This document shows, in pieces, positions 1 to 64,000 of a DNA stretch of 64,000 bases. The notes beneath the pieces are model-generated. The model saw only the letters and a list, made by a program, of their open reading frames with translations, was not told the DNA's origin and ran no database searches. Every line of letters starts with the position of its first letter. Within the stretch, counting starts at the first letter, position 1. Made by a program: the position numbers and the translations under genes. The DNA is from Pseudomonadales bacterium (lineage in GTDB: Bacteria > Pseudomonadota > Gammaproteobacteria > Pseudomonadales > DC-out160), in assembly GCA_019090455.1 (NCBI GenBank), contig JAHRWA010000030.1, positions 62,001 through 126,000 of the forward strand, written 5' to 3'.

Positions 1-1433
1 CTAGAACTGGACATTTTTTTCACCATATCTGCCAAGCTATTCAGCACCACCCAAGCCACCAATACCAAGGCGATACTCACACTCACCTGATAATCTCCCA
101 CTAAAAAAAGAGGTGCAATCACACCAAATGCGATCGCTATAGCCATCCACTTCCACATTGGTTTAAGCAAAGCTTGAACACCATGTCGTTTCCATCGGAC
201 CAGCGAGCCCACCCCCATGAACACCATCAATATCAAAGCGACAGGAACAAATACCAGATTAAAATAAGGTGGACCCACTGACACCTTACCTAATCCCAAC
301 ACCTCAGCCACCAACGGAAACAATGTGCCCAGCAATACGATAAACATGGCAAGCATCAACAATAAATTATTAATCATCAAGAAGACTTCTCGGGAAACTA
401 ATTCGTACCGGCCTTCCCCTTTCAAGGCTGTGGCCCTCACAGCAAACAACAAAAAGGATCCACCGACGACCACAAACAACAACACCAAAATAAACATACC
501 GCGAGAAGGATCAGAGGCAAAAGAATGCACGGAAGTCAGCACACCAGACCTCACTAAGAATGTGCCCAATAGGCTGAGAGAAAAAGCGATGATCGCTAAC
601 AATACCGTCCAGGCTTTGAAAACCGCACGTTTTTCCGTAACAGCCAAAGAATGTATCAGTGCCGTTCCGGCTAACCAGGGTAACAACGACGCATTTTCCA
701 CCGGGTCCCAAAACCACCACCCACCCCAACCCAGCTCGTAATAGGCCCACCAACTACCCAACGCAATACCAACCGTTAAAAAAGCCCATGCAATCACGGT
801 CCAAGGACGAGACCAGCGAGCCCAAGCACTATCCAACTGTCCACTCAGCAAACCGGCAATGGCAAAAGCGAATGCCACCGCAAATCCCACATACCCCATA
901 TACAACATGGGCGGATGCACTATGAGACCAATATCTTGCAGAAGTGGATTCAGGTCACGGCCATTAAGAGGGAAGTCAGGCAACGTCCGATTAAAAGGAT
1001 TAGAAGTCAAAATAGTAAACAACAGTAAACCGATAGATATCATGGCCATTACTGACAACACTCTGGCGATAGCATCCACAGGCAATGCCCTGCTAAATCG
1101 TGCTACCGCTGTGGTCCACCCCGCCAACAGCACAATCCAGAGCAATAAAGAACCTTCATGCCCTCCCCAAACCGCAGACACGCGGTACCAAACCGGCAAC
1201 TGGCTATTGGAATGTGCGACAACATAGCTCACAGTAAAATCATTTTGCACAAAAGCATAGATTAAACAGAAAAAGGACAACAACAAGAACGTACACTGCC
1301 CATAAGCCAATGAACGTGACATGGCCATCAATCGATATTGATGCGTTACCGTTCCCCAAAGCGGAACAACGGCTAAGACCACCGAAAGCATTAAGGCTAT
1401 CACAAGACAAAAATGACCTATTTCAGGAATCAA
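1..1433 (-). CDS. ccmF: CcmF-type heme lyase subunit, 3' end beyond the window
   Basis: Integral membrane protein of the cytochrome c maturation machinery, acting with CcmH in heme ligation to apocytochrome c in the periplasm. Reading the minus strand gives a hydrophobic protein with the family marks in order: IPEIGHF at the N terminus, WGGHEGSLLLW, the histidine motif HPPMLYMGYVG, and the tryptophan-rich WWD region (YYELGWGGWWFWDPVENAS), followed by more membrane segments up to the window edge. The frame is open throughout. I place the start at a TTG (1433) because GGAG lies seven bases upstream and the protein then begins exactly like other CcmF (M-I-P-E-I-G-H-F). The gene is the first of its unit, divergent from fabA; no ccmE precedes it, unlike the usual ccmABCDEFGH order. 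A related NrfE-type protein is the alternative. Confidence 0.9.
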   Translation of the reverse strand, partial: MIPEIGHFCLVIALMLSVVLAVVPLWGTVTHQYRLMAMSRSLAYGQCTFLLLSFFCLIYAFVQNDFTVSYVVAHSNSQLPVWYRVSAVWGGHEGSLLLWIVLLAGWTTAVARFSRALPVDAIARVLSVMAMISIGLLLFTILTSNPFNRTLPDFPLNGRDLNPLLQDIGLIVHPPMLYMGYVGFAVAFAFAIAGLLSGQLDSAWARWSRPWTVIAWAFLTVGIALGSWWAYYELGWGGWWFWDPVENASLLPWLAGTALIHSLAVTEKRAVFKAWTVLLAIIAFSLSLLGTFLVRSGVLTSVHSFASDPSRGMFILVLLFVVVGGSFLLFAVRATALKGEGRYELVSREVFLMINNLLLMLAMFIVLLGTLFPLVAEVLGLGKVSVGPPYFNLVFVPVALILMVFMGVGSLVRWKRHGVQALLKPMWKWMAIAIAFGVIAPLFLVGDYQVSVSIALVLVAWVVLNSLADMVKKMSSS

Positions 1434-1885
1434 CTCACTACTCCAATAAATGGGATAAAAGACACGGCCGCCTATAATAAAGTTCAACCCTTTTTTGTCC
1501 AGTCATCCACACTAAATAATGCTTTTTAGGAACATCCGCTTCATATTTTTATGGAAATCGCCCTTGAGGATGGATTAGCCCTCTAGCAATTGTCATTTAG
1601 ATTAGTACGCATTGCTCATATAACCTAGTCGTGCGTTTAACCCGGCTGGGCAATTAACATATGTAGCGGGAAGGAAGGACATCTAATTCGACAGCACACT
1701 CTCACATTGTCTATGTGAGAGTCGATTCTTGTGACGTACTGGGGTAACATCTCCAGTCTTAAAGACGGTCGCGACGGCCCTGCCTGTCCAACAAACAACC
1801 ACGCCTTGTGGTGAATCGATACACTGGGTTCCTAGTACCCTATAATCGATCCAGCTCAGCTCAATATTGAGATATAAAATTTCCA
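1434..1885. other. Divergent intergenic region between ccmF and fabA
   Basis: This 452-base gap holds both promoters of the divergent pair. I see a TATAAT hexamer at 1841-1846, suitably placed ahead of fabA but without a clear -35, and a perfect 10-bp inverted repeat with a 5-base loop at 1698-1722 (ACTCTCACAT ... ATGTGAGAGT). I do not recognise a FabR/DesT-type operator, a tRNA or a convincing small gene here. Confidence 0.5.
1698..1722. repeat. 10-bp perfect inverted repeat in the fabA upstream region
   Basis: Arms 1698-1707 and 1713-1722 are perfect reverse complements around a 5-base loop (TGTCT). There is no T-tract, so it is not a standard terminator. It could be an operator or an RNA hairpin; the sequence alone does not decide. 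Confidence 0.5.
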
Positions 1886-2401
1886 ATGGATAGAAAAAAA
1901 GAGTTTACCAAAGAAGAACTATTACAATGTGCGCACGGCGAGATGTTCGGCCCCGGCAACGCACGACTTCCCCTACCCAACATGCTAATGATGGATCGCA
2001 TCACCTCTATCACTGCGGATGGCGGTGAACAGGGCAAAGGCGAAATTATTGCAGAACTGGATATTACACCCGACTTGTGGTTTTTTGACTGTCACTTCGA
2101 AACCGACCCGGTCATGCCTGGTTGTCTTGGACTGGATGCCATGTGGCAGCTCGTGGGATTTTTCTTAGGCTGGAAAGGCAACAAGGGCAGAGGAAGAGCA
2201 TTAGGTTGCGGAGAAGTTAAATTCACCGGCCAAGTTTTACCGTCAGCAAAAAAACTCGTCTATCATATTCAGTTAAGACGCTTGGTTGAACGCCGACTCG
2301 TTATGGGTATCGCTGACGGCACCCTCTCAGTAGATGGGCGCATCATATACACAGCCAAAGATCTTCGTGTCGGCTTATTTACTTCCACTGATGACTTTTA
2401 G
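1886..2401 (+). CDS. fabA: 3-hydroxydecanoyl-ACP dehydratase/isomerase FabA
   Basis: Bifunctional enzyme of anaerobic unsaturated fatty acid synthesis: it dehydrates 3-hydroxydecanoyl-ACP and isomerises trans-2- to cis-3-decenoyl-ACP. The 171-residue product has the family length and a single hotdog fold. The catalytic His70 (in WFFDCHF) and Asp84 (in [10 protein letters not shown]) fall at the same numbers as in E. coli FabA. It is followed 149 bases later by fabB on the same strand, the usual fabA-fabB pairing, so the two are probably co-transcribed. Confidence 0.98.
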
Positions 2402-2550
2402 ATCAAGCACTGATGGCTTTTAGAACGAACATAGAAGCTCATCAATCACGCGCTCGAAAAGTCACAGCCAAAAAGCCATACTAGCAAGGGCCACTCCGCA
2501 AGAATAAGGTGTTTTGCAAACTCAGCAATAGATTCGAAAGGATGTTTACC

Positions 2551-3768
2551 ATGAGAAGAGTAGTTGTCACAGGCATTGGTATTGTCTCTTGCATCGGAAA
2601 CGACAAAGAAGCCGTTCTGGAATCATTAAAAGAGGGACGGTCCGGCATCCAACTTAATGAAGAATACAAAAAGCTCGGATTCCGTAGCCATATCAGCGGA
2701 AAAATAGATATTGATTTTGCAGAGCACATCGACCGAAAAGCAAAACGATTTATGGGAGATGCCGCTGCATATGCTTACATCTCCCTAAAACAAGCGATCG
2801 AAGATGCCAATTTAACGGAAGAACAAGTTTCGAATGAGCGTACGGGCCTTATTGCGGGTTCCGGTGGCGCATCTTCTTCCGCCCAAGTGATTGCCGCTGA
2901 CACACTACGCAACAAAGGACTCAAACGAGTCGGTCCTTATGCTGTCACAAAAACCATGGCAAGCACTGTTTCAGCTTGCTTAGCCACTCCCTTTAAAATA
3001 AAGGGCGTTAACTACTCCATTGCCTCCGCCTGCGCTACCAGCGCACACTGCATTGGCAATGCGATTGAACAAATACAATTGGGCAAACAAGATATTATAT
3101 TTGCGGGTGGCGGTGAAGAAGAAGATTGGTCACTGAGCTGTATGTTCGACGCCATGGGCGCCCTGTCCAGCAAATACAATGATAATCCCAGCTCTGCCTC
3201 TCGAGCATTCGATCAAACGAGAGACGGCTTTGTCATTTCAGGCGGCGGTGGCATGTTGGTAGTAGAAGAATTAGAGCATGCAAAAAACCGAGGTGCGAAA
3301 ATTTATGCCGAGCTAGTGGGATATGGAGCCACATCCGACGGCTACGATATGGTTGCCCCCTCAGGTGAAGGCGCGACCCGCTGTATGAAGCAGGCGATGA
3401 GCACCGTTAAAGGCGACATTGATTACATCAATGCCCATGGTACGAGCACCCCAGCAGGAGATGTTGCGGAACTTAAAGCCATCAAAAATATTTTTGGAGA
3501 TAAGGCGCCTTTTGTCAGCTCCACTAAGTCTCTTACCGGGCATTCATTGGGTGCTACAGGCGCTCAAGAAACTATTTATTGCCTACTCATGATGCAACAT
3601 AATTTCATTAGTGCATCCGCGAATATTACCGCCTTAGCGGAAGAAGCCGAAGGTATTCCAGTCGTCACTGAACGTAAAAATGATGTCATCCTAAACCGGA
3701 TGATGTCTAACAGCTTTGGCTTTGGCGGAACCAATGCCAGTCTCGTCATTCAACGCTATGAAGAATAA
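2551..3768 (+). CDS. fabB: 3-oxoacyl-ACP synthase I FabB
   Basis: Condensing enzyme that elongates cis-3-decenoyl-ACP and later intermediates, needed for unsaturated fatty acids. With the start at 2551 the protein is 405 residues, one less than E. coli FabB. The thiolase-fold catalytic triad is visible: Cys161 ([11 protein letters not shown]), His296 (NAHGTST) and His331 ([11 protein letters not shown]), and the C-terminal [12 protein letters not shown] glycine loop. I prefer this start over upstream in-frame codons because AAAGGA lies at a good distance and the protein then begins MRRVVVTG like its family. Confidence 0.97.
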
Positions 3769-3839
3769 GCTCAGCTAAAACAATACGCCCCCAGATGCAT
3801 TCAACTGCTTCTTGCAATCAACCCAATCTATTTAACTCA

Positions 3840-3884
3840 CTGAATTTATAATGACTGTGGAGATTTCACCTCTTATAAATTCAG
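3840..3884. repeat. 12-bp perfect inverted repeat upstream of the DUF6502 gene
   Basis: CTGAATTTATAA at 3840-3851 is exactly repeated as its reverse complement at 3873-3884, with a 21-base loop. There is no U-tract after it. It lies 71 bases after fabB and just before a second, tighter palindrome, so the pair may be part of the control region of the next gene, or the mark of a small structured element. Confidence 0.6.
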
Positions 3885-3891
3885 CGCAAAT

Positions 3892-3924
3892 GCATAAATG
3901 TGGGAATTATTCCCACATTTATGC
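3892..3924. promoter_or_regulatory. 33-base perfect palindrome, candidate operator
   Basis: GCATAAATGTGGGAAT is followed by one T and then its exact reverse complement, giving 16-bp arms around a single central base. Such tight symmetry is typical of a binding site for a dimeric regulator and too tight for a good RNA hairpin. It ends 56 bases before the DUF6502 start codon. The regulator is unknown; the DUF6502 protein itself, which carries an HTH-like stretch, is one candidate (inference). Confidence 0.6.
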
Positions 3925-3980
3925 TATCCTAACAGATGCACTTTGCAGAGAAACCTTATTGGGCAGGCATGAAATAAAAA

Positions 3981-4865
3981 ATGGCAGAGAACAAGGGCAA
4001 TCATTTACCTCACTCCACTGGTCAGGAGCCACCCTCTAGCTTGCTTGCTGCATTGCGTCACCTCTTACGTCCCCTAGTCAAACTACTTTTGCACTATCAA
4101 ATCACCTACCCTGTTTTAAGCGATATGCTCAAATCTATTTATGTCCAAGTGGCTAATGAAGATTTCCCCCTTCCAGAAAAAAAACAAACTGACAGTCGCA
4201 TTAGCTTATTAACCGGAGTGCATCGCAAAGACATCAAACGACGATTGCATCAACAAGATTCTGGAGACAGCACCCCTCAACCCCCCTTAATGGCGCAGTT
4301 AATCGCCACTTGGCTGAGTGATCCACGCTACTGCGACAACAAAGGCAAGGCGCTACCCTTACCACGCCTCAAAACCCAGCAAGAAATTGTTAGCTTTGAA
4401 TCCTTAGTTGAGAACGTCAATAAAAAAGACCTTAGAGCGCGGGTAGTGCTAGATAACTGTCTTCACCAAAATACTGTGTACATAGATGAAAATGACAGGG
4501 TACATTTAAATTTCGAAGCATTTGTACCCGAACACGGGTTGGAGGACAAAGCCGCCTTCTTTGGCAATAATCTGCATGACCACTTTGCCGCTGCTGGACG
4601 AAATTTAACGGATAATTCACCCGCTTTTTTTGATCGAGCTGTTTATTACAACCATTTAACACCTGAATCTGTTGAAAAGTTATCAGGCCTGGCCAATGAA
4701 CAAGGCATGGAATTACTGAAATCCGTCAACCGGCTCGCAAAACAATTTCAACAAGCCGACCATGGAAAAGATGAAGCATTGCAGCGCATCAACTTAGGCT
4801 TATTTTTCTTTCATGAATTAAAGTCTGACGACGAAATCCAAGATAAGGATCAGCTCAATGAATAA
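3981..4865 (+). CDS. DUF6502 family protein, putative DNA-binding
   Basis: Conserved protein of unknown function, 294 residues and apparently cytoplasmic: no signal peptide or membrane segment. An N-terminal part (about residues 20-95) looks like a winged or helix-turn-helix fold, with the stretch SRISLLTGVHRKDIKRRL resembling a recognition helix-turn-helix; the rest is mixed helical. I assign it to DUF6502 from recall of this N-terminal pattern. Its stop overlaps the start of the next gene by eight bases, so the two are translationally coupled. A perfect palindrome lies just upstream. No strong ribosome site precedes the ATG. A transcriptional regulator role is an inference. Confidence 0.75.
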   Translation: MAENKGNHLPHSTGQEPPSSLLAALRHLLRPLVKLLLHYQITYPVLSDMLKSIYVQVANEDFPLPEKKQTDSRISLLTGVHRKDIKRRLHQQDSGDSTPQPPLMAQLIATWLSDPRYCDNKGKALPLPRLKTQQEIVSFESLVENVNKKDLRARVVLDNCLHQNTVYIDENDRVHLNFEAFVPEHGLEDKAAFFGNNLHDHFAAAGRNLTDNSPAFFDRAVYYNHLTPESVEKLSGLANEQGMELLKSVNRLAKQFQQADHGKDEALQRINLGLFFFHELKSDDEIQDKDQLNE

Positions 4866-5157
4866 ATGGCAAACTATGACGGTCATAGGGATGATCAGCG
4901 TTGGTATTGCTAGTGTTGCAACACCCATTGCCGCTTATAATGGGCCAGACCCCGATGAAGGCGGAATAGGTGGCACTGGCAACATTGACGATCCGAGTTC
5001 AGGAAGACCCGACATTATTGAACGACCCGAGAGGCCGGAACGTATCGAGCACATAGAACGCCCGGACATGGAAGATCGATCCTCATCACCCACTAATTTT
5101 ATCGATGACGTTGGAAGCCCTGAAGGCGCAACTCAAAACGATGCACCAAAGCCATAA
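4858..5157 (+). CDS. Small exported protein with GGIGGTG motif
   Basis: The 99-residue product starts with a signal peptide (hydrophobic stretch about residues 6-24, likely cleavage near PIAAYNG). The mature part is low in complexity and acidic: a GGIGGTGNID motif, then arginine/proline/glutamate repeats (ERPERPERIEHIERPD), then a Ser/Pro-rich tail. It overlaps the DUF6502 gene by eight bases. From memory, DUF6502 genes often neighbour exported DUF5666 proteins that carry GGIGGTG; here only the motif is present and no DUF5666 domain follows, so this may be a shortened member. Function unknown. Confidence 0.65.
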   Translation: MNKWQTMTVIGMISVGIASVATPIAAYNGPDPDEGGIGGTGNIDDPSSGRPDIIERPERPERIEHIERPDMEDRSSSPTNFIDDVGSPEGATQNDAPKP

Positions 5158-5188
5158 GCTTCTCTTTGAAACAACTCCAACCTCAAGA

Positions 5189-5965
5189 TTAAAATCGAAA
5201 AGAGGCACCAACACCCATGCCATATTGAGCACTGCTATTATTCAAACCTAGCAGGCCATAAGGACTAATCTTCCAGTCTTTATTAACGGGCAGTGAATAA
5301 AAGACACTGAGCTCCTGAATATCGTGACTATCCATTTTTGATTCGGTTCGAATATCATAGAATATTCCCCATGAACGTCCGCCATCTAAACTTTGGCTAA
5401 AACCCAAAGATAAGGCTCTAATATCCTTCAACGATAAATCTTCGGGCTGCCCCCGACGGTTATAGCTCAAAGTCAAAAGCCCATAGAAATGTGGAAACAG
5501 CTTAATAAAATCGAATACCACTTTCTGATCCGCCTCCCCTGTCCCTAAGCCCTTACTTTCATCAGCCAAAGGAATTTTCAGTATCAATCTTCCATCCACC
5601 CATATACGACCTGGCAATGGTGTTTGAAATTGATAAGTCATGGCTAAACGAAGATCACCGACGCCCGACTCTACCTCATCGCGAATAACGACAGTACCCT
5701 CTTCTGTAGTCGTGCCATTAATATCACCTGGCCCATCCACGCTTACCCAGCTTGAAGACACTTTAAATTTCCAGGGTTTCTTCTTATAGCTCCAAGAAAT
5801 GGGAACAATGGAGAATGAGGTTTTCTCATCCCGATCGTAATCACCAGAATAATGGTACGCCCCAACATTCAATTGCTGTTGCGCCCGTACAGGGGAACTA
5901 TAAAGAGAGGCACTACAGAGCATCGCCCATACAATCAAGCCTGCCAACCCGCGACCAACCCTCAT
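5189..5965 (-). CDS. Outer-membrane beta-barrel-type protein, function unknown
   Basis: The 258-residue product has a signal peptide (hydrophobic residues about 7-22, cleavage likely after VRA), then alternating polar/hydrophobic strands and a terminal phenylalanine (ASFRF), the usual end of an outer-membrane barrel. The whole mature part looks like one barrel of about 230 residues, similar in style to MetA-pathway phenol-degradation or transporter-type barrels, but I cannot assign a family. A clear GGAGGTG ribosome site precedes the ATG at 5965. It converges on the GGIGGTG gene and follows the four-repeat gene on the same strand, separated by a terminator. Confidence 0.7.
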   Translation of the reverse strand: MRVGRGLAGLIVWAMLCSASLYSSPVRAQQQLNVGAYHYSGDYDRDEKTSFSIVPISWSYKKKPWKFKVSSSWVSVDGPGDINGTTTEEGTVVIRDEVESGVGDLRLAMTYQFQTPLPGRIWVDGRLILKIPLADESKGLGTGEADQKVVFDFIKLFPHFYGLLTLSYNRRGQPEDLSLKDIRALSLGFSQSLDGGRSWGIFYDIRTESKMDSHDIQELSVFYSLPVNKDWKISPYGLLGLNNSSAQYGMGVGASFRF

Positions 5966-6074
5966 TATTATTCACCTCCCACCACTAAACTCAACATTTC
6001 TGCAGACACCACTCTTTCCCAGACACAGCATTGTCACCAACACACTAACACCCGTCCTCTATTTCTTCCCAATA

Positions 6075-6103
6075 AAAAAGGGCCCGTAAAACAGGCCCTT
6101 TTT
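6075..6103 (-). terminator. Rho-independent terminator of the four-repeat protein gene
   Basis: AAAAAGGGCC and GGCCCTTTTT form a perfect 10-bp stem with a 9-base loop. Read on the minus strand it lies 19 bases after the stop of the gene at 6122-7834 and ends in a T-run, as a terminator should. It is symmetric enough to act in both directions. Confidence 0.85.
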
Positions 6104-6121
6104 CAAATCAAGCAATTAACT

Positions 6122-7834
6122 TCAAGATTTACATTTTTTAATCATCGATTCAATGGTTGCTTTGAAATTACGTGCATTTCCCAAACTGGATTGTAGAAGC
6201 GAGAAATCAGAAACGTATTTTGACTTTTTCCCATCATAGACCTTGATGATCTTTTCGCTATAATTAGTTTGCAATCCCACCTCTACTTTTTTCCCTGAAA
6301 TATTGATTTCAACTGCCTTTTCATCCAAATCATTTAGATTAAAATCATAGACATTCTCAGCCACTTTATTCTTCTTCGCCAATGCAGAACTGAACGTCAC
6401 TTTGCATTGACTATTGGCAGTTTTCCTTGCCATTTTTTGGGTCAATCCAGGGAGATCCACATTAGCGGCAGCTACATTTGCAACCAACCACGTCCATTTT
6501 TGAGGAATAGGTTTAACCGCACATTTATCAATAACTTTACTCATGATGTAAACGACAGCTTTAGCTGAATCCACACTCTTTACCGGAAAAGAAATTTTAT
6601 TGGTATAGCTTTTTTGCTCCCCGTCTTTAAAAGCTTTAACGTATTTTTGCTTTTCTTTAATCTGCGAAGTCACACTTAATAACTTACCCGACACCTTAAT
6701 TTCAACTGAGTTTTCTTGCAGATCACCAAAATTAAATTGTGCAATTTCTTCCGTTATTTTCCCCGCTTTTTTGGTGGTTGCAAGACGATAGCTAGTGATG
6801 CATTTAGAATCCAGAGATTGATCTATACTGTCACTTCCATTTTGGAATGGCTGTATATGCTTGCTGATTGCATTCAACAACTGCTGCTTAGAAGTGGCAA
6901 CGGATAGACGTTTAACCAGCGCTTTTCCAGCCGGCTCTACTAAATTGACTAACAGCCTTTGCATTATACGCGCCTCATCAACATCATTCGCATAAAGTTC
7001 TATTTTGTTGGAATACCCCTTCAACTCACCATTCACTGTCAATCTTACGACTTTCAAATCCCGTTTTGTTTTCGCTAGGACTTGAAGATCTTTACCTGTA
7101 TTGATAACGACAGATTGCTCCAACAAATCTGCCATACTAAATTCTTGCTTAGTGAGAGTCTGCTTCCCCTTCGAATTAATTTCAGTCGTCGTGACCACTA
7201 ACTTGTCACTCACTTGATTCACCAGTGCTATCTCTTGCAACAAGGTCTTTGAACCACTTTGTGAATTCACTTGTATATCTTTAAGTTTTCTCCTCATTTG
7301 ATCATATGCATTAAAATTGATACCAATAATTTTATTCCAACTGGTATCCGCTAGGGGAATTGCTTTAATAAAAAAATCTTTTATCGCCCTAGCACTATCG
7401 ATATCAATAGCCGTAATTTCGAGATCACTAACATAACGTTTTTTCTTCCCGTCTTTGCTGCTACTAATAAATTTCTGTGCATCTTTGGTTTTAAGAGCAA
7501 CGACAATGGCTGTGGAACCAGTGACATAATTTACCAGCCTGACATCTATGTCGGAAAGATTAAAATCCCACCGTTCTACCGACTCAGATCCTTTCTTTAA
7601 ATTGATGGTGGTCGCAACCAGAGAGACTTTATGTGGCTTATCCGCAGAGTAAGTTAACACTTGAACAAGCTTCTTCTTCTCCGATTGAATTTCGGTCAAT
7701 TGCACTTGAATCTGCGACAACAAGGTCTTAAGGCTCTGACTAGCAGCATGCACCTCAACACAAAAACAGAGCAAAAATGCGGTGATAATGAAATTAAAAA
7801 TATTTGGTTTTGTGGTTCGTCCACCAGAATTCAT
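6122..7834 (-). CDS. Exported protein with four tandem diverged repeats, unknown function
   Basis: About 570 residues with a signal peptide (hydrophobic stretch FIITAFLLCFCV, cleavage probably after EVHA). I do not recognise the family. The mature protein consists of four copies of a module of roughly 130-140 residues. Each copy ends in a block of the form F-N-L-x-D-(L/I), then SGK or TGK, a hydrophobic strand ending in KT or TN, a KDGKKKxY-(V/T)-(S)-(D/N) loop, and a (D/G)-x-A-(R/K) helix; these blocks begin near residues 91, 232, 367 and 498. The last two modules hold conserved cysteine pairs (KC ... KC) suggesting disulfides in the periplasm. I prefer the ATG at 7834 (weak TTGGA seven bases upstream) to a TTG at 7846. 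Iterated sites lie upstream. Confidence 0.75.
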   Translation of the reverse strand: MNSGGRTTKPNIFNFIITAFLLCFCVEVHAASQSLKTLLSQIQVQLTEIQSEKKKLVQVLTYSADKPHKVSLVATTINLKKGSESVERWDFNLSDIDVRLVNYVTGSTAIVVALKTKDAQKFISSSKDGKKKRYVSDLEITAIDIDSARAIKDFFIKAIPLADTSWNKIIGINFNAYDQMRRKLKDIQVNSQSGSKTLLQEIALVNQVSDKLVVTTTEINSKGKQTLTKQEFSMADLLEQSVVINTGKDLQVLAKTKRDLKVVRLTVNGELKGYSNKIELYANDVDEARIMQRLLVNLVEPAGKALVKRLSVATSKQQLLNAISKHIQPFQNGSDSIDQSLDSKCITSYRLATTKKAGKITEEIAQFNFGDLQENSVEIKVSGKLLSVTSQIKEKQKYVKAFKDGEQKSYTNKISFPVKSVDSAKAVVYIMSKVIDKCAVKPIPQKWTWLVANVAAANVDLPGLTQKMARKTANSQCKVTFSSALAKKNKVAENVYDFNLNDLDEKAVEINISGKKVEVGLQTNYSEKIIKVYDGKKSKYVSDFSLLQSSLGNARNFKATIESMIKKCKS

Positions 7835-7878
7835 AAATATATCCAATTGCGATTAACGCGAAAATTAATTTATTTAAA

Positions 7879-7933
7879 GCCAACTACAGGTTTATTGAAT
7901 GCCAACTACAGATTGTTTCAATACTAACTACAG
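7879..7933. promoter_or_regulatory. Three 11-bp direct repeats spaced exactly 22 bp
   Basis: GCCAACTACAG occurs at 7879-7889 and 7901-7911, and the variant ACTAACTACAG at 7923-7933. Starts are 22 bases apart, about two helical turns, so bound proteins would sit on one face of the DNA. They lie 45-100 bases upstream of the four-repeat gene (read on its strand as CTGTAGTTGGC). This is the layout of an activator or repressor site array; the regulator is unknown. Confidence 0.6.
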
Positions 7934-7968
7934 TCTAATGCGACTGAGAGACGAAAGAACTATAGCGT

Positions 7969-8024
7969 AAAAAAAAGAGCCCTCCAACTAAGATGGTTTA
8001 TTCTTTTCCTAAAATGAAAGCTCT
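7969..8024 (-). terminator. Possible terminator after rocD
   Basis: Read on the minus strand, AGAGC pairs with GCTCT across a 39-base interval that contains its own small CCA...TGG hairpin, and the second arm runs into eight T. It begins 14 bases after the rocD stop. The stem is only five base pairs, so this is tentative. Confidence 0.35.
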
Positions 8025-8037
8025 GACAACGAGAAGA

Positions 8038-9246
8038 TCAAAAGGAACTTAAAACAGTTTCGATTTGCTCTAGAGACCAGTCAATTTCTGATTTCGATAT
8101 CACTAACGGTGGAGCAAAGCGGACGACAGTATGATGAGTGTCTTTACTTAACAGTCCTTTTTCCATTAGCTTTTCACAAACATCCCTTGCTCCAACCACT
8201 TTTGGGTTCATATCCAACCCAATAAAAAGCCCCTTTCCCCTTACATCTTGCACCAACGCAGTATCTAAACCACTAACTATACGTCTAAGACCTGCCATGA
8301 AATAGTCTCCCATTTCCTGAGAGCGTTCCGACAATTTTTCTTCGACTATAATATCTAGTGCCTCTTTTGCCACAGACGCCGCCAAGGGATATCCGCCAAA
8401 AGTACTACCGTGATCTCCTGGGGTAAAAACTGACATCAAATCATTATTAGCGAGAAATAACGAGACGGGAAGCAGGCCTCCACCTAGGGCCTTGCCTAAA
8501 ATCAAACCATCGGGCTGTATTCTTTCATGCTGATAGGCCATTAGTTTTCCCGTTCGACCAAGCCCACATTGCACTTCATCGCAAATCAATAACACTTGGT
8601 TCTTTCCACAGAGATCGGCACATTTCTGCAAATAACCTTCTGGCGGTACAATAATACCGCCTTCGCCCTGAATCGGTTCCACTAAAAAAGCCGCGGTATT
8701 GGGAGAGATCGCCTTTTCTAACGCCTCAAAATCTCCGAATGGAACTTGCTTGAGGCCAGCAGGAAATGGCCCAAAACCGTTGCGATATTGATCTTCTGTA
8801 GACAGACCGACAATGGCGATAGTTCGACCATGAAAATTCCCCTCACAGGCAATAATTTCAGCCTGACCTTGCGCGACACCTTTTCGAGTGTAGGCCCATT
8901 TTCTCGCGGCCTTGAGAGCCGTTTCTACCGCCTCGGCTCCAGTATTCATTGGCAGCGCTTTTTCGAAATCCGTGAGATCACACGCCCTTTTTAGAAAGCT
9001 GCCCAGTACCGTAGAATAATAAGCCCGAGAAACAACGCCTAACTTTGCCGCTTGATTTTGTAGCACCTTGACCAATCGCGGATGGCAGTGCCCATGACTT
9101 ACGGCTGAATATGCGCTCATCATATCCAGGTAACGCTTACCGTTTTCGTCCCAGACATACACACCTTCACCGCGTTCAATTGCCACGGGTAACGGTGCAT
9201 AATTTTCCGCACCATAGGTATTTTCCAGCGCAATTGATTTAGACAT
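8038..9246 (-). CDS. rocD: Ornithine aminotransferase RocD
   Basis: PLP-dependent class III aminotransferase converting ornithine and 2-oxoglutarate to glutamate semialdehyde (P5C) and glutamate. The 402-residue protein shows the family marks: YLDMMSAYSAVSHGHCHP near the N terminus, the LPMNTGAEAVETALKAARKW phosphate-binding region, LICDEVQCGLGRTG with the PLP-ring aspartate, and LGKALGGG with the Schiff-base lysine. NTGAEAVETA and the neighbouring arginase favour RocD over ArgD. The second of two adjacent ATGs (9246) is six bases from GGAGG and is my choice; the first would be only three bases away. It follows rocF by 25 bases, an arginase-aminotransferase operon. Confidence 0.92.
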   Translation of the reverse strand: MSKSIALENTYGAENYAPLPVAIERGEGVYVWDENGKRYLDMMSAYSAVSHGHCHPRLVKVLQNQAAKLGVVSRAYYSTVLGSFLKRACDLTDFEKALPMNTGAEAVETALKAARKWAYTRKGVAQGQAEIIACEGNFHGRTIAIVGLSTEDQYRNGFGPFPAGLKQVPFGDFEALEKAISPNTAAFLVEPIQGEGGIIVPPEGYLQKCADLCGKNQVLLICDEVQCGLGRTGKLMAYQHERIQPDGLILGKALGGGLLPVSLFLANNDLMSVFTPGDHGSTFGGYPLAASVAKEALDIIVEEKLSERSQEMGDYFMAGLRRIVSGLDTALVQDVRGKGLFIGLDMNPKVVGARDVCEKLMEKGLLSKDTHHTVVRFAPPLVISKSEIDWSLEQIETVLSSF

Positions 9247-9271
9247 CATTAACCTCCGTTGTTTTTAAGAT

Positions 9272-10135
9272 TCAATGCAAAAGCGAGTGAATTAATTTCG
9301 AAGCCACAGCAGCGGTACGCCCATCACAATCAAAATCCGGATTGAGCTCAGCGATTTCAATAGCCTTCAATTTTTCACTATAAGGAAGTGATCGTAATAC
9401 GGATAAGAGTTCATCCACGATCAGGCCATCGGGTTCGGGTACGGATACACCAGGCGCGTCAATAGGATCCAATGCATCCAAATCAATACTGACTCCGAAT
9501 CCGGTGGGACAAGAAGACACTTTCTTATAGGCCAGAGACAAGACTCGCGGTAAACCTAATTGATTCACCTGCTCCATCGTGTAGAAACTCACGCCTTTCT
9601 CTCTCAGCAGCTGCAGCTCCATTGATTCATAGCTCCTCACTCCCACCAAACAAGTATGCTGCGGTGAGAATACAGATCCGTGATGACCCCGCCCCAGCAA
9701 TCGAGCCCCTCCTGCACCCAACAAACACGCTACCGGCATACCATGGATATTGCCACTGGCACTGGATACCGGTGTATGTGAATCCATATGCGCATCAATC
9801 CATAACATGCCCACCGCCCCACGCTGCGCTTGCGCCACGCCGGACCAAGTGCCAATAGCGCAAGAATGATCGCCACCAATAACAACAGGGAAATGTTGAT
9901 GACTTATAATTTTTCGGACACGCTCTCTCAGCCTTCGACTATAACCACGCACTAAAGCGGTATTCGAAGATGAACCCAACAGGTGTTCCTGTTCGATGCC
10001 ATTCCAATGGATATGATGCTGCGACGACTGCTGCAGCGCGACGAAGGCTTTGCTCCTAAAAAAATCAGGCCCCTGTCGGCAACCACGATGCTTGCCACCC
10101 ACACTACAGGCAGCACCTACGATTTCAATATTCAT
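9272..10135 (-). CDS. rocF: Arginase RocF
   Basis: Hydrolyses arginine to ornithine and urea with a binuclear manganese centre. The three metal-binding motifs are present in order: GGDHSCAIG, WIDAHMDSHTP and SIDLDALDP, together with IHGMPVA and the C-terminal AIEIAELNPDFD. Starting at 10135 gives 287 residues and the usual opening (MNIEIVGAACSVGG); an in-frame upstream start at 10198 would add 21 residues that do not look like the family. No clear ribosome site precedes 10135. The next gene, rocD, uses its product ornithine. It lies behind moeA on the same strand with 87 bases between, so it may have its own promoter. Confidence 0.9.
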   Translation of the reverse strand: MNIEIVGAACSVGGKHRGCRQGPDFFRSKAFVALQQSSQHHIHWNGIEQEHLLGSSSNTALVRGYSRRLRERVRKIISHQHFPVVIGGDHSCAIGTWSGVAQAQRGAVGMLWIDAHMDSHTPVSSASGNIHGMPVACLLGAGGARLLGRGHHGSVFSPQHTCLVGVRSYESMELQLLREKGVSFYTMEQVNQLGLPRVLSLAYKKVSSCPTGFGVSIDLDALDPIDAPGVSVPEPDGLIVDELLSVLRSLPYSEKLKAIEIAELNPDFDCDGRTAAVASKLIHSLLH

Positions 10136-10222
10136 GAATAAAGTATAGCTGGGAGAGAGGAGGTAGGGAGATAACGAAGCGACACCGAACGGTATCAAAA
10201 ATGATAATACTCTGATTTAAAA

Positions 10223-11503
10223 CTAATTAAGCACCGAATCGTAAGCAATAAAATCAATCATTGCACCCTGCTCAACCGTGCCGCCTATAGGCAATATAGC
10301 GAATCCATCCCCCCAAGCCGCAGAGGCCAATACGCCCGAGCTTTGATTTGGATAAATCACAACTCGGGTTTCACCTAATTCATCCACTTCCATTTTCGCC
10401 CGTAAATACTCTTGTCGAGTCCCTGGCTTTTTAATCGCAAACCCCGCCTTGACCTTTAGCTTCATGGGATGCCATTGATTGCTACCTTGCAGCTTCAATA
10501 AATAGGGACGAGCAATGATGCAATAAGTCACAAACACGGCAGCTGGATTACCCGGCAACCCCAAAAACGGTACTCCCTTTACGTCTCCAAAAGCTAAAGG
10601 TTTACCCGGCTTAATCGCCAATTTCCACAGACGTAATGACCCGAGTTTTTCAACCGCGCTCTTAACATAATCCTCTTCGCCCACAGACACACCACCGCAT
10701 GACACGATGCAATCGGCCTTCTGCGAACCTTCAGTTAAGGCTAATTCCGTCTCTTCGGCAGTATCACCCACTACACCCAAATCGACTAATTCAAACCCCT
10801 TCCCTTTGACTAACCCCGTTAACGTATAGCGATTGGAATTAAAAATTTGTCCCTTTTCTAACCCATGGCCCGGATCTATCAACTCATCACCGGTGGATAA
10901 AATTGCGATTTTCAGTCTCCGAAAAACCGGAATAGTGGCGATACCCACGGATGCGAGTAGACCTAAATCCTGTGCCCGCAACTTTTTGCCTTTAGCGACC
11001 ACTACAGAATCTTTTCGAATATCTTGTCCTTTTGGTCGAATGTGTTCGCCTAGCATCGGCTTTGCAGAAAAACTCACTCGGCCCTCAATCACTCCGCCCT
11101 TAATCACCTGGGCACTTTCTTGCATTACAATCGCATCAGCGCCTTGCGGTACTTCAGCTCCTGTGAAAATCCGAGCAACTGACTTTGATTCTAGATCCAT
11201 CGGAGCGCAGCCTGCAGGAATACGCTGGCTAATCGGAAGAGTCACTACATCATTGCTATCAGAACTAAGAATGTTAGAACCAGGGTTATCAAAATCCGCA
11301 ATACAAACAGCGTAGCCATCCATCGCGCTATTATCGGCGGGTGGCACGTCCACCAACGAAATTTGGTTTTTTGCTAGCACTCGACCCAGCGCATTCGCCA
11401 AGGAAACCATCTCAACATCCACGATAGGTGAAACCGACTCTAGCAGTTGATTCAACGCATCTGCTACCGGTGTTAATCCAGGTCTACCATTACTTACCAA
11501 CAC
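10223..11503 (-). CDS. moeA: Molybdopterin molybdenumtransferase MoeA
   Basis: Inserts molybdate into adenylylated molybdopterin in molybdenum cofactor synthesis. The 426-residue protein has the MoeA layout: an N-terminal part with PPADNSAMDGYAV, the central MoCF-binding domain with STGDELIDPG, SCGGVSVGEEDYV and PGKPLAFG, GLPGNPAAVFVTY, and a C-terminal beta domain (about residues 340-426). It starts at a GTG with GGAG four bases upstream; a TTG one codon later is equally possible. It lies 52 bases after moaB, forming a moaB-moeA unit downstream of moaA. Confidence 0.95.
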   Translation of the reverse strand: MLVSNGRPGLTPVADALNQLLESVSPIVDVEMVSLANALGRVLAKNQISLVDVPPADNSAMDGYAVCIADFDNPGSNILSSDSNDVVTLPISQRIPAGCAPMDLESKSVARIFTGAEVPQGADAIVMQESAQVIKGGVIEGRVSFSAKPMLGEHIRPKGQDIRKDSVVVAKGKKLRAQDLGLLASVGIATIPVFRRLKIAILSTGDELIDPGHGLEKGQIFNSNRYTLTGLVKGKGFELVDLGVVGDTAEETELALTEGSQKADCIVSCGGVSVGEEDYVKSAVEKLGSLRLWKLAIKPGKPLAFGDVKGVPFLGLPGNPAAVFVTYCIIARPYLLKLQGSNQWHPMKLKVKAGFAIKKPGTRQEYLRAKMEVDELGETRVVIYPNQSSGVLASAAWGDGFAILPIGGTVEQGAMIDFIAYDSVLN

Positions 11504-11555
11504 AGCTCTCCTTCATTCAGATAACGACATTCATAGGGTAACGAAGGTCAAAGAT

Positions 11556-12110
11556 TTACCCGCGCGATTCACATTCTTTGCTATCCTCTATTCGATGGGC
11601 CGTCACTAGCCCAACAAAGTTACAAGGTTTGTGGCGTGAATCAAGCTGCTCTTTGATAATATGCTGCCAACCTGTGCGGCAGGCGTTTGTCGAACCGGGC
11701 ATGCAAAAAATCACTTTATTATTAGCAATACCGGCAATGGCTCGTGATTGGATAGTGGAGGTACCGATATCATCATGAGAAACGGCGCGAAACAGTTCCC
11801 CAAAACCTGTAACGTCTTTATCAAACAACGGCGACAATGCTTCGGGGGTACTATCTCTGCCCGAAAATCCGGTTCCTCCCGTCACTAACACAATCTCCAC
11901 TACGGTATCCGCAATCCAATTGGAAACCACAGAACGCATTTGGTAAACATCATCAATGACAATGGTTTTAGCTGCGAGCTTATGACCAGCTTCTTGCAAC
12001 GATTCCACTAAATGCTGACCCGACGTATCCGTTTCTTCAGTGCGAGTATCCGATACAGTTAACACTGCAATATTTAAAGGAACAAAATTGGTTGTATCAA
12101 CGTGACCCAT
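11556..12110 (-). CDS. moaB: Molybdenum cofactor biosynthesis protein MoaB
   Basis: Member of the MoaB/Mog family, which adenylylates molybdopterin or assists that step. The 184-residue product contains the MoCF-binding marks AVLTVSDTR, VTGGTGFSGRDSTPEA and FCMPGSTNACRTGW. A good GAGGTG site lies five bases before the ATG. It sits between moaA and moeA on the same strand, matching a cofactor gene group. Confidence 0.93.
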   Translation of the reverse strand: MGHVDTTNFVPLNIAVLTVSDTRTEETDTSGQHLVESLQEAGHKLAAKTIVIDDVYQMRSVVSNWIADTVVEIVLVTGGTGFSGRDSTPEALSPLFDKDVTGFGELFRAVSHDDIGTSTIQSRAIAGIANNKVIFCMPGSTNACRTGWQHIIKEQLDSRHKPCNFVGLVTAHRIEDSKECESRG

Positions 12111-12242
12111 AAATTCACCTCTTACATTTTTGAATACAAATACTGTTTTAAAAACTAACAGAGTTGAAAACTGAAAGTGTCAAATGACATGACTGAACGA
12201 GAATCCGTCACTAAAAAGAAATACAAACTAAAGGAAATAAAA

Positions 12243-13247
12243 CTAACCACCGGTAGTATTCATAAAGCGCACGATTTGAGGCTCGTCTGACAGATCGAAA
12301 TAATGTTTCTCTGGCTTTAGATCCATTGATTTGATAATGGCATCTTTCAGTTTATCCATATCACCAGGGTGGGCTCGAACCAACGCCCTCAAATCCACAG
12401 AATGCTCATTCCCAAGGCACAATAACAACCGACCCTCAGCCGTCACACGAACCCGATTGCAGGTACTGCAAAAGTTATGACTATGAGGGGATATAAATCC
12501 GATACGAGTTTTCCCACCTGACTGCAAACGATAATATCGTGAAGGGCCGCTAGTGGTGTCAGAACTGGACATCAATGGGTAACGAGCCTCTATCACCTTG
12601 ATGATTGCCTCACTGGACATATAGGATTCCTCCCTGGAATGCTCATCTATATATCCCAATGGCATTTCTTCAATAAAGGATATATCGATTCCCTTGGCAA
12701 TAACGAATTCAACCAAATCTATAATTTCATCGTCATTTCGGCCTTTCAGTATCACAGCGTTCAGTTTTATTTTTTCAAAACCCGCCTGAATGGCAGACTC
12801 GATTCCCAGTAAGACTTTGTCCAGAGACCCGGTTCGCGTTAGCTGACGAAACCGCTCTACATTTAGACTGTCTAAACTAATATTAATACGCTTAACGCCA
12901 GCCTCCCGCAAAGGCACCGCAAACTTAGTAAGCTGGGAACCGTTGGTAGTGAGAACAAGCTCATCTAATCCATCCAACTTGCCTAACTTATCCACCAGGG
13001 AAATCATATTTTTGCGAACTAAGGGTTCACCGCCGGTTAAGCGAATTTTAGAAACACCCAACTCCACGAACGCTTGAGCGATCCACTCAATTTCTTCCAG
13101 GCTAAGAATCTGCTCTCGAGGAAGAAACGTCATTTCTTCACTCATGCAATAGACACAGCGAAAATCGCATCTATCAGTTAAAGAAATGCGGACGTAATTC
13201 ACTTCACGCTGAAAGCGATCCACTAATGCCGACATGGGTTTTTTCAT
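12243..13247 (-). CDS. moaA: GTP 3',8-cyclase MoaA
   Basis: Radical SAM enzyme that, with MoaC, turns GTP into cyclic pyranopterin monophosphate, the first step of molybdopterin synthesis. The radical SAM cluster motif is CDFRCVYC (CxxxCxxC), the second cluster cysteines are in the [21 protein letters not shown] stretch, and the protein ends in the Gly-Gly tail (NTTGG) required in the family. I choose the ATG at 13247 ([12 protein letters not shown]) because it puts the cluster at the same distance from the N terminus as in E. coli MoaA; in-frame ATG at 13313 or TTG at 13340 would add 22-31 residues and cannot be excluded, as no start has a strong ribosome site. Confidence 0.95.
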
Positions 13248-13556
13248 GGCAGTCTCGTTTTTGGAAGCCGCACGCTGAGAGGGTATGGATGTAGGAGGTG
13301 TTTTCGTATGCATACTCTTGAAATCAATGTAATGAAACAAAATCCTAGAGTAATCGGCAATCGTGGATAGATAAGCCGAAAATCACCCGTCTAGAGTATC
13401 TAAATTTCACTTAAATTGCACCTGTCGGAGGGATTACAAATGACCTCTATCATGATTCTCTATGCTGTAATCACTGACTTTTCACGCCAAAACAAACATT
13501 CAGAACAATCCCGAAAGCAGCAGGCTTTTCGCCTCAATACCCACCGTCAATCAAGC

Positions 13557-14441
13557 TTACCTGCTGAATGCCTTACATAAAGTAACCCAGCGCTCTATGG
13601 CTAAACTTTGGTATTTCTGTTTATGCAGCACGAAATAGAATTGCCTTTTAAAATTACGCTGAGGTACATTGAGCTGAATTAATGAACGCCGTCTAAATGC
13701 CTCTTTAAGCACAACCTGAGATAGGCACCCTATCCCTAAGTCAGCCTCAACTGCGCGTTTAATGGCTTCGGTGTGCTGTAATTCCAAAGCCACATTGAGA
13801 TCAGGCAGAATGCCATGCATCGCCCGATCGAACGTTTGTCTCGTACCCGAGCCCGACTCTCGCAATATCCAAGCGGCTGCTAATAAATCTTTTTTCTTCA
13901 AACCCGCTTTATCGACATAGGCATGCGTCGAAGAACAAAATACAACCAACTCATCATCGCACCAAGGGGTTACATCCATATCCGGATGCTGCCACTCCCC
14001 TTCGATAAGCCCAATATCAAGCTCGAAATTTAAGACTTTTTGCGCGATATCCTCCGTATTGGCAACGGTTAACACCACCCTATCGCCAGGAAATTTTTCC
14101 ATATATTGCGCCATAATGCCCACAGCGATGTAATTGCCGATCGTTAGAGTCGCACCGACTTTGAGGTCACCGCAGCCAACCTGCCCCGTTAACACCGACT
14201 CTAGCTCTATAGCCTGCTGCATCAATGCTTCCGCCTTTGGTCGCACGCCTCTTCCAAAGGCGTTGAGTTGCAACTTTTTCCCTACTCGATCAAATAATTG
14301 AATATCAAATTGGGATTCAAATTCACTTAAGGCGCTACTTGCCGCCGACTGGGACATGGATAGCTGACTGGCAGCTTTCGTAATATTCTCCTCATTGGCG
14401 GTCGCTAAAAACACTTCCAACTGTCGCAGGCTATATCTCAT
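13557..14441 (-). CDS. finR: LysR-type regulator, FinR-like
   Basis: A 294-residue LysR-family protein: N-terminal winged HTH (about residues 1-62, with AASQLSMSQSAASSALSEFE and LFDR) and a periplasmic-binding-like effector domain (about 90-290). It faces fpr across a 160-base gap. In Pseudomonas the LysR protein FinR sits in this position and controls fpr in response to superoxide or other stress; by position and family I infer the same role. Several ATCTA/TAGAT motifs in the shared gap are candidate binding sites. Confidence 0.85.
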   Translation of the reverse strand: MRYSLRQLEVFLATANEENITKAASQLSMSQSAASSALSEFESQFDIQLFDRVGKKLQLNAFGRGVRPKAEALMQQAIELESVLTGQVGCGDLKVGATLTIGNYIAVGIMAQYMEKFPGDRVVLTVANTEDIAQKVLNFELDIGLIEGEWQHPDMDVTPWCDDELVVFCSSTHAYVDKAGLKKKDLLAAAWILRESGSGTRQTFDRAMHGILPDLNVALELQHTEAIKRAVEADLGIGCLSQVVLKEAFRRRSLIQLNVPQRNFKRQFYFVLHKQKYQSLAIERWVTLCKAFSR

Positions 14442-14480
14442 GTATCACCTCATTAGCCATCCCATCTACCGAAAAATCGA

Positions 14481-14533
14481 TAGATCTACAATCTATAAAA
14501 TATAATCTATTTATTAGATTATCTATATCTATT
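14481..14533. promoter_or_regulatory. Cluster of ATCTA/TAGAT motifs between finR and fpr
   Basis: This AT-rich stretch carries TAGATC at 14481, ATCTA at about 14485, 14491, 14505, 14521 and 14527, and a perfect 6-5-6 inverted repeat AATCTA-TTTAT-TAGATT at 14504-14520. The last fits the T-N11-A frame of LysR operators. It lies between the divergent starts, the expected place for FinR to bind. Confidence 0.6.
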
Positions 14534-14601
14534 TAACCTGTTTTACCGATATAGCAGCTTTGCGGTACAGTGTCTGCAATCACTCATTCAAGGTGGATAT
14601 C

Positions 14602-15372
14602 ATGGCCAGCTTCATTAAAGAACAAGTCACCAGCGTCACTCATTGGAACGAGACCCTATTCAGCTTTAAAACCAGCCGAGATCCGTCCTTTCGCTTTAAG
14701 AATGGCCATTTCATCATGATGGGGATAGAGCTAGAAGGGCGTCCATTACTTAGAGCCTACAGTATTGCCAGTGCTAATTACGAAGAAGAATTAGAGTTCT
14801 TCAGCATTAAGGTTCCCAATGGCCCACTCACGTCACAATTACAGCGCATAAAAATCGGAGACGAGATTCTACTCAGCAAAAAACCCACAGGTACTTTGTT
14901 GCAAGAAAACTTACTACCGGGAAAAAACCTATACCTTCTCAGCACCGGAACGGGTTTAGCACCCTTTATCAGCATCATCAAAGACCCAGAAGTTTACGAC
15001 CAATATGAGCGCATCATCCTCGTCCATGGCGTACGCTACGTATCAGAGTTAGCGTATAAAGATATTATCTCGGAACGCCTGCCCAACAATGAATTTTTTG
15101 GCGACGAGGTGCGAAACAAATTGACCTATTACCCTTCAGTCACACGAGAAGACTACGTCAATACCGGTCGTATCACAGAACTAATGATATCCGGAAAGCT
15201 CACTCAGGATATTGGCTTACCGGACTTCAATGTGAAGACAGATCGTTTTATGCTTTGCGGTAGTACTGCCATGTTAAAAGACTGCTGCGAGATTCTTAAT
15301 GATCTCGGCTTTGCCGAAGCCCGACGCGGGAATCAAGGCCACTACGTGATAGAGCGCGCCTTTGTTGGATGA
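14602..15372 (+). CDS. fpr: Ferredoxin-NADP reductase Fpr
   Basis: FAD enzyme that moves electrons between NADPH and ferredoxin or flavodoxin, used in Fe-S repair and oxidative stress defence. The 256-residue protein has the family order: FAD-binding RAYSIASANYEEELEFFSIKV, then the NADP-binding GTGLAPFISII, and MLCGSTAMLKD near the C terminus, ending GHYVIERAFVG. I start at 14602 (MASFIKEQ), eight bases after AAGGTGG; the earlier in-frame ATG at 14560 has no ribosome site. Its divergent neighbour is the LysR gene finR. A 17-bp tandem repeat begins at the stop codon. Confidence 0.95.
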   Translation: MASFIKEQVTSVTHWNETLFSFKTSRDPSFRFKNGHFIMMGIELEGRPLLRAYSIASANYEEELEFFSIKVPNGPLTSQLQRIKIGDEILLSKKPTGTLLQENLLPGKNLYLLSTGTGLAPFISIIKDPEVYDQYERIILVHGVRYVSELAYKDIISERLPNNEFFGDEVRNKLTYYPSVTREDYVNTGRITELMISGKLTQDIGLPDFNVKTDRFMLCGSTAMLKDCCEILNDLGFAEARRGNQGHYVIERAFVG

Positions 15373-15410
15373 TAATTAGAGTTGGATGATAATTAGCGCT
15401 GGATAATAAG
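15365..15410. repeat. 17-bp tandem repeat across the fpr stop codon
   Basis: TTGGATGATAATTAGAG at 15365-15381 is followed at once by TTGGATGATAATTAGCG (15 of 17 bases identical), then a partial third copy starting CTGGATAATAAG. The first copy contains the fpr stop TGA, so the duplication arose at the gene end. Confidence 0.8.
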
Positions 15411-15457
15411 TATTGTTGGGCGATGAATGATGTCGAGCAATAAAGAGAAAGAGGAGA

Positions 15458-16315
15458 TTAAGACCCCCGTCTTTCCTCCTCTTTGACTTGATCCCAACAC
15501 TCATCAAGACGCTCTAAATTCACATCACCTATTTTCTCATCATCACTTGTCAATATATCTTCAACGCGATTCAGTCGTCGAACGAATTTATTATTCGTAC
15601 TACGCAAAGCATCCTCGGCATCAATTTTCATATGGCGGCACAAATTAATACAGCAAAATAAGACATCGCCGATTTCACCCATCACTGCGTCGCGGCTATG
15701 CTCTTCTTCGATCGCCTCATTCAGCTCGGCGACTTCTTCATTCACCTTAGCCAACACCGGTTTTAGATCACTCCAATCAAAACCAAACTGCGCCGCTTTC
15801 TTTTGTAATTTAAGTGCTCTTAACATGGGCGCCATGGCCGTGGGGACATCATCGAGAATATGAGATGGCACATCTGAATCCTTTTCATTTGTCTTAGCCT
15901 TCTCACTCAACTTTTCTTGTGCTTTCACCTTATTCCAATTTTCAGCCACCTGCTCTTCTGTCACCACCGTTCCCGGTTTAATTCGGCTCTCTGCGGACCC
16001 GTCAGGAAACACGTGAGGGTGCCGGCGCAACAGCTTTTGATTCAGCATCTGAACAATTTCATCAAAATCGAAATGGGAAGCCTCCTTACCTATCTGCGCA
16101 TAGAGCATCACTTGCAACAAGAGGTCACCGACTTCTTCGCCCAGGTGTTGGTGATCTTTTTTTTCAATTGCATCCACCACTTCATAGGCTTCTTCAATGG
16201 TATAGGGCGCAATGGTCTCGTAAGTTTGCTTTACATCCCAAGGACATCCCGTTTCAGGATCTCTCAGACGTTCAATAATATAAAGCAATTTATCAATTGG
16301 CTTGTTAGAATTCAT
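15458..16315 (-). CDS. mazG: Nucleoside triphosphate pyrophosphohydrolase MazG
   Basis: Hydrolyses NTPs to NMP and pyrophosphate and affects ppGpp levels in E. coli. The 285-residue product has two MazG all-alpha domains: the first with GCPWDVKQTYETIAPYTIEEAYE and the metal-binding EEVGDLLLQV, the second with EEVAELNEAI and EIGDVLFCCINLCRH; a charged linker rich in Lys/Glu/Asp joins them. The start at 16315 lies eleven bases after the relA stop, so relA and mazG form an operon, as in other gammaproteobacteria. Confidence 0.94.
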   Translation of the reverse strand: MNSNKPIDKLLYIIERLRDPETGCPWDVKQTYETIAPYTIEEAYEVVDAIEKKDHQHLGEEVGDLLLQVMLYAQIGKEASHFDFDEIVQMLNQKLLRRHPHVFPDGSAESRIKPGTVVTEEQVAENWNKVKAQEKLSEKAKTNEKDSDVPSHILDDVPTAMAPMLRALKLQKKAAQFGFDWSDLKPVLAKVNEEVAELNEAIEEEHSRDAVMGEIGDVLFCCINLCRHMKIDAEDALRSTNNKFVRRLNRVEDILTSDDEKIGDVNLERLDECWDQVKEEERRGS

Positions 16316-16325
16316 AGGATACATC

Positions 16326-18587
16326 TCAAGACGAATAGGTACGTCGCACTTCAATAATATTACGAAGTTGATTGATTCGACCCAACACGCGACCCAACTC
16401 ATCCAAACTGTTAGTTTCAACGGTCAATCGAATATCCACGGTGTATTCGCTTTTTGTGGATGCGCTATTGACGTTAATAATGTTGACACTTTCACTCGTC
16501 AATATATTCATGATATCGCGTAACAGCCCGTGCCGATCATAAGCTTGAATATAGACATCCACGGGATAGACGTTATCACGAGAGCTGTTCCAATCCACAA
16601 CAATAACGCGTTTCGGCTCATCCAGTTTAAGGCGCAACAACTCAATACAATCATCGCGATGCACAGTCACGCCACGACCCTGAGAGATATAGCCTAATAC
16701 TGGATCCCCAGGAACAGGCTTACAACATCCTGCAATCTGTGTCATCAGATTACCGACACCTTCAATTTCAATATCACTGCTATTATGATCGTGCCGAGCA
16801 CTCCTACCTTCAAAGGAATCCTTTTTCGATTCCTCTTGTTGCTCTTGTTGTTGCCAGGCATCCGTTTCTTGCAAGGCATTGAGCACTTGAGAAACGCGCA
16901 GATCACTGGCACCGACGGCGACATACACATCTTCTACCGCTTTCAGGTTCAACAACGGTGCTACCTTTTTCCAATCAATACCCGCAATGCCCAAACGATG
17001 GAATTCTTTAATTAAGATGCTGCGACCTTCACTTAAGTTCTTATCTCGATCTTGCTGTTTAAACCAATGTTGTATATTGGCTTTGGCTCGAGAACTTTGC
17101 GTATAACCCAAGGTAGAATTAAGCCAATCTCGACTTGGGCCACCTTCTTTAGCCGTGATCACCTCCACTTGCTCACCGGTGGTCAACGTGTAATTCAGAG
17201 GAACGATGCGTCCATTCACCTTCGCGCCTCGACAGCGATGGCCCACCTCGGTGTGAATACTGTAGGCAAAATCCAGCGGCGTCACGCCCGCAGCCATATC
17301 AACTACATGCCCGTCAGGTGTGAATACGTAAACGCGCTCATCTATTACGTCATGACGAAACTGCGCCACAATATCACTCACACCTGAATCACCTAACTCT
17401 TCCTGCCATTCAAGTACTTGCCTTAACCAAGCAATCTTATCTTCATAACTACTACCGGATTCACTGGCAGACTCTTCTTTATAATGCCAATGTGCACAAA
17501 CTCCCAATTCAGCCTCATCATGCATTTCACCCGTACGGATCTGCACTTCTAACACCTTCGCCTGGGGACCAATAACAGCCGTGTGTAAAGACCGATATCC
17601 GTTTTCCTTGGGTGTCGCAATATAATCATCAAACTCTCGCGGGACATGCTGCCACATACCGTGAATTATCCCTAAAGCCGCATAACAATCTCGAACGGTA
17701 GGCACCAATACTCGCACTGCGCGAATATCATATATCTGATAAAAATCCACATTCTTGCGCTGCATTTTGCGCCAAATACTATAAATGTGTTTAGCCCGAC
17801 CATTCACATCAGCCTCAATGCCAGCGGCACCGAGCACGGTAATCAATCGCTCCGTGACATCTTCAATATAATCTTGTCGATCAAGACGCTTTTCATCTAA
17901 CTGCCTGGCGACTTCTTTATAGGCGTCTTCTTGTAAATAGCGGAAAGACAAGTCCTCCAATTCCCACTTGATATGGCCAATACCCAAACGATGGGCAAGA
18001 GGAGCATAAATATCAAAAACCTCCTGGGCAACTCGCTTCTGCTTGTCATAGGAGGCATCTCGTAGCGCTCGAATTGCACAGGTCCGTTCAGCTAATTTTA
18101 TTAGCGCCACACGCACATCATCAACCATCGCCACTAGCATTTTACGCAAGTTATCTAACTGCTTAATGCTCTGACCCAGCACCACCTTATTAGTAGGATT
18201 AATGAAACTACTAATAGCGGCCATACGCAGTACGCCTTCTATCAGTAAAGATATGGTATCACCAAATTGCTCTTTGACTGTTTCTATCGGTAACTTGCCT
18301 TCACGCACCGCTCGATACAAAACGGCAGTAATCAATGTCTCATGATCCAAACGCAAATCTGCGAGAATTTGCGCCATTTCTAAACCCGTTTCAAAGCTGC
18401 TTGTGGTATGAGCCCACGCATTTTCCGACGCTTCCGACTCCTTCTCGGCTTGCTGAGCTAAATGACAGGCGCGCTGTAATACAGCGACATCAGAATAGTC
18501 ACCATTGGACTGAATATGTTCAATCCACGACGATATATCAATAGAACCATCATCCAATAATGGATGGTCCTCGCGCACTTTTACCAT
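16326..18587 (-). CDS. relA: GTP pyrophosphokinase RelA
   Basis: Ribosome-associated (p)ppGpp synthetase of the stringent response. The 753-residue protein has the long RSH layout: a degenerate HD domain (VLYRAVREGKL where active hydrolases carry HD), the synthetase domain with GRAKHIYSIWRKM and EFDDYIATPKENGYRSLHTAV, a TGS domain (VYVFTPDGHVVDM), a zinc-finger-type CCKPVPGDP segment and a C-terminal ACT domain. The lost HD pair marks it as synthetase-only RelA rather than SpoT. AGGA lies eight bases before the ATG. mazG follows. Confidence 0.97.
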   Translation of the reverse strand: MVKVREDHPLLDDGSIDISSWIEHIQSNGDYSDVAVLQRACHLAQQAEKESEASENAWAHTTSSFETGLEMAQILADLRLDHETLITAVLYRAVREGKLPIETVKEQFGDTISLLIEGVLRMAAISSFINPTNKVVLGQSIKQLDNLRKMLVAMVDDVRVALIKLAERTCAIRALRDASYDKQKRVAQEVFDIYAPLAHRLGIGHIKWELEDLSFRYLQEDAYKEVARQLDEKRLDRQDYIEDVTERLITVLGAAGIEADVNGRAKHIYSIWRKMQRKNVDFYQIYDIRAVRVLVPTVRDCYAALGIIHGMWQHVPREFDDYIATPKENGYRSLHTAVIGPQAKVLEVQIRTGEMHDEAELGVCAHWHYKEESASESGSSYEDKIAWLRQVLEWQEELGDSGVSDIVAQFRHDVIDERVYVFTPDGHVVDMAAGVTPLDFAYSIHTEVGHRCRGAKVNGRIVPLNYTLTTGEQVEVITAKEGGPSRDWLNSTLGYTQSSRAKANIQHWFKQQDRDKNLSEGRSILIKEFHRLGIAGIDWKKVAPLLNLKAVEDVYVAVGASDLRVSQVLNALQETDAWQQQEQQEESKKDSFEGRSARHDHNSSDIEIEGVGNLMTQIAGCCKPVPGDPVLGYISQGRGVTVHRDDCIELLRLKLDEPKRVIVVDWNSSRDNVYPVDVYIQAYDRHGLLRDIMNILTSESVNIINVNSASTKSEYTVDIRLTVETNSLDELGRVLGRINQLRNIIEVRRTYSS

Positions 18588-18671
18588 GTACAGTTCCTAA
18601 CGACTCTAGCCGATCGCATCAATTTTTTTTACTCGTTTTTCTAATTAACAAACTGCGATTCTACTTCTCAT

Positions 18672-20009
18672 CTACTTTTCAAATAGAGCAATGGATTCCA
18701 CATGCGCTGTATGAGGAAACATATCCATGACTCCCGCCTTCACTAACCGGTAACCCTGTTTTACTAACTCACCGGCATCTCGCGCCAAGGTCGCCGGGTT
18801 ACAAGAAACATAGACAATTTTATTGGCATTAAATTTCGGTAATAACGCAATAATATCCAACGCGCCTGATCGAGGAGGATCAATCAAAATTTTATCAAAA
18901 CCTTTTTTTGCCCAAGCTTCCTGGCTCATGTCTTTGGTTAAATCTGCACTAAAAAAATCAACATTTGTTAAACCATTAGCGACCGCATTCTCACGGCCAC
19001 GTTCCACCATTTCTTCGCTTCCTTCGACTCCCACCACTTCCTGACAATATTTCGCCAAAGGCAGAGTAAAATTCCCTAAACCGCAAAACAAATCCAGCAC
19101 TCGATCTTCAGGAGATAGGTCCATTAATTCCAACGCGCGATCAATCATCTGCAAATTAATCTCACTGTTCACCTGGGTGAAATCCATAGGGTGAAATCCA
19201 TAAGCCAATCCATGAGCGGGTACTTGATAATGTAATCGCGAAGGCGAATCTTCTGGCCATATTTTAACGACTGTCTTTGGGCCACCTGATTGTAAGTAAA
19301 GATGGAAGATGTGTTCTTGGCAAAACTGTACCAGAAGCCTTAAATCCTCAGAGGATAACGGCTCTAGATGCCTGAAAACCAAAGCTATTTCAGTATCACC
19401 CAGTGCCACTTCAATCTGCGGTATCTTGTCATTAATCGATAACTTCGCTATCAAATCGCCTAATTCCGCTAATTTCTGCCCCACACGCACATCGAGCACA
19501 GGACAACTTTGAATATCGGCAACAAAGGAATTACGCTTCTCCCTAAATCCGACTAAGACACCCCCCTTCTTAGGGACGTTCTTGACAGCCAATCTAGCCT
19601 TACGACGATAACCTAATTGAGGGCCTACCAATGGAGGCAAATATTCGTCGACTGCCACCGCGCCGAAATGAGTCAACTGCTCTTCTAGCACAGACTGCTT
19701 CATGTTTATCTGAGCAACCGTATCCATATGCTGTAAATTGCATCCCCCGCAAATAGCGCTATGGCTGCAAGGAGCTTCCACACGATCCGCTGAAGCTTCT
19801 AGAACTTGATGCAGTTTTCCCTCATCAAATTTACTGCGCCGATCGGTATAGGTAAATTCCACTTTTTCCAATGGCAATGCTCCATCAATAAAAATGGTTT
19901 TGCCATCAACCTGTGCAATCCCTCTCCCATCATGACTAAGGGATTTTATGTCAACCATCACCGGATCAGCCGGCAGCGCTTTTCGTCTACGCCTGCGAGT
20001 CTTCGCCAT
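18672..20009 (-). CDS. rlmD: 23S rRNA (uracil-1939-C5)-methyltransferase RlmD
   Basis: SAM-dependent methylase that makes m5U1939 in 23S rRNA. The 445-residue protein has a basic N-terminal tail, a TRAM domain (about 12-75), the iron-sulfur cysteines in CSHSAICGGCNLQHM with a fourth in QSCPVLD, the SAM-binding VLDLFCGLGNFTLPLA, DPPRSG, and the catalytic SCNPATLARD loop. It lies upstream of relA on the same strand with 84 bases between, the order known from Pseudomonas. Confidence 0.96.
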   Translation of the reverse strand: MAKTRRRRRKALPADPVMVDIKSLSHDGRGIAQVDGKTIFIDGALPLEKVEFTYTDRRSKFDEGKLHQVLEASADRVEAPCSHSAICGGCNLQHMDTVAQINMKQSVLEEQLTHFGAVAVDEYLPPLVGPQLGYRRKARLAVKNVPKKGGVLVGFREKRNSFVADIQSCPVLDVRVGQKLAELGDLIAKLSINDKIPQIEVALGDTEIALVFRHLEPLSSEDLRLLVQFCQEHIFHLYLQSGGPKTVVKIWPEDSPSRLHYQVPAHGLAYGFHPMDFTQVNSEINLQMIDRALELMDLSPEDRVLDLFCGLGNFTLPLAKYCQEVVGVEGSEEMVERGRENAVANGLTNVDFFSADLTKDMSQEAWAKKGFDKILIDPPRSGALDIIALLPKFNANKIVYVSCNPATLARDAGELVKQGYRLVKAGVMDMFPHTAHVESIALFEK

Positions 20010-20061
20010 ATTTACTATTTCTCAATCAGAAAGGATTGGTAAGGATACTGAGGTAAAGCCG

Positions 20062-20844
20062 CTAAACTTTAGCCGTCTGCCATACCTCTAAAAATTCGTG
20101 GAAGTGGGGTTCAGTTTGTTCTTTCAGGTAATTCTTAAGTTCATCAATTTCTGCTTCATAGCCATCGGGCAACAAATCCCCTTTCATCAGTAAAAACCGA
20201 AGATACACAAGGTAGGTATTTAGTACGTCAGTTTCGCAATAATCCCGTATCGCTTTGATGCCGCCACCATGAAAAGTTTCCCACACCTTTGCACCACTCA
20301 TCCCCATTTTACCGGGAAACCCCAATAGGGATGCCATTTGATCTAACGGAACATTGGCTCTTGGAGAGAAGCTCGCCAAGACATCCATCAAATCCGTATG
20401 ACGCGCATGATATCGACTCTGATAATTATTCCAGCGGTACGACTGATCACTCTCACCCGTTTCCCAATAACGCTGTGCCGTAATTTTATGCAACATAGCG
20501 CGATAGTGCAGAACCGGCAGATCAAACCCCCCACCGTTCCAGGAAACGATGGTCGGCGTGTATCGCTCAATACCGGCAAAGAAGCGCTCTATCAACTCCT
20601 TTTCAGTGGATTCCTCACTGCCCAAAGACCAAACTTTCAAGCGATCAGCGGATTTCAAAACAACGGAAATGGCCACAATGCGTTGTAGATGCAGCCTAAG
20701 AAACTCGTGACCCACTTCATCCCGGCGCACGGTAAACATGGCATTGGCCACATCACTGTCACTCAGATCATCACCTAGCTCCAGCACCCTTCGTCCACCG
20801 TCAGTATCGGGAACGGTTTCAATATCGAAAACAAATATATTCAT
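20062..20844 (-). CDS. Predicted 3'-5' exonuclease, PolB-exo-like
   Basis: About 260 residues of the family of stand-alone exonucleases related to the proofreading domain of family B DNA polymerases. The DEDD acidic residues are visible: FDIETVPD at the N terminus, SWNGGGFDLPVLHYRA in the middle, and YCETDVLNTYLVYLRF near the C terminus, with TDLMDVLASF between. Substrate and role are not known from sequence. I start at MNIFVFDIE (20844); the upstream in-frame extension to 20901 adds 19 residues not expected in the family. It is a co-directional neighbour of rlmD and cysM. Confidence 0.85.
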   Translation of the reverse strand: MNIFVFDIETVPDTDGGRRVLELGDDLSDSDVANAMFTVRRDEVGHEFLRLHLQRIVAISVVLKSADRLKVWSLGSEESTEKELIERFFAGIERYTPTIVSWNGGGFDLPVLHYRAMLHKITAQRYWETGESDQSYRWNNYQSRYHARHTDLMDVLASFSPRANVPLDQMASLLGFPGKMGMSGAKVWETFHGGGIKAIRDYCETDVLNTYLVYLRFLLMKGDLLPDGYEAEIDELKNYLKEQTEPHFHEFLEVWQTAKV

Positions 20845-20899
20845 AGGGGCAGCCCAAAATAGCATATGCCGAATTGGCGTTCGGTTGATTAAAGCTTTC

Positions 20900-20984
20900 A
20901 ATTAATTACAACAAGCAATTAATTACAACAAGCGATTAGCTAAAACAAGCAATTAGCTGGAACGAACAATCAGCTAAAAACACC
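20900..20984. repeat. Five imperfect 17-bp tandem repeats running into the cysM 3' end
   Basis: AATTAATTACAACAAGC (20900-20916) is repeated exactly at 20917-20933, then in diverged form at 20934-20950 (GATTAGCTAAAACAAGC), 20951-20967 and 20968-20984. The last copy covers the cysM stop codon and final codons. Copies are contiguous with a constant 17-base period, so this is a slippage or duplication array, not CRISPR (no spacers). Confidence 0.8.
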
Positions 20985-21857
20985 TGTTGATAAATAGCGA
21001 TCACCACGGTCACAAACGATAGCAACTATCACCGCATTTTCCACTTCTTCTGACAATCTCAATGCACCGGCCACCGCCCCGCCTGACGAAACACCACAAA
21101 AGATGCCTTCACGTGTGGCCATATCTCGCATGGTCCGCTCAGCGGTAATTTGATCCATATCGATAATTCGATCTACTCGGGTATCATCAAAAATACTCGG
21201 CAAATACGCTTTAGACCAACGCCGAATACCCGGAATCGAGGCACCGTCGATAGGCTGTAGTCCAAGAATTTCGATTTCTGAATTCTGCTCTTTAAAGTAA
21301 CGGGAACAACCCATTATGGTTCCCGTGGTACCCATAGAACTAATGAAATGGGTAATACCACCCTCGGTATCTCGCCAAATTTCCGGAGCTGTTGTTTCAT
21401 AATGTGACAACGGGTTATCTTGATTTCCAAACTGATCGAGAACGACACCTTCCCCTTTACGCTCCATCTCTTCAGCCAAGTCTCGAGCGCCCTCCATACC
21501 TTGCTCTTTAGTCACCAAGACCAATTCCGCCCCGTAAGCGGCCATCGCATCTCGACGCTCTTGACTCATGCTGTCAGGCATAATTAACACCATTCGATAG
21601 CCCTTGATAGCGGCGGCCATCGCCAGTGCGATACCTGTATTACCACTGGTCGCTTCAATCAACGTATCACCGGGTTTGATATCACCGCGCTTTTCAGCTC
21701 GCAATATCATGCTCAAAGCAGGTCTATCTTTTACGGAGCCAGCGGGATTATTGCCCTCTAGCTTTACCAAAATAGTATTACTGGTATCCCCTGGTAGACG
21801 CTGTAAACGAACCAAGGGTGTATTGCCGACAAAACTTTCAATAGTAGGATATTTCAT
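20970..21857 (-). CDS. cysM: Cysteine synthase B CysM
   Basis: PLP enzyme forming cysteine from O-acetylserine and sulfide or thiosulfate. The 295-residue product shows KLEGNNPAGSVKDRPA with the Schiff-base lysine, EATSGNTGIALA, GTTGTIMGCSRYFKEQN and SSGGAVAG. NNPAGSVKDR and IRRWSKAYLPSIFD favour CysM over CysK. The C terminus and stop lie within a 17-bp tandem repeat, so the last residues may have been altered by the duplication. It is divergent from the hybrid kinase gene, as in Pseudomonas (cysM/gacS). Confidence 0.95.
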   Translation of the reverse strand: MKYPTIESFVGNTPLVRLQRLPGDTSNTILVKLEGNNPAGSVKDRPALSMILRAEKRGDIKPGDTLIEATSGNTGIALAMAAAIKGYRMVLIMPDSMSQERRDAMAAYGAELVLVTKEQGMEGARDLAEEMERKGEGVVLDQFGNQDNPLSHYETTAPEIWRDTEGGITHFISSMGTTGTIMGCSRYFKEQNSEIEILGLQPIDGASIPGIRRWSKAYLPSIFDDTRVDRIIDMDQITAERTMRDMATREGIFCGVSSGGAVAGALRLSEEVENAVIVAIVCDRGDRYLSTGVFS

Positions 21858-22068
21858 AGCGACGCATTGTACCCAATTTGAAGGCCAGCACCAATTACCA
21901 TATTGACATGGTGTTATAACTCAATAACATAAGACAACGACTCAGAGAGTCACTAAACTCATTTCTCGGCTCACTTTCCTCTGTTCCGATATTAGTTAAC
22001 CACTACGCTTCTGTTCCCATAACAGTCACGAGAAATCAAAACGACCTGAACATAAAAAAGGGTTTTCA

Positions 22069-24990
22069 ATGTTTCACTGGGGATTAAAAACCAAAGTTTT
22101 AATACTGACGCTCGTACCTACACTCATCATTGCCGTGATGCTGGGCAGTTTTTTCATCAACACTCGCCTAGACGAACTTAATGAAACAGTGAAAGAACGC
22201 GGTTATCTCACGATTCAAAAGTTTCTACCCGTAATACATCGGCAGTTGGCAGCGGGTGATTTCGATTCATTACAGAAAATTTCAAATCGAATATTAGAAG
22301 AAGCGGATGTTCGCGCAGTGTCTATCATCGGAAACAGCGGTCGGCATCTATCACATTCAGGCCCAACAATGTGGCCCAAACGTGAAGACCACGTACTGTC
22401 ATCGCTGCCTAATAATCCGCAAATGCATGCTACCAGTGACTCCTTGCGCTTTATTGTTCCCGTCACCCGTGTCGACCCTCTCGGCCTGCACCTGATGCCT
22501 GCCTCCCACCCTAGCGAAATCAATAACCTCGAATTTGGTAGCGATATTGCCACTTCTTCCGATGACTTTTTTGTCGAAAACTCCAAACGTTATTTGGGCT
22601 GGATCGAACTGGAGATATCATTTGTAAACACCACAATCAAAAAATATCAACTGGCTTTCGCCAGCGGCTTAATTGTACTTATTGGCCTTCTCATCAATGC
22701 CTTTCTCGCACTGAGAATGAGTAAAGAAGTTACCGAACCTTTGATGAAAATCATCAGTGCTGTTAATCGCATTAAGAACGGGGAATTCGATACTCGAGTA
22801 CATACCCGTTCTTCAGGCGAATTACACGCTCTGGAGACGGGTATTAACAAGATGGCTGAAACCTTGAAGGCGGGCAATGAAGAACTGCAACAGAGTGTCG
22901 ACCAGGCCACTGAAGACTTACGGGAAACCCTTGAAACAATTGAAATACAAAATATTGAATTAGATTTAGCAAGAAAAGAGGCTCTAGAAGGGAGTCGCAT
23001 TAAATCTGAATTCCTGGCCAATATGAGTCACGAAATCCGAACGCCCTTAAACGGCATTGTTGGATTCACCAATTTACTCTTAAAAACGGCCCTTAATTCT
23101 CGCCAGCGAGACTATCTCAACACCATTCAAACTAGCTCCGCCAGTCTACTGGCAATCATCAATGACATACTCGACTTTTCAAAAATAGAAGCCGGCAAGC
23201 TAGTACTCGATCACGTGCCGTTTAATTTGCAGGAAATCATTGAAGAAGTTCTCACTATGCTCGCACCTTTAGCCCACGACAAAAATCTCGAACAGATCTC
23301 TCTCGTCTATTCTGATGTTCCTATCCACTACATTGGCGACCCTCTCAGAATCAAACAAATTCTCATCAACTTAGTTAACAATGCGATTAAATTTACGGAG
23401 ACCGGTAATATTATTTTACGGGTAATGCTGGAACGCAGCTCAGACCAAAAAGCCGTGGTCAAAATTTCCGTCAGCGATACGGGTATCGGCCTCTCCAAGG
23501 AAGACCAAAGCGCTATCTTTCATGCCTTTAGTCAGGCTGACACATCCGCCGCTCGTCGATTTGGCGGAACGGGCTTAGGACTGGTCATTTCAAAACATCT
23601 CGTCAAACATATGAAAGGGGATATCGGACTGGAAAGTGAACTGGGACTAGGTTCTACTTTTTGGTTTACCGTACGTTTGGATATCAATTCACACGACGTA
23701 GACGTCCTGGACTTTCAAAGCCTAAGAGGCTCACGTATTGGATTATTTGATAGCAACCCTATTGCAAAGTTGGCGGTCAAACACTTGCTGGAATCCTGGC
23801 AAATCAATGTTATAGAAATAGAACAATTAGATGATGTCGAAACTCAGGTCTCAAATGCAAGTTTAGACGGCAACACTTTAGATTGCGTTCTATTCGGACT
23901 CCACCCTAACAAAATTCCAGACCACGATCTTCCACACATAATTGAAAGCATTGGAAAGCAATTCAATTGCAGGTCTCTGATACTCGCCGGTACCTCAGAG
24001 CAAACACAGGAACAAATCGAATTAGAGCGTTTAGCCTTTGCTTATATTGCGAAACCCATTTGTCACAACAAACTACTCAATGCCCTCACCAATTTACTGG
24101 CCGGTCCGTTCAGTAGAAAGTTGATGGAAAGCGCCCCCCTATCACTACACTTTACAGAAGAGAAGTCGCCGTTGACAATATTGGCGGTAGACGATAATCC
24201 TGCCAATTTAAAATTACTCTGCGCGCTGCTAGAAGACCTTAATATAAAAGTTTACTCCTGCAATAACGGGCAGCAAGCTCTAAATCAAGTAGAGACAATT
24301 AAATTCGACCTTATCCTAATGGATATACAAATGCCCGTTATGGATGGAATTGAAACCACACACCACATTCGAACCTTAGAAAACCCCCGACAACGTACAC
24401 CTATCGTCGCAGTAACGGCACACGCACTTTCCAATGAAAAACAAAAATTACTCCGCTCAGGCATGGATGACTACATCACAAAACCGATTAGTGAGAAACA
24501 ACTCACACATATCATTTATAAATTTACCGGTGTTGATCTATCCTCACACATTCAAGAGACCAATCAACATTCTAGTTATTCAGAATCAACAACTCCACAA
24601 CCTACAAATCAACAAGCCACAACGTCAATCACCAACACTGCGGAATTTAAATTGGTGGATAAACAAGAAAGCTTAATGCTAGCCAACGGCAAACAAGACT
24701 TGGCTGACGATCTTTTATATATGCTGTTATCGGGGCTTAATGAAGAAAGATCAGCCATCCAATCTGCTTTCACTAATAATGATTACGAACTCATGCTCGA
24801 AAAAGTACATCGACTGCATGGCGCAACAAAATACGTCGGCGTACCGCAACTTAGGCAAGCGACACACAGTGTAGAAACATTTATTAAAAAGTCGCAGCTG
24901 GAAGAATTGGAAGATGCCACTCTCAATTTACTTTCACAAATAGATCAGCTAACCGAATGGCGGGATCAGAATCATCCCATTAAATCTTAA
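22069..24990 (+). CDS. barA: Hybrid sensor histidine kinase BarA/GacS
   Basis: Membrane sensor of the Gac/Csr pathway that passes phosphate to a GacA/UvrY-type regulator (not in this window). The 973 residues show: membrane segment 1 (about 9-31), a periplasmic sensor (32-190), membrane segment 2 (about 192-215), HAMP, HisKA with the phosphorylated His321 in [12 protein letters not shown], HATPase with NLVNNAIKF and GTGLGLVIS, a degenerate receiver (about 545-680) lacking the aspartate, a second receiver with Asp752 in [13 protein letters not shown], and an Hpt domain with His917 in RLHGATKY. A Gln/Thr/Ser-rich linker precedes Hpt. It neighbours cysM as gacS does in Pseudomonas. Confidence 0.94.
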
Positions 24991-25067
24991 TTTTTTGAAT
25001 ATCAACCAAATTGAATTTTGAATCGACTAAACAATCACGGATATAAAACTAGCGCGATTTCGCCACT

Positions 25068-26081
25068 TTATTCAAACCACCTATCCTTCGCGCGCTCATC
25101 CCACATGGTTCGCGCCATCTCTATCGCCGTAGTCGTATCATCAGCTCGCCCTATGGTCATAAGGCCTATGGCTGCCGTTCCGATAACGGCTAATTCACCA
25201 TATTGATTTTCTGCTTCATCTCGCCATACTTTAGGCAATTCATCGAGCGCCAAAGTGGTCAATTTTTCTTGTCGATGTGCTTGCATTGCTGGCCACTCTA
25301 CAATTTGCGGCGCACCACGAACCAACATATGCATTTTAGTTTTAGCTTCTGGCTTTCGTTCAGGCTCACCTCCTTCGCCTTTTAAAACAGCGAAGTTTTC
25401 ATAACCCAGTTTGATGGCGGTATTCTGATGCAACTCAAGATAGCCTGGATGAAAAATACCTTGCACTACCGCTTTGGCATTAGTGGGATTGAGGTGCCGA
25501 ACTAACGTATGAACCGGTGAGCGAACGCCAAAATGATAGCGAAGTTCAATAATACGGTGTAACTGTGGCGATATAATTTCTAGTGGTAATAAGGCAAAGT
25601 TGGTTTGGCTAACTTTATCCGCAACCGCCTCCCAACTACGGCATACCGGAATATTAATTTCAGCGGCAACCTCATTTAAAAATACGCGCCCCTGAAGATA
25701 TTTACTGCAACCATGGATAAAAACCGACACTCCATTTTGTGCCAACAAGTTAGCACTCAGAAGCAACCAAGGCAGCTGTTTTTTTTTGCCTGCATAGCAA
25801 GGTAAGTCCAACTCGATCGCTGGTAGGTTTTGTGGAAAAACAACATTATCTTTGACTGCTTTTACAAACCCAATCAACTCATCTTCAACCAACTCTTTGA
25901 CTCGCAGAAGCATCAAAAAGGCTCCCAACTGAACATCATCGACTTGATTGTTAACAATCATCGTCATGGCTTGGTAAGCCTCCTCTTCAGACAATGACCG
26001 AGATCCTCGCTTTCCTCTAGCGAGTATCCGAACAAACTGTGCAAAGGGGTGATCGCATTTTTCCGGTTTTGTTGATGTCAT
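25068..26081 (-). CDS. ybiB: TrpD2/YbiB-like protein
   Basis: Paralogue of anthranilate phosphoribosyltransferase; the E. coli member YbiB binds nucleic acids and is SOS-linked, with no proven transferase activity. The 337-residue protein has the TrpD N-terminal helical domain (LSEEEAYQAMTMIVNNQVDDVQLGAFLMLLRVKE) and the alpha/beta domain, but the phosphoribosyl-binding GTGGD loop is replaced by PCYAGKKKQLPWLLLS, as in YbiB. AAGGA lies upstream of the ATG. It is the last gene of the rnc-era-recO-pdxJ-acpS unit, eleven bases after acpS. Confidence 0.88.
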   Translation of the reverse strand: MTSTKPEKCDHPFAQFVRILARGKRGSRSLSEEEAYQAMTMIVNNQVDDVQLGAFLMLLRVKELVEDELIGFVKAVKDNVVFPQNLPAIELDLPCYAGKKKQLPWLLLSANLLAQNGVSVFIHGCSKYLQGRVFLNEVAAEINIPVCRSWEAVADKVSQTNFALLPLEIISPQLHRIIELRYHFGVRSPVHTLVRHLNPTNAKAVVQGIFHPGYLELHQNTAIKLGYENFAVLKGEGGEPERKPEAKTKMHMLVRGAPQIVEWPAMQAHRQEKLTTLALDELPKVWRDEAENQYGELAVIGTAAIGLMTIGRADDTTTAIEMARTMWDERAKDRWFE

Positions 26082-26092
26082 GTGAGCTTCCT

Positions 26093-26476
26093 TTATAAAC
26101 TCAATACCACAAATGCCACGGCGTAATCGACTTCATCGGAAACACTGACGTTATGACTCTGAATCGAATATTCACTAATGAGTTCAGCGGCTTTGTGTTG
26201 AAAAACGAGAGAGGGTTTTCCCACATCGTTGTGGGTCAATCCAATATGGGAATAGGCCAAGCCTTGTCGAAAACCTAATCCAAACGCCTTCGCTGCGGCT
26301 TCTTTTATGGCAAAACGTTTCGCTAGAAAGGGGACTTTGTTCTGGCTGCTGGAGTACTCCAGCATTTCTTCTGCAGTCAAAATTCGCTGTGCTAACTTAT
26401 CACCACTTCGTCCTAACATCTGTTCGATACGCTCTATCTTGACGATGTCGGTACCGATCCCGTATATCCCGCTCAT
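26093..26476 (-). CDS. acpS: Holo-ACP synthase AcpS
   Basis: Transfers 4'-phosphopantetheine from CoA to acyl carrier protein. The 127-residue product has the family motifs GIGTDIVKIERIE and FAKRF-type KRFAIKEAAAKAFG with the magnesium-binding acidic residues. The start overlaps the pdxJ stop by one base (TAATG), so translation is coupled, as in the classical pdxJ-acpS pair. Confidence 0.96.
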   Translation of the reverse strand: MSGIYGIGTDIVKIERIEQMLGRSGDKLAQRILTAEEMLEYSSSQNKVPFLAKRFAIKEAAAKAFGLGFRQGLAYSHIGLTHNDVGKPSLVFQHKAAELISEYSIQSHNVSVSDEVDYAVAFVVLSL

Positions 26477-27219
26477 TAAGATTTCATCGCATCATTCATA
26501 AGTTTCTTCATATCACTAACAGCCACTTTTAGTCCTGTGGTCAGTGCTCTGGCAATAATCGCATGACCAATATTCAATTCCGTTAATCCAGGGATTTCAG
26601 CAATGGCTTCTACATTATGATAATTCAAGCCATGCCCTGCATTCACAATCAATCCACACTCCAGTGCAAACTTAACGCTTTGCTTAATTTTATCCAACTC
26701 AACAGACTGCTGCTGAGAGGTGGATGCATCTGCATAATGTCCCGTGTGTATTTCTATTACCGGCGCGCCGCAATCCGCAGCAGCTTGTATTTGTTTAAAA
26801 TCAGGATCAATAAACAAGGAAGCTTCACAATCAATTCTCGTCAATCTAGCCACGGCGTCTGCGACTCTTTGTTGATGAGCCAATATATCCAGCCCACCTT
26901 CTGTAGTCAGTTCTTCTCTTTTTTCCGGCACAAGACAACAGTGTGCAGGCAGTATTGCCTCGGCAAAAGAAAGCATCTCTTCCGTCACTGCCATTTCCAA
27001 ATTCATTCGCGTTAGCATCAGCGATTTCAAAAGCTGTACATCGCGTTCCTGAATATGCCGACGATCTTCTCTTAAATGCAAGGTGATGCCATCTGCCCCA
27101 GCCTCTTCCGCATCCAATGCTGCTTTTACCGGATCGGGATAACGAGTACCACGCGCTTGTCGCAAGGTAGCCACGTGATCTATATTTACGCCTAATAATA
27201 ATCGATTTACAGATGACAC
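26476..27219 (-). CDS. pdxJ: Pyridoxine 5'-phosphate synthase PdxJ
   Basis: Condenses 1-deoxyxylulose 5-phosphate with 3-amino-2-oxopropyl phosphate to pyridoxine 5'-phosphate. Motifs: [40 protein letters not shown] and [10 protein letters not shown] place the start at a GTG (27219), giving 247 residues like other PdxJ, because GGAG lies six bases before it. A TTG at 27294 overlapping the recO stop would add 25 residues absent from the family and lacks support. Confidence 0.93.
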
Positions 27220-27290
27220 ATCTTTCTCCAACTTTGTATTCAACCTGGGTTCTAATATTGGCTCCAGCTGTGATTTCACACTCTGAATTT

Positions 27291-28058
27291 TCAACTCGGG
27301 CCTAAAAACAACTTACGACTTTCCAGGGGTTTGCCGTTTAAGTGTGGGGCTAGTGCCAGTCGCAATAACCTTTTTGCATCTTTCAATACTTTATCATTAT
27401 CGTAACAGCGCTTGGACAGGGATAACAGACTTTGACCGCTAAAACACAGGCGATTCCAATCCACCGGTATAATACCTTCAACCCACTCGAATCCATGGTG
27501 TGCATCAAAGCGATAGGTACCTTCGGGTATAATGGCAGTGACGCCATTGGATTCACATTCTAAACTCAAGCCATATCCCAGCTCTTCCAACAATGCCAAT
27601 TCAAATTGGCGAAGTTGAATTTCAATATGGGTCTGGCGTAATTGCCCTAGACTACGTTCAGAGCTACTGATTGCCACTGGGTCTAATGACAAGTTCCCGA
27701 GAGTTTCTTGGTAAGCATTAAATAAGAAGGGATGACTAACAAAGCGATGAGTCAACCGAACAGTTAGTTCATTAAGATACATTCCACTCAGCAGCGCCTT
27801 CCCACTCAGAGGATACGGGGTTTCCCCCAAATCCACATCGCGAACCGATTTAAGATCCGACTTTCCTTTCCAACTCAGCAATATCAAGCGGAAAGGTTGC
27901 AGTGCCGCTCGCCATGGACTTTTAGGTCGTCGTGCACCATTGGCTACGGCACTCACTCGACCATGATCTTGCGTAAAGAAATCGATTATCGCACTCGTAT
28001 CTTTATAAGGCCTACTATGTAGAATATAGGCTGGTTGCAGATCAACTTTCGAATCCAT
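27291..28058 (-). CDS. recO: DNA repair protein RecO
   Basis: Recombination mediator that helps RecA load on SSB-coated DNA and anneals strands. The 255-residue product has an N-terminal OB fold ([36 protein letters not shown]) and a helical C-terminal domain with [15 protein letters not shown]; the zinc cysteines of some RecO are not complete. It lies between era and pdxJ, the standard rnc-era-recO-pdxJ order. Confidence 0.95.
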
Positions 28059-28090
28059 TAGAGATCTCTAAGGGATATTAGCCTTAATCA

Positions 28091-28990
28091 CTAGGTGTCA
28101 TCGTAGCCAAGACTACGTAACGCCCGGTCATCATCAGCCCATCCACTTTTTACTTTGGTCCATATCCTAAGCATCACTTTGGAATCCAATAGAACTTCGA
28201 TATCCTTTCTCGCCTCGGTACCGATGGACTTTAAACGTGCCCCGCCCTTACCAATCACAATTCGTTTTTGACCTTCTCTTTCAACCAGAATAAGCGCGTT
28301 AATATGCCAGATTTTTCCTTTTTGCTTGAACTCTTCTATCTCGACAGTCAGAGCATAGGGTAGCTCTTGCCCCAATTGGCGCATCACCTTTTCACGAATC
28401 ATTTCAGCCACCATAAACCGTTCAGAACGATCCGTAATTTGATCCTCCGGAAAGAGATGCGGTCCTAAAGGCAGCTCCTCTACAATAAGCTTTTCCAGTT
28501 GATCTACATTGGTGCCGGTCAGTGCAGATATGGGAATGATATCTTTAAATGCGTATTTCTTAGCAAGGGATTCCATATGAGGTAACAGGGTATTTTTATC
28601 TTTAATCCAGTCAACCTTATTAACGACCAGCATGACTGGACAAGATACATTTTGCAGCTTTTCGAGAACCATATCATCATCATCGTTCCATTCGATTCTA
28701 TCCACGACAAAAATGACAACATCTACATCTTGCAAAGCACTGTGCGCCACACGGTTCATATAGCGATTTATTGCTTGGGGTGCCTTCTTATGAAGTCCTG
28801 GCGTATCCACGTAAGCAGTTTGAATCTTTCCCTCGGTTTTTATCCCCAGAATCTGATGACGCGTTGTTTGCGGTTTACGAGATGTGATACTGATTTTCTG
28901 TTCTAAAATATGATTCAGCAATGTGGACTTGCCCACATTCGGCCTACCTACTATCGCTACGTAACCACTTTTTTCTTGATCATTTGTCAT
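28091..28990 (-). CDS. era: GTPase Era
   Basis: Essential GTPase that binds 16S rRNA near its 3' end during 30S assembly. The 299-residue product has G1 [13 protein letters not shown]3 DTPGLH, G4 NKVDWI and G5 SALTG, then a C-terminal KH domain with [20 protein letters not shown]. The start overlaps the rnc stop by eleven bases. Confidence 0.98.
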
Positions 28991-29753
28991 GTTTTTTCAA
29001 CCCATTCTGTTCTCTTGCTTGCTTCACGCTCTCCTTTTCTTTCGACAGTTTCTTTTCCATAGATAATTGCTGCGTTAATTTTGTCATCATATCGCTAGCC
29101 GCAATTTGCTCTGCTTTACGCCGACTCTCTCCGATTCCCTGAGTCATCAATTCACCTTCTTTAACAGAACATGATACGGTAAAGGTTTGATCATGAGCGA
29201 GCCCCACGACATCAACGACTTTATAATCAGGTAACGCTATCTTGCGCCCCTGCAGAAACTCCTGCAAAACACTCTTGGGGTCCTTACCAGTATCATCCAA
29301 ACTTAACTCTGTCAGACGAGATTGAAACCAGTACAGTATTCTTTCACGACAAACATCAAATCCTGAGTCTTCATATATTGCCCCAACTATCGCTTCAAAC
29401 ACATCGGCTAATATCGAATCCCGTCTGAAACCACCACTCTTAAGTTCGCCCGACCCCATCCTCAGATAGTCGCCTAGCTCAAACTCTCTTGAAATAGATG
29501 CGAGGGTTTTACCTTGGACTAATTTGGCACGCAAGCGGCTCAACTGCCCTTCACTCGCATCGGGAAATTGGTGAAATAACGCATCTGCAATGACAAAATT
29601 GACGATAGAGTCCCCTAAAAACTCCAGTGTTTCATAATTACTTTTATTGCTATAACTGCGATGAGTCATCGCTACTGCAAGCCGATCAGGATCGTTGAAG
29701 GTATAACCCAATCGCCTTGATAATCGCGTTAAAGATTCAGTCGGCACCCACAT
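28980..29753 (-). CDS. rnc: Ribonuclease III
   Basis: Cleaves double-stranded RNA in rRNA and mRNA processing. The 257-residue protein has the catalytic signature [19 protein letters not shown], the second acidic site [15 protein letters not shown], and a C-terminal double-stranded RNA-binding domain (about 155-225: [13 protein letters not shown] ... [13 protein letters not shown]). A lysine-rich tail of some 30 residues follows and is longer than in E. coli. The start overlaps the DUF4845 stop; era overlaps its end. Confidence 0.97.
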
Positions 29754-30180
29754 TTACCTCTATAGAATCATTAAAATGAACCACCCCATCGATATCGCCC
29801 ACTAGAGGAGCCCGTACCTCATATTCAATTCGAACGGTTAATATTCCTCGTTTTTTGGAAATTTTAATATCCTTCTGCTGCATCGTTGTCACACTATTCA
29901 TATTCATTCGTTTCATAATGGTGATTTTTATTTCTTTCTTCGTTTTCTTTAAGGTATCCACCTCTTCCTCAAGATTTGACAGCACTCTCTTTATTGCAAA
30001 GTGATCCATATAAATAGGAAAGAAATTAAAGAATATAATGGCATACCCACCCACCATCAGAATAATAGTCAAAATGGCCCAACCTGATAATCCGCTTTGT
30101 CTCTTAGCAAAAGAGGCCTGCATAAGAGACGCATTTTTAAATCCGGTTCTATTATTATTATCCAAATGTTGAGTCCTCAT
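29737..30180 (-). CDS. DUF4845 membrane protein
   Basis: Small conserved protein with one membrane segment (about residues 32-55, SGWAILTIILMVGGYAIIFF) and a periplasmic part of about 90 residues. Proteins of this family lie between lepB and rnc in many gammaproteobacteria; their role is not known. AAGGTGATC precedes the ATG. The gene overlaps rnc by 17 bases, indicating coupling. Confidence 0.85.
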   Translation of the reverse strand: MRTQHLDNNNRTGFKNASLMQASFAKRQSGLSGWAILTIILMVGGYAIIFFNFFPIYMDHFAIKRVLSNLEEEVDTLKKTKKEIKITIMKRMNMNSVTTMQQKDIKISKKRGILTVRIEYEVRAPLVGDIDGVVHFNDSIEVNVGAD

Positions 30181-30247
30181 TTGATCACCTTGTTTTTTCA
30201 GTTTTACACCCAGGTTAACAATCCACTTAATTTGTTATTCCAATCCC

Positions 30248-31078
30248 TTATTCTATTAGGCCATTACGCCGAAAACTCGGAATGATGCTTGGCTTATGCA
30301 TCCAGATGGCGAATGCTTTACCTACCACATTATGCTCAGGCACATATCCCCAGACACGACTATCACGACTGTTGTCTCTATTATCTCCTAGCATAAAATA
30401 ATTGCCTTCTGGAACGATCCATTCACCACCAAAACGACCAGGTCCAAAATCAGTCCACAATTTATGCTTTACATGGGTTTCTTCCCCATCAGTACTCACC
30501 CCATCCAACATTTCTTCATATACCAAGGTCGGGTTTGAGCCACCTAATCGCGCCAAAATTTCTCGATCTACTTTCTTCCCATTGACTGTCAGCTCATTAG
30601 CTTGATACCGAATGGTATCGCCAGGCAACCCTATCACTCTCTTAATATAGTTTATTCTTGGGTTTTCTGGATATTTGAACACCATAATATCCCCACGCTC
30701 TGGATACCCAAGATCCATTATTTTGGTGCCTATTACGGGCAATCGTAAGCCATAATGAAATTTGTTCACCAAGATATAATCACCCACTTCTAGGGTAGGC
30801 AACATGGAGCCAGAGGGAATGGTAAAAGGCTCAACTAAAAAGGATCGAAGTAGCAAAACAATAAACAAGACAGGAAAAAACGATTTCGGATATTCGATCA
30901 GTATCGGTTCACGGCTTAATTTATCCACCACCGTTTGATCGCACGACGTGCCTTTTTCACTTTGATATTTTTCTACCGCTTTCTTTCGTTTAGGTTGAAA
31001 CCAAATTAGATCCATTAAAGCAACAAAACCCGTTACGCTAACCAGTACTACTAATACGAGAGAAAAATCAATATCCAT
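30248..31078 (-). CDS. lepB: Signal peptidase I LepB
   Basis: Removes signal peptides from exported proteins at the inner membrane. The 276-residue product has two N-terminal membrane segments (about 4-22 and 65-82), the catalytic serine in IPSGSMLPTLEVGDYILVNK and the catalytic lysine in RGDIMVFKYPENPRINYIKRVIGLPGD, plus box E GDNRDNSRDSR. It follows lepA by 70 bases on the same strand. Confidence 0.97.
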   Translation of the reverse strand: MDIDFSLVLVVLVSVTGFVALMDLIWFQPKRKKAVEKYQSEKGTSCDQTVVDKLSREPILIEYPKSFFPVLFIVLLLRSFLVEPFTIPSGSMLPTLEVGDYILVNKFHYGLRLPVIGTKIMDLGYPERGDIMVFKYPENPRINYIKRVIGLPGDTIRYQANELTVNGKKVDREILARLGGSNPTLVYEEMLDGVSTDGEETHVKHKLWTDFGPGRFGGEWIVPEGNYFMLGDNRDNSRDSRVWGYVPEHNVVGKAFAIWMHKPSIIPSFRRNGLIE

Positions 31079-31148
31079 AAAACCTACTATTTATTGGTGA
31101 ATTTTTTCAAGAGGAGGCAATCAATACACTTCAAACAAAACAGCAGCA

Positions 31149-32948
31149 CTACTTATCCACTTTCAGCACAGCTAAAAATGCTTCCTGCGGTATTTCCACA
31201 CTGCCTACTTGCTTCATCCGTTTCTTACCTGCCTTTTGCTTTTCCAACAGCTTACGTTTACGTGACACATCACCACCATAACATTTTGCCGTCACATTTT
31301 TGCGCAGCGCTTTGACCGTTTCTCGAGAAATCACTTTCCCCCCGATCGCCGCTTGTATCGCTACATCAAACATTTGCCGAGGAATAATTTCTTTCATTTT
31401 CTCAACAACGGACCGGCCTCTACTGATTGACTGATCCCGATGACAAATCATCGCCAGTGCATCCACCTTGTCGCCATTAATCAGAATATCCACTCGCACC
31501 AAACTAGCGGCTTGAAATCTAGCAAAATGATAATCCAAGGATGCATAGCCTCGGCTGGTAGATTTCAATCGGTCAAAGAAGTCTAGCACCACTTCACTCA
31601 ATGGTATTTCATAACTGAGCGAAACTTGAGAGCCGACATAAAGCATATTCTTTTGCACGCCACGTCGCTCTACACATAAGGTAATCACACTTCCTAAATA
31701 CTGCTGCGGTACCAAGATACTGACCGATGCGATAGGCTCACGCATTTCCTCAATCTTATTGATCACTGGCAATTTAGAAGGGCTGTCCACATGGCTTACG
31801 CTGCCATCTGTTTGCACTACCTCATAAACGACTGTGGGTGCGGTGGTAATGAGGTCTAAATCATACTCTCTCTCCAAACGCTCCTGAATAATCTCCATAT
31901 GTAGCATGCCTAAAAACCCACAACGGAACCCAAAGCCTAGGGCGTCAGACGTTTCAGGCTCATAAAAAAGTGACGCATCATTTAGCGTTAGCTTTCCTAA
32001 AGCTTCTCTAAAGTTTTCATAATCGTCAGAACTAACGGGGAAAAGACCTGCATAGACTTGCGGCTGAACTTGTTTAAAGCCCTCGAGCGCTTCCACTTCA
32101 GCGGTTTTAACATGGGTAATGGTGTCGCCAACCGGAGCGCCATAAATATCCTTAATGCCTGCGACCACAAACCCCACTTCTCCCGCTTGCAATATTCCCG
32201 TGTCTGTTCTCTTGGGGGTAAATACGCCTACGATATCAATAGAATGGTGCTGGCCGGTGGACTTCACATAAACTTTATCGCCTTTTTTAAGGACACCGTT
32301 CTTTACCCGAACCAGCGACACAACTCCAAGGTAATTATCGAACCAAGAATCAATAATCAGGGCTTGTAGAGGCGCGTCATTGTCACCTATAGGTGCCGGT
32401 ATATGCAGAACTAATTCTTCCAACAGCTTATCAACACCCACTCCTGTCTTGGCACTGACCTGACAAGCATCTGTGGCTTCAATCCCTATTATTTCTTCAA
32501 TTTCCTGGGCAACTCGATCTGGGTCTGCTTGGGGTAAATCAATCTTATTGAGAACAGGTAATACTTCCAAGCCTTGTTCAATTGCCGTATAGCAGTTGGC
32601 CACTGACTGAGCTTCAACACCCTGCCCCGCATCCACCACCAGTAAAGCACCTTCACAAGCGGCCAGCGATCGTGACACTTCGTAGGAAAAATCCACATGA
32701 CCTGGCGTATCAATAAAATTCAGTTGATAGATCTCACCATCATTTGCCTTATATTTTAGGGTTACACTTTGGGCCTTAATGGTAATGCCCCTTTCCCGCT
32801 CGATGTCCATGGAATCTAAAACCTGAGCATCCATTTCCCTCGCACTGAGACCTCCACACATTTGTATGAATCGGTCTGCTAAAGTGGATTTTCCATGGTC
32901 TATGTGGGCAATGATGGAGAAGTTACGAATATGTTTAATGTCTGTCAC
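31149..32948 (-). CDS. lepA: Elongation factor 4 LepA
   Basis: Translational GTPase acting on the ribosome (back-translocation and 30S biogenesis). G motifs: [32 protein letters not shown]; the LepA-specific C-terminal domain ends in [25 protein letters not shown] start at the GTG at 32948 ([19 protein letters not shown]), which gives 599 residues like E. coli LepA; a TTG four codons upstream (32960) is less likely. lepB follows. Confidence 0.96.
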
Positions 32949-33267
32949 GTTATTGCTCAATTGGGGTAAATGTCGAGAAAGCAGGGGAATATATCACTAC
33001 AGGCTTTCATAGCTCAGGGTCTTAGAATAATAGGGGTCTTACAGTAATGACAATTTTCTCAGAATAATTTGTCTTACCATTATAAGATCAAATTCATCGT
33101 TGATGAGGCGAAAAATCAAGCCGCGAGTTTACAGTAAAAGCCCCGACGCAGCTATCAACACCTAAGAATCAGCATTACCCTTTATATTCAACACCTTAAA
33201 AGCAATCTTAAAGAAGAGTTTTTTGCAAATATTGACTGTAATACAGTTACGAATATACCAACCCATT
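32949..33267. other. Intergenic region between mucD and lepA
   Basis: About 320 bases without a gene, between the rpoE-mucD and lepA-ybiB groups on the same strand. A minus-strand TATAAT (CTTATAATGG near 33080-33090) could be the lepA promoter -10, but I find no good -35. No clear terminator of mucD is visible. Confidence 0.4.
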
Positions 33268-34674
33268 CTATTCCAGTAGATTTACAGAAACGAACAGATG
33301 ATTACCGTGTCGATTAACTTGCACAGGCACGCGTTTACCAGCGGGAATCTTCCTAGCAATAGATTTAAAAACGCCCACGGAAGTCACCTTCTGATAATTC
33401 AACAATAGAATGACATCCCCCCTTTTAATACCGGACTGGTTTCCTGGCCCCGCCTCAACTCCTGATACCACCACACCATGGCTTAGCCCAAGCTCCCGCA
33501 GTCGTTCTTTGGTTAATTCTTCCACTTGTATTCCCAAACGATTAGTCCGAGGTCGTTCCCCATTCACAGAACTTCGAGATACAGCCTCATCTAAAGGCAA
33601 TTCGCCCACTTTAAGAGAGAGGGTTTTATCCTTTCCTTGTCGAATAATATTGAGTTTCGCTTTTTTGCCTGGCTTAACCCGTCCCACCAAATGCGGCAGA
33701 TCGGACGCAACAATAATGTCTGTATTATCAAATGTAATAATCACATCTCCCGCCTCGACTCCCGCTTTATCCGCTGGGCCATCGTCCAATACACCGGCCA
33801 CGAGCGCGCCAGCGCTGCTACTCAAGCCGAAAGACTCCGCCAACCCCATGTCCACATTTTGAATTATCACTCCCAACCAACCACGCGAGACAAATCCATT
33901 TCGTTTTATCTGCTCCATGGACTCCATTGCGATATCGATGGGAATCGCAAAAGACAAACCCATGAACCCTCCCGTTCGACTATAGATTTGAGAATTAATG
34001 CCGACAACTTCTCCCTCAAGATTAAACAGAGGGCCACCCGAATTACCCGGGTTGATGGCAACATCGGTTTGGATGAAGGGAATATAATTATCGTTAGGTA
34101 AGCTGCGACCCATAGCACTGACAATGCCAGCAGTCACCGAATGATCGAATCCATAAGGGGAGCCAATGGCCAACACCCATTCGCCCACTTTGAGAGAAGA
34201 AGAACGACCGAGCTTGACTGTCGGCAGGTGACGGGCATCTATCTGTAATAATGCGAGATCACTTCGGGGGTCAGACCCTACCAGCTTTGCCGAATACTCT
34301 TTGCGGTTACTTAAGCGCACTACGATCTCATCTGCGCCTTTGACCACATGATGATTCGTTAAAATATAACCGTCTTCAGAAACGATAAAACCTGAACCCA
34401 AAGAGTCTCTATCCCTTTGCGGACGACCGTCTCCAAAAAAATGGCGAAAAATATCGGGTACTTGTTGGTTCTGCTGTTCATACTTTTGGGGTTTGCCCTT
34501 CTCTCTATGAGTGGTTGAGATATTTACCACCGCGCTAGCGCTTTCCTCTACTAACTGCGTAAAATCAGGTAAGCCCGATATCTTCGCGCGTGCTTGGGCA
34601 GGCATCACGACAAACAACAAGAACATCACAAATAGGGATATCGTGCATTTCATAAATGAAATTCTATGATTCAC
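33268..34674 (-). CDS. mucD: Periplasmic serine protease MucD (DegP/HtrA family)
   Basis: Periplasmic protease and chaperone that degrades misfolded envelope proteins and dampens sigma-E activity in Pseudomonas. The 468-residue product has a signal peptide (cleavage likely after AQARA), a trypsin-like domain with His109 (TNHHVV), Asp139 (RSDLALL) and Ser212 (GNSGGPL), and two PDZ domains (about 270-360 and 380-465). The GTG start at 34674 has AAGGAG six bases upstream. It ends the rpoE-rseA-rseB-rseC-mucD group, as mucD does in the algU operon. Confidence 0.95.
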   Translation of the reverse strand: MNHRISFMKCTISLFVMFLLFVVMPAQARAKISGLPDFTQLVEESASAVVNISTTHREKGKPQKYEQQNQQVPDIFRHFFGDGRPQRDRDSLGSGFIVSEDGYILTNHHVVKGADEIVVRLSNRKEYSAKLVGSDPRSDLALLQIDARHLPTVKLGRSSSLKVGEWVLAIGSPYGFDHSVTAGIVSAMGRSLPNDNYIPFIQTDVAINPGNSGGPLFNLEGEVVGINSQIYSRTGGFMGLSFAIPIDIAMESMEQIKRNGFVSRGWLGVIIQNVDMGLAESFGLSSSAGALVAGVLDDGPADKAGVEAGDVIITFDNTDIIVASDLPHLVGRVKPGKKAKLNIIRQGKDKTLSLKVGELPLDEAVSRSSVNGERPRTNRLGIQVEELTKERLRELGLSHGVVVSGVEAGPGNQSGIKRGDVILLLNYQKVTSVGVFKSIARKIPAGKRVPVQVNRHGNHLFVSVNLLE

Positions 34675-34726
34675 CTTCCACTCCTTAAAGCCGCTAGGTC
34701 AATTCAATTAAACGGATAAATATTAT

Positions 34727-35203
34727 TTAGCCTATTTGTATCGGCTGATCGTTTACTCTTGAAACGCAACGCATAACAGCGGGCAGGTAATCGGGGTTGT
34801 CTTCATTTCTGCTGGAATGGGTTCGAATAAACCAAGCGCCCACACCGATCCCAACACATGCGCCGAAAGCAGATAAAACATCCTGGTGAAAATTCACAAC
34901 GGCAGTTAACATTCCAGCCAACCACATACCACCCAATGTTGACAGTAAGGGTACGAGATAGAGCATGAAAGACCCTTTAAAGACGGTGTTCTCAGGCACA
35001 CCCAGAATAACTTCATCCCCCACCTCAAGCTTTATGTCTGTCGATGCCATCACTTGATGACGGCGACCTTCATAAATTTTGTCTAATACGCTGTGGCCAC
35101 AACCTTTTTGAGCAGCACAGCTATTACAAGCAGTCTGGCGAACAATCTCAACCCACACCTTGCCTGAATCCAGCGATACGACCGTTCCGGTTTCTTCAAT
35201 CAT
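34727..35203 (-). CDS. rseC: SoxR-reducing/sigma-E regulator RseC (MucC)
   Basis: Inner membrane protein of the RseC/MucC family. The 158 residues start with a cysteine-rich cytoplasmic part (CNSCAAQKGCGHS) and have two adjacent membrane segments (about 80-98 and 104-125). It overlaps the rseB stop by eight bases, in the conserved rseABC order. Its exact effect on sigma-E is unsettled even in model organisms. Confidence 0.93.
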   Translation of the reverse strand: MIEETGTVVSLDSGKVWVEIVRQTACNSCAAQKGCGHSVLDKIYEGRRHQVMASTDIKLEVGDEVILGVPENTVFKGSFMLYLVPLLSTLGGMWLAGMLTAVVNFHQDVLSAFGACVGIGVGAWFIRTHSSRNEDNPDYLPAVMRCVSRVNDQPIQIG

Positions 35204-36266
35204 GCGAAGCTTCTTTAGTGGTTCGTTGAATTGAATTCAAAATATGCTGTGCCGCCACTTCCGGTAACTCACCGACAATCGTCACTAAGACCGAATCCCC
35301 TCCTTCATCAATTTTACGACTAATTGCCACCGTTGGTCCTTTTCTTGTCACTGGAGGTAGTGATTCGATTGATTCATTGGGCTCAAAAAACAAGGTGAAT
35401 GCATTGAGGCCATCCGAGTACATTAAAGTTTGAATATCAACTTGAGCACTTGAAATACGTCGTATTTTGACATTTGATTGCTTGTAGCCGCTCGGCAGCC
35501 AATTCACTTGCCACTCAAGGGGGGGGTCATTTCCAGCTCGCCCCTTCTTTAGACCTAAGGAGTGCGGTGAATTTCCAACTTGCTGAAACTCTTCGAGATC
35601 GAGAGTCAAGCCGACTTGTAGCTCCGTATATTGAAATATTTCTAAAGGCTTATTCTCTTGGTTGAGAAGAACGGACTTCAACACTAACCCACTCTCTTTA
35701 TCGAGCCACAGAATATAACCGTAACGATTTTCATCCTTCGGTATCAACCGTAAACGTTGGGCCTTGCGACCCGCTATTCGGTCATCTCCCGCTAACCGAG
35801 CATCATACAAATCCAACAAAGCCTGCCCCATCATTCCCTGTGAAAAAATTCTAGCAGGCAATTTTCGTTCAAAACGATCAACCATTTCACCATCGTGCAG
35901 GCATACAACGTCTTTACCATTTCGGATTATTTCTGAGGGTGGGCCATCTAGGTGTATCAATCGCTCCTTCTCTACACCATCAAAAACGCCATGTAGAATT
36001 CTGACCGACCTCACGTCATTGCCATTTAGGTAAAAGAACCGACCTTCATAATTTAGGTCCTTAAACGCACCAGTCATTTTTTTTAGCAGGACTTGCGGCG
36101 TTATCGTCACTGATTTTCCAGCTGCAACCTCTTCAGCCGAAAGCGCGGGTATCCCTAATATCGATGCAAAAGCCATCGACGCAAAAGCCATTAAAACAAA
36201 AACCTTGGCCAGCCACTTCTGAATTAAAATCACAGGAATAGCACAACTTGTTTTTAGCAAACCCAT
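35196..36266 (-). CDS. rseB: Sigma-E regulatory protein RseB (MucB)
   Basis: Periplasmic protein that binds the anti-sigma factor RseA and shields it from proteolysis, sensing lipoprotein or LPS signals. About 356 residues with a signal peptide containing a duplicated MAFAS segment encoded by a 15-base tandem repeat (about 36163-36192). The N-terminal lipid-binding-like domain (VLLKKMTGAFKDLNYEGRFFYL) and the smaller C-terminal domain (WQVNWLPSGYKQS ... FTLFFEP) match the family. I start at the ATG at 36266 (AGG five bases upstream); a GTG two codons earlier is possible. Confidence 0.94.
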   Translation of the reverse strand: MGLLKTSCAIPVILIQKWLAKVFVLMAFASMAFASILGIPALSAEEVAAGKSVTITPQVLLKKMTGAFKDLNYEGRFFYLNGNDVRSVRILHGVFDGVEKERLIHLDGPPSEIIRNGKDVVCLHDGEMVDRFERKLPARIFSQGMMGQALLDLYDARLAGDDRIAGRKAQRLRLIPKDENRYGYILWLDKESGLVLKSVLLNQENKPLEIFQYTELQVGLTLDLEEFQQVGNSPHSLGLKKGRAGNDPPLEWQVNWLPSGYKQSNVKIRRISSAQVDIQTLMYSDGLNAFTLFFEPNESIESLPPVTRKGPTVAISRKIDEGGDSVLVTIVGELPEVAAQHILNSIQRTTKEASHD

Positions 36267-36339
36267 AAGCACCTATTAACCCTACGTTCCCTAATTATCA
36301 GACACATTACTCAGATATTTTTTTGCCGAGACAGGCAAC

Positions 36340-37143
36340 TCATTTATCGACATATTCGACAATCGGCGTATCAACAATCGCCATATCAACAACCCGCACG
36401 TAAGGCATTAATCCCTGACTCGTATTAAGCGCTGCTTGACTAGTATGGGTCACAAAATAACGATTTAATCGCTGCTGATGCTCTGACGTCAAAGCACGCT
36501 TATCCGCTACCGCCTTTGTGAAGGGGCCCTTTGATAACAATTCCAAATTATTGCTCTCAATAAAAGTCGATCGGCTCCTAACACTTTGACCCTGATGACT
36601 ATTGAATTGCACTACTTGAGGGCCTGTAGCAGATTGAGGACCAACAGGATAGTTTGCTGAGGGGCTTCGCTGAAAAGACTGGGGTGATGAGGACTGGGGA
36701 TTAGACAAGGTGGAATTAGACGATTGAGCAACTTGCGGTGCTGCCCCTTGGTCAGGTGCATTCTGCAAAGTTTCCCAACCGAAGACAATGGCAAAGGCAA
36801 CAGAAGCCGCAACAGCGATGTTAGCAACAGGACGCAAAAACATATGCGAGCTCTTCTTGCTGTCAGGTGTTGATGCGATGGGAGCATCCTCAATCTGATA
36901 GCTGGGCTCATCCTGAATAGCCTCACTAATGCGAGCTGAAATATCGATCCCCACGGATTCCGGCAGTTCATTTTGCATTGCCGCTTGGATCACGTGATAT
37001 CGAGACCAGGTTTTTGACAGACAATCTTCAGCGTCTACGTCCGTCTCCTGAAGCACTCTACGCAATTCAAATTCACTGGCTTCACCATCCATCAGTTTAG
37101 AAGCCAACTCATTCATCGAAGGATTATGTTTATCTTCGCTCAT
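36340..37143 (-). CDS. rseA: Anti-sigma-E factor RseA (MucA)
   Basis: Single-pass membrane anti-sigma factor that holds RpoE until cleaved by DegS/RseP-type proteases. The 267 residues show the N-terminal sigma-binding domain (MNELASKLMDGEASEFELRRVL ... WSRYHVIQAAM), one membrane segment (about 108-126, VANIAVAASVAFAIVFGW) and a Gln/Ser/Pro-rich periplasmic part. It lies between rpoE and rseB on the same strand; AGGG precedes the ATG. Confidence 0.94.
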   Translation of the reverse strand: MSEDKHNPSMNELASKLMDGEASEFELRRVLQETDVDAEDCLSKTWSRYHVIQAAMQNELPESVGIDISARISEAIQDEPSYQIEDAPIASTPDSKKSSHMFLRPVANIAVAASVAFAIVFGWETLQNAPDQGAAPQVAQSSNSTLSNPQSSSPQSFQRSPSANYPVGPQSATGPQVVQFNSHQGQSVRSRSTFIESNNLELLSKGPFTKAVADKRALTSEHQQRLNRYFVTHTSQAALNTSQGLMPYVRVVDMAIVDTPIVEYVDK

Positions 37144-37207
37144 GGTAATACCCTATTTATCTTCTTGTTTCGTTTTACCCTACTGACCTGTCCGCCTATA
37201 TCTAAAG

Positions 37208-37250
37208 ACTAGCCTTTTAACTAACTTCTACCTTTTAACTAGCCTCTAAC
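37208..37250. repeat. 18-bp-spaced duplication across the rpoE stop codon
   Basis: CCTTTTAACTA occurs at 37213-37223 and 37231-37241, and ACTAGCC at 37208 and 37238. The second copy contains the TAA stop of rpoE (minus strand). It is a short imperfect tandem duplication at a gene end. Confidence 0.65.
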
Positions 37251-37816
37251 AGCGGCTTAATCTTTTGATCAATTGCCTCTCTCGCTCGAAAAATGCGAGA
37301 CCTGACGGTACCCACAGGACACTCCATCACTTCAGCAATATCCTCATAACTGAGACCCTCGAATTCTCGAAGTGTCACCGCAGTCCGTAATTCATTGGGT
37401 AATTCTCGCAAAGCCTGATGCACCGTTTCTTCAATTTCATCTCTCAGTATTTGCCTCTCCGGTGAGGCCACGTCCCGCAAATTAGTTGCAGTATCGAAAT
37501 ATTGAGCGTCTTCTACATCAATACCTGTTCCTGGCGGTCTTCGACCTCGGCTCACAAGATGATTCTTGGCTGTATTGATCGCAATCCGATAAATCCAGGT
37601 GTAAAAAGCGCTATCTCCTCGAAACTTAGGTAACGCTCGATAGGCCTTGATGAAAGCTTCCTGGGTCACATCTAATGCATCTTCATGATTATTAACATAT
37701 CGCCCTACCAACGAGATAACCCGATGCTGGTACTTCAGCACCAGCAAATCGAATGCTTTCTTATCACCTTTTTGGACACGCTCAACAAGTTGCTGATCGG
37801 CTTGCCGCTCGCTCAT
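37235..37816 (-). CDS. rpoE: Extracytoplasmic stress sigma factor RpoE (AlgU)
   Basis: ECF sigma factor for envelope stress. The 193-residue protein has region 2 (LVLKYQHRVISLVGRYV, DALDVTQEAFIKAYRAL, FYTWIYRIAINTAKNHLVSRGRRPP) and region 4 (TAVTLREFEGLSYEDIAEVMECPVGTVRSRIFRAREAI), very close to E. coli RpoE and Pseudomonas AlgU. It leads the rpoE-rseABC-mucD operon and faces nadB, as in both organisms. A sigma-E-type promoter match lies about 235 bases upstream. Confidence 0.97.
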   Translation of the reverse strand: MSERQADQQLVERVQKGDKKAFDLLVLKYQHRVISLVGRYVNNHEDALDVTQEAFIKAYRALPKFRGDSAFYTWIYRIAINTAKNHLVSRGRRPPGTGIDVEDAQYFDTATNLRDVASPERQILRDEIEETVHQALRELPNELRTAVTLREFEGLSYEDIAEVMECPVGTVRSRIFRAREAIDQKIKPLLEAS

Positions 37817-38234
37817 TCAGTACAACCCCTCAAACTGCCACATCGAATCTGTATCAACTACTTCGTCCTCAACAACCTAGAATTAATAATCAAGAATTAA
37901 CCACTATCAACCAACAACACTTAAAAACATCTTTTCGATTAGCTGACCGGACTTCAATCTTACCTCAAACGCAGACTTACCCCAAAATACAGTGGTATCA
38001 AATAGAGGTCAGACATTTAAGCTGCAAGGAAAACACCACTCCCTTGCGTAACAAGACCCAAGCTCACCTCTTTAGTTCCATCACTTACGGAGTTCCCTCT
38101 TCTATTTCTCGATTTGCCTGGTAAAATAACGTTCCTATCAGAAAGTGTTCAGATCCATTCAAGATAGATTACGATTGCCAAATTTCGAACCCATAAATCT
38201 ATTGAAATGAGTCAGTTAGTGAAGGGCTACACCC
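37817..38234. other. Divergent intergenic region between rpoE and nadB
   Basis: The 418-base gap holds the rpoE promoter region (see 38052-38079) and the nadB promoter. Apart from the sigma-E match I see only short AT-rich direct repeats (AAGAATTAA-type) near 37880-37905. Confidence 0.5.
38052..38079 (-). promoter_or_regulatory. Sigma-E type promoter for rpoE
   Basis: On the minus strand GGAACTA (38079-38073) is followed by exactly 15 bases and GTCTTG (38057-38052). The E. coli consensus is GGAACTT-N15-GTCTAA, so ten of 13 positions agree including the spacing. It would give rpoE a leader of some 230 bases and positive autoregulation, which is known for rpoE and algU. Confidence 0.6.
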
Positions 38235-39839
38235 ATGAGTGCAATTTATCGGCATGACGTATTAGTCATTGGCAGTGGCGCAGCAGGACTATCCCTGGCT
38301 CTCAAGCTCGCTTCCAGCGCAAAGATTGCCGTTCTCAGCAAGGGCAGCCTAACTGCCGCTAATACTTTTTATGCTCAAGGCGGTGTAGCCGCTGTCATGG
38401 ATGAAGGCGACTCGCTGGATGCCCATGTCATCGACACGCTCACCGCTGGTGCTGGACTCTGCCATGAAGATGCCGTCCGAATCACCGTGGAAAACGGCCC
38501 TAAAGCCATTCATTGGCTAATCGAGCAAGGGGTTGCCTTCACCACAGAGCCCTCTCAAAACGGCGAAGAAAACTACCACCTCACCAAAGAAGGCGGCCAC
38601 AGCCATCGCAGGGTTATACACGCAGCAGACTCCACTGGATTAGCCATTTCGAACACCCTTATCGATAAAGTGAAAAATAACGCCAATATCGCATTGTTTG
38701 AAAACCGGGTGGCCGTGGACCTAGTCACCTCAGCAAAGCTCACCGGAAGCAAAAAAAACAACCGTGTTGTGGGCGCCTACGTGCTCAATAACATAACGGA
38801 TAGCATTGAAGTATTTCACGCTAAATTTGTAGTTCTGGCCACTGGCGGTGCCAGCAAAGCATATCTCTACACCAGCAATCCCGACATCGCCACCGGTGAT
38901 GGCCTTGCCATGGCATGGCGAGTAGGCTGCCGAGCTGCCAATATGGAATTCAACCAATTCCATCCCACCTGCCTTTATCACACGCAGGGTAGCTCCTTTC
39001 TCATCACAGAAGCCATTCGTGGGGAAGGAGGGAAATTGCGACTACCCAATGGCGATAGTTTTATGGAGCAATTTGATGAGCGTGCCGAACTTGCCCCGCG
39101 AGATATCGTCGCTCGTGCTATCGACCACGAGATGAAACGGTTGGGTATCGACTGCGTCTATTTGGACATCAGCCACAAATCATCTGACTTTATTCGAACT
39201 CACTTCCCTACTGTTTATGAACGTTGCTTATCCTTGGGCATCGACATTACAAAAGAACCTATCCCCGTAGTACCCGCTGCACATTATACTTGTGGCGGCA
39301 TAGTCACAGACCTCAATGGTCAAACGGACATAGCCGGTTTATACGCGATAGGCGAAACGGCATTCACGGGTTTACATGGCGCCAATCGAATGGCCAGTAA
39401 TTCCTTGTTAGAGTGTTTTGTCTTTGGCTTCGCTGCGGCGAAACAAATCAACGACCAACTCGACTCCGTCGATGCCCCACCCGAAATACCACGCTGGGAT
39501 GAAAGCCAGGTCACCGATTCTGACGAGGACGTGGTCATTTCCCATAACTGGGATGAGTTGCGTCGTTTAATGTGGGATTACGTGGGTATCGTGAGAACAG
39601 GTAAGCGACTACAAAGGGCAAGGAATCGAATCGAATTACTGCAACAAGAAATTCTCGAATACTATAGCCACTATAAAATAAGCAATGACCTAATAGAGCT
39701 TCGTAATTTAGTTCAGGTGGCTGAGCTCATTGTGCGCTGTGCGCAACAACGAAAAGAAAGCAGAGGGCTACACTACACCTTAGATTACCCCATCAAAATC
39801 GAACCGGCTAAAGACAGCTTACTTTTTCCTGACATATAG
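38235..39839 (+). CDS. nadB: L-aspartate oxidase NadB
   Basis: FAD enzyme that oxidises aspartate to iminoaspartate, the first step of de novo NAD synthesis. The 534 residues show the dinucleotide fold [15 protein letters not shown], the succinate-dehydrogenase-like [22 protein letters not shown], the catalytic [42 protein letters not shown] and the helical C-terminal domain. It faces rpoE. AAGGG precedes the ATG. Confidence 0.97.
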
Positions 39840-39865
39840 CTTCTCCTAATTTATAGATACCCGAA

Positions 39866-40354
39866 TTAGGTGATATCCCCAAAACGAAGCCCAACTGCCA
39901 ATCGTCTCCACTCTGCCTTATCCACATTACGCTGGGTTAAAATCACTTTTTCTTTTCGAAACCCGCCGCGACTAAAAGTTAAAAACAAAGCATAAGGGGT
40001 GATCACAGAACTAGGATGCAGTGTCGCACGAATCGACTTCCCATCGGCGTAGTACAAGGCCCAACGTCCTTCGACCTGACTGTCATTAGCCTCTTCTTCA
40101 CTCTGCGTTTTCTCCAAGCATTTCAATCGAACGATTCGCCTAGACCTGGAGTAGCGAGTGTCGGTCAAAAGATTTTTTATAGTTCCCGCAATAACGCTAA
40201 CCATCACGACGCACAGCAACAACCAAAATACGCCTCCCTCTAAAGCCGACAAGAATAATCCGGCCAATGCCAAGCCATGCACTAAAAACAGAAAACAAAC
40301 CATTTCGGGTGCAACCCCAACCTCAAGATCGAGTTGCCAGTTTTTGAAGGACAA
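39866..40354 (-). CDS. ygfX: YgfX/CptA-like membrane protein
   Basis: About 162 residues with two membrane helices near the N terminus (about 18-60, FLFLVHGLALAGLFLSALEG and FWLLLCVVMVSVIAG) and a soluble C-terminal half (GRWALYYADGKSIRATL). It matches the YgfX family in layout and overlaps sdhE by 32 bases, as in E. coli. There YgfX was reported as a toxin and SdhE as its partner, but SdhE acts mainly in flavinylation, so the role is open. Confidence 0.8.
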   Translation of the reverse strand: MSFKNWQLDLEVGVAPEMVCFLFLVHGLALAGLFLSALEGGVFWLLLCVVMVSVIAGTIKNLLTDTRYSRSRRIVRLKCLEKTQSEEEANDSQVEGRWALYYADGKSIRATLHPSSVITPYALFLTFSRGGFRKEKVILTQRNVDKAEWRRLAVGLRFGDIT

Positions 40355-40583
40355 TTTCTACAATCTCCGCAAGGTCTTTATCATCTGGAATAGAGCGGTG
40401 AGTAAACCACTCAAACAAATCAGGGTCCTGCTCTTCAAGCAATTTGACGAACAACTGCTTTTCACTATCAGGGGCAGCAGTAAAAAAAAGTTCAAAATAA
40501 GGAAGTAGGATCACTTCAACCTCTTTGATTCCACGTCGACACTGCCACGCTAAATACCCCATATTCTGTGCTTTCGCCGTCAT
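40323..40583 (-). CDS. sdhE: FAD assembly factor SdhE
   Basis: Small five-helix protein that promotes covalent FAD attachment to SdhA. The 86 residues contain the diagnostic RRGIKEVEVILLPYFE (RGxxE motif) and end in a helical DKDLAEIVEIVLQKL. It overlaps ygfX and is divergent from ygfZ, the E. coli arrangement. Confidence 0.94.
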   Translation of the reverse strand: MTAKAQNMGYLAWQCRRGIKEVEVILLPYFELFFTAAPDSEKQLFVKLLEEQDPDLFEWFTHRSIPDDKDLAEIVEIVLQKLATRS

Positions 40584-40713
40584 TCTTTTTAACCCTTACT
40601 CTTGTTGGTTTAGCAAAATGTCCCGTATTATACGGTTATCATCCCGTTATTGGGGATATTTGCATTATAGACGCTCGATATAACGGGACTTAGATCTGAC
40701 TGGATTACAGAAG

Positions 40714-41859
40714 ATGGCAGCAAACAATCACTTATCATCAAATACAGAGTGGATCGAATACCTCATTCAACAAGGCGCCGATCTGAACGACGACACCCCA
40801 GTCAGTTTTGGAAACCCAAGCAAAGAGCGAGAAGTGGCAAGCTCCCTGGGTAACATCATCACTAACTTAGACCAAACTGGACTTTTAGAGGTAAAAGGTG
40901 AAGAGGCTCGTCAATTTCTTCAAGGCCAAATCACATCCGATTTGGACCTAGTTTCAACAGAGCTTGCGGCTTTAGGTTGTTACGTCAATCTACAAGGACG
41001 TGCCATCGCTTCATTTCGAGTAATCCAACTGGATGATCAAGATGGCAAGGATAGTATCCCCTGCTTTTTACTCTCGATGCCTATATCATTAGTCCCTATC
41101 GTGATGGCCCGATTACAGAAATATATTGTATTTTCAAAAGCGGAATTACAAGACGTTAGTAGCCAATGGATTAAGCTTGGCCTGTCTGGTCCCGATGCCA
41201 GTCAGTTTATTCAAACCGAATTCAACACCGCCCTCAATAACGAGAACTGTCCTACCAACACCACATTTCAAGATGAGGGTCGCTTAGCTGTAACCCTTTC
41301 TTCAGCATTATGTCCTCGTTATGAAATCTATTGTAACAACGCAGCCAACGCCACTAAGCTTTGGCAAGCTTGGAGCAAAACCAGCACTCCGGTAGGATCA
41401 ATTAACTGGTTATTACAAGATATTCGATCTGGTGATGCTGCAATTACAGAAATAGTCTCAGAGGCGGTAATGCCTGCCGAATTGGGTTATGACCGCAATG
41501 GCGGCATCAGCTTTACCAAAGGTTGCTATACCGGCCAAGAGATCGTCGCTCGATTGCATTATAAAGGCACCCCAAAACAAGACTTGTACCTTATTAAAAT
41601 TGATTTTGATCTTAATAAAGCTGGCTTTGATAAGATCAATGTTGAAAATAATGATCTCACTGTTTTCGATAGTGGCACGAAAGTCACCTTAAGCGAAAAC
41701 CTCAACACTGTAGTGGGTACTATTATCAGTGCAGCACCCGCTTCGTCAAACAGCATTGAATGTCTCGCGGTTCTTAAAATAGCGAAAGCTGAATCAGCCA
41801 ATCTAGGCGTCGACTCCACTCCCGTCACTGTGCTCAAGAGAATCTATTCCTTTAGCTAA
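40714..41859 (+). CDS. ygfZ: Folate-dependent Fe-S protein YgfZ
   Basis: Tetrahydrofolate-binding protein related to GcvT that assists repair or assembly of some Fe-S enzymes, including MiaB. The 381-residue product carries the signature KGCYTGQE at about 269-276 with the conserved cysteine, and FLQGQITSD in the N-terminal part. It is divergent from sdhE-ygfX. Confidence 0.93.
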   Translation: MAANNHLSSNTEWIEYLIQQGADLNDDTPVSFGNPSKEREVASSLGNIITNLDQTGLLEVKGEEARQFLQGQITSDLDLVSTELAALGCYVNLQGRAIASFRVIQLDDQDGKDSIPCFLLSMPISLVPIVMARLQKYIVFSKAELQDVSSQWIKLGLSGPDASQFIQTEFNTALNNENCPTNTTFQDEGRLAVTLSSALCPRYEIYCNNAANATKLWQAWSKTSTPVGSINWLLQDIRSGDAAITEIVSEAVMPAELGYDRNGGISFTKGCYTGQEIVARLHYKGTPKQDLYLIKIDFDLNKAGFDKINVENNDLTVFDSGTKVTLSENLNTVVGTIISAAPASSNSIECLAVLKIAKAESANLGVDSTPVTVLKRIYSFS

Positions 41860-42029
41860 CCCTAAAAACAATATCTCACCTGCTTTACCGATATTCATGA
41901 GGCATCCCCAAATATACCCTATGCTAAAAAATACACGTCTGTCGCTTCCTCAATGACACGGCATTTTTAGCTAATGGTATGCTTAGTGAAGCAGATGAGG
42001 AGGCGCTAACGCTTTTGGAGAAGAAGCCT

Positions 42030-42866
42030 ATGTCTGCCTTGGCACATGCACTCGCCACCGATATCATTAACACGATTAAAAAGGACCGGTTAGTCCTCCC
42101 CACGCTGCCTGAAGTTGCTCTAAAGGTGAGAGAAGCAGCAGAAGATCCCGATGTTTGTGCCGCCAGTCTCTCAAAAGTTGTGGAAAATGATACGGCTTTA
42201 ACCGCTCGCATTATAAAAGTAGCCAATAGCCCCTTACTAAGAACCAACAGCGCAGTTGAAGATTTAAAAATGGCGATTAACCGTCTCGGTATCACCTTTA
42301 CGGCAAACCTCATTACCGGATTGGCAATGGAGCAAATGTTCCAAGCCACTTCAGATAAAGTCGATAACATCATGCGTGAGGTGTGGTCACATAGCACCGA
42401 AGTCGCCGGCATCTCTCACGTGCTGTGCAGGCACTACACAAAGCTCAAACCCGATCAGGCGACACTCGCTGGATTAGTCCACGAAATTGGTATCTTACCC
42501 ATACTCACTTACGTCGAAAGTCACGATTCTCAGTTAGATGATGATGCCTTGGATGAAGTCATCAAACTAATTCACCCCAAAATCGGATCTGCCATTCTAA
42601 AGCACTGGGATTTCCCAGAGGAATTGATAGACGTTCCTTCACAATATCTTAATTTCAAGCGCAATATAGAGGGTAAACCCGACTACGTTGACGTGGTGAT
42701 GGTGGCTAATTTACAAAGTCATTTAAATAAAGAGCATCCCTATAACGATTTGGATTGGTCCTCCATACCCGCTTTTCAGAAATTAGGATTAGACGCCGAT
42801 GTGGACTCTCAGGAATCGCAGGATCTCTCGCAAGAAATGGCAGACGCAATGAACCTCCTCAAATAA
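42030..42866 (+). CDS. HDOD domain protein
   Basis: Signalling-type protein with an HDOD domain, a relative of HD hydrolases usually lacking activity. In about 278 residues the pattern is clear: LPTLPEVALKVREAAEDPDV, ALTARIIKVANSPLL, AINRLGITFTANLI and LAGLVHEIGILPIL, where the metal HD pair is replaced by HE. I start at 42030 (MSALAHAL), nine bases after GGAG, rather than at 41979, which lacks a ribosome site. Output and partner are unknown. Confidence 0.85.
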   Translation: MSALAHALATDIINTIKKDRLVLPTLPEVALKVREAAEDPDVCAASLSKVVENDTALTARIIKVANSPLLRTNSAVEDLKMAINRLGITFTANLITGLAMEQMFQATSDKVDNIMREVWSHSTEVAGISHVLCRHYTKLKPDQATLAGLVHEIGILPILTYVESHDSQLDDDALDEVIKLIHPKIGSAILKHWDFPEELIDVPSQYLNFKRNIEGKPDYVDVVMVANLQSHLNKEHPYNDLDWSSIPAFQKLGLDADVDSQESQDLSQEMADAMNLLK

Positions 42867-43173
42867 GGGTCCATTGAAACAGACCTTCTGTAATTTCAAT
42901 AATTTTAGGTCCGATAAACATAGAACTTATAAACATAGGCCCAAAAACAGGGTGCACCCTGACAAAGTTCATGTTTCACCCATCGCCTCATCATCCCCAT
43001 TTCATTTATCAGCCTAGGGCATGTAATATGGCGCCCCACTACGACACTATCCCAGCAAGATACCTCGTCATCAGTATCAGTAGGCACATCATTAGATTTT
43101 CAGTGTAAAAGGGCGATAGCCCTACCTGGCCTAAAACTGGGACCCTGAAGTTAGGTAATGTGAATTCAGCACC

Positions 43174-43187
43174 TTGATTTACATCAC
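43174..43187. promoter_or_regulatory. FNR/ANR-like box upstream of icmF
   Basis: TTGAT-TTAC-ATCAC matches the FNR/ANR consensus TTGAT-N4-ATCAA at nine of ten fixed positions. It lies about 88 bases before the icmF start. A chance match is possible. Confidence 0.35.
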
Positions 43188-43219
43188 ATTCTTTAAATTC
43201 CCCATAATTGAAACTGTCT

Positions 43220-43261
43220 GATCAAAACCTGCAGATCTAAACCCTCAGATCTAAACAAGAG
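43220..43261. repeat. Three 14-bp tandem repeats in the icmF leader
   Basis: GATCAAAACCTGCA, GATCTAAACCCTCA and GATCTAAACAAGAG follow each other without gap at 43220, 43234 and 43248. They end 13 bases before the ATG and would be in the mRNA leader, close to the ribosome site. Confidence 0.7.
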
Positions 43262-43274
43262 GCACAGCAATAAC

Positions 43275-46200
43275 ATGAGCACGACTATGGACACCACAAG
43301 ATACCAACTTAAAAACAAGGTGAGAATTGTCACCGCTGCGTCTCTATTCGACGGACACGATGCTTCAATCAATATCATGCGCCGAATACTGCAAGCCAGC
43401 GGCACTGAGGTCATACACTTAGGCCACGATCGCGGCGTTAAAGAAGTGGTGGATTGCGCCATTCAAGAAGATGCCAATGCCATTGCCATGACCTCCTATC
43501 AAGGTGGCCACAATGAGTACTTCAAGTACATGATCGATTTGTTAAAGGAGCGCGGCGCAGAACATATCAAAATAGTCGGGGGGGGTGGTGGCGTTATTTT
43601 GCCTGATGAAATTCAGATGCTACAGGACTACGGGGTCACCCGCCTGTATTCACCAGACGATGGTCGCGAGCTAGGCTTGCAAGGCATGATCGATGACATG
43701 CTTAAACGCTGCGATTATGCCAAAGGGCGTGATGCAACCGCTGCAGATATCGCCAAATTAGCTGAACGTAATTCACTATCTATTGCTCGTCTTATTTCAG
43801 CTGCTGAAAATGAACCGGAACTATCAGAACCATTGTTAGCGGAGATACACAAACTAGCAGAAAAAAGTACGACACCTGTATTGGGAATCACGGGTACCGG
43901 CGGCGCAGGGAAATCCTCTTTAGTCGACGAACTCATTCGTCGCTTTCTGATGGATACCGAAGATCGCACCATCGCCATCATCTCTGTTGATCCATCAAAA
44001 CGTAAAACCGGTGGCGCACTGCTTGGCGACCGAATTCGCATGAATGCCATTAACAGCGATCGTGTTTATATGCGCTCTCTTGCCACACGACAATCCAATC
44101 TCGCGCTTTCCGTTCATGTAAAAGAAGCATTACAAATACTCAAGGCTGCACAATTTGATCTCATCATTTTGGAAACTTCCGGAATAGGACAATCTGATAC
44201 GGAAATCGAAGAACATTCAGACGTCAGCCTCTACGTCATGACACCGGAATATGGCGCAGCTACACAGCTCGAAAAAATTGATATGCTGGATTTTGCGGAT
44301 ATCATCGCCATTAACAAATCGGATAAACGCGGTGCTGAAGATGCGCTTCGCGACGTCATCAAACAATACAAAAGAAATCATGAAGTCTTCGAGGCAGGAG
44401 ATGATGAAGTTCCCGTCTTCGGCACCATCGCTTCGCAATTTAATGACCGAGGTATGACTGCACTCTACAACAAAATCATCGAGACACTATCCGAAAAAAC
44501 CAGTATTAAAGTCACACCCGGATTACCCTTAGATGGAACAGCATCCGGGAAAAGCAGCGTACTACCCGCCAAACGCATACGTTACTTATCAGAGATCGCG
44601 GAAAACAATCGCAGCTACGACCTCTGGAGCGAAAAGCAAAGCAAAGTGGCCCAGAGGCTCTACGGCATTCAACAAACTATCGATTCCGTACAAGAGCTTG
44701 ATGCCTCCAAACCGAACTCGACTGATAATAATGCCGCCCTACTAGAGCAGCTGCAAACACTGTACAAACAAGTGGAATTGGATCTAGACCCAAAGAACAA
44801 ACAGATTATTGAAACCTGGCCCGAGAAAGTAAAAAGCTATAAAGACCCGCTCTTCACTTTTTCGGTTCGAGGCAAAGAAATTTCCATCGAAACACATTCC
44901 AAGTCTCTCTCTAGCACACGAATCCCCAAAATTTCATTACCAAAATACGAGGCGTGGGGAGATTTATTAAAATGGAATTTACAAGAAAATGTACCCGGTG
45001 AATTCCCCTACACTTCAGGCCTGTTCAATTTTAAGCGCGAGGGCGAAGACCCAACGCGAATGTTTGCCGGAGAAGGTGGCCCCGAGCGTACCAATCGACG
45101 TTTTCATTATGTCTCCCTAGGCATGCCGGCAAAGCGTTTATCAACCGCCTTTGATTCCGTCACCTTATACGGTAACGATCCAGGACGACGACCCGACATA
45201 CTCGGAAAAATCGGCAACTCTGGCGTTTCAGTTTGTTGCTTAGACGACGCTAAAAAACTCTACTCCGGATTTGATCTTGCGGACCCCAAAACATCAGTAT
45301 CCATGACCATAAACGGTCCTGCTCCTATAATGCTAGGCTTTTTCCTCAATGCCGCCATCGATCAGCAGTGTGAACTCCACATAAAAGAAAATGGCTTAGA
45401 ATCCGAAATCGAGAAAAAAATCGCCTCTATTTATGCCAAGAAAGGCGTAGTGAGACCCGCATACCAAGGTGACCTACCGGAAGGCAATGATGGTTTGGGA
45501 TTAATGTTGCTAGGCGTTACCGGCGACGAAGTTCTACCGTTAGAAACTTACAATAAAATAAAGGAGAGTACGCTCAAACAAGTTCGCGGCACCGTACAAG
45601 CCGACATACTCAAAGAAGATCAAGCGCAAAACACTTGTATCTTTTCAACCGAATTCGCCATGCGATTAATGGGCGATGTGCAAGAATATTTTATTGATAA
45701 CGGTATTCGCAATTTTTATTCTGTCTCGATTTCGGGATACCACATCGCGGAAGCCGGAGCCAACCCCATTACTCAGTTGGCACTAACACTCGCCAATGGT
45801 TTTACATTTGTTGAGTATTACCTTAGCCGAGGTTTGGACATCAATGAATTTGGCCCTAACTTATCTTTCTTTTTCTCCAATGGTGTCGATCCAGAATATG
45901 CAGTGATAGGCCGAGTAGCTAGACGTATTTGGGCTAAGGCAATGAAGCACAAGTACAACGCCAATGATCGTTCACAAATGCTGAAATATCACATTCAAAC
46001 TTCTGGCCGCTCTCTGCATGCCCAAGAAATTGATTTTAACGATATTCGAACCACATTGCAGGCCCTTTACGCCATTTACGACAATTGTAATTCCTTGCAT
46101 ACCAATGCGTTCGATGAAGCCATCACTACGCCCACTGAAGATAGTGTTCGTCGTGCCATGGCTATACAACTTATCATCAATAGAGAGCTTGGTCTGGCGA

Positions 46201-46685
46201 AAAATGAAAACCCAATCCAAGGCGCATTTATTATAGAAGAGTTAACCGAGCTAGTTGAAGAAGCGGTACTATTGGAATTTGACCGCATTACGGAACGCGG
46301 TGGTGTGCTAGGTGCGATGGAAACCATGTACCAGCGCAGCAAAATCCAAGAAGAAAGTATGTATTACGAACATCAAAAACACACGGGAGAATACCCCATC
46401 ATCGGTGTGAACACTTTCTTAAGTGCAAAAGGATCACCCACCATCATTCCGCAAGAAGTCATTCGTGCAACCGAGGAAGAAAAAGATTATCAAATCAGCA
46501 TGCTGGGTGAATTGCACAAAGGCAACATATCGACGGTAACGGAACAACTCAAACAATTACAAGCCACCGCGATCAAACAAGAAAATGTATTCGCAGTTAT
46601 GATCGAAGCCTGTAAAGTCAGCTCCATGGGACAGATCATTAATGCTCTCTTTGAAGTCGGTGGCCAATACCGACGTAACATGTAA
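43275..46685 (+). CDS. icmF: Fused isobutyryl-CoA mutase IcmF
   Basis: Adenosylcobalamin enzyme interconverting isobutyryl-CoA and n-butyryl-CoA, with a built-in G-protein chaperone. The 1136 residues show the IcmF fusion in order: B12-binding domain (about 15-145, [12 protein letters not shown]), MeaI-type GTPase ([12 protein letters not shown] near 204-214, then [20 protein letters not shown] and NKSDKRG), a linker, and the mutase barrel (about 560-1125, [26 protein letters not shown] and [14 protein letters not shown]). A phenylalanine in GLFNFKR, where methylmalonyl-CoA mutase has tyrosine by my alignment, supports isobutyryl-CoA or a related acyl-CoA (e.g. pivalyl-CoA) as substrate. An acuI-type reductase follows after 15 bases. 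Confidence 0.95.
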
Positions 46686-46700
46686 CAGGGAATTTTATCA

Positions 46701-47714
46701 ATGAGCACTTTCAAAGCATTTCGAATTCATAACAACCCTGCAAAAGACGGCAAGCAAGTCATCGAAGCGGGCTTTGAGCAACTGAGCATTAACGATCTCT
46801 CCGCTGGAGAGGTGGTGATAAAAGTCTCTTACTCAGATATCAATTATAAAGATGCATTAGCGGCAACGGGCAAAGGGAGAATTCTTCGACAATACCCTTT
46901 AGTTAGCGGCATCGACTTATCCGGTATAGTAGAGAGCAGCGAAGATTCGCGTTTTAAGGGCGGAGATAAAGTCCTAGTCTGCGGCGCGCAACTCTCTGAG
47001 ATTTATGACGGCGGCTATGCGGAATATGCACGTATAAAAGCAGATTCCGTTGTTCCTCTACCTGAAGGCATTAGTCTTCGTGACGCCATGGCATTAGGCA
47101 CCGCGGGATACACTGCTGCCATCGCAGTACAACGAATGGAAGATAACGGGCAAATCCCTGAACGAGGCCCTATCGTTGTCACAGGAGCAACCGGTGGTGT
47201 GGGTAGCATTGCGATCAATATGTTATCCGGTCTGGGATATGAAGTACTCGCTTTCACCGGCAAGCCGGAGCAAGAAAGCTACCTGAAGGCATTAGGGGCA
47301 AGCAAACTTCTGCTCAGAAATGAAATTGATATGAGTGGCAAGAAGCCTATGGAAAAAGCCCAATGGGGTGGAGCCGTTGATAATGTCGGGGGAGAAACGC
47401 TGGCTTGGCTTACTCGGACAGTAGTCCCTTGGGGTAATATTGCTTCCATTGGATTGGCGGGCGGTGTGACACTAGAAACCACGGTAATGCCCTTTATCTT
47501 GCGTGGCGTTAGTCTACTCGGCATCAACTCTATAGAAATGCCGTTATCCGTCAGAGACAGAGCTTGGCAACGACTTGCTAGCGATCTTAAGCCGTCTCAA
47601 TTATCACTGATTGCACCACGTACGATTACCTTTGACGACTTGCCTGGTGCGTTTGACGATTATATTAACGGTAAGGTCACCGGTCGAACCGTCGTAGCTA
47701 TTAATCCCGAGTAG
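46701..47714 (+). CDS. acuI: Acrylyl-CoA reductase AcuI / YhdH family oxidoreductase
   Basis: NADPH-dependent medium-chain reductase of the YhdH/YhfP group; AcuI reduces acrylyl-CoA to propionyl-CoA. The 337 residues show the zinc-less MDR fold: SYSDINYKDALAATGKG, PLVSGIDLSGIVESS, GTAGYTAAIAV, the NADPH loop VTGATGGVGSIAINML and LRGVSLLGINSIEMP. The gene follows icmF by 15 bases, so a role in short-chain acyl-CoA conversion is likely; the true substrate is not certain. A short direct repeat spans its stop and a perfect hairpin follows. Confidence 0.88.
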   Translation: MSTFKAFRIHNNPAKDGKQVIEAGFEQLSINDLSAGEVVIKVSYSDINYKDALAATGKGRILRQYPLVSGIDLSGIVESSEDSRFKGGDKVLVCGAQLSEIYDGGYAEYARIKADSVVPLPEGISLRDAMALGTAGYTAAIAVQRMEDNGQIPERGPIVVTGATGGVGSIAINMLSGLGYEVLAFTGKPEQESYLKALGASKLLLRNEIDMSGKKPMEKAQWGGAVDNVGGETLAWLTRTVVPWGNIASIGLAGGVTLETTVMPFILRGVSLLGINSIEMPLSVRDRAWQRLASDLKPSQLSLIAPRTITFDDLPGAFDDYINGKVTGRTVVAINPE

Positions 47715-47728
47715 TAATCAATCCTGAG
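47703..47728. repeat. 17-bp-spaced direct repeat across the acuI stop codon
   Basis: AATCCCGAG (47703-47711) and AATCCTGAG (47720-47728) are 17 bases apart with the TAG stop between. It is short and could be chance, but fits the pattern seen at fpr, cysM and rpoE. Confidence 0.4.
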
Positions 47729-47739
47729 CCATGATATAG

Positions 47740-47789
47740 AATGTTTCCTCTGATTGAACAAGCGAGCGAGTTCAATCAGAGGAAACATT
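47740..47789. repeat. Perfect 20-bp inverted repeat with 10-base loop between acuI and the VOC gene
   Basis: AATGTTTCCTCTGATTGAAC (47740-47759) and its exact reverse complement (47770-47789) flank AAGCGAGCGA. The RNA would form a very stable hairpin on either strand, but no U-run follows on the plus strand (GCAAAACC) or on the minus strand (CTATATC), so it is not a standard intrinsic terminator. It could be an mRNA-stabilising or processing structure, or a small mobile or recombination element. Confidence 0.8.
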
Positions 47790-47834
47790 GCAAAACCATA
47801 AACCCCAGGATTCAAGGAATAGAGGACCGATAAA

Positions 47835-48206
47835 ATGATTGGATATACAACTCTAGGCACCAACGATATAAAACGCGCGGGTAAGTTTTACGACGAGCTA
47901 TTAAGTGAAATCGACGCAAAGCGCGTCATGGCAGATGATCACATCATTCTCTGGTCCACCAAACCAGGAGCTGCCATGTTAGGAGTCATCACACCCAATG
48001 ACGAAAAGCCTGCACAAACTGGCAACGGCACGATGACAGCCTTGCTTGTCAAAGATCTCCCCACCATAGAACGTATGTATGCTAAAGCGTTAGAACTGGG
48101 CGGCACTGATGAAGGTGAGCCTGGACCCAGAGGTGAAGGGGGTATGTGTTTTGCGTATTGCCGAGATCTAGATGGCAATAAAATTGCATTTTACTGCATG
48201 ACATAA
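47835..48206 (+). CDS. VOC (glyoxalase/dioxygenase-fold) protein
   Basis: A single-domain VOC protein of 123 residues with two beta-alpha-beta modules: IGYTTLGTNDIKRAGKFYDELL, VKDLPTIERMYAKALELGG and FAYCRDLDGNKIAFYCM. Such proteins use a metal site for isomerase, epimerase or lyase chemistry; the neighbouring CoA mutase makes an acyl-CoA substrate thinkable, but the family is broad and I cannot assign one. A terminator follows 14 bases after the stop. Confidence 0.85.
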   Translation: MIGYTTLGTNDIKRAGKFYDELLSEIDAKRVMADDHIILWSTKPGAAMLGVITPNDEKPAQTGNGTMTALLVKDLPTIERMYAKALELGGTDEGEPGPRGEGGMCFAYCRDLDGNKIAFYCMT

Positions 48207-48220
48207 TACATAGTGAGATC

Positions 48221-48255
48221 ATAAAAAAAGCCCAGTTAAACTGGGCTTTTTTTAT
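48221..48255. terminator. Bidirectional terminator between the VOC gene and almA
   Basis: ATAAAAAAAGCCCAGTT and its reverse complement are separated by one base; the GCCCAGT/ACTGGGC core with flanking A and T runs makes a good intrinsic terminator in both directions, fitting the convergent genes around it. Confidence 0.9.
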
Positions 48256-48279
48256 TCTTCTTTCTTAACTGACTCGTCT

Positions 48280-49770
48280 TTAACTCGCCTTTCTAAGTGA
48301 GGCTGATCGCTGTCCGGTCGCTTTCGAAAATCTTAACTTCCCGTCAGCCAACTTTCCGTAGCGCAACATAACAAGATCGACGGGATAATTTTGATAAAGT
48401 TTCCAAGGTAATTTTGATCCTTTCTTAGGGAACCGCTCTATCGCTCTCTGTACATAACCGGACTGAAAATCAAGAAAGTTTGATTTCGTCACACTCAAAT
48501 CATTATTAAGCGCTACTACTTTTTGAACCCCTTTTTTATCCATGTCTTTTATAAGTCGACACATATATTCGCTGGTTAAGTCGGCTTTTAACGTCCAAGA
48601 CGCATTGGTGTAACCAAAGGTATTACCCAGATTCGGCAAGCCTTCAATCATAACGCCTTTATAATTCATCTTTTGAGTAATATCGAAATCGTCACCATCA
48701 ACCGTAATCTTGATACCGCCCATAAACTTCAATTCTAAGCCCGTAGCCGAAACCACAATATCGGCTTCTAGCTCTTTGCCTGACTTCAATAAAATACCTT
48801 TCTCAGTAAACCGATCAATATGATCAGTCACGATTGAAGCACTACCGCCCTTCACCGCTTTAAATAAGTCACCGCTCTTAACCGCACAAACGCGCTCATC
48901 CCAAGGGTTATAATTAGGCTCGAAATGCTTCATATCAACATTAGAACCGATCTTGCGCTTCACATCGGCCAACATCAAGCGACGCACTCCCTTCGGGAAG
49001 CGTTGACTCAACGTGTAGAATGCGGAAGCAATACCGATTTTTGTTGTACGATTAACGCGATAAGATAGTTTTTCAGGTAAGAGTTTTCGAACTAAATCAA
49101 CCGAGGGATCGTGACCCGGAACAGCCGCCATATAAGTGGGCGATCGCTGGAGCATAGTGACATGCGCGGTATCGTAAGCCAACTCAGGAAGCAACGTCAC
49201 TGCTGTCGCACCACTGCCAATAACCACGACTTTCTTGCCTTTATAATCCAAATCCTCAGGCCATTGCTGAGGGTGAACAAGAGTCCCTTTATAATCAGAC
49301 AATCCATCAAAATCCGGAGTATAACCTCCGTCATAACTATAATATCCGGTGCAACTATTAATAAAGTTACAGCTTATTTCCTTGGTTTTTCCGTTCTTCT
49401 TATCTTCGTAAGTAATAGTCCATGTGGCATCAGCGCTATCCCAGGCAATGGAACTCACCCATGATTGATAACGAATCTTTGAATCTGCATGGTATTCCGC
49501 TGCTGCTTCTTTGATGTAATTCAGAATTGAAGGTCCGTCCGCTAAAAACTGAGAACTTGCCCAAGGCTTGAAACTATAGCCTAGAGTGAACATATCGGAA
49601 TCGGATCGAATACCCGGATACTTAAATAAGTCCCAAGTTCCTCCCATTGTTTCACGCCCTTCCAAGAGACAGAAAGTTTTATCGGGGCATTTTTGCGTAA
49701 GGTGGCAAGCGGCACCAATTCCCGATAATCCAGCTCCAATTATAACGACGTCGAAATGTTCTTTACTCAT
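48280..49770 (-). CDS. almA: AlmA-like flavin monooxygenase
   Basis: FAD/NADPH flavoprotein monooxygenase of the EthA/Baeyer-Villiger group; AlmA is linked to growth on long-chain alkanes. The 496 residues (the length of Acinetobacter AlmA) begin with the FAD loop VVIIGAGLSGIGAACHL, then GGTWDLFKYPGIRSDSDM, the NADPH loop VVVIGSGATAVTLLPEL, and SATGLELKFMGG. It faces two hotdog thioesterase genes across 517 bases. The alkane role is inferred from family and length; ketone oxidation is the broader alternative. Confidence 0.85.
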   Translation of the reverse strand: MSKEHFDVVIIGAGLSGIGAACHLTQKCPDKTFCLLEGRETMGGTWDLFKYPGIRSDSDMFTLGYSFKPWASSQFLADGPSILNYIKEAAAEYHADSKIRYQSWVSSIAWDSADATWTITYEDKKNGKTKEISCNFINSCTGYYSYDGGYTPDFDGLSDYKGTLVHPQQWPEDLDYKGKKVVVIGSGATAVTLLPELAYDTAHVTMLQRSPTYMAAVPGHDPSVDLVRKLLPEKLSYRVNRTTKIGIASAFYTLSQRFPKGVRRLMLADVKRKIGSNVDMKHFEPNYNPWDERVCAVKSGDLFKAVKGGSASIVTDHIDRFTEKGILLKSGKELEADIVVSATGLELKFMGGIKITVDGDDFDITQKMNYKGVMIEGLPNLGNTFGYTNASWTLKADLTSEYMCRLIKDMDKKGVQKVVALNNDLSVTKSNFLDFQSGYVQRAIERFPKKGSKLPWKLYQNYPVDLVMLRYGKLADGKLRFSKATGQRSASLRKAS

Positions 49771-50287
49771 TTTTGGTACTCCATTAATCCGTAAGTTTGA
49801 ATACGGCAGATACGATACGGCGGCAAGTTCTCACTAGCTTGCCTCAAGTGCGGACAGTAAAGCACTAGGGTCATTTTAAGTCAACTGACTTAATTGATTA
49901 TTTTTCGACACTGCCTGTATTTTCCAAAAAACGCACTTAAATTTACATCTATCTTATTGATAGTGTTACTTAAAAAGTAAAGTATTTCACTAAAGTCAAG
50001 AACCACTCACCCATTCAAGAGGGTATACTTTAAACAAGTCATTCTATCTTCAGCCGTTATAACGATCGAAATTATTCGCCCTACATTGTCCTTCACAGTC
50101 ATAACAGGCCGCATTCAGCACCACCTAACCTAATGATCACAAGAGTGGTAAAAATGCTGGTAACACTATTCAGATCGCGTACCATCGCCGGTGGACAATA
50201 TAGAGAGCTATATTTTAGTGACGAGCCTATTAGATTTAATTTCTAATCACTGTACGCCTATTCAACAATCTTAATTTGGAGAATCCG
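49771..50287. other. Divergent intergenic region between almA and the thioesterase pair
   Basis: An AT-rich 517-base gap with several small palindromes: TTAAGTCA-AC-TGACTTAA (49876-49893), CTATC-TTATT-GATAG (49949-49963) and TTACTT-AAA-AAGTAA (49966-49980). They lie on the almA side and may be operators. I see no small gene. Confidence 0.5.
49876..49893. promoter_or_regulatory. 8-2-8 palindrome upstream of almA, candidate operator
   Basis: TTAAGTCA and TGACTTAA are perfect reverse complements around two bases. The size is typical of a TetR- or GntR-type site. It lies 106 bases before the almA start codon. The regulator is not in the window as far as I can tell. Confidence 0.45.
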
Positions 50288-50770
50288 ATGTCCGATTCCA
50301 AAAAGCCTGATACGGCGAGCCCTAATACTGGCCACCCAGGGTTTCAAGAATACCAATTTAATCCCATATCTATGGAAGAAGGAAAGGCCACTGTCATGTT
50401 GCCGTACAATGAAAAATTCGTCGGTGACAAAACTTCAGGCTCGCTTCATGGCGGCATTATCACTCTGCTAATGGATACAGCAGGGGGCATGTGTGTTATG
50501 TCCACACTCAAGCAGATCGTAGTCATTGCCACATTGGATTTGCGCATGGACTATTTACGCCCCACCAAAAGAGGCATGGACATTACTGCAGAAGTTGAAT
50601 GCTATGAAATCACAAAAAATGTCGCCTTCGTTAGAGGCTTTGCTTATGAAGGTGAGGGGGACGACAAAGAAGCTGTCGCTCATATGACTGCGGCGTTTAT
50701 GCTTAACACTCAAGGCCCCAATATCACCGATATGAATCGTTTCTCAGCCGTTAGTAGTGAGGATAAATAA
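50288..50770 (+). CDS. Hotdog thioesterase, PaaI family (first of two)
   Basis: About 160 residues with the PaaI-type hotdog motif SLHGGIITLLMDTAGG and LDLRMDYLRPTKRGMDITAEV; these enzymes hydrolyse acyl-CoA thioesters. The ATG at 50288 has GGAG six bases upstream. The end meets the second thioesterase gene (stop 50770, next ATG 50772). Two adjacent thioesterases could form a heteromeric enzyme. Substrate unknown; CoA release during fatty or alkane-derived acid breakdown is a guess from the almA neighbour. Confidence 0.88.
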   Translation: MSDSKKPDTASPNTGHPGFQEYQFNPISMEEGKATVMLPYNEKFVGDKTSGSLHGGIITLLMDTAGGMCVMSTLKQIVVIATLDLRMDYLRPTKRGMDITAEVECYEITKNVAFVRGFAYEGEGDDKEAVAHMTAAFMLNTQGPNITDMNRFSAVSSEDK

Positions 50771-50771
50771 T

Positions 50772-51203
50772 ATGTCTAAGGCTTTTGATTTTTTACTCGA
50801 TGAAAAGAATGCCACTGAATTAGTCAGCTCCATTCCCTATGCAGAATACTTAGGGATACGAATACAGCAAAATATAAATGGTGAAATCATTTTTCTTTTG
50901 CCCTTTCACGAAAAACACATTGGCAACCCGATGATACGCGCAATACACGGCGGAATAATTGCCAGCTTCTTAGAATGCTCATCCACATTGATGGTAATCG
51001 GAACCGTCTGTCACGATCACTTACCTAAATGCGTCAACCACACCACTGAGTATTTAAAAAGCGCAAAGGGAGTGGATACGTTTGCCAGAGTCAAAGTCAA
51101 TAAAGCAGGTCGTCGTATTGTGGCAGCGAGCGTTTCCAGCTGGCAAAAAGATGAAAGCACACCTATCGCCATTTCTTATTCTCGTTTTTTGGTAAATGAG
51201 TAG
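50772..51203 (+). CDS. Hotdog thioesterase, PaaI family (second of two)
   Basis: About 143 residues with AIHGGIIASFLECSS in place of the usual D-bearing helix motif, and NHTTEYLKSAKGVDTFARVKV. The catalytic acid of HGG...(D/E) is glutamate here and aspartate in the first gene, so the two may differ in activity. The ATG lies one base after the first gene's stop, with GAGG ten bases upstream, so the genes are coupled. Confidence 0.85.
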   Translation: MSKAFDFLLDEKNATELVSSIPYAEYLGIRIQQNINGEIIFLLPFHEKHIGNPMIRAIHGGIIASFLECSSTLMVIGTVCHDHLPKCVNHTTEYLKSAKGVDTFARVKVNKAGRRIVAASVSSWQKDESTPIAISYSRFLVNE

Positions 51204-51292
51204 TTGATAATTGTGGGACCGGTAACAATCGAGAGACATATATTACCCTTCGAGAAAAACAGGAAAACTGCAGCATGGCCTGTTTATACCGG

Positions 51293-51985
51293 TCAAGCAG
51301 GCAGCTGCCAATTTATCGCAACACTCCCATGTTGAGACAAGTATTGATTCGTTTGTGAAAAGTGTTGGCTGCCAAAAAACCCTCGATGCGCCGACAAGGG
51401 AGAGGGGTGAGGTGCCTTTAATATTAGATGTTTTTGACCATCAATAAATTGCCCCTTTTTCTGCGCGTAGGCACCCCACAGCATAAAAACCAGCCCTTCA
51501 CGACTTTGGTTTAAATGCTGAATAACAACATCGGTAAATTCTTCCCAGCCTTTATTTTGATGCGAAGCCGCTTGCCCCCGCTCCACAGTCAATACCGAAT
51601 TTAACAACAAGACTCCCTGCTCTGCCCAAGAGGTTAGACAACCATTCACTCCATTCTCCGTTCCTACATCCTGATTCATCTCTTTAAATATATTTTTTAA
51701 TGAGGGTGGAGCAGGGATCGATGGGGGCACAGAAAAACAGAGTCCATGAGCCTGACCTGGCCCGTGATAGGGATCCTGGCCAAGAATAACGACTTTGACT
51801 TTGTTAAAATCAATATGATCTAGAGCGCTGAAAATAACATCGCTTTTAGGATATAGGGTTTTCTTCGCTGCCTTTTCTTGAATCAAAAATTGCTTCAAGC
51901 TGACCATATACGGCTTTTCAAATTCTTCGCCCAAAACCGCTTTCCAGGACGCACTTAATTTTACTTGTTCGGCAACCGCACTCAT
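51293..51985 (-). CDS. ung: Uracil-DNA glycosylase
   Basis: Removes uracil from DNA. The 230-residue protein has the water-activating motif GQDPYHGPGQAHGLCFS, the leucine-loop HPSPLSAHRGFFGSQHFSQTN and LLLNSVLTV. I prefer the ATG at 51985, seven bases after GGAG, to a TTG one codon earlier. It converges with the thioesterase pair. Confidence 0.97.
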   Translation of the reverse strand: MSAVAEQVKLSASWKAVLGEEFEKPYMVSLKQFLIQEKAAKKTLYPKSDVIFSALDHIDFNKVKVVILGQDPYHGPGQAHGLCFSVPPSIPAPPSLKNIFKEMNQDVGTENGVNGCLTSWAEQGVLLLNSVLTVERGQAASHQNKGWEEFTDVVIQHLNQSREGLVFMLWGAYAQKKGQFIDGQKHLILKAPHPSPLSAHRGFFGSQHFSQTNQYLSQHGSVAINWQLPA

Positions 51986-52053
51986 CAAACAACTCCATCA
52001 CTTATTTGGATCTAACCACACATTTTATTGACACAATCTATTAATACTATCGA

Positions 52054-54234
52054 CTATGACAAAGGTATAGGCTTACCCAAATAAAACCCTTGCACATAAT
52101 CGACACCAATCTCTTTTAATTTTTCGTACACCTCTTTCGACTCACATAGTTCCGCTATGGTTTTCTTCCCCATGATGTGACTAATATCGTTAATCGATTT
52201 CACCATAGCGTAATCAATTTCATCATCCACAATATTACGCACAAAACTTCCATCAATCTTTACGAAGTCAACAGGCATGTGTTTTAGGTAAGAGAAAGAT
52301 GACATACCAGCCCCAAAATCATCCAAGGCAAATTTACAGCCGATTTCTCTTAATTTTGAAATAAATTCGCAGGCGTCAACTAGGTTTGTGACTGCGGCAG
52401 TTTCCGTGACTTCAAAACAAAGTTTATTGGCATCCACTTGAGTTTGTTCTATTAACTCGCGAATATAATCTACCGTCGTAATGTCGCTCAATGTAGTGCC
52501 CGATAGATTGATACTGCAAAGTGACATTCTACGCAATTGCTCTACATTATCCCCTAGCCATTGCAATGCATTACGTACAACCCAACGATCAACTAACTTA
52601 ATCACTCCATATCGCTCAGCAGCAGGCAAGAACGCTCCTGGAGGATACATATCCCCCTGCTCATCTTGATACCGCAGCAATATCTCACAATGTAAGCCAG
52701 CATTCTTATCCTGAATATCATTTTTGGAATGGGCATTGGCTTCGTTTTTAGATTCAGTATTGTCATTATAAACAGGCTTTATTTCCTGCTGATATAAACA
52801 AAAACCTTCGCCTTCCACTGCGTTAACAATTCGTGTAACCCACTGCATTTCACCTTGACGCTTTATGATTTGAGTGTCATTCGGCTGTACTACGTGCACT
52901 CGGTTTCGCCCATTTTCTTTAGCTTCGTAGCAAGCAGAATCCGCTAGACTCAAACTATCAACCCAACTTGCACTCGTCTCACTAATACCCACTACGCCGA
53001 TACTCGCGCCAACAGTAAAACTTTTACCCGTCCACGAAAACCGGAATTCTCCAATTTTCTTTAACACTTGTTGAGCCACTTTTTCCCCGTGCTGCACATC
53101 ACATTGCCAAAGTAATATGCCGAATTCGTCGCCCCCTAATCTAGCAAGAGTATCTCGCTTTCTCACCACTGTGTGCAATACCGTGGTGAGCTGGCGGAGC
53201 AGTTCATCACCAGCAGCGTGACCACATGTATCGTTGACAATTTTAAATTGATCCAAGTCCAGATAGCACAGGACATGCTCTGTATTTAACTCTTCTGCAA
53301 TTTTTATTGCCTGCTGTAATCGCGCTTCAAACTCGGCTCGATTGACTAAGCCAGTGAGACTGTCATGCGAGGCTTCAAACATTAATTTTTGAGACCATTG
53401 ATGCACTTCCGTTACATCATGTATCACGATGACATATCCGGTAATGTCCTCTTGCCCCTTATAAATAGGAGAAAAAAAACACTCCACATTAAAACACTCA
53501 CCAGAATCTTTTATTAGCAGCGCATCAGGCCCCAGCTTGAAACTTTCTTGATGTGCCATACGTCGTAAAATATCGATATTAAGTGATTGCTCAGTAACTT
53601 CATCGACAATATTAATTCCGTCAAAAAGGCGGGAACCTTGAGCCTTATCTAATTTCAATCCCGTTATCGTTTCAGCCACGATATTCATATAATTAACCCT
53701 TCCGTCAGCTGTCACACCAACAACGCCATCGGTGATCGAATCCAGGGTTATTTCTAGCTTCTCTTTTTCGCGAAATAAGTGATCTTCAATCTGCCAACGC
53801 TTAACGACTCGACGTATCAGCCTCTCAACTCCATCGCAATCCGTACCATCAGCATCCACAACATCCGAGGCTCCCGCGGATATCGCCCTCTGCTCTAACT
53901 GATTGGCACCCGGTCGGATAATTAAAATAATAGGGAGTCGAAAATGGTTTTCTCTTACATAGTGGATAAAATCGAGGCTCAATTCTGGATTATGAACAAA
54001 ATCGATAAAACACAAGTCATAGTCATTATCCATCAAACTATCTTGCGCTAACTCCAGTTCATCACAACAACTGAAGTTCAATTTCGGTTCAGTGCCAGAG
54101 AGCAGCTTAAACAGTTTCTTAGCTTCAACTGAGCCCCAATCAATAAAGAGAGAGTTTATACGATTAGAATCTGGCAACACAGTGGGTACATTCATATAAA
54201 GTAACGTCGTCCAATGACCGTTAGATAGCCTCAT
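52054..54234 (-). CDS. GGDEF/EAL cyclic-di-GMP protein with REC-like and PAS domains
   Basis: 726 residues: an N-terminal receiver-like domain (about 27-140; FIDF holds an aspartate), a PAS domain (about 155-285), a GGDEF domain with intact GGDEF at 367-371 (RLGGDEFGILLW), and an EAL domain with the motif EIL at 517-519, then SINLSGTTLSD, DDFGAGMSSFSYLK and KIDGSFVRN. It can be expected to make or break cyclic-di-GMP; both sites look usable, with E-I-L for E-A-L a common variant. An Asn/Lys/Glu-rich insert of about 25 residues precedes EIL. The start is uncertain: neither 54234 nor 54195 has a good ribosome site. Confidence 0.9.
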   Translation of the reverse strand: MRLSNGHWTTLLYMNVPTVLPDSNRINSLFIDWGSVEAKKLFKLLSGTEPKLNFSCCDELELAQDSLMDNDYDLCFIDFVHNPELSLDFIHYVRENHFRLPIILIIRPGANQLEQRAISAGASDVVDADGTDCDGVERLIRRVVKRWQIEDHLFREKEKLEITLDSITDGVVGVTADGRVNYMNIVAETITGLKLDKAQGSRLFDGINIVDEVTEQSLNIDILRRMAHQESFKLGPDALLIKDSGECFNVECFFSPIYKGQEDITGYVIVIHDVTEVHQWSQKLMFEASHDSLTGLVNRAEFEARLQQAIKIAEELNTEHVLCYLDLDQFKIVNDTCGHAAGDELLRQLTTVLHTVVRKRDTLARLGGDEFGILLWQCDVQHGEKVAQQVLKKIGEFRFSWTGKSFTVGASIGVVGISETSASWVDSLSLADSACYEAKENGRNRVHVVQPNDTQIIKRQGEMQWVTRIVNAVEGEGFCLYQQEIKPVYNDNTESKNEANAHSKNDIQDKNAGLHCEILLRYQDEQGDMYPPGAFLPAAERYGVIKLVDRWVVRNALQWLGDNVEQLRRMSLCSINLSGTTLSDITTVDYIRELIEQTQVDANKLCFEVTETAAVTNLVDACEFISKLREIGCKFALDDFGAGMSSFSYLKHMPVDFVKIDGSFVRNIVDDEIDYAMVKSINDISHIMGKKTIAELCESKEVYEKLKEIGVDYVQGFYLGKPIPLS

Positions 54235-54319
54235 CCTTAAGAATAGCTTACTCGTCCATATCTTTGGCTGCTCCCTTAAGCTCAGCTAAAAGCCCATAGA
54301 GCAACTGTCGATCAATCAA

Positions 54320-55834
54320 TCAACCGAGAGGTTTCATATGAGGAAACAATATCACGTCCCGAATCGAAGGCGAATCCGTAAATAGCATTACAAGCCGGTC
54401 AATACCAATCCCTTCTCCAGCCGTCGGCGGCATCCCATATTCTAGAGCCGTAATATAATCTTCATCAAAGTGCATTGCCTCATCATCACCCGCATCCTTC
54501 TCTGCGACTTGATGACTAAAACGCTCGGCCTGATCTTCCGGATCATTTAACTCAGAAAAACCATTCGCTATCTCACGTCCACCGACAAAAAACTCGAACC
54601 GATCCGTGACAAAAGGGTTATCGTCATTGCGTCTTGCCAACGGCGATACCTCAGTGGGATATTGTGTAATAAACGTGGGATCTTTCAGTTCATGTTCAAC
54701 TGTTTTCTCAAAAATTTCTATCTGAACTTTACCCAAACCCCAACTTTCTTTTATTGGTATGGCTAAGCGTTCTGCAATCGCTTTCGCTTTTGCAATATCA
54801 TTCAGCTCTTCTTTGGAAATGTCATCATTGTAATGCAATATTGATTCGACGATCGTCATGCGTTTGAATGATTTCCCAAAGTCATAAATATCCCCTTGGT
54901 AGGGTACTTCTGTTTTACCCAAAACGTCGATAGCGATAGCTCTTAACATGTCTTCGGTCAAGTCCATCAGGTCATTATAATCCGCGTACGCTTGGTAAAA
55001 TTCAACCATGGTAAATTCCGGATTGTGACGAGTAGACAATCCTTCGTTACGGAAATTTCGGTTTATTTCGAAAACTCTTTCAAACCCTCCCACTACCAAC
55101 CTTTTCAAATAGAGCTCGGGCGCAACTCTTAAATACAAATCAATATCCAATGCATTATGGAACGTAACAAAAGGCTTGGCCGTTGCGCCGCCTGGTATCA
55201 CTTGCATCATGGGAGTTTCAACCTCCAAATAATCGCGATCACATAAGTAGCGCCGAATACCTTCTACAATTCTTGATCTCATCCGGAAGGTATTTCGCAC
55301 ATCCTCGTTAACGATCAGATCAACATATCGCTGGCGATAACGCATTTCCTGATCTGATAAGCCTTTAAACTTATCAGGCAGTGGGCGCAGAGATTTCACC
55401 AATTGCTCACAGATCGTCATATCAACATAGAGATCGCCTTTATTAGACTTATGCAGTATGCCTTTTGCCCCAACAATATCCCCCAGATCCCAGCTTTTAA
55501 TCTCAGTCAACAACGGCTTTGGTAACACCTTACGATTAACATAGAGCTGAATATTTGCGGTCGTATCTTGGATAACAATAAATGCCCCTCTATTACGCAC
55601 CACTCGTCCCGCAACCGTCACGATTGTTGCCAAGGACTCTAAATCTTCTTTCGATTCATTACCGAATTTCTGCTGCAAATCTCCGCAGTAATGATCGCGA
55701 CGGAAATCGTTAGGAAATGCATTACGTTGCTCGCGAATTTTACTTAATTTTGCTCGTCGCTCAGCAATTAATTTATTTTCATCAACTGCGTTGCTGTCAT
55801 CTAACGGCTTTGCATTTTTTGTGTCTTTCGTCAT
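54320..55834 (-). CDS. lysS: Lysyl-tRNA synthetase LysS
   Basis: Class II aminoacyl-tRNA synthetase charging tRNA-Lys. The 504 residues have the N-terminal OB-fold anticodon domain (about 60-150), motif 2 [26 protein letters not shown] and motif 3 [32 protein letters not shown] lies eight bases before the ATG. It follows prfB by 73 bases, the known prfB-lysS operon. Confidence 0.97.
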
Positions 55835-55906
55835 GATTTAAACCTAGCTTGGGTTCTATCGATTAAACTTACTCGTTAACAATATTGTTTTGCCATCTTG
55901 CAAAAA

Positions 55907-57002
55907 TTACAATCCCGCTTTTAAACTGGCTTCAATAAACTTATCCAGATCACCGTCTAAAACAGCGGCTGTATTGGAGGATTCTACGTTTGTCCTCAAG
56001 TCTTTAATACGAGACTGGTCCAATACATAGGAGCGAATTTGGCTACCCCAACCTATATCAGATTTGGAGTCTTCCATTGCTTGTTTTTCGGCATTTTGTT
56101 TTTGCAGCTCATATTCATACAGCTTCGCTCTCAACTGACTCATGGCTTGCGCTTTATTTTTATGCTGTGAGCGGTCGTTTTGGCATTGCACAACAATGTT
56201 GGTGGGCTCATGAGTAATACGCACCGCCGAATCAGTCCGGTTAACGTGCTGCCCGCCCGCGCCACTTGCCCGATAGGTATCAATTCGTAAATCTGCCGGA
56301 TTGATATCGACCTCAATATCATCATCAATTTCGGGGGAAATAAAAACAGAGGCAAAGGAAGTATGCCGACGACTACCTGAATCAAAAGGCGACTTACGCA
56401 CCAAACGATGCACGCCGGTCTCGGTCCTCAACCAACCAAAAGCGTATTCTCCCTGACAGTGTATCGTCGCACTTTTAATGCCTGCGACATCTCCAGAGGA
56501 GGCTTCAATTAACTCAGATTTAAAACCATGCTGATCACACCAGCGCAAATACATACGCAATAACATTTCAGCCCAATCCTGCGCCTCAGTGCCGCCGGAG
56601 CCAGACTGTATTTCAATATAACAATTCTGAGCATCCATTTCACCGGAGAACATTCGACGAAATTCAAGACCTGCAACATCACTTTCTAATTCCGCTAATT
56701 CCAGCTGCACCTCAGAGACAATGGTTTCATCGTCCTCTTCAACAGCCATTTCGAGAAGTAGTTCGGAATCATCCAAGCCCGACATCAGCTTATCAATAGT
56801 CAACACAATCACTTCCAAAGTCACTCGCTCCTTACCGAGCGCCTGTGCTTTTTCCGGGTTGTTCCAAACCTCAGAATTCTCGAGCTCACGACTGACTTCT
56901 TCTAACCGTTCTTTCTTAAGATCATAGTCAAAGATACCCCCTTAGAGACTCAGCTCTAACCAGAAGATCTTTGATTTTTGTGGTTATCGGATTAATTTCC
57001 AT
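55907..57002 (-). CDS. prfB: Peptide chain release factor 2 PrfB, programmed +1 frameshift
   Basis: Release factor for UAA and UGA. The gene is split: an ATG at 57002 opens a 24-codon frame ending at an in-frame TGA (56930-56928), and the remaining 340 codons continue in the +1 frame from 56929. The full protein is 364 residues, one less than E. coli RF2. It has the GGQ loop ([18 protein letters not shown]) and the domain 1 and 2/4 layout. The frameshift lets RF2 control its own level: low RF2 means the TGA stalls and shifting is favoured. lysS follows. Confidence 0.97.
56927..56942 (-). promoter_or_regulatory. RF2 autoregulatory +1 frameshift site
   Basis: On the minus strand AGGGGG TATCTT TGA C is present: the internal Shine-Dalgarno-like AGGGGG, the slippery CTT and the UGA followed by C, the same as in E. 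coli prfB. The ribosome slips from CTT to TTT and reads GAC next. Confidence 0.97.
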
Positions 57003-57185
57003 AATATTCTATAGGTTCCGTAGATCTAAAAAATGGCCGATAGTGTACCTCATTTCCGCCTGTGATGGACCCGGTTCTCTGGCACTATTTCCACCCATCT
57101 AAGCCCACTATAATTGAAACCTTGTTGTTCAAAGAGAGGATACTAAGAGAATAGTTGTTAAACGAATGATTCACGCCAAAGGTAA

Positions 57186-58949
57186 TTATATTAAGGGCTC
57201 AAGATGCTCAACCATCAACTGCACAGACTGCCTATCACGAAATTCGTTGATATCTAATCGATACGCTATTCGAGCTTTTTCCGCTTTACTGGGCCACAAA
57301 TCCAAATCAACATTAAAGGCAATTGCATCAATGATACGATTTTCATTGCCCATGCCTAATACCAATTTAAGGTGTTTTTGACCCACAATACGCTGCTGAA
57401 TAAGTTGGAACTCTCCGTCAAACAGTGGTTCAGGAAACGTCTGCCCCCAGGGTCCTGCATCTCTCAACTCTTCAGCCAAAGAAAGAGATAAATCCGTTTC
57501 TTCAAGTTCGCCATCCGATTTAATCTCCCCAATCAAATCAGCCTCATCCAGCTTAGACCTCACTTCTTCATCGAAGGCTTTTGCGAACAATTGAAACTGG
57601 CCTTTATCAATACTCATTCCTGCGGCCATCGCATGTCCGCCAAATTTTTTCATTAACTGGGGATAGCGTTTACAAATCGAATCGAGTGCATCTTTCAAAT
57701 GAAACCCAGCAACGGATCTAGCCGACCCTTTAATCTCTCCCCCCTCTGCATTTTCACTTTCATCGCTGGCAAGCGCGAATGCGACAACCGGTCGGTTATA
57801 ACGATCCTTAATCCTCGAAGCGACAATACCCACTACTCCTTGATGCCAGGATTCATCAAACAAACAAACACCAAAAGGCAGCTGCACCTCATCCAGACTC
57901 ATATTCTCCAAACTTTCCATCGCGCTTTGCCGCATGCTTTCTTCTATTTTCTTTCTATCACCATTGAGCGAATCCAACTCTAGCGCCAACTCTTTGGCTT
58001 GCCATTCATTTTCCGTCAATAAGCACTCTATGCCTCGAGCCATATCATCCAAACGACCTGCCGCATTTAAGCGAGGCCCTAACGAGAAGCCCAGATCTGA
58101 TGCCACCAGCCGATTTAATTTTCGCTGACTCACCTCAATTAAGGCCTTAATTCCCGGGCGACAGAAACCCGCCCGAATACGCCGTAAACCATGATGCACC
58201 AATATCCGATTATTGCTATCAAGCGGAACGACATCTGCCACCGTACCCAAAGCAACAAGATCTAAAAAATGTGCCATATTAGGCATCTCGATATTTTGTT
58301 GCTCAAACCAGTTAAGCGACTGTAACTGTGTACGCAAGGCTGTCATGACGTAAAATATAACGCCGACACCAGCGAGGCTCTTACTCGGAAAATCACACCC
58401 CTCCTGATTAGGGTTGACGATGGCATCAGCATTGGGCAAACATTCTCCTGCCAAATGATGATCTGTCACCAACACCTCCCACCCTTTATCCTTGGCTCGA
58501 CTCACTCCTTCAATACTACTGATTCCGTTGTCCACAGTAATAAGTAATTCAGGCGCCCCTTCAACGGAGTGCGATTCCGCAACCTCCACAATCTCCGGCG
58601 TTAGGCCGTAACCAAATTCAAACCGATTAGGAACCAAAAAACTAACATGTTGCGCTCCCATTTTTCGTAACGCCAACACAGCTAAAGCGCTACTGGTAGC
58701 ACCATCCACATCAAAATCACCTACGATCAATATTCGTTTTTGTTGTTGCATCGCGCTGACTAAGACTTCTACCGCCTTATCCATTCCCTTTAACTTTGAC
58801 GCAGGAATCAAACCCGCTAGCTCTCTTGCAATATCAACTGGCTTACGAACACCTCTCGCAGCGTACACTCGGTTTAGTACTGGATGAATTGAATTCGATA
58901 GCCCCATTTCAGACAAACCGGATTCGCGTCTAACGATACTTTTTTTCAA
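57186..58949 (-). CDS. recJ: Single-stranded-DNA exonuclease RecJ
   Basis: 5'-3' exonuclease of recombination and mismatch repair. The 587 residues show DHH phosphoesterase motifs: GDFDVDGATSSALAV, TVDNGISS, VTDHHLAG, NPNQEGCDFPSKSLAGVGV, and the DHHA1-type GGHAMAAGMSI, then a C-terminal OB-like domain. It starts at a TTG (58949), which gives the usual MKK...YAARGV N terminus; AGGA lies upstream. It follows thrC on the same strand after a terminator. Confidence 0.95.
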   Translation of the reverse strand: MKKSIVRRESGLSEMGLSNSIHPVLNRVYAARGVRKPVDIARELAGLIPASKLKGMDKAVEVLVSAMQQQKRILIVGDFDVDGATSSALAVLALRKMGAQHVSFLVPNRFEFGYGLTPEIVEVAESHSVEGAPELLITVDNGISSIEGVSRAKDKGWEVLVTDHHLAGECLPNADAIVNPNQEGCDFPSKSLAGVGVIFYVMTALRTQLQSLNWFEQQNIEMPNMAHFLDLVALGTVADVVPLDSNNRILVHHGLRRIRAGFCRPGIKALIEVSQRKLNRLVASDLGFSLGPRLNAAGRLDDMARGIECLLTENEWQAKELALELDSLNGDRKKIEESMRQSAMESLENMSLDEVQLPFGVCLFDESWHQGVVGIVASRIKDRYNRPVVAFALASDESENAEGGEIKGSARSVAGFHLKDALDSICKRYPQLMKKFGGHAMAAGMSIDKGQFQLFAKAFDEEVRSKLDEADLIGEIKSDGELEETDLSLSLAEELRDAGPWGQTFPEPLFDGEFQLIQQRIVGQKHLKLVLGMGNENRIIDAIAFNVDLDLWPSKAEKARIAYRLDINEFRDRQSVQLMVEHLEPLI

Positions 58950-59085
58950 TTCGAATATTCCTTTCTATCGACAACTGCAGAAACGACAAAGCCTCCTAAA
59001 ATAGGGCAAGGTAGGCGTGAACAAATGGAAATAATGCGACTTAGGTAACAAAAACTTTGGACGTTAAAAACTCAAAACAACGAAA

Positions 59086-59119
59086 AAAGGCTAAAGTGAC
59101 TGAAGCCACTTTAGCCTTT
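59086..59119 (-). terminator. Rho-independent terminator of hom-thrC
   Basis: AAAGGCTAAAGTG and CACTTTAGCCTTT form a perfect 13-bp stem with an 8-base loop; on the minus strand a run of six T follows. It lies 54 bases after the thrC stop and separates hom-thrC from recJ. Confidence 0.9.
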
Positions 59120-59172
59120 CATCTAGAACGAGGCAATATTAAGGTCTGTCGTTTTGACCTTTAACTATGAGA

Positions 59173-60258
59173 TCAGCCTGCCATGCTATCCAGAATAGTG
59201 CGCTTAACTTCATCCAAAGTCGCATCTATCGTTGTCATTTTCGCATTCGCGCATTGATCAATGGCTGTGTCAGGATCTTTAAGCCCATTACCCGTTAGGG
59301 TACACACTATTTTACTGCCCTCAGGAATTTTTCCATTCTTAACGTCACGAATCGCACCACCTAAAGAGGCGGCAGAAGCCGGCTCGCAAAAGACCCCTTC
59401 GGATAAAGCCAATAGTTTCTGAGCCGCTAATATATCTTCGTCAGCAAGCTCATCAAACCAGCCATGAGATTCTTTTTGTAGTGCCCACGCTTTGTCCCAA
59501 GACTGTGGATGGCCAATACGTATAGCCGTAGCAACGGTTTCGGGATTATCTACCATTTCACCGCGCATGAAGGGTGCTGCGCCACTCGCCTGATAACCTA
59601 TCATTTTAGGGCGAGCATTGACGATTCCGCTTTTATGATATTCGCTATACCCCATCCAATGAGCCGTAATATTGCCTGCATTACCAACAGGTAAACAGTG
59701 GAAATCTGGCGCAAAGCCCAACTCTTCTAAAATTTCAAACGCTGCTGTTTTTTGCCCTTGAATCCGAAACGGATTGATCGAATTAACGATGGTCACTGGA
59801 GCTTCTTTAGCAACCTGCTTCACCAGATCCATACCCAGATCAAAATTGCCTTTAATCTGTAAAATAGTTGCCCCATACATCATAGCTTGGGCCATTTTAC
59901 CCATGGCAATTTTACCTTCCGGAATTAATACGTACGCTGTAATTCCAGCTCTCGCCGCATAAGCCGCAGCCGCAGCAGAAGTGTTTCCTGTTGATGCACA
60001 AATTATCGCTTTGCTTCCATCCTCCACAGCTTTAGTCACTGCCATGGTCATCCCCCGGTCCTTGAATGAACCTGTGGGATTTAAACCTTCATATTTCACA
60101 TATATATCGACATCCTTGCCAATAGAGTCCGATACGTTATGCAAACGGATCAAGGGAGTATTACCCTCTCCTAAACTGATAATACGAGTATCATCATGAA
60201 CCGGCAGATGATCCCTGTATTTGTCTATCAGGCCAGTATATCTTGAGCGAAATGGCAT
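59173..60258 (-). CDS. thrC: Threonine synthase ThrC
   Basis: PLP enzyme converting O-phosphohomoserine to threonine. The 361-residue short-type protein shows SLGEGNTPLIRL, GLNPTGSFKDRGM with the Schiff-base lysine, ICASTGNTSAAAAAYAARAG, PVGNAGNITAHW and TLTGNGLKD. It follows hom by 60 bases, the usual threonine pair. A 15-bp tandem duplication lies in the gap before it. Confidence 0.97.
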   Translation of the reverse strand: MPFRSRYTGLIDKYRDHLPVHDDTRIISLGEGNTPLIRLHNVSDSIGKDVDIYVKYEGLNPTGSFKDRGMTMAVTKAVEDGSKAIICASTGNTSAAAAAYAARAGITAYVLIPEGKIAMGKMAQAMMYGATILQIKGNFDLGMDLVKQVAKEAPVTIVNSINPFRIQGQKTAAFEILEELGFAPDFHCLPVGNAGNITAHWMGYSEYHKSGIVNARPKMIGYQASGAAPFMRGEMVDNPETVATAIRIGHPQSWDKAWALQKESHGWFDELADEDILAAQKLLALSEGVFCEPASAASLGGAIRDVKNGKIPEGSKIVCTLTGNGLKDPDTAIDQCANAKMTTIDATLDEVKRTILDSMAG

Positions 60259-60280
60259 AGTATTGTTTCCTAATTAAGCG

Positions 60281-60310
60281 TTTTCTAAATAACCTTTTTC
60301 TAAACAATCT
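60281..60310. repeat. 15-bp tandem repeat between hom and thrC
   Basis: TTTTCTAAATAACCT (60281-60295) and TTTTCTAAACAATCT (60296-60310) are adjacent, 13 of 15 bases identical. It fills half of the short hom-thrC gap. Confidence 0.65.
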
Positions 60311-60318
60311 ATCAGATA

Positions 60319-61626
60319 TTAGTCAGCGTCTAAGTACTCTAGTCGAATACGAGTAATTTCTTCCCCTACCTCATCCAACGCTTGAATTTTTGTAATGGCC
60401 TTGTTCATGTCTTTTTCTAAAACCCGATGAGTTAGAATAATTATCGGGATCAAGCGCCCTTTTTTATGAGTCTCTTTTTGCAGCACGGCCTCAATACTAA
60501 TATTTTGTTCACTGAGGATTTTTGTGATTTCGGCTAATACGCCTGGACGCTCTTCCACCTCTATTCTGAGATAATAGCATGTGTAAATGAGATCAATTGG
60601 AAGAATGGAGGTGTCTTCGGTCTTCACGAACCCCAGTGAAGGAACGTTTTGGTCTGGATTGCCATCCAGCGATCTAGCCAAATCAACAATATCTGCAACC
60701 ACCGCAGAACCTGTCGCTTCATCTCCTGCCCCAGCACCGTAATACAATGTTGGGCCAACAGCATCGCCCTTTACTAGCACGGCGTTCATAACACCATTAA
60801 CATTTGCAATCAGCCTATTTTTGGAAATAAGAGTAGGATGAACTCGCAATTCAATGCCATTTTCAGATTTCCGAGTCATCCCAAGATGTTTAATGCGGTA
60901 ACCCAATTGGTCAGCATACTCTATATCTGCTGGTGTAATTTGGCTAATCCCTTCAGTATAAACAGAGTCAAATTGCAGCGGGATACCAAAAGCTATTGAT
61001 GAAATTATTGCCAATTTATGAGCAGCATCAATGCCTTCTACATCAAATGAAGGATCAGCCTCCGCATAACCCAGCGCCTGAGCCTCGCTAAGCACGTCAC
61101 TAAATTCACGGCCTTTTTCTTGCATTTCAGTCAGGATAAAATTGCCGGTTCCGTTAATGATTCCTGCAATCCATTCTATGCGATTCGCTGCCAGACCTTC
61201 TCGAAGCGCTTTAATGATAGGAATACCACCAGCAACGGCTGCCTCATAGAGTACGCTGACACCTTTACGGTTCGCAGCAGCAAAAATTTCATTCCCATGC
61301 TCTGCGATCAGCGCCTTATTTGCTGTCACTACGTGCTTGCCATTTTCTATGGCCAATAACACCAGCTCCTTTGCTACGGTAGTCCCACCAATTAACTCTA
61401 CGAGTATATCTATGTTAGGGTTCTTCGCGACGTCAAATATATCTCGCGTCATGTCATAATTTGAGGTGTCACAATTTGGATTATCTCTACGCGCACCTAT
61501 CTGGGTGACCTCAATGGACCGCCCCACTCTACGGGCTATTTCCAATCCATTTCTTGTCAAGATATTGAATGTGCCGCTACCAACTGTTCCAAACCCTGCC
61601 AACCCCACCCTTACCGATTTCACCAC
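60319..61626 (-). CDS. hom: Homoserine dehydrogenase
   Basis: Reduces aspartate semialdehyde to homoserine. The 435 residues have the NAD(P) loop VGLAGFGTVGSGTFNIL, the catalytic stretch YEAAVAGGIPIIKALREGL, NGTGNFILT and a C-terminal ACT domain (about 350-430, LRIEVEERPGVLAEITKILS) for feedback control. It starts at GTG with GAGGG upstream. dsbC lies 216 bases upstream on the same strand, thrC downstream. Confidence 0.96.
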   Translation of the reverse strand: MVKSVRVGLAGFGTVGSGTFNILTRNGLEIARRVGRSIEVTQIGARRDNPNCDTSNYDMTRDIFDVAKNPNIDILVELIGGTTVAKELVLLAIENGKHVVTANKALIAEHGNEIFAAANRKGVSVLYEAAVAGGIPIIKALREGLAANRIEWIAGIINGTGNFILTEMQEKGREFSDVLSEAQALGYAEADPSFDVEGIDAAHKLAIISSIAFGIPLQFDSVYTEGISQITPADIEYADQLGYRIKHLGMTRKSENGIELRVHPTLISKNRLIANVNGVMNAVLVKGDAVGPTLYYGAGAGDEATGSAVVADIVDLARSLDGNPDQNVPSLGFVKTEDTSILPIDLIYTCYYLRIEVEERPGVLAEITKILSEQNISIEAVLQKETHKKGRLIPIIILTHRVLEKDMNKAITKIQALDEVGEEITRIRLEYLDAD

Positions 61627-61842
61627 TAAACCCTCTTAACAGACTAAATTTTTAGAATTATTTCTAACTTGAACATTATAAAATGTCGCTGTACAGCAAG
61701 TACGCACTCGCTGGCTGCACACAATACTGGGCAGGGCTTATACTGTCAATCCAGGAACGGGACAAGAAGACAGCGAGAATTAATCAGCCTCAACATAGAC
61801 AGCCAATCAATTCTTACTATGCATCAGAAAGAGATATCGAGA

Positions 61843-62619
61843 CTAGGGTGCAAGACCCAGCTTAGCAGCTAATTTATCGGCCTTAATATAACCGCCTGCA
61901 TGGACTCCATTTGCCATATACAGCGATGGTGTACCTTTAACACCCATTTTATGCCCCAACAATAATTGTGCTTGAATCGGGGTCTTGCAATCTTCCGAGG
62001 CCACATCAAGTGTTAACCGACGTTTGGCCTTTGTCATGGCTTTTTTTCTATCCTTAGCACACCAAACCGACCGCATTTTGTCAGCAGTTGGTGACTTCAA
62101 TCCTGCTCGTGGCCATGCCAGATACCTAACTTCAACTCCCAATGAATTCAACTCGGGTATTTCACTATGGAATTTCTGGCAATACCCACAGTCCACATCA
62201 GTGAACGCATAAATGACACCTTTTGTCTTACCTTCAGGAGCAAAAACAACCATATCTTTTACATCTAAACCTGCCAGCAAATTAACTCGCTGCTCACCTC
62301 GCCAATTCTCCGTAATGTTGATCGGCCTGGCACCAGGGCTCAATTGATATAAGTCACCGGAAAGAATAAAAGTCCCAAATTCATTCGAGTAAATAAGCTC
62401 CCCATTCATCATCTCTACTTGATATATGCCCGCCATAGGCGACTCTTTAATGGAGGATATTTCTGCATTACCCAAGGATAACTGAATGTTAGATTTAATC
62501 TGCTCTGCAATCCTTTCTGCATCAGCTAACTCAGCGAATACTGATTGGCTAGTCAACGCAATCAAACAAAACAAAATACTATTACGTATCAAGCCAGTTA
62601 CCATTTTTAGCACACCCAT
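61843..62619 (-). CDS. dsbC: Thiol:disulfide interchange protein DsbC
   Basis: Periplasmic disulfide isomerase. About 258 residues with a signal peptide (cleavage likely after SQSVFA, residue 29), an N-terminal dimerisation domain, and a thioredoxin-fold domain with the active site Cys144-Gly-Tyr-Cys147 (DVDCGYCQKFH), cis-proline GTPS and a second cysteine pair (WCAKD ... EDCK). I start at 62619 because GAGG lies five bases before it. In Pseudomonas xerD lies just upstream; it is not here. Confidence 0.94.
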   Translation of the reverse strand: MGVLKMVTGLIRNSILFCLIALTSQSVFAELADAERIAEQIKSNIQLSLGNAEISSIKESPMAGIYQVEMMNGELIYSNEFGTFILSGDLYQLSPGARPINITENWRGEQRVNLLAGLDVKDMVVFAPEGKTKGVIYAFTDVDCGYCQKFHSEIPELNSLGVEVRYLAWPRAGLKSPTADKMRSVWCAKDRKKAMTKAKRRLTLDVASEDCKTPIQAQLLLGHKMGVKGTPSLYMANGVHAGGYIKADKLAAKLGLAP

Positions 62620-62941
62620 AAATACCTCAATAGAATCAATATGATAGAAAACACGCACAATCTTAAAAAAGAAGATAAATCAACGGCGTATCATAATATA
62701 AGAGACGCAGCCTAATCTCTCTGACCAGCTAATGACTGGAAATTAGAGCTATCGGGATAACTATAGTTCCAATCACGAAGAAAAAGTTGTTTGCAATATG
62801 CAAATAAGGCGCAAACCACTCCATCACCAAACATCCAGACTAATAACCAAAAAAAGACATGCTTTATGGCATGTCTTTTTAAAGGATCAATAGGCTATGT
62901 CTTAAACTCAAATTTATAACAGCTTAGGACTCAACAAACAC
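62620..62941. other. Intergenic region between rplS and dsbC
   Basis: About 320 bases with the rplS terminator (62851-62880) and otherwise AT-rich sequence that must carry the dsbC promoter. I see no gene or RNA. Confidence 0.5.
62851..62880 (-). terminator. Rho-independent terminator of rplS
   Basis: AAAAAGACATGC and GCATGTCTTTTT form a perfect 12-bp stem with a 6-base loop and T-run on the minus strand, 62 bases after rplS. It would end the rpsP-rimM-trmD-rplS operon. Confidence 0.9.
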
Positions 62942-63298
62942 CTAATTAAGCTTTTCTTTGATACGAGCAGATTTGCCTGTACGTCCTCGAAGATAATAAA
63001 GCTTCGCCTTCCTTACATCACCTCGCCGCTTGACTTCGATGCTATCAACGATAGTACTAAAAGCTTGAAAAACACGCTCAACACCGACCCCGTGAGAAAT
63101 TTTTCGAACGGTAAAGGCTGAGTTAACACCTCTGTTCCGCTTAGCGATAACAACGCCCTCAAAAGACTGCAAACGCTCCCGTGTACCTTCTTTTACTTTC
63201 ACCTTCACTACAATGGTGTCGCCTGTAGAAAAAGTGGGTAATTCCTTCTTCATCTGCTCAGATTCAATCTGCTGAATAATTTTATTTCGACCGCTCAT
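62942..63298 (-). CDS. rplS: 50S ribosomal protein L19
   Basis: Ribosomal protein at the 30S-50S interface. The 118 residues have the family pattern [54 protein letters not shown] and [20 protein letters not shown] start at 63298 (MSGRNKII), seven bases after GGAG; upstream in-frame codons are ignored. It follows trmD by 166 bases. Confidence 0.97.
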
Positions 63299-63464
63299 AT
63301 TTCTCTCCTTCTTTGTCACTACAGCGCTATAACTGCAATACAAGGTTTACCTTACAAATTCAAAGTTAGCTATACCTGCGCTAGGGTTGCCGTTTTTCAT
63401 CCAACCATATAAGTGTTCTCTCACATCTACATCAACACTTTTTTGATTAAGAATCAGCTTACCT

Positions 63465-64000
63465 CTAGCAAGAAGCAGAATCTCGCTCTGCTTTATACCT
63501 TGCAAGCAGCTCAGACTCCTCCTCTGATAAATCTAATTTCGCTATTAAATCTGGCCGTCTTTCCCAAGTGCGCCCTAGCGCCTCTTTTAACCGCCATTGC
63601 CTAATTCTTTCATGATCCCCGCTCAACAAAACAGGAGGAACCTTTAAGCCTTGATATTCCTCAGGCCTAGTGTAATGAGGATAGTCTAGTAGACCATTTT
63701 CAAATGAATCCTCTTGCGCCGAACTTAGATGACCCAAAGCCCCTGGTATCAACCGAATTAACGCATCCAACAAAACCATTGCCGGTAACTCGCCACCACT
63801 TAATACGTAATCGCCTATGGACCACTCTTCATCCACGACAGACTGGACAACACGCTCATCCACTCCCTCATAGCGCCCGCAAATCAAAACAAGCTGCTCT
63901 TGCCGAAAAAGAGACTTCACTCCATTCTGAGTCAAAGGCGTCCCTTGAGGAGACAAATATATCACTCTAGGCCTCAAGCCTTCTTGCACCCTATCACCCC
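63465..64000 (-). CDS. trmD: tRNA (guanine-37-N1)-methyltransferase TrmD, 5' end beyond the window
   Basis: SAM-dependent SPOUT methylase that makes m1G37 in tRNAs reading CNN codons and prevents frameshifts. The visible C-terminal part of about 178 residues shows the knot sequence [49 protein letters not shown], the catalytic [16 protein letters not shown] and the C-terminal helical domain with [13 protein letters not shown]-type sequence. The frame runs open to the window edge. It is upstream of rplS as in the usual rpsP-rimM-trmD-rplS order. Confidence 0.97.

Follow-up and report, generated by a model that had tools for sequence, protein, structure and literature searches.

Two perfect inverted repeats stand in front of a gene of the DUF6502 family (PF20112) in a Pseudomonadales genome, and this gene overlaps another for a small protein with a signal-peptide-like start. 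What the repeats are for, which protein reads them and how the exported protein is involved are the questions that this locus raises. We addressed them by comparing the locus, part of a 64,000-nucleotide stretch of DNA referred to here as the window, with DUF6502 loci of the same order and of other proteobacteria. DUF6502 is an uncharacterized Pfam family: a literature search that covered few subscription papers and no bioRxiv preprints returned no paper on DUF6502 or PF20112, and we found none that describes the cassette. In the accessible parts of the literature, DUF5666 figures as an entry in a gene list and GGIGGTG, according to title and abstract, in antifungal peptides. The reading that we develop below, and consider likely, is that DUF6502 is an autorepressor of an envelope cassette, acting via a TGGGA-N5-TCCCA palindrome in its own promoter. 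Its computed basis consists of the conservation of the operator, its co-occurrence with DUF6502, the match between site class and protein clade, the position of the site in promoters, the pairing with an exported partner, the neighborhood of an outer-membrane barrel and the predicted folds.

The DUF6502 Locus and Its Inverted Repeats

A preliminary description of the locus, confined to positions 3840-5157, had reported two perfect inverted repeats within 85 bp, and both are indeed exact (together 3840-3924; Table 1). Inverted repeats with arms of at least 12 nt and a loop no longer than 25 nt arose in 0 of 200 dinucleotide-preserving shuffles of positions 3700-5300. The idea that the palindromes form a conserved element holds for 3892-3924 and fails for 3840-3884, which has no match in the sister genome (87% complete) and was rejected as a conserved element. 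With up to three mismatches allowed, the 33-bp palindrome occurs at a single place in the host genome (5.55 Mb searched, in 106 contigs). It reaches past the conserved core on both sides (GCATAAAT/ATTTATGC), an extension not seen in the sister genome. Operator-like matches with up to three mismatches number 15 in the window versus 16.3 expected, so that only the site at 3900-3916 counts, and a second operator in the window was rejected. The core lies immediately 5′ of TGCTATCCT, and if this is the extended -10 box that we propose, the operator would cover the -35 region and the spacer. A general promoter scan that required TTGACA-like boxes did not list this candidate promoter, which is of the extended -10 type.

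The 294-residue protein, in which an HTH-like stretch had been noticed, matches PF20112 over residues 21-281 with 111.2 bits (cut-off 27). The host genome holds a second DUF6502 gene on a different contig, and here too the next gene overlaps; its motif is GGIEGTG.

Table 1. Features of the DUF6502 locus (positions in the window) and A/T-centered sites found away from DUF6502 promoters
Feature	Position or locus	Strand	Details
Inverted repeat	3840-3851/3873-3884		12-bp arms, 21-nt loop, exact
Palindrome	3892-3924		Arms 3892-3907/3909-3924, 16 bp, 1-nt center, exact
Operator core TGGGAATTATTCCCA	3901-3915		15-bp site inside the 3892-3924 palindrome; core conserved 5′ of DUF6502 genes
Proposed extended -10 TGCTATCCT	3922-3930	+	Sequence match, putative promoter; sister genome has TGCTATAAT
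DUF6502 (PF20112) gene	3981-4865	+	294 aa; Pfam match; proposed autorepressor
Helix-turn-helix segment DSRISLLTGVHRKDIKRRL	4191-4247	+	Residues 71-89; predicted DSSP helices 71-78 and 82-89
Predicted exported partner	4858-5157	+	99 aa; signal-peptide-like N terminus, GGIGGTG, ERPERPE tail; export predicted from sequence
GGIGGTG motif	4960-4980	+	Partner residues 35-41
Predicted outer-membrane beta-barrel protein	5189-5965	-	258 aa; convergent to partner; outside the coordinates of the preliminary description
Off-locus site	L088, window's genome		5′ of Beta_propel (PF09826) lipoprotein
Off-locus site	L216, G038		5′ of Beta_propel (PF09826) lipoprotein
Off-locus sites	L213 (two sites, 35 bp apart) and L214; two genomes, one genus		5′ of secreted trypsin-like protease
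Off-locus sites	L212 (6686) and L215 (6665); same two genomes as L213/L214		5′ of transglutaminase/7TM/ATP-grasp protein
Off-locus site	L089, window's genome		5′ of OMP-like barrel

The Palindrome Is Conserved Upstream of DUF6502 Genes

Whether relatives share the palindrome was a question left by the preliminary description, and they do. We scanned about 220 bp 5′ of each DUF6502 gene for TGGGA-N4..7-TCCCA, using Markov shuffles of the same segments as the null. In the window's order, 30 of 54 DUF6502 genes have a perfect site and 15 a site with one mismatch, where shuffles lead us to expect 0.1 and 1.7, respectively. The 80 named loci, which are the best 80 of at least 558 confirmed matches from a genome scan and include Pseudomonas, Aromatoleum, Azoarcus, Rhodocyclaceae, Pseudohongiella, Thiotrichaceae and others, gave 29 perfect and 33 one-mismatch sites (0.1 and 2.6 expected). 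A site within one mismatch was absent 5′ of 9 of the 54 and 18 of the 80 genes. After thinning to proteins of less than 60% identity, perfect sites remained at 19 of 53 loci and sites with at most one mismatch at 38 of 53, and at less than 50% identity the corresponding numbers were 12 and 22 of 33. The DUF6502 locus of an Azospirillum lipoferum plasmid has the site GTGGGAAAATTTCCCAC; among three plasmid loci read, two from Rhizobium (L219, L220) yielded no operator. On these Rhizobium plasmids the DUF6502-DUF5666 pair is kept with a 4-nt overlap, and a chemotaxis receptor gene lies downstream.

Control upstream segments from the named loci, for which some of the listed ORFs are probably spurious, contained a perfect site in 28 of 359 cases and a one-mismatch site in 3 of 359, and do not form a clean null. 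Many of these 28 sites precede genes for exported proteins, from which we infer a local regulon.

Two Site Classes Follow the DUF6502 Tree

The sites fall into two classes, with a center of either 5 or 6 bp. In a FastTree tree of 134 proteins, a split with a support of 0.998 parts a clade of 33 from the rest; in this clade all 24 sites are of the six-bp class, while the proteins outside it have 81 five-bp sites and one six-bp site, and 28 of the 134 have no site within one mismatch. Three pairs of loci (L090/L102, L075/L135 and L083/L165) apparently represent the same genome twice and are included in all counts of 134. The copy in the window belongs to the five-bp group and the second copy of the host genome to the six-bp clade. 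Four genomes (G000, G007, G140 and G255) carry two paralogues, each with a site of its own class within one mismatch; G140 has in addition a third copy without a site, and in G001 and G049 the six-bp-clade copy has its site at two mismatches. The helix-turn-helix segments also differ by class, as in TDSRISLLTGVHRKDVKRLR for five and SRISVLTGINRKDIAKI for six; in this comparison some rows are marked NA and supply no segment. In evolutionary terms, the match of class and clade amounts in essence to a single split and should not be counted as a series of independent events.

Sites of the six-bp clade often reach to just before the ATG and contain a -10-like TATAAT or TACAAT, as in TGGGAATACAATCCCAAACATG, a layout that suggests, as far as the DNA letters go, a leaderless transcript. 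The second host DUF6502 gene (L005, G000:C31) has in front of it TGTGATGTATGTCACA, a perfect match to a CRP-type site, about 41 bp (manual count) 5′ of its putative leaderless start. L002, from the sister genome, shows a similar layout.

Co-occurrence of Site and Gene, and a Candidate Regulon

DUF6502 is present in 41 of the 293 genomes of the order, several of which belong to one family (f44) and are hence not independent, and GTGGGA-N5-TCCCAC is found in 32 of 293. The form with an A/T center, GTGGGA-(A/T)5-TCCCAC, occurs 25 times, in 15 of the 41 DUF6502-positive genomes and 0 of the 252 negative ones; these figures come from two tables compared by hand, with both scans taken to cover the same 293 genomes from their equal settings and handles, and with a DUF6502 scan that lists not all negatives. 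In the other 17 site-bearing genomes the center contains G or C, and none of them is in the DUF6502 list. When named DUF6502 genomes were searched, the strict A/T-centered site appeared in 23 of 30.

Fifteen of the 25 A/T-centered sites lie at DUF6502 promoters and 10 elsewhere. Two of these 10 are inside ORFs (G040, G206; L217, L218), look like chance occurrences and were dropped from the regulon list; the remaining eight are 5′ of genes for exported or membrane proteins (Table 1). The clearest promoters (L088, L212, L214 and L215) consist of a TTGACG/TTGATG/TTGACG-like box, 17 bp that hold the palindrome, and a -10-like box, so that with a site like CTTGACGTGGGATTTTTTCCCACATACTCT the -35 and -10 boxes are 17 bp apart. 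Several sites in Pseudomonas lie 5′ of genes for glycine-rich exported proteins adjoining DUF6502.

In three Pseudomonas loci (L246, 7561; L249, 11090; L250, 4712), the strict operator is 160-190 bp from an Adenosine_kin (PF04008) gene, with glycine-rich exported genes on its other side. Four loci (L096, L097, L251 and L252) have a gene that we label alpha/beta-hydrolase-like divergent to DUF6502, with operators between the two or at gene starts. In L212, a TPR protein adjoins the transglutaminase/7TM/ATP-grasp gene.

The Exported Partner and the Outer-Membrane Barrel

The partner ORF overlaps the DUF6502 ORF by 8 nt, and the small secreted protein with GGIGGTG and ERPERPE that the preliminary description had placed there was recovered, with its signal-peptide-like start. 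As a partner in other loci we counted an ORF of at least 40 residues with G-x-x-G-T/S-G within its first 150 and a start between -130 and +260 of the DUF6502 stop. By this definition, 120 of 134 loci have a partner, and in 51 of these the start offset is -3, a 4-nt overlap. The pairing is conserved: a partner follows DUF6502 in 72 of the 80 named loci, versus 26 of 315 when, as a matched control, the same criteria were applied behind other genes of these loci. A first control, with 44 of 802, took single ORFs where the test accepted any ORF of sufficient length, and was the easier of the two. DUF5666 is present in 45 of the 65 partners scanned, in line with the link between DUF6502, GGIGGTG proteins and DUF5666 given in the preliminary description. 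The protein in the window had been set apart as lacking this domain, and it has no Pfam match at E ≤ 1, and hence no DUF5666 (PF18914). Among the other partners, Beta_propel is found in that of L100, LVIVD repeats in that of L093 and fibronectin-type domains in that of L094; the Beta_propel partner, from G055, has the motif GISGTG, and the L039 partner resembles it at its start.

We aligned 65 motif-bearing partners free of X, the window's and 64 complete ones from named loci (alignment A5). Besides M1, only G36, G38, G39, T40 and G41 are invariant or nearly so, a conservation that is partly due to selection by the motif, for which G38 was not required. Two or more R/K/I-P-E within the last 130 residues, counted after residue 40 for short partners, occur in 39 of 65 partners versus 7 of 673 other ORFs, and the ERPERPE of the window's partner is a short form of this common E-R-P-E type tail. 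Because it shares both the glycine motif and the tail, the protein looks like a signal peptide, GGIGGTG and a tail without the middle domain. Partners shorter than 130 aa were counted in 15 loci, the window included, of which L103 is cut by masked bases and L090 and L102 are from one genome. No G-x-x-G-T/S-G partner was found in L123, L125, L128 and L143. These four loci have, 3′ of DUF6502, a lipoprotein-like gene (ACGGGGTSSG or similar) with a perfect site of its own.

The conserved locus extends past the 3840-5157 of the preliminary description to the barrel gene. Its family is found near DUF6502 in 51 of the 80 named loci or, if only the 68 loci that extend at least 2.8 kb downstream are counted, in 49; it lies on the same strand in Pseudomonas and Aromatoleum, is convergent in window-like loci and lies upstream in a few. 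None was seen in the six-bp-clade loci, most of which hold only 1.5 kb downstream. With Phenol_MetA_deg (PF13557; cut-off 22), the window's barrel scores 14.8 bits, below the cut-off, and its relative in L252 30.9 bits. L251 and L252 have a palindrome between the barrel gene and a divergent TPR protein; 5′ of the window's barrel gene the best operator candidate has three mismatches and was rejected. Adjoining the barrel gene is a gene for an exported-looking protein of 574 aa (6122-7846, minus strand), with no Pfam match above cut-off and no relative among the fetched loci.

Predicted Fold of DUF6502

Within the helix-turn-helix segment, D71, R73, T78, G79, H81 and R82 are invariant in the DUF6502 alignment (A2). 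In the AlphaFold2 models of both the window protein (pLDDT 78, pTM 0.63) and Pseudomonas L127 (pLDDT 89, pTM 0.77), the N terminus forms four helices that include a helix-turn-helix, the middle is a winged helix and the C-terminal part is helical. Among the matches listed, the PDB entries that matched the middle (residues ~100-184 of the window model, 83-166 of L127) were largely winged-helix proteins with Z of 5 to 6.6, in a tool for which Z under 8 may be noise and no match reached 8. By prediction, then, DUF6502 has an HTH/winged-helix DNA-binding fold, the structure that the preliminary description had anticipated. A scan of 58 members gave, besides DUF6502, only weak single HTH-family matches, and no viral relative was found in the viral contigs searched.

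The MarR, IclR and DtxR repressors supply winged-helix rows for model residues ~100-184, but to judge from the models DUF6502 differs from them by its additional N-terminal helix-turn-helix and C-terminal helical part. In sigma/anti-sigma and similar pairs, the gene of a cytoplasmic regulator overlaps that of an exported protein. Unlike these, the DUF6502 partner starts in a signal-peptide- or lipobox-like manner, and no sigma-factor family was listed for DUF6502.

Proposed Mechanism and Alternatives

We propose for DUF6502 the role of a one-component DNA-binding protein that is probably dimeric and would bind TGGGA-N5-TCCCA (with a 6-bp center in the sister clade) over its own core promoter, its predicted target sequence being GTGGGAATTATTCCCAC. 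Once bound, it would repress its own gene together with the overlapping GGIGGTG gene, the two presumably being coupled in translation, and in several genomes it may also repress other exported-protein genes that have the same site in their promoter. DUF6502, its exported partner and the outer-membrane barrel would thus form an envelope cassette under feedback control. What is sensed could be the state of either the exported partner or the envelope, since the constant pairing with an exported motif suggests that the signal may report on one or the other. The autoregulated DNA-binding protein coupled to an envelope protein, as first suggested for this locus, gains support from the conserved palindrome, the pairing and the predicted folds, with binding and repression as the putative steps.

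The palindrome could instead be the site of a different regulator, DUF6502 being only one target, given that some DUF6502 loci have no site and that its binding by DUF6502 is what we infer. We hold this to be quite unlikely, because the A/T-centered site is found in none of the 252 DUF6502-negative genomes sampled, because site spacing follows the DUF6502 tree and because the paralogues of G000, G007, G140 and G255 each have their own class within one mismatch. An activator binding in the promoter is unlikely as well: the sites cover a -35/-10 spacer of the normal 17-bp length, or the -10 itself, and operators in these places usually block polymerase. What speaks for activation are the HetR rows among the fold matches and the autoregulation of HetR, described as positive feedback (PMC4649674). 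That the palindrome is a terminator, an RNA hairpin or a mobile repeat without regulatory role is highly improbable; it does form a long perfect hairpin ~120 bp 3′ of the fabB stop, but it is present in one copy in the genome, has no T run 3′ of it, and its core is conserved at promoter positions in distant genomes.

The comparison with HetR bears also on the signal. RG(S/T)GR peptides, one of them derived from the Sec-exported PatX, free HetR from the GGG/CCC palindrome to which it binds (PMC4649674, PMC4192349, PMC12756182, PMC7761841). A peptide from the exported partner might likewise bind DUF6502 and free it from DNA. DUF6502 resembles HetR with its PatS/PatX/HetN peptides in length, in the GGG/CCC palindrome and in having as its partner a small exported protein whose short motif is rich in glycine, PatX being a small Sec-exported protein with HRGTGR (PMC12756182). 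The folds may match weakly over the whole length: HetR gave the top three Foldseek matches of the window model (best E 2.9e-3, probability 0.99), and among the rows listed by VIA it alone aligned over nearly the whole length of both models (Z 7.7, rmsd 10.8 for the window; Z 6.4 for L127). These Z values are within the tool's stated noise range, however, and HetR is not in the Foldseek top 50 of the L127 model. No relation in sequence was found: an hmmsearch of PDB with alignment A2 had no HetR match; hhalign against a HetR profile gave a probability of 0.1, underpowered because this thin profile consists of two 90%-identical sequences; a HMMER test of HetR against shuffles and real ORFs gave 1.9 and -1.5 bits, with 5.2 for the best of 1000 shuffles; and a global profile alignment scored below the shuffle mean, leaving unsupported a co-linear motif order of DUF6502 and HetR seen by eye. 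HetR_C (PF18460) was not listed in 58 DUF6502 proteins at E ≤ 10, with filters that drop most weak matches, and was found neither in the host genome nor in control genomes. Moreover, HetR needs GGG-N5-CCC (PMC4649674), in contrast to GGG-N7-CCC or GGG-N8-CCC here; the window's partner has GGIGGTG and neither RGSGR nor RGTGR; the gene pair overlaps; and the hosts are proteobacteria rather than cyanobacteria. As site spacing, motif and sequence all differ, we do not file DUF6502 as HetR. Release by a partner peptide in the manner of HetR/PatX, a bold reading supported at the level of the fold, is rated quite unlikely, and it is quite improbable, by this analogy, that DUF6502 and its partner would be a Pseudomonadota-wide counterpart of HetR-PatX in which the G-x-G-G-T-G segment of the exported partner would switch DNA binding; if that were true, export or cleavage of the partner would report the state of the envelope or of neighboring cells.

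With DUF6502 as the probable autorepressor, the predicted regulon is one of exported proteins, namely beta-propeller lipoproteins, a trypsin-like protease and glycine-rich proteins, plus two partner genes. Several uncharacterized families, the DUF5666 proteins, the PF09826 propellers, the GGIGGTG/E-R-P-E proteins and the barrel family, would come under a shared control circuit, and the cassette of a regulator and an exported protein, often with a barrel, is common to many proteobacteria. DUF6502 itself, which occurs in Pseudomonas, Aromatoleum, Rhizobium plasmids and other proteobacteria, would thereby turn into a regulator that can be tested on a named site of 15 bp.
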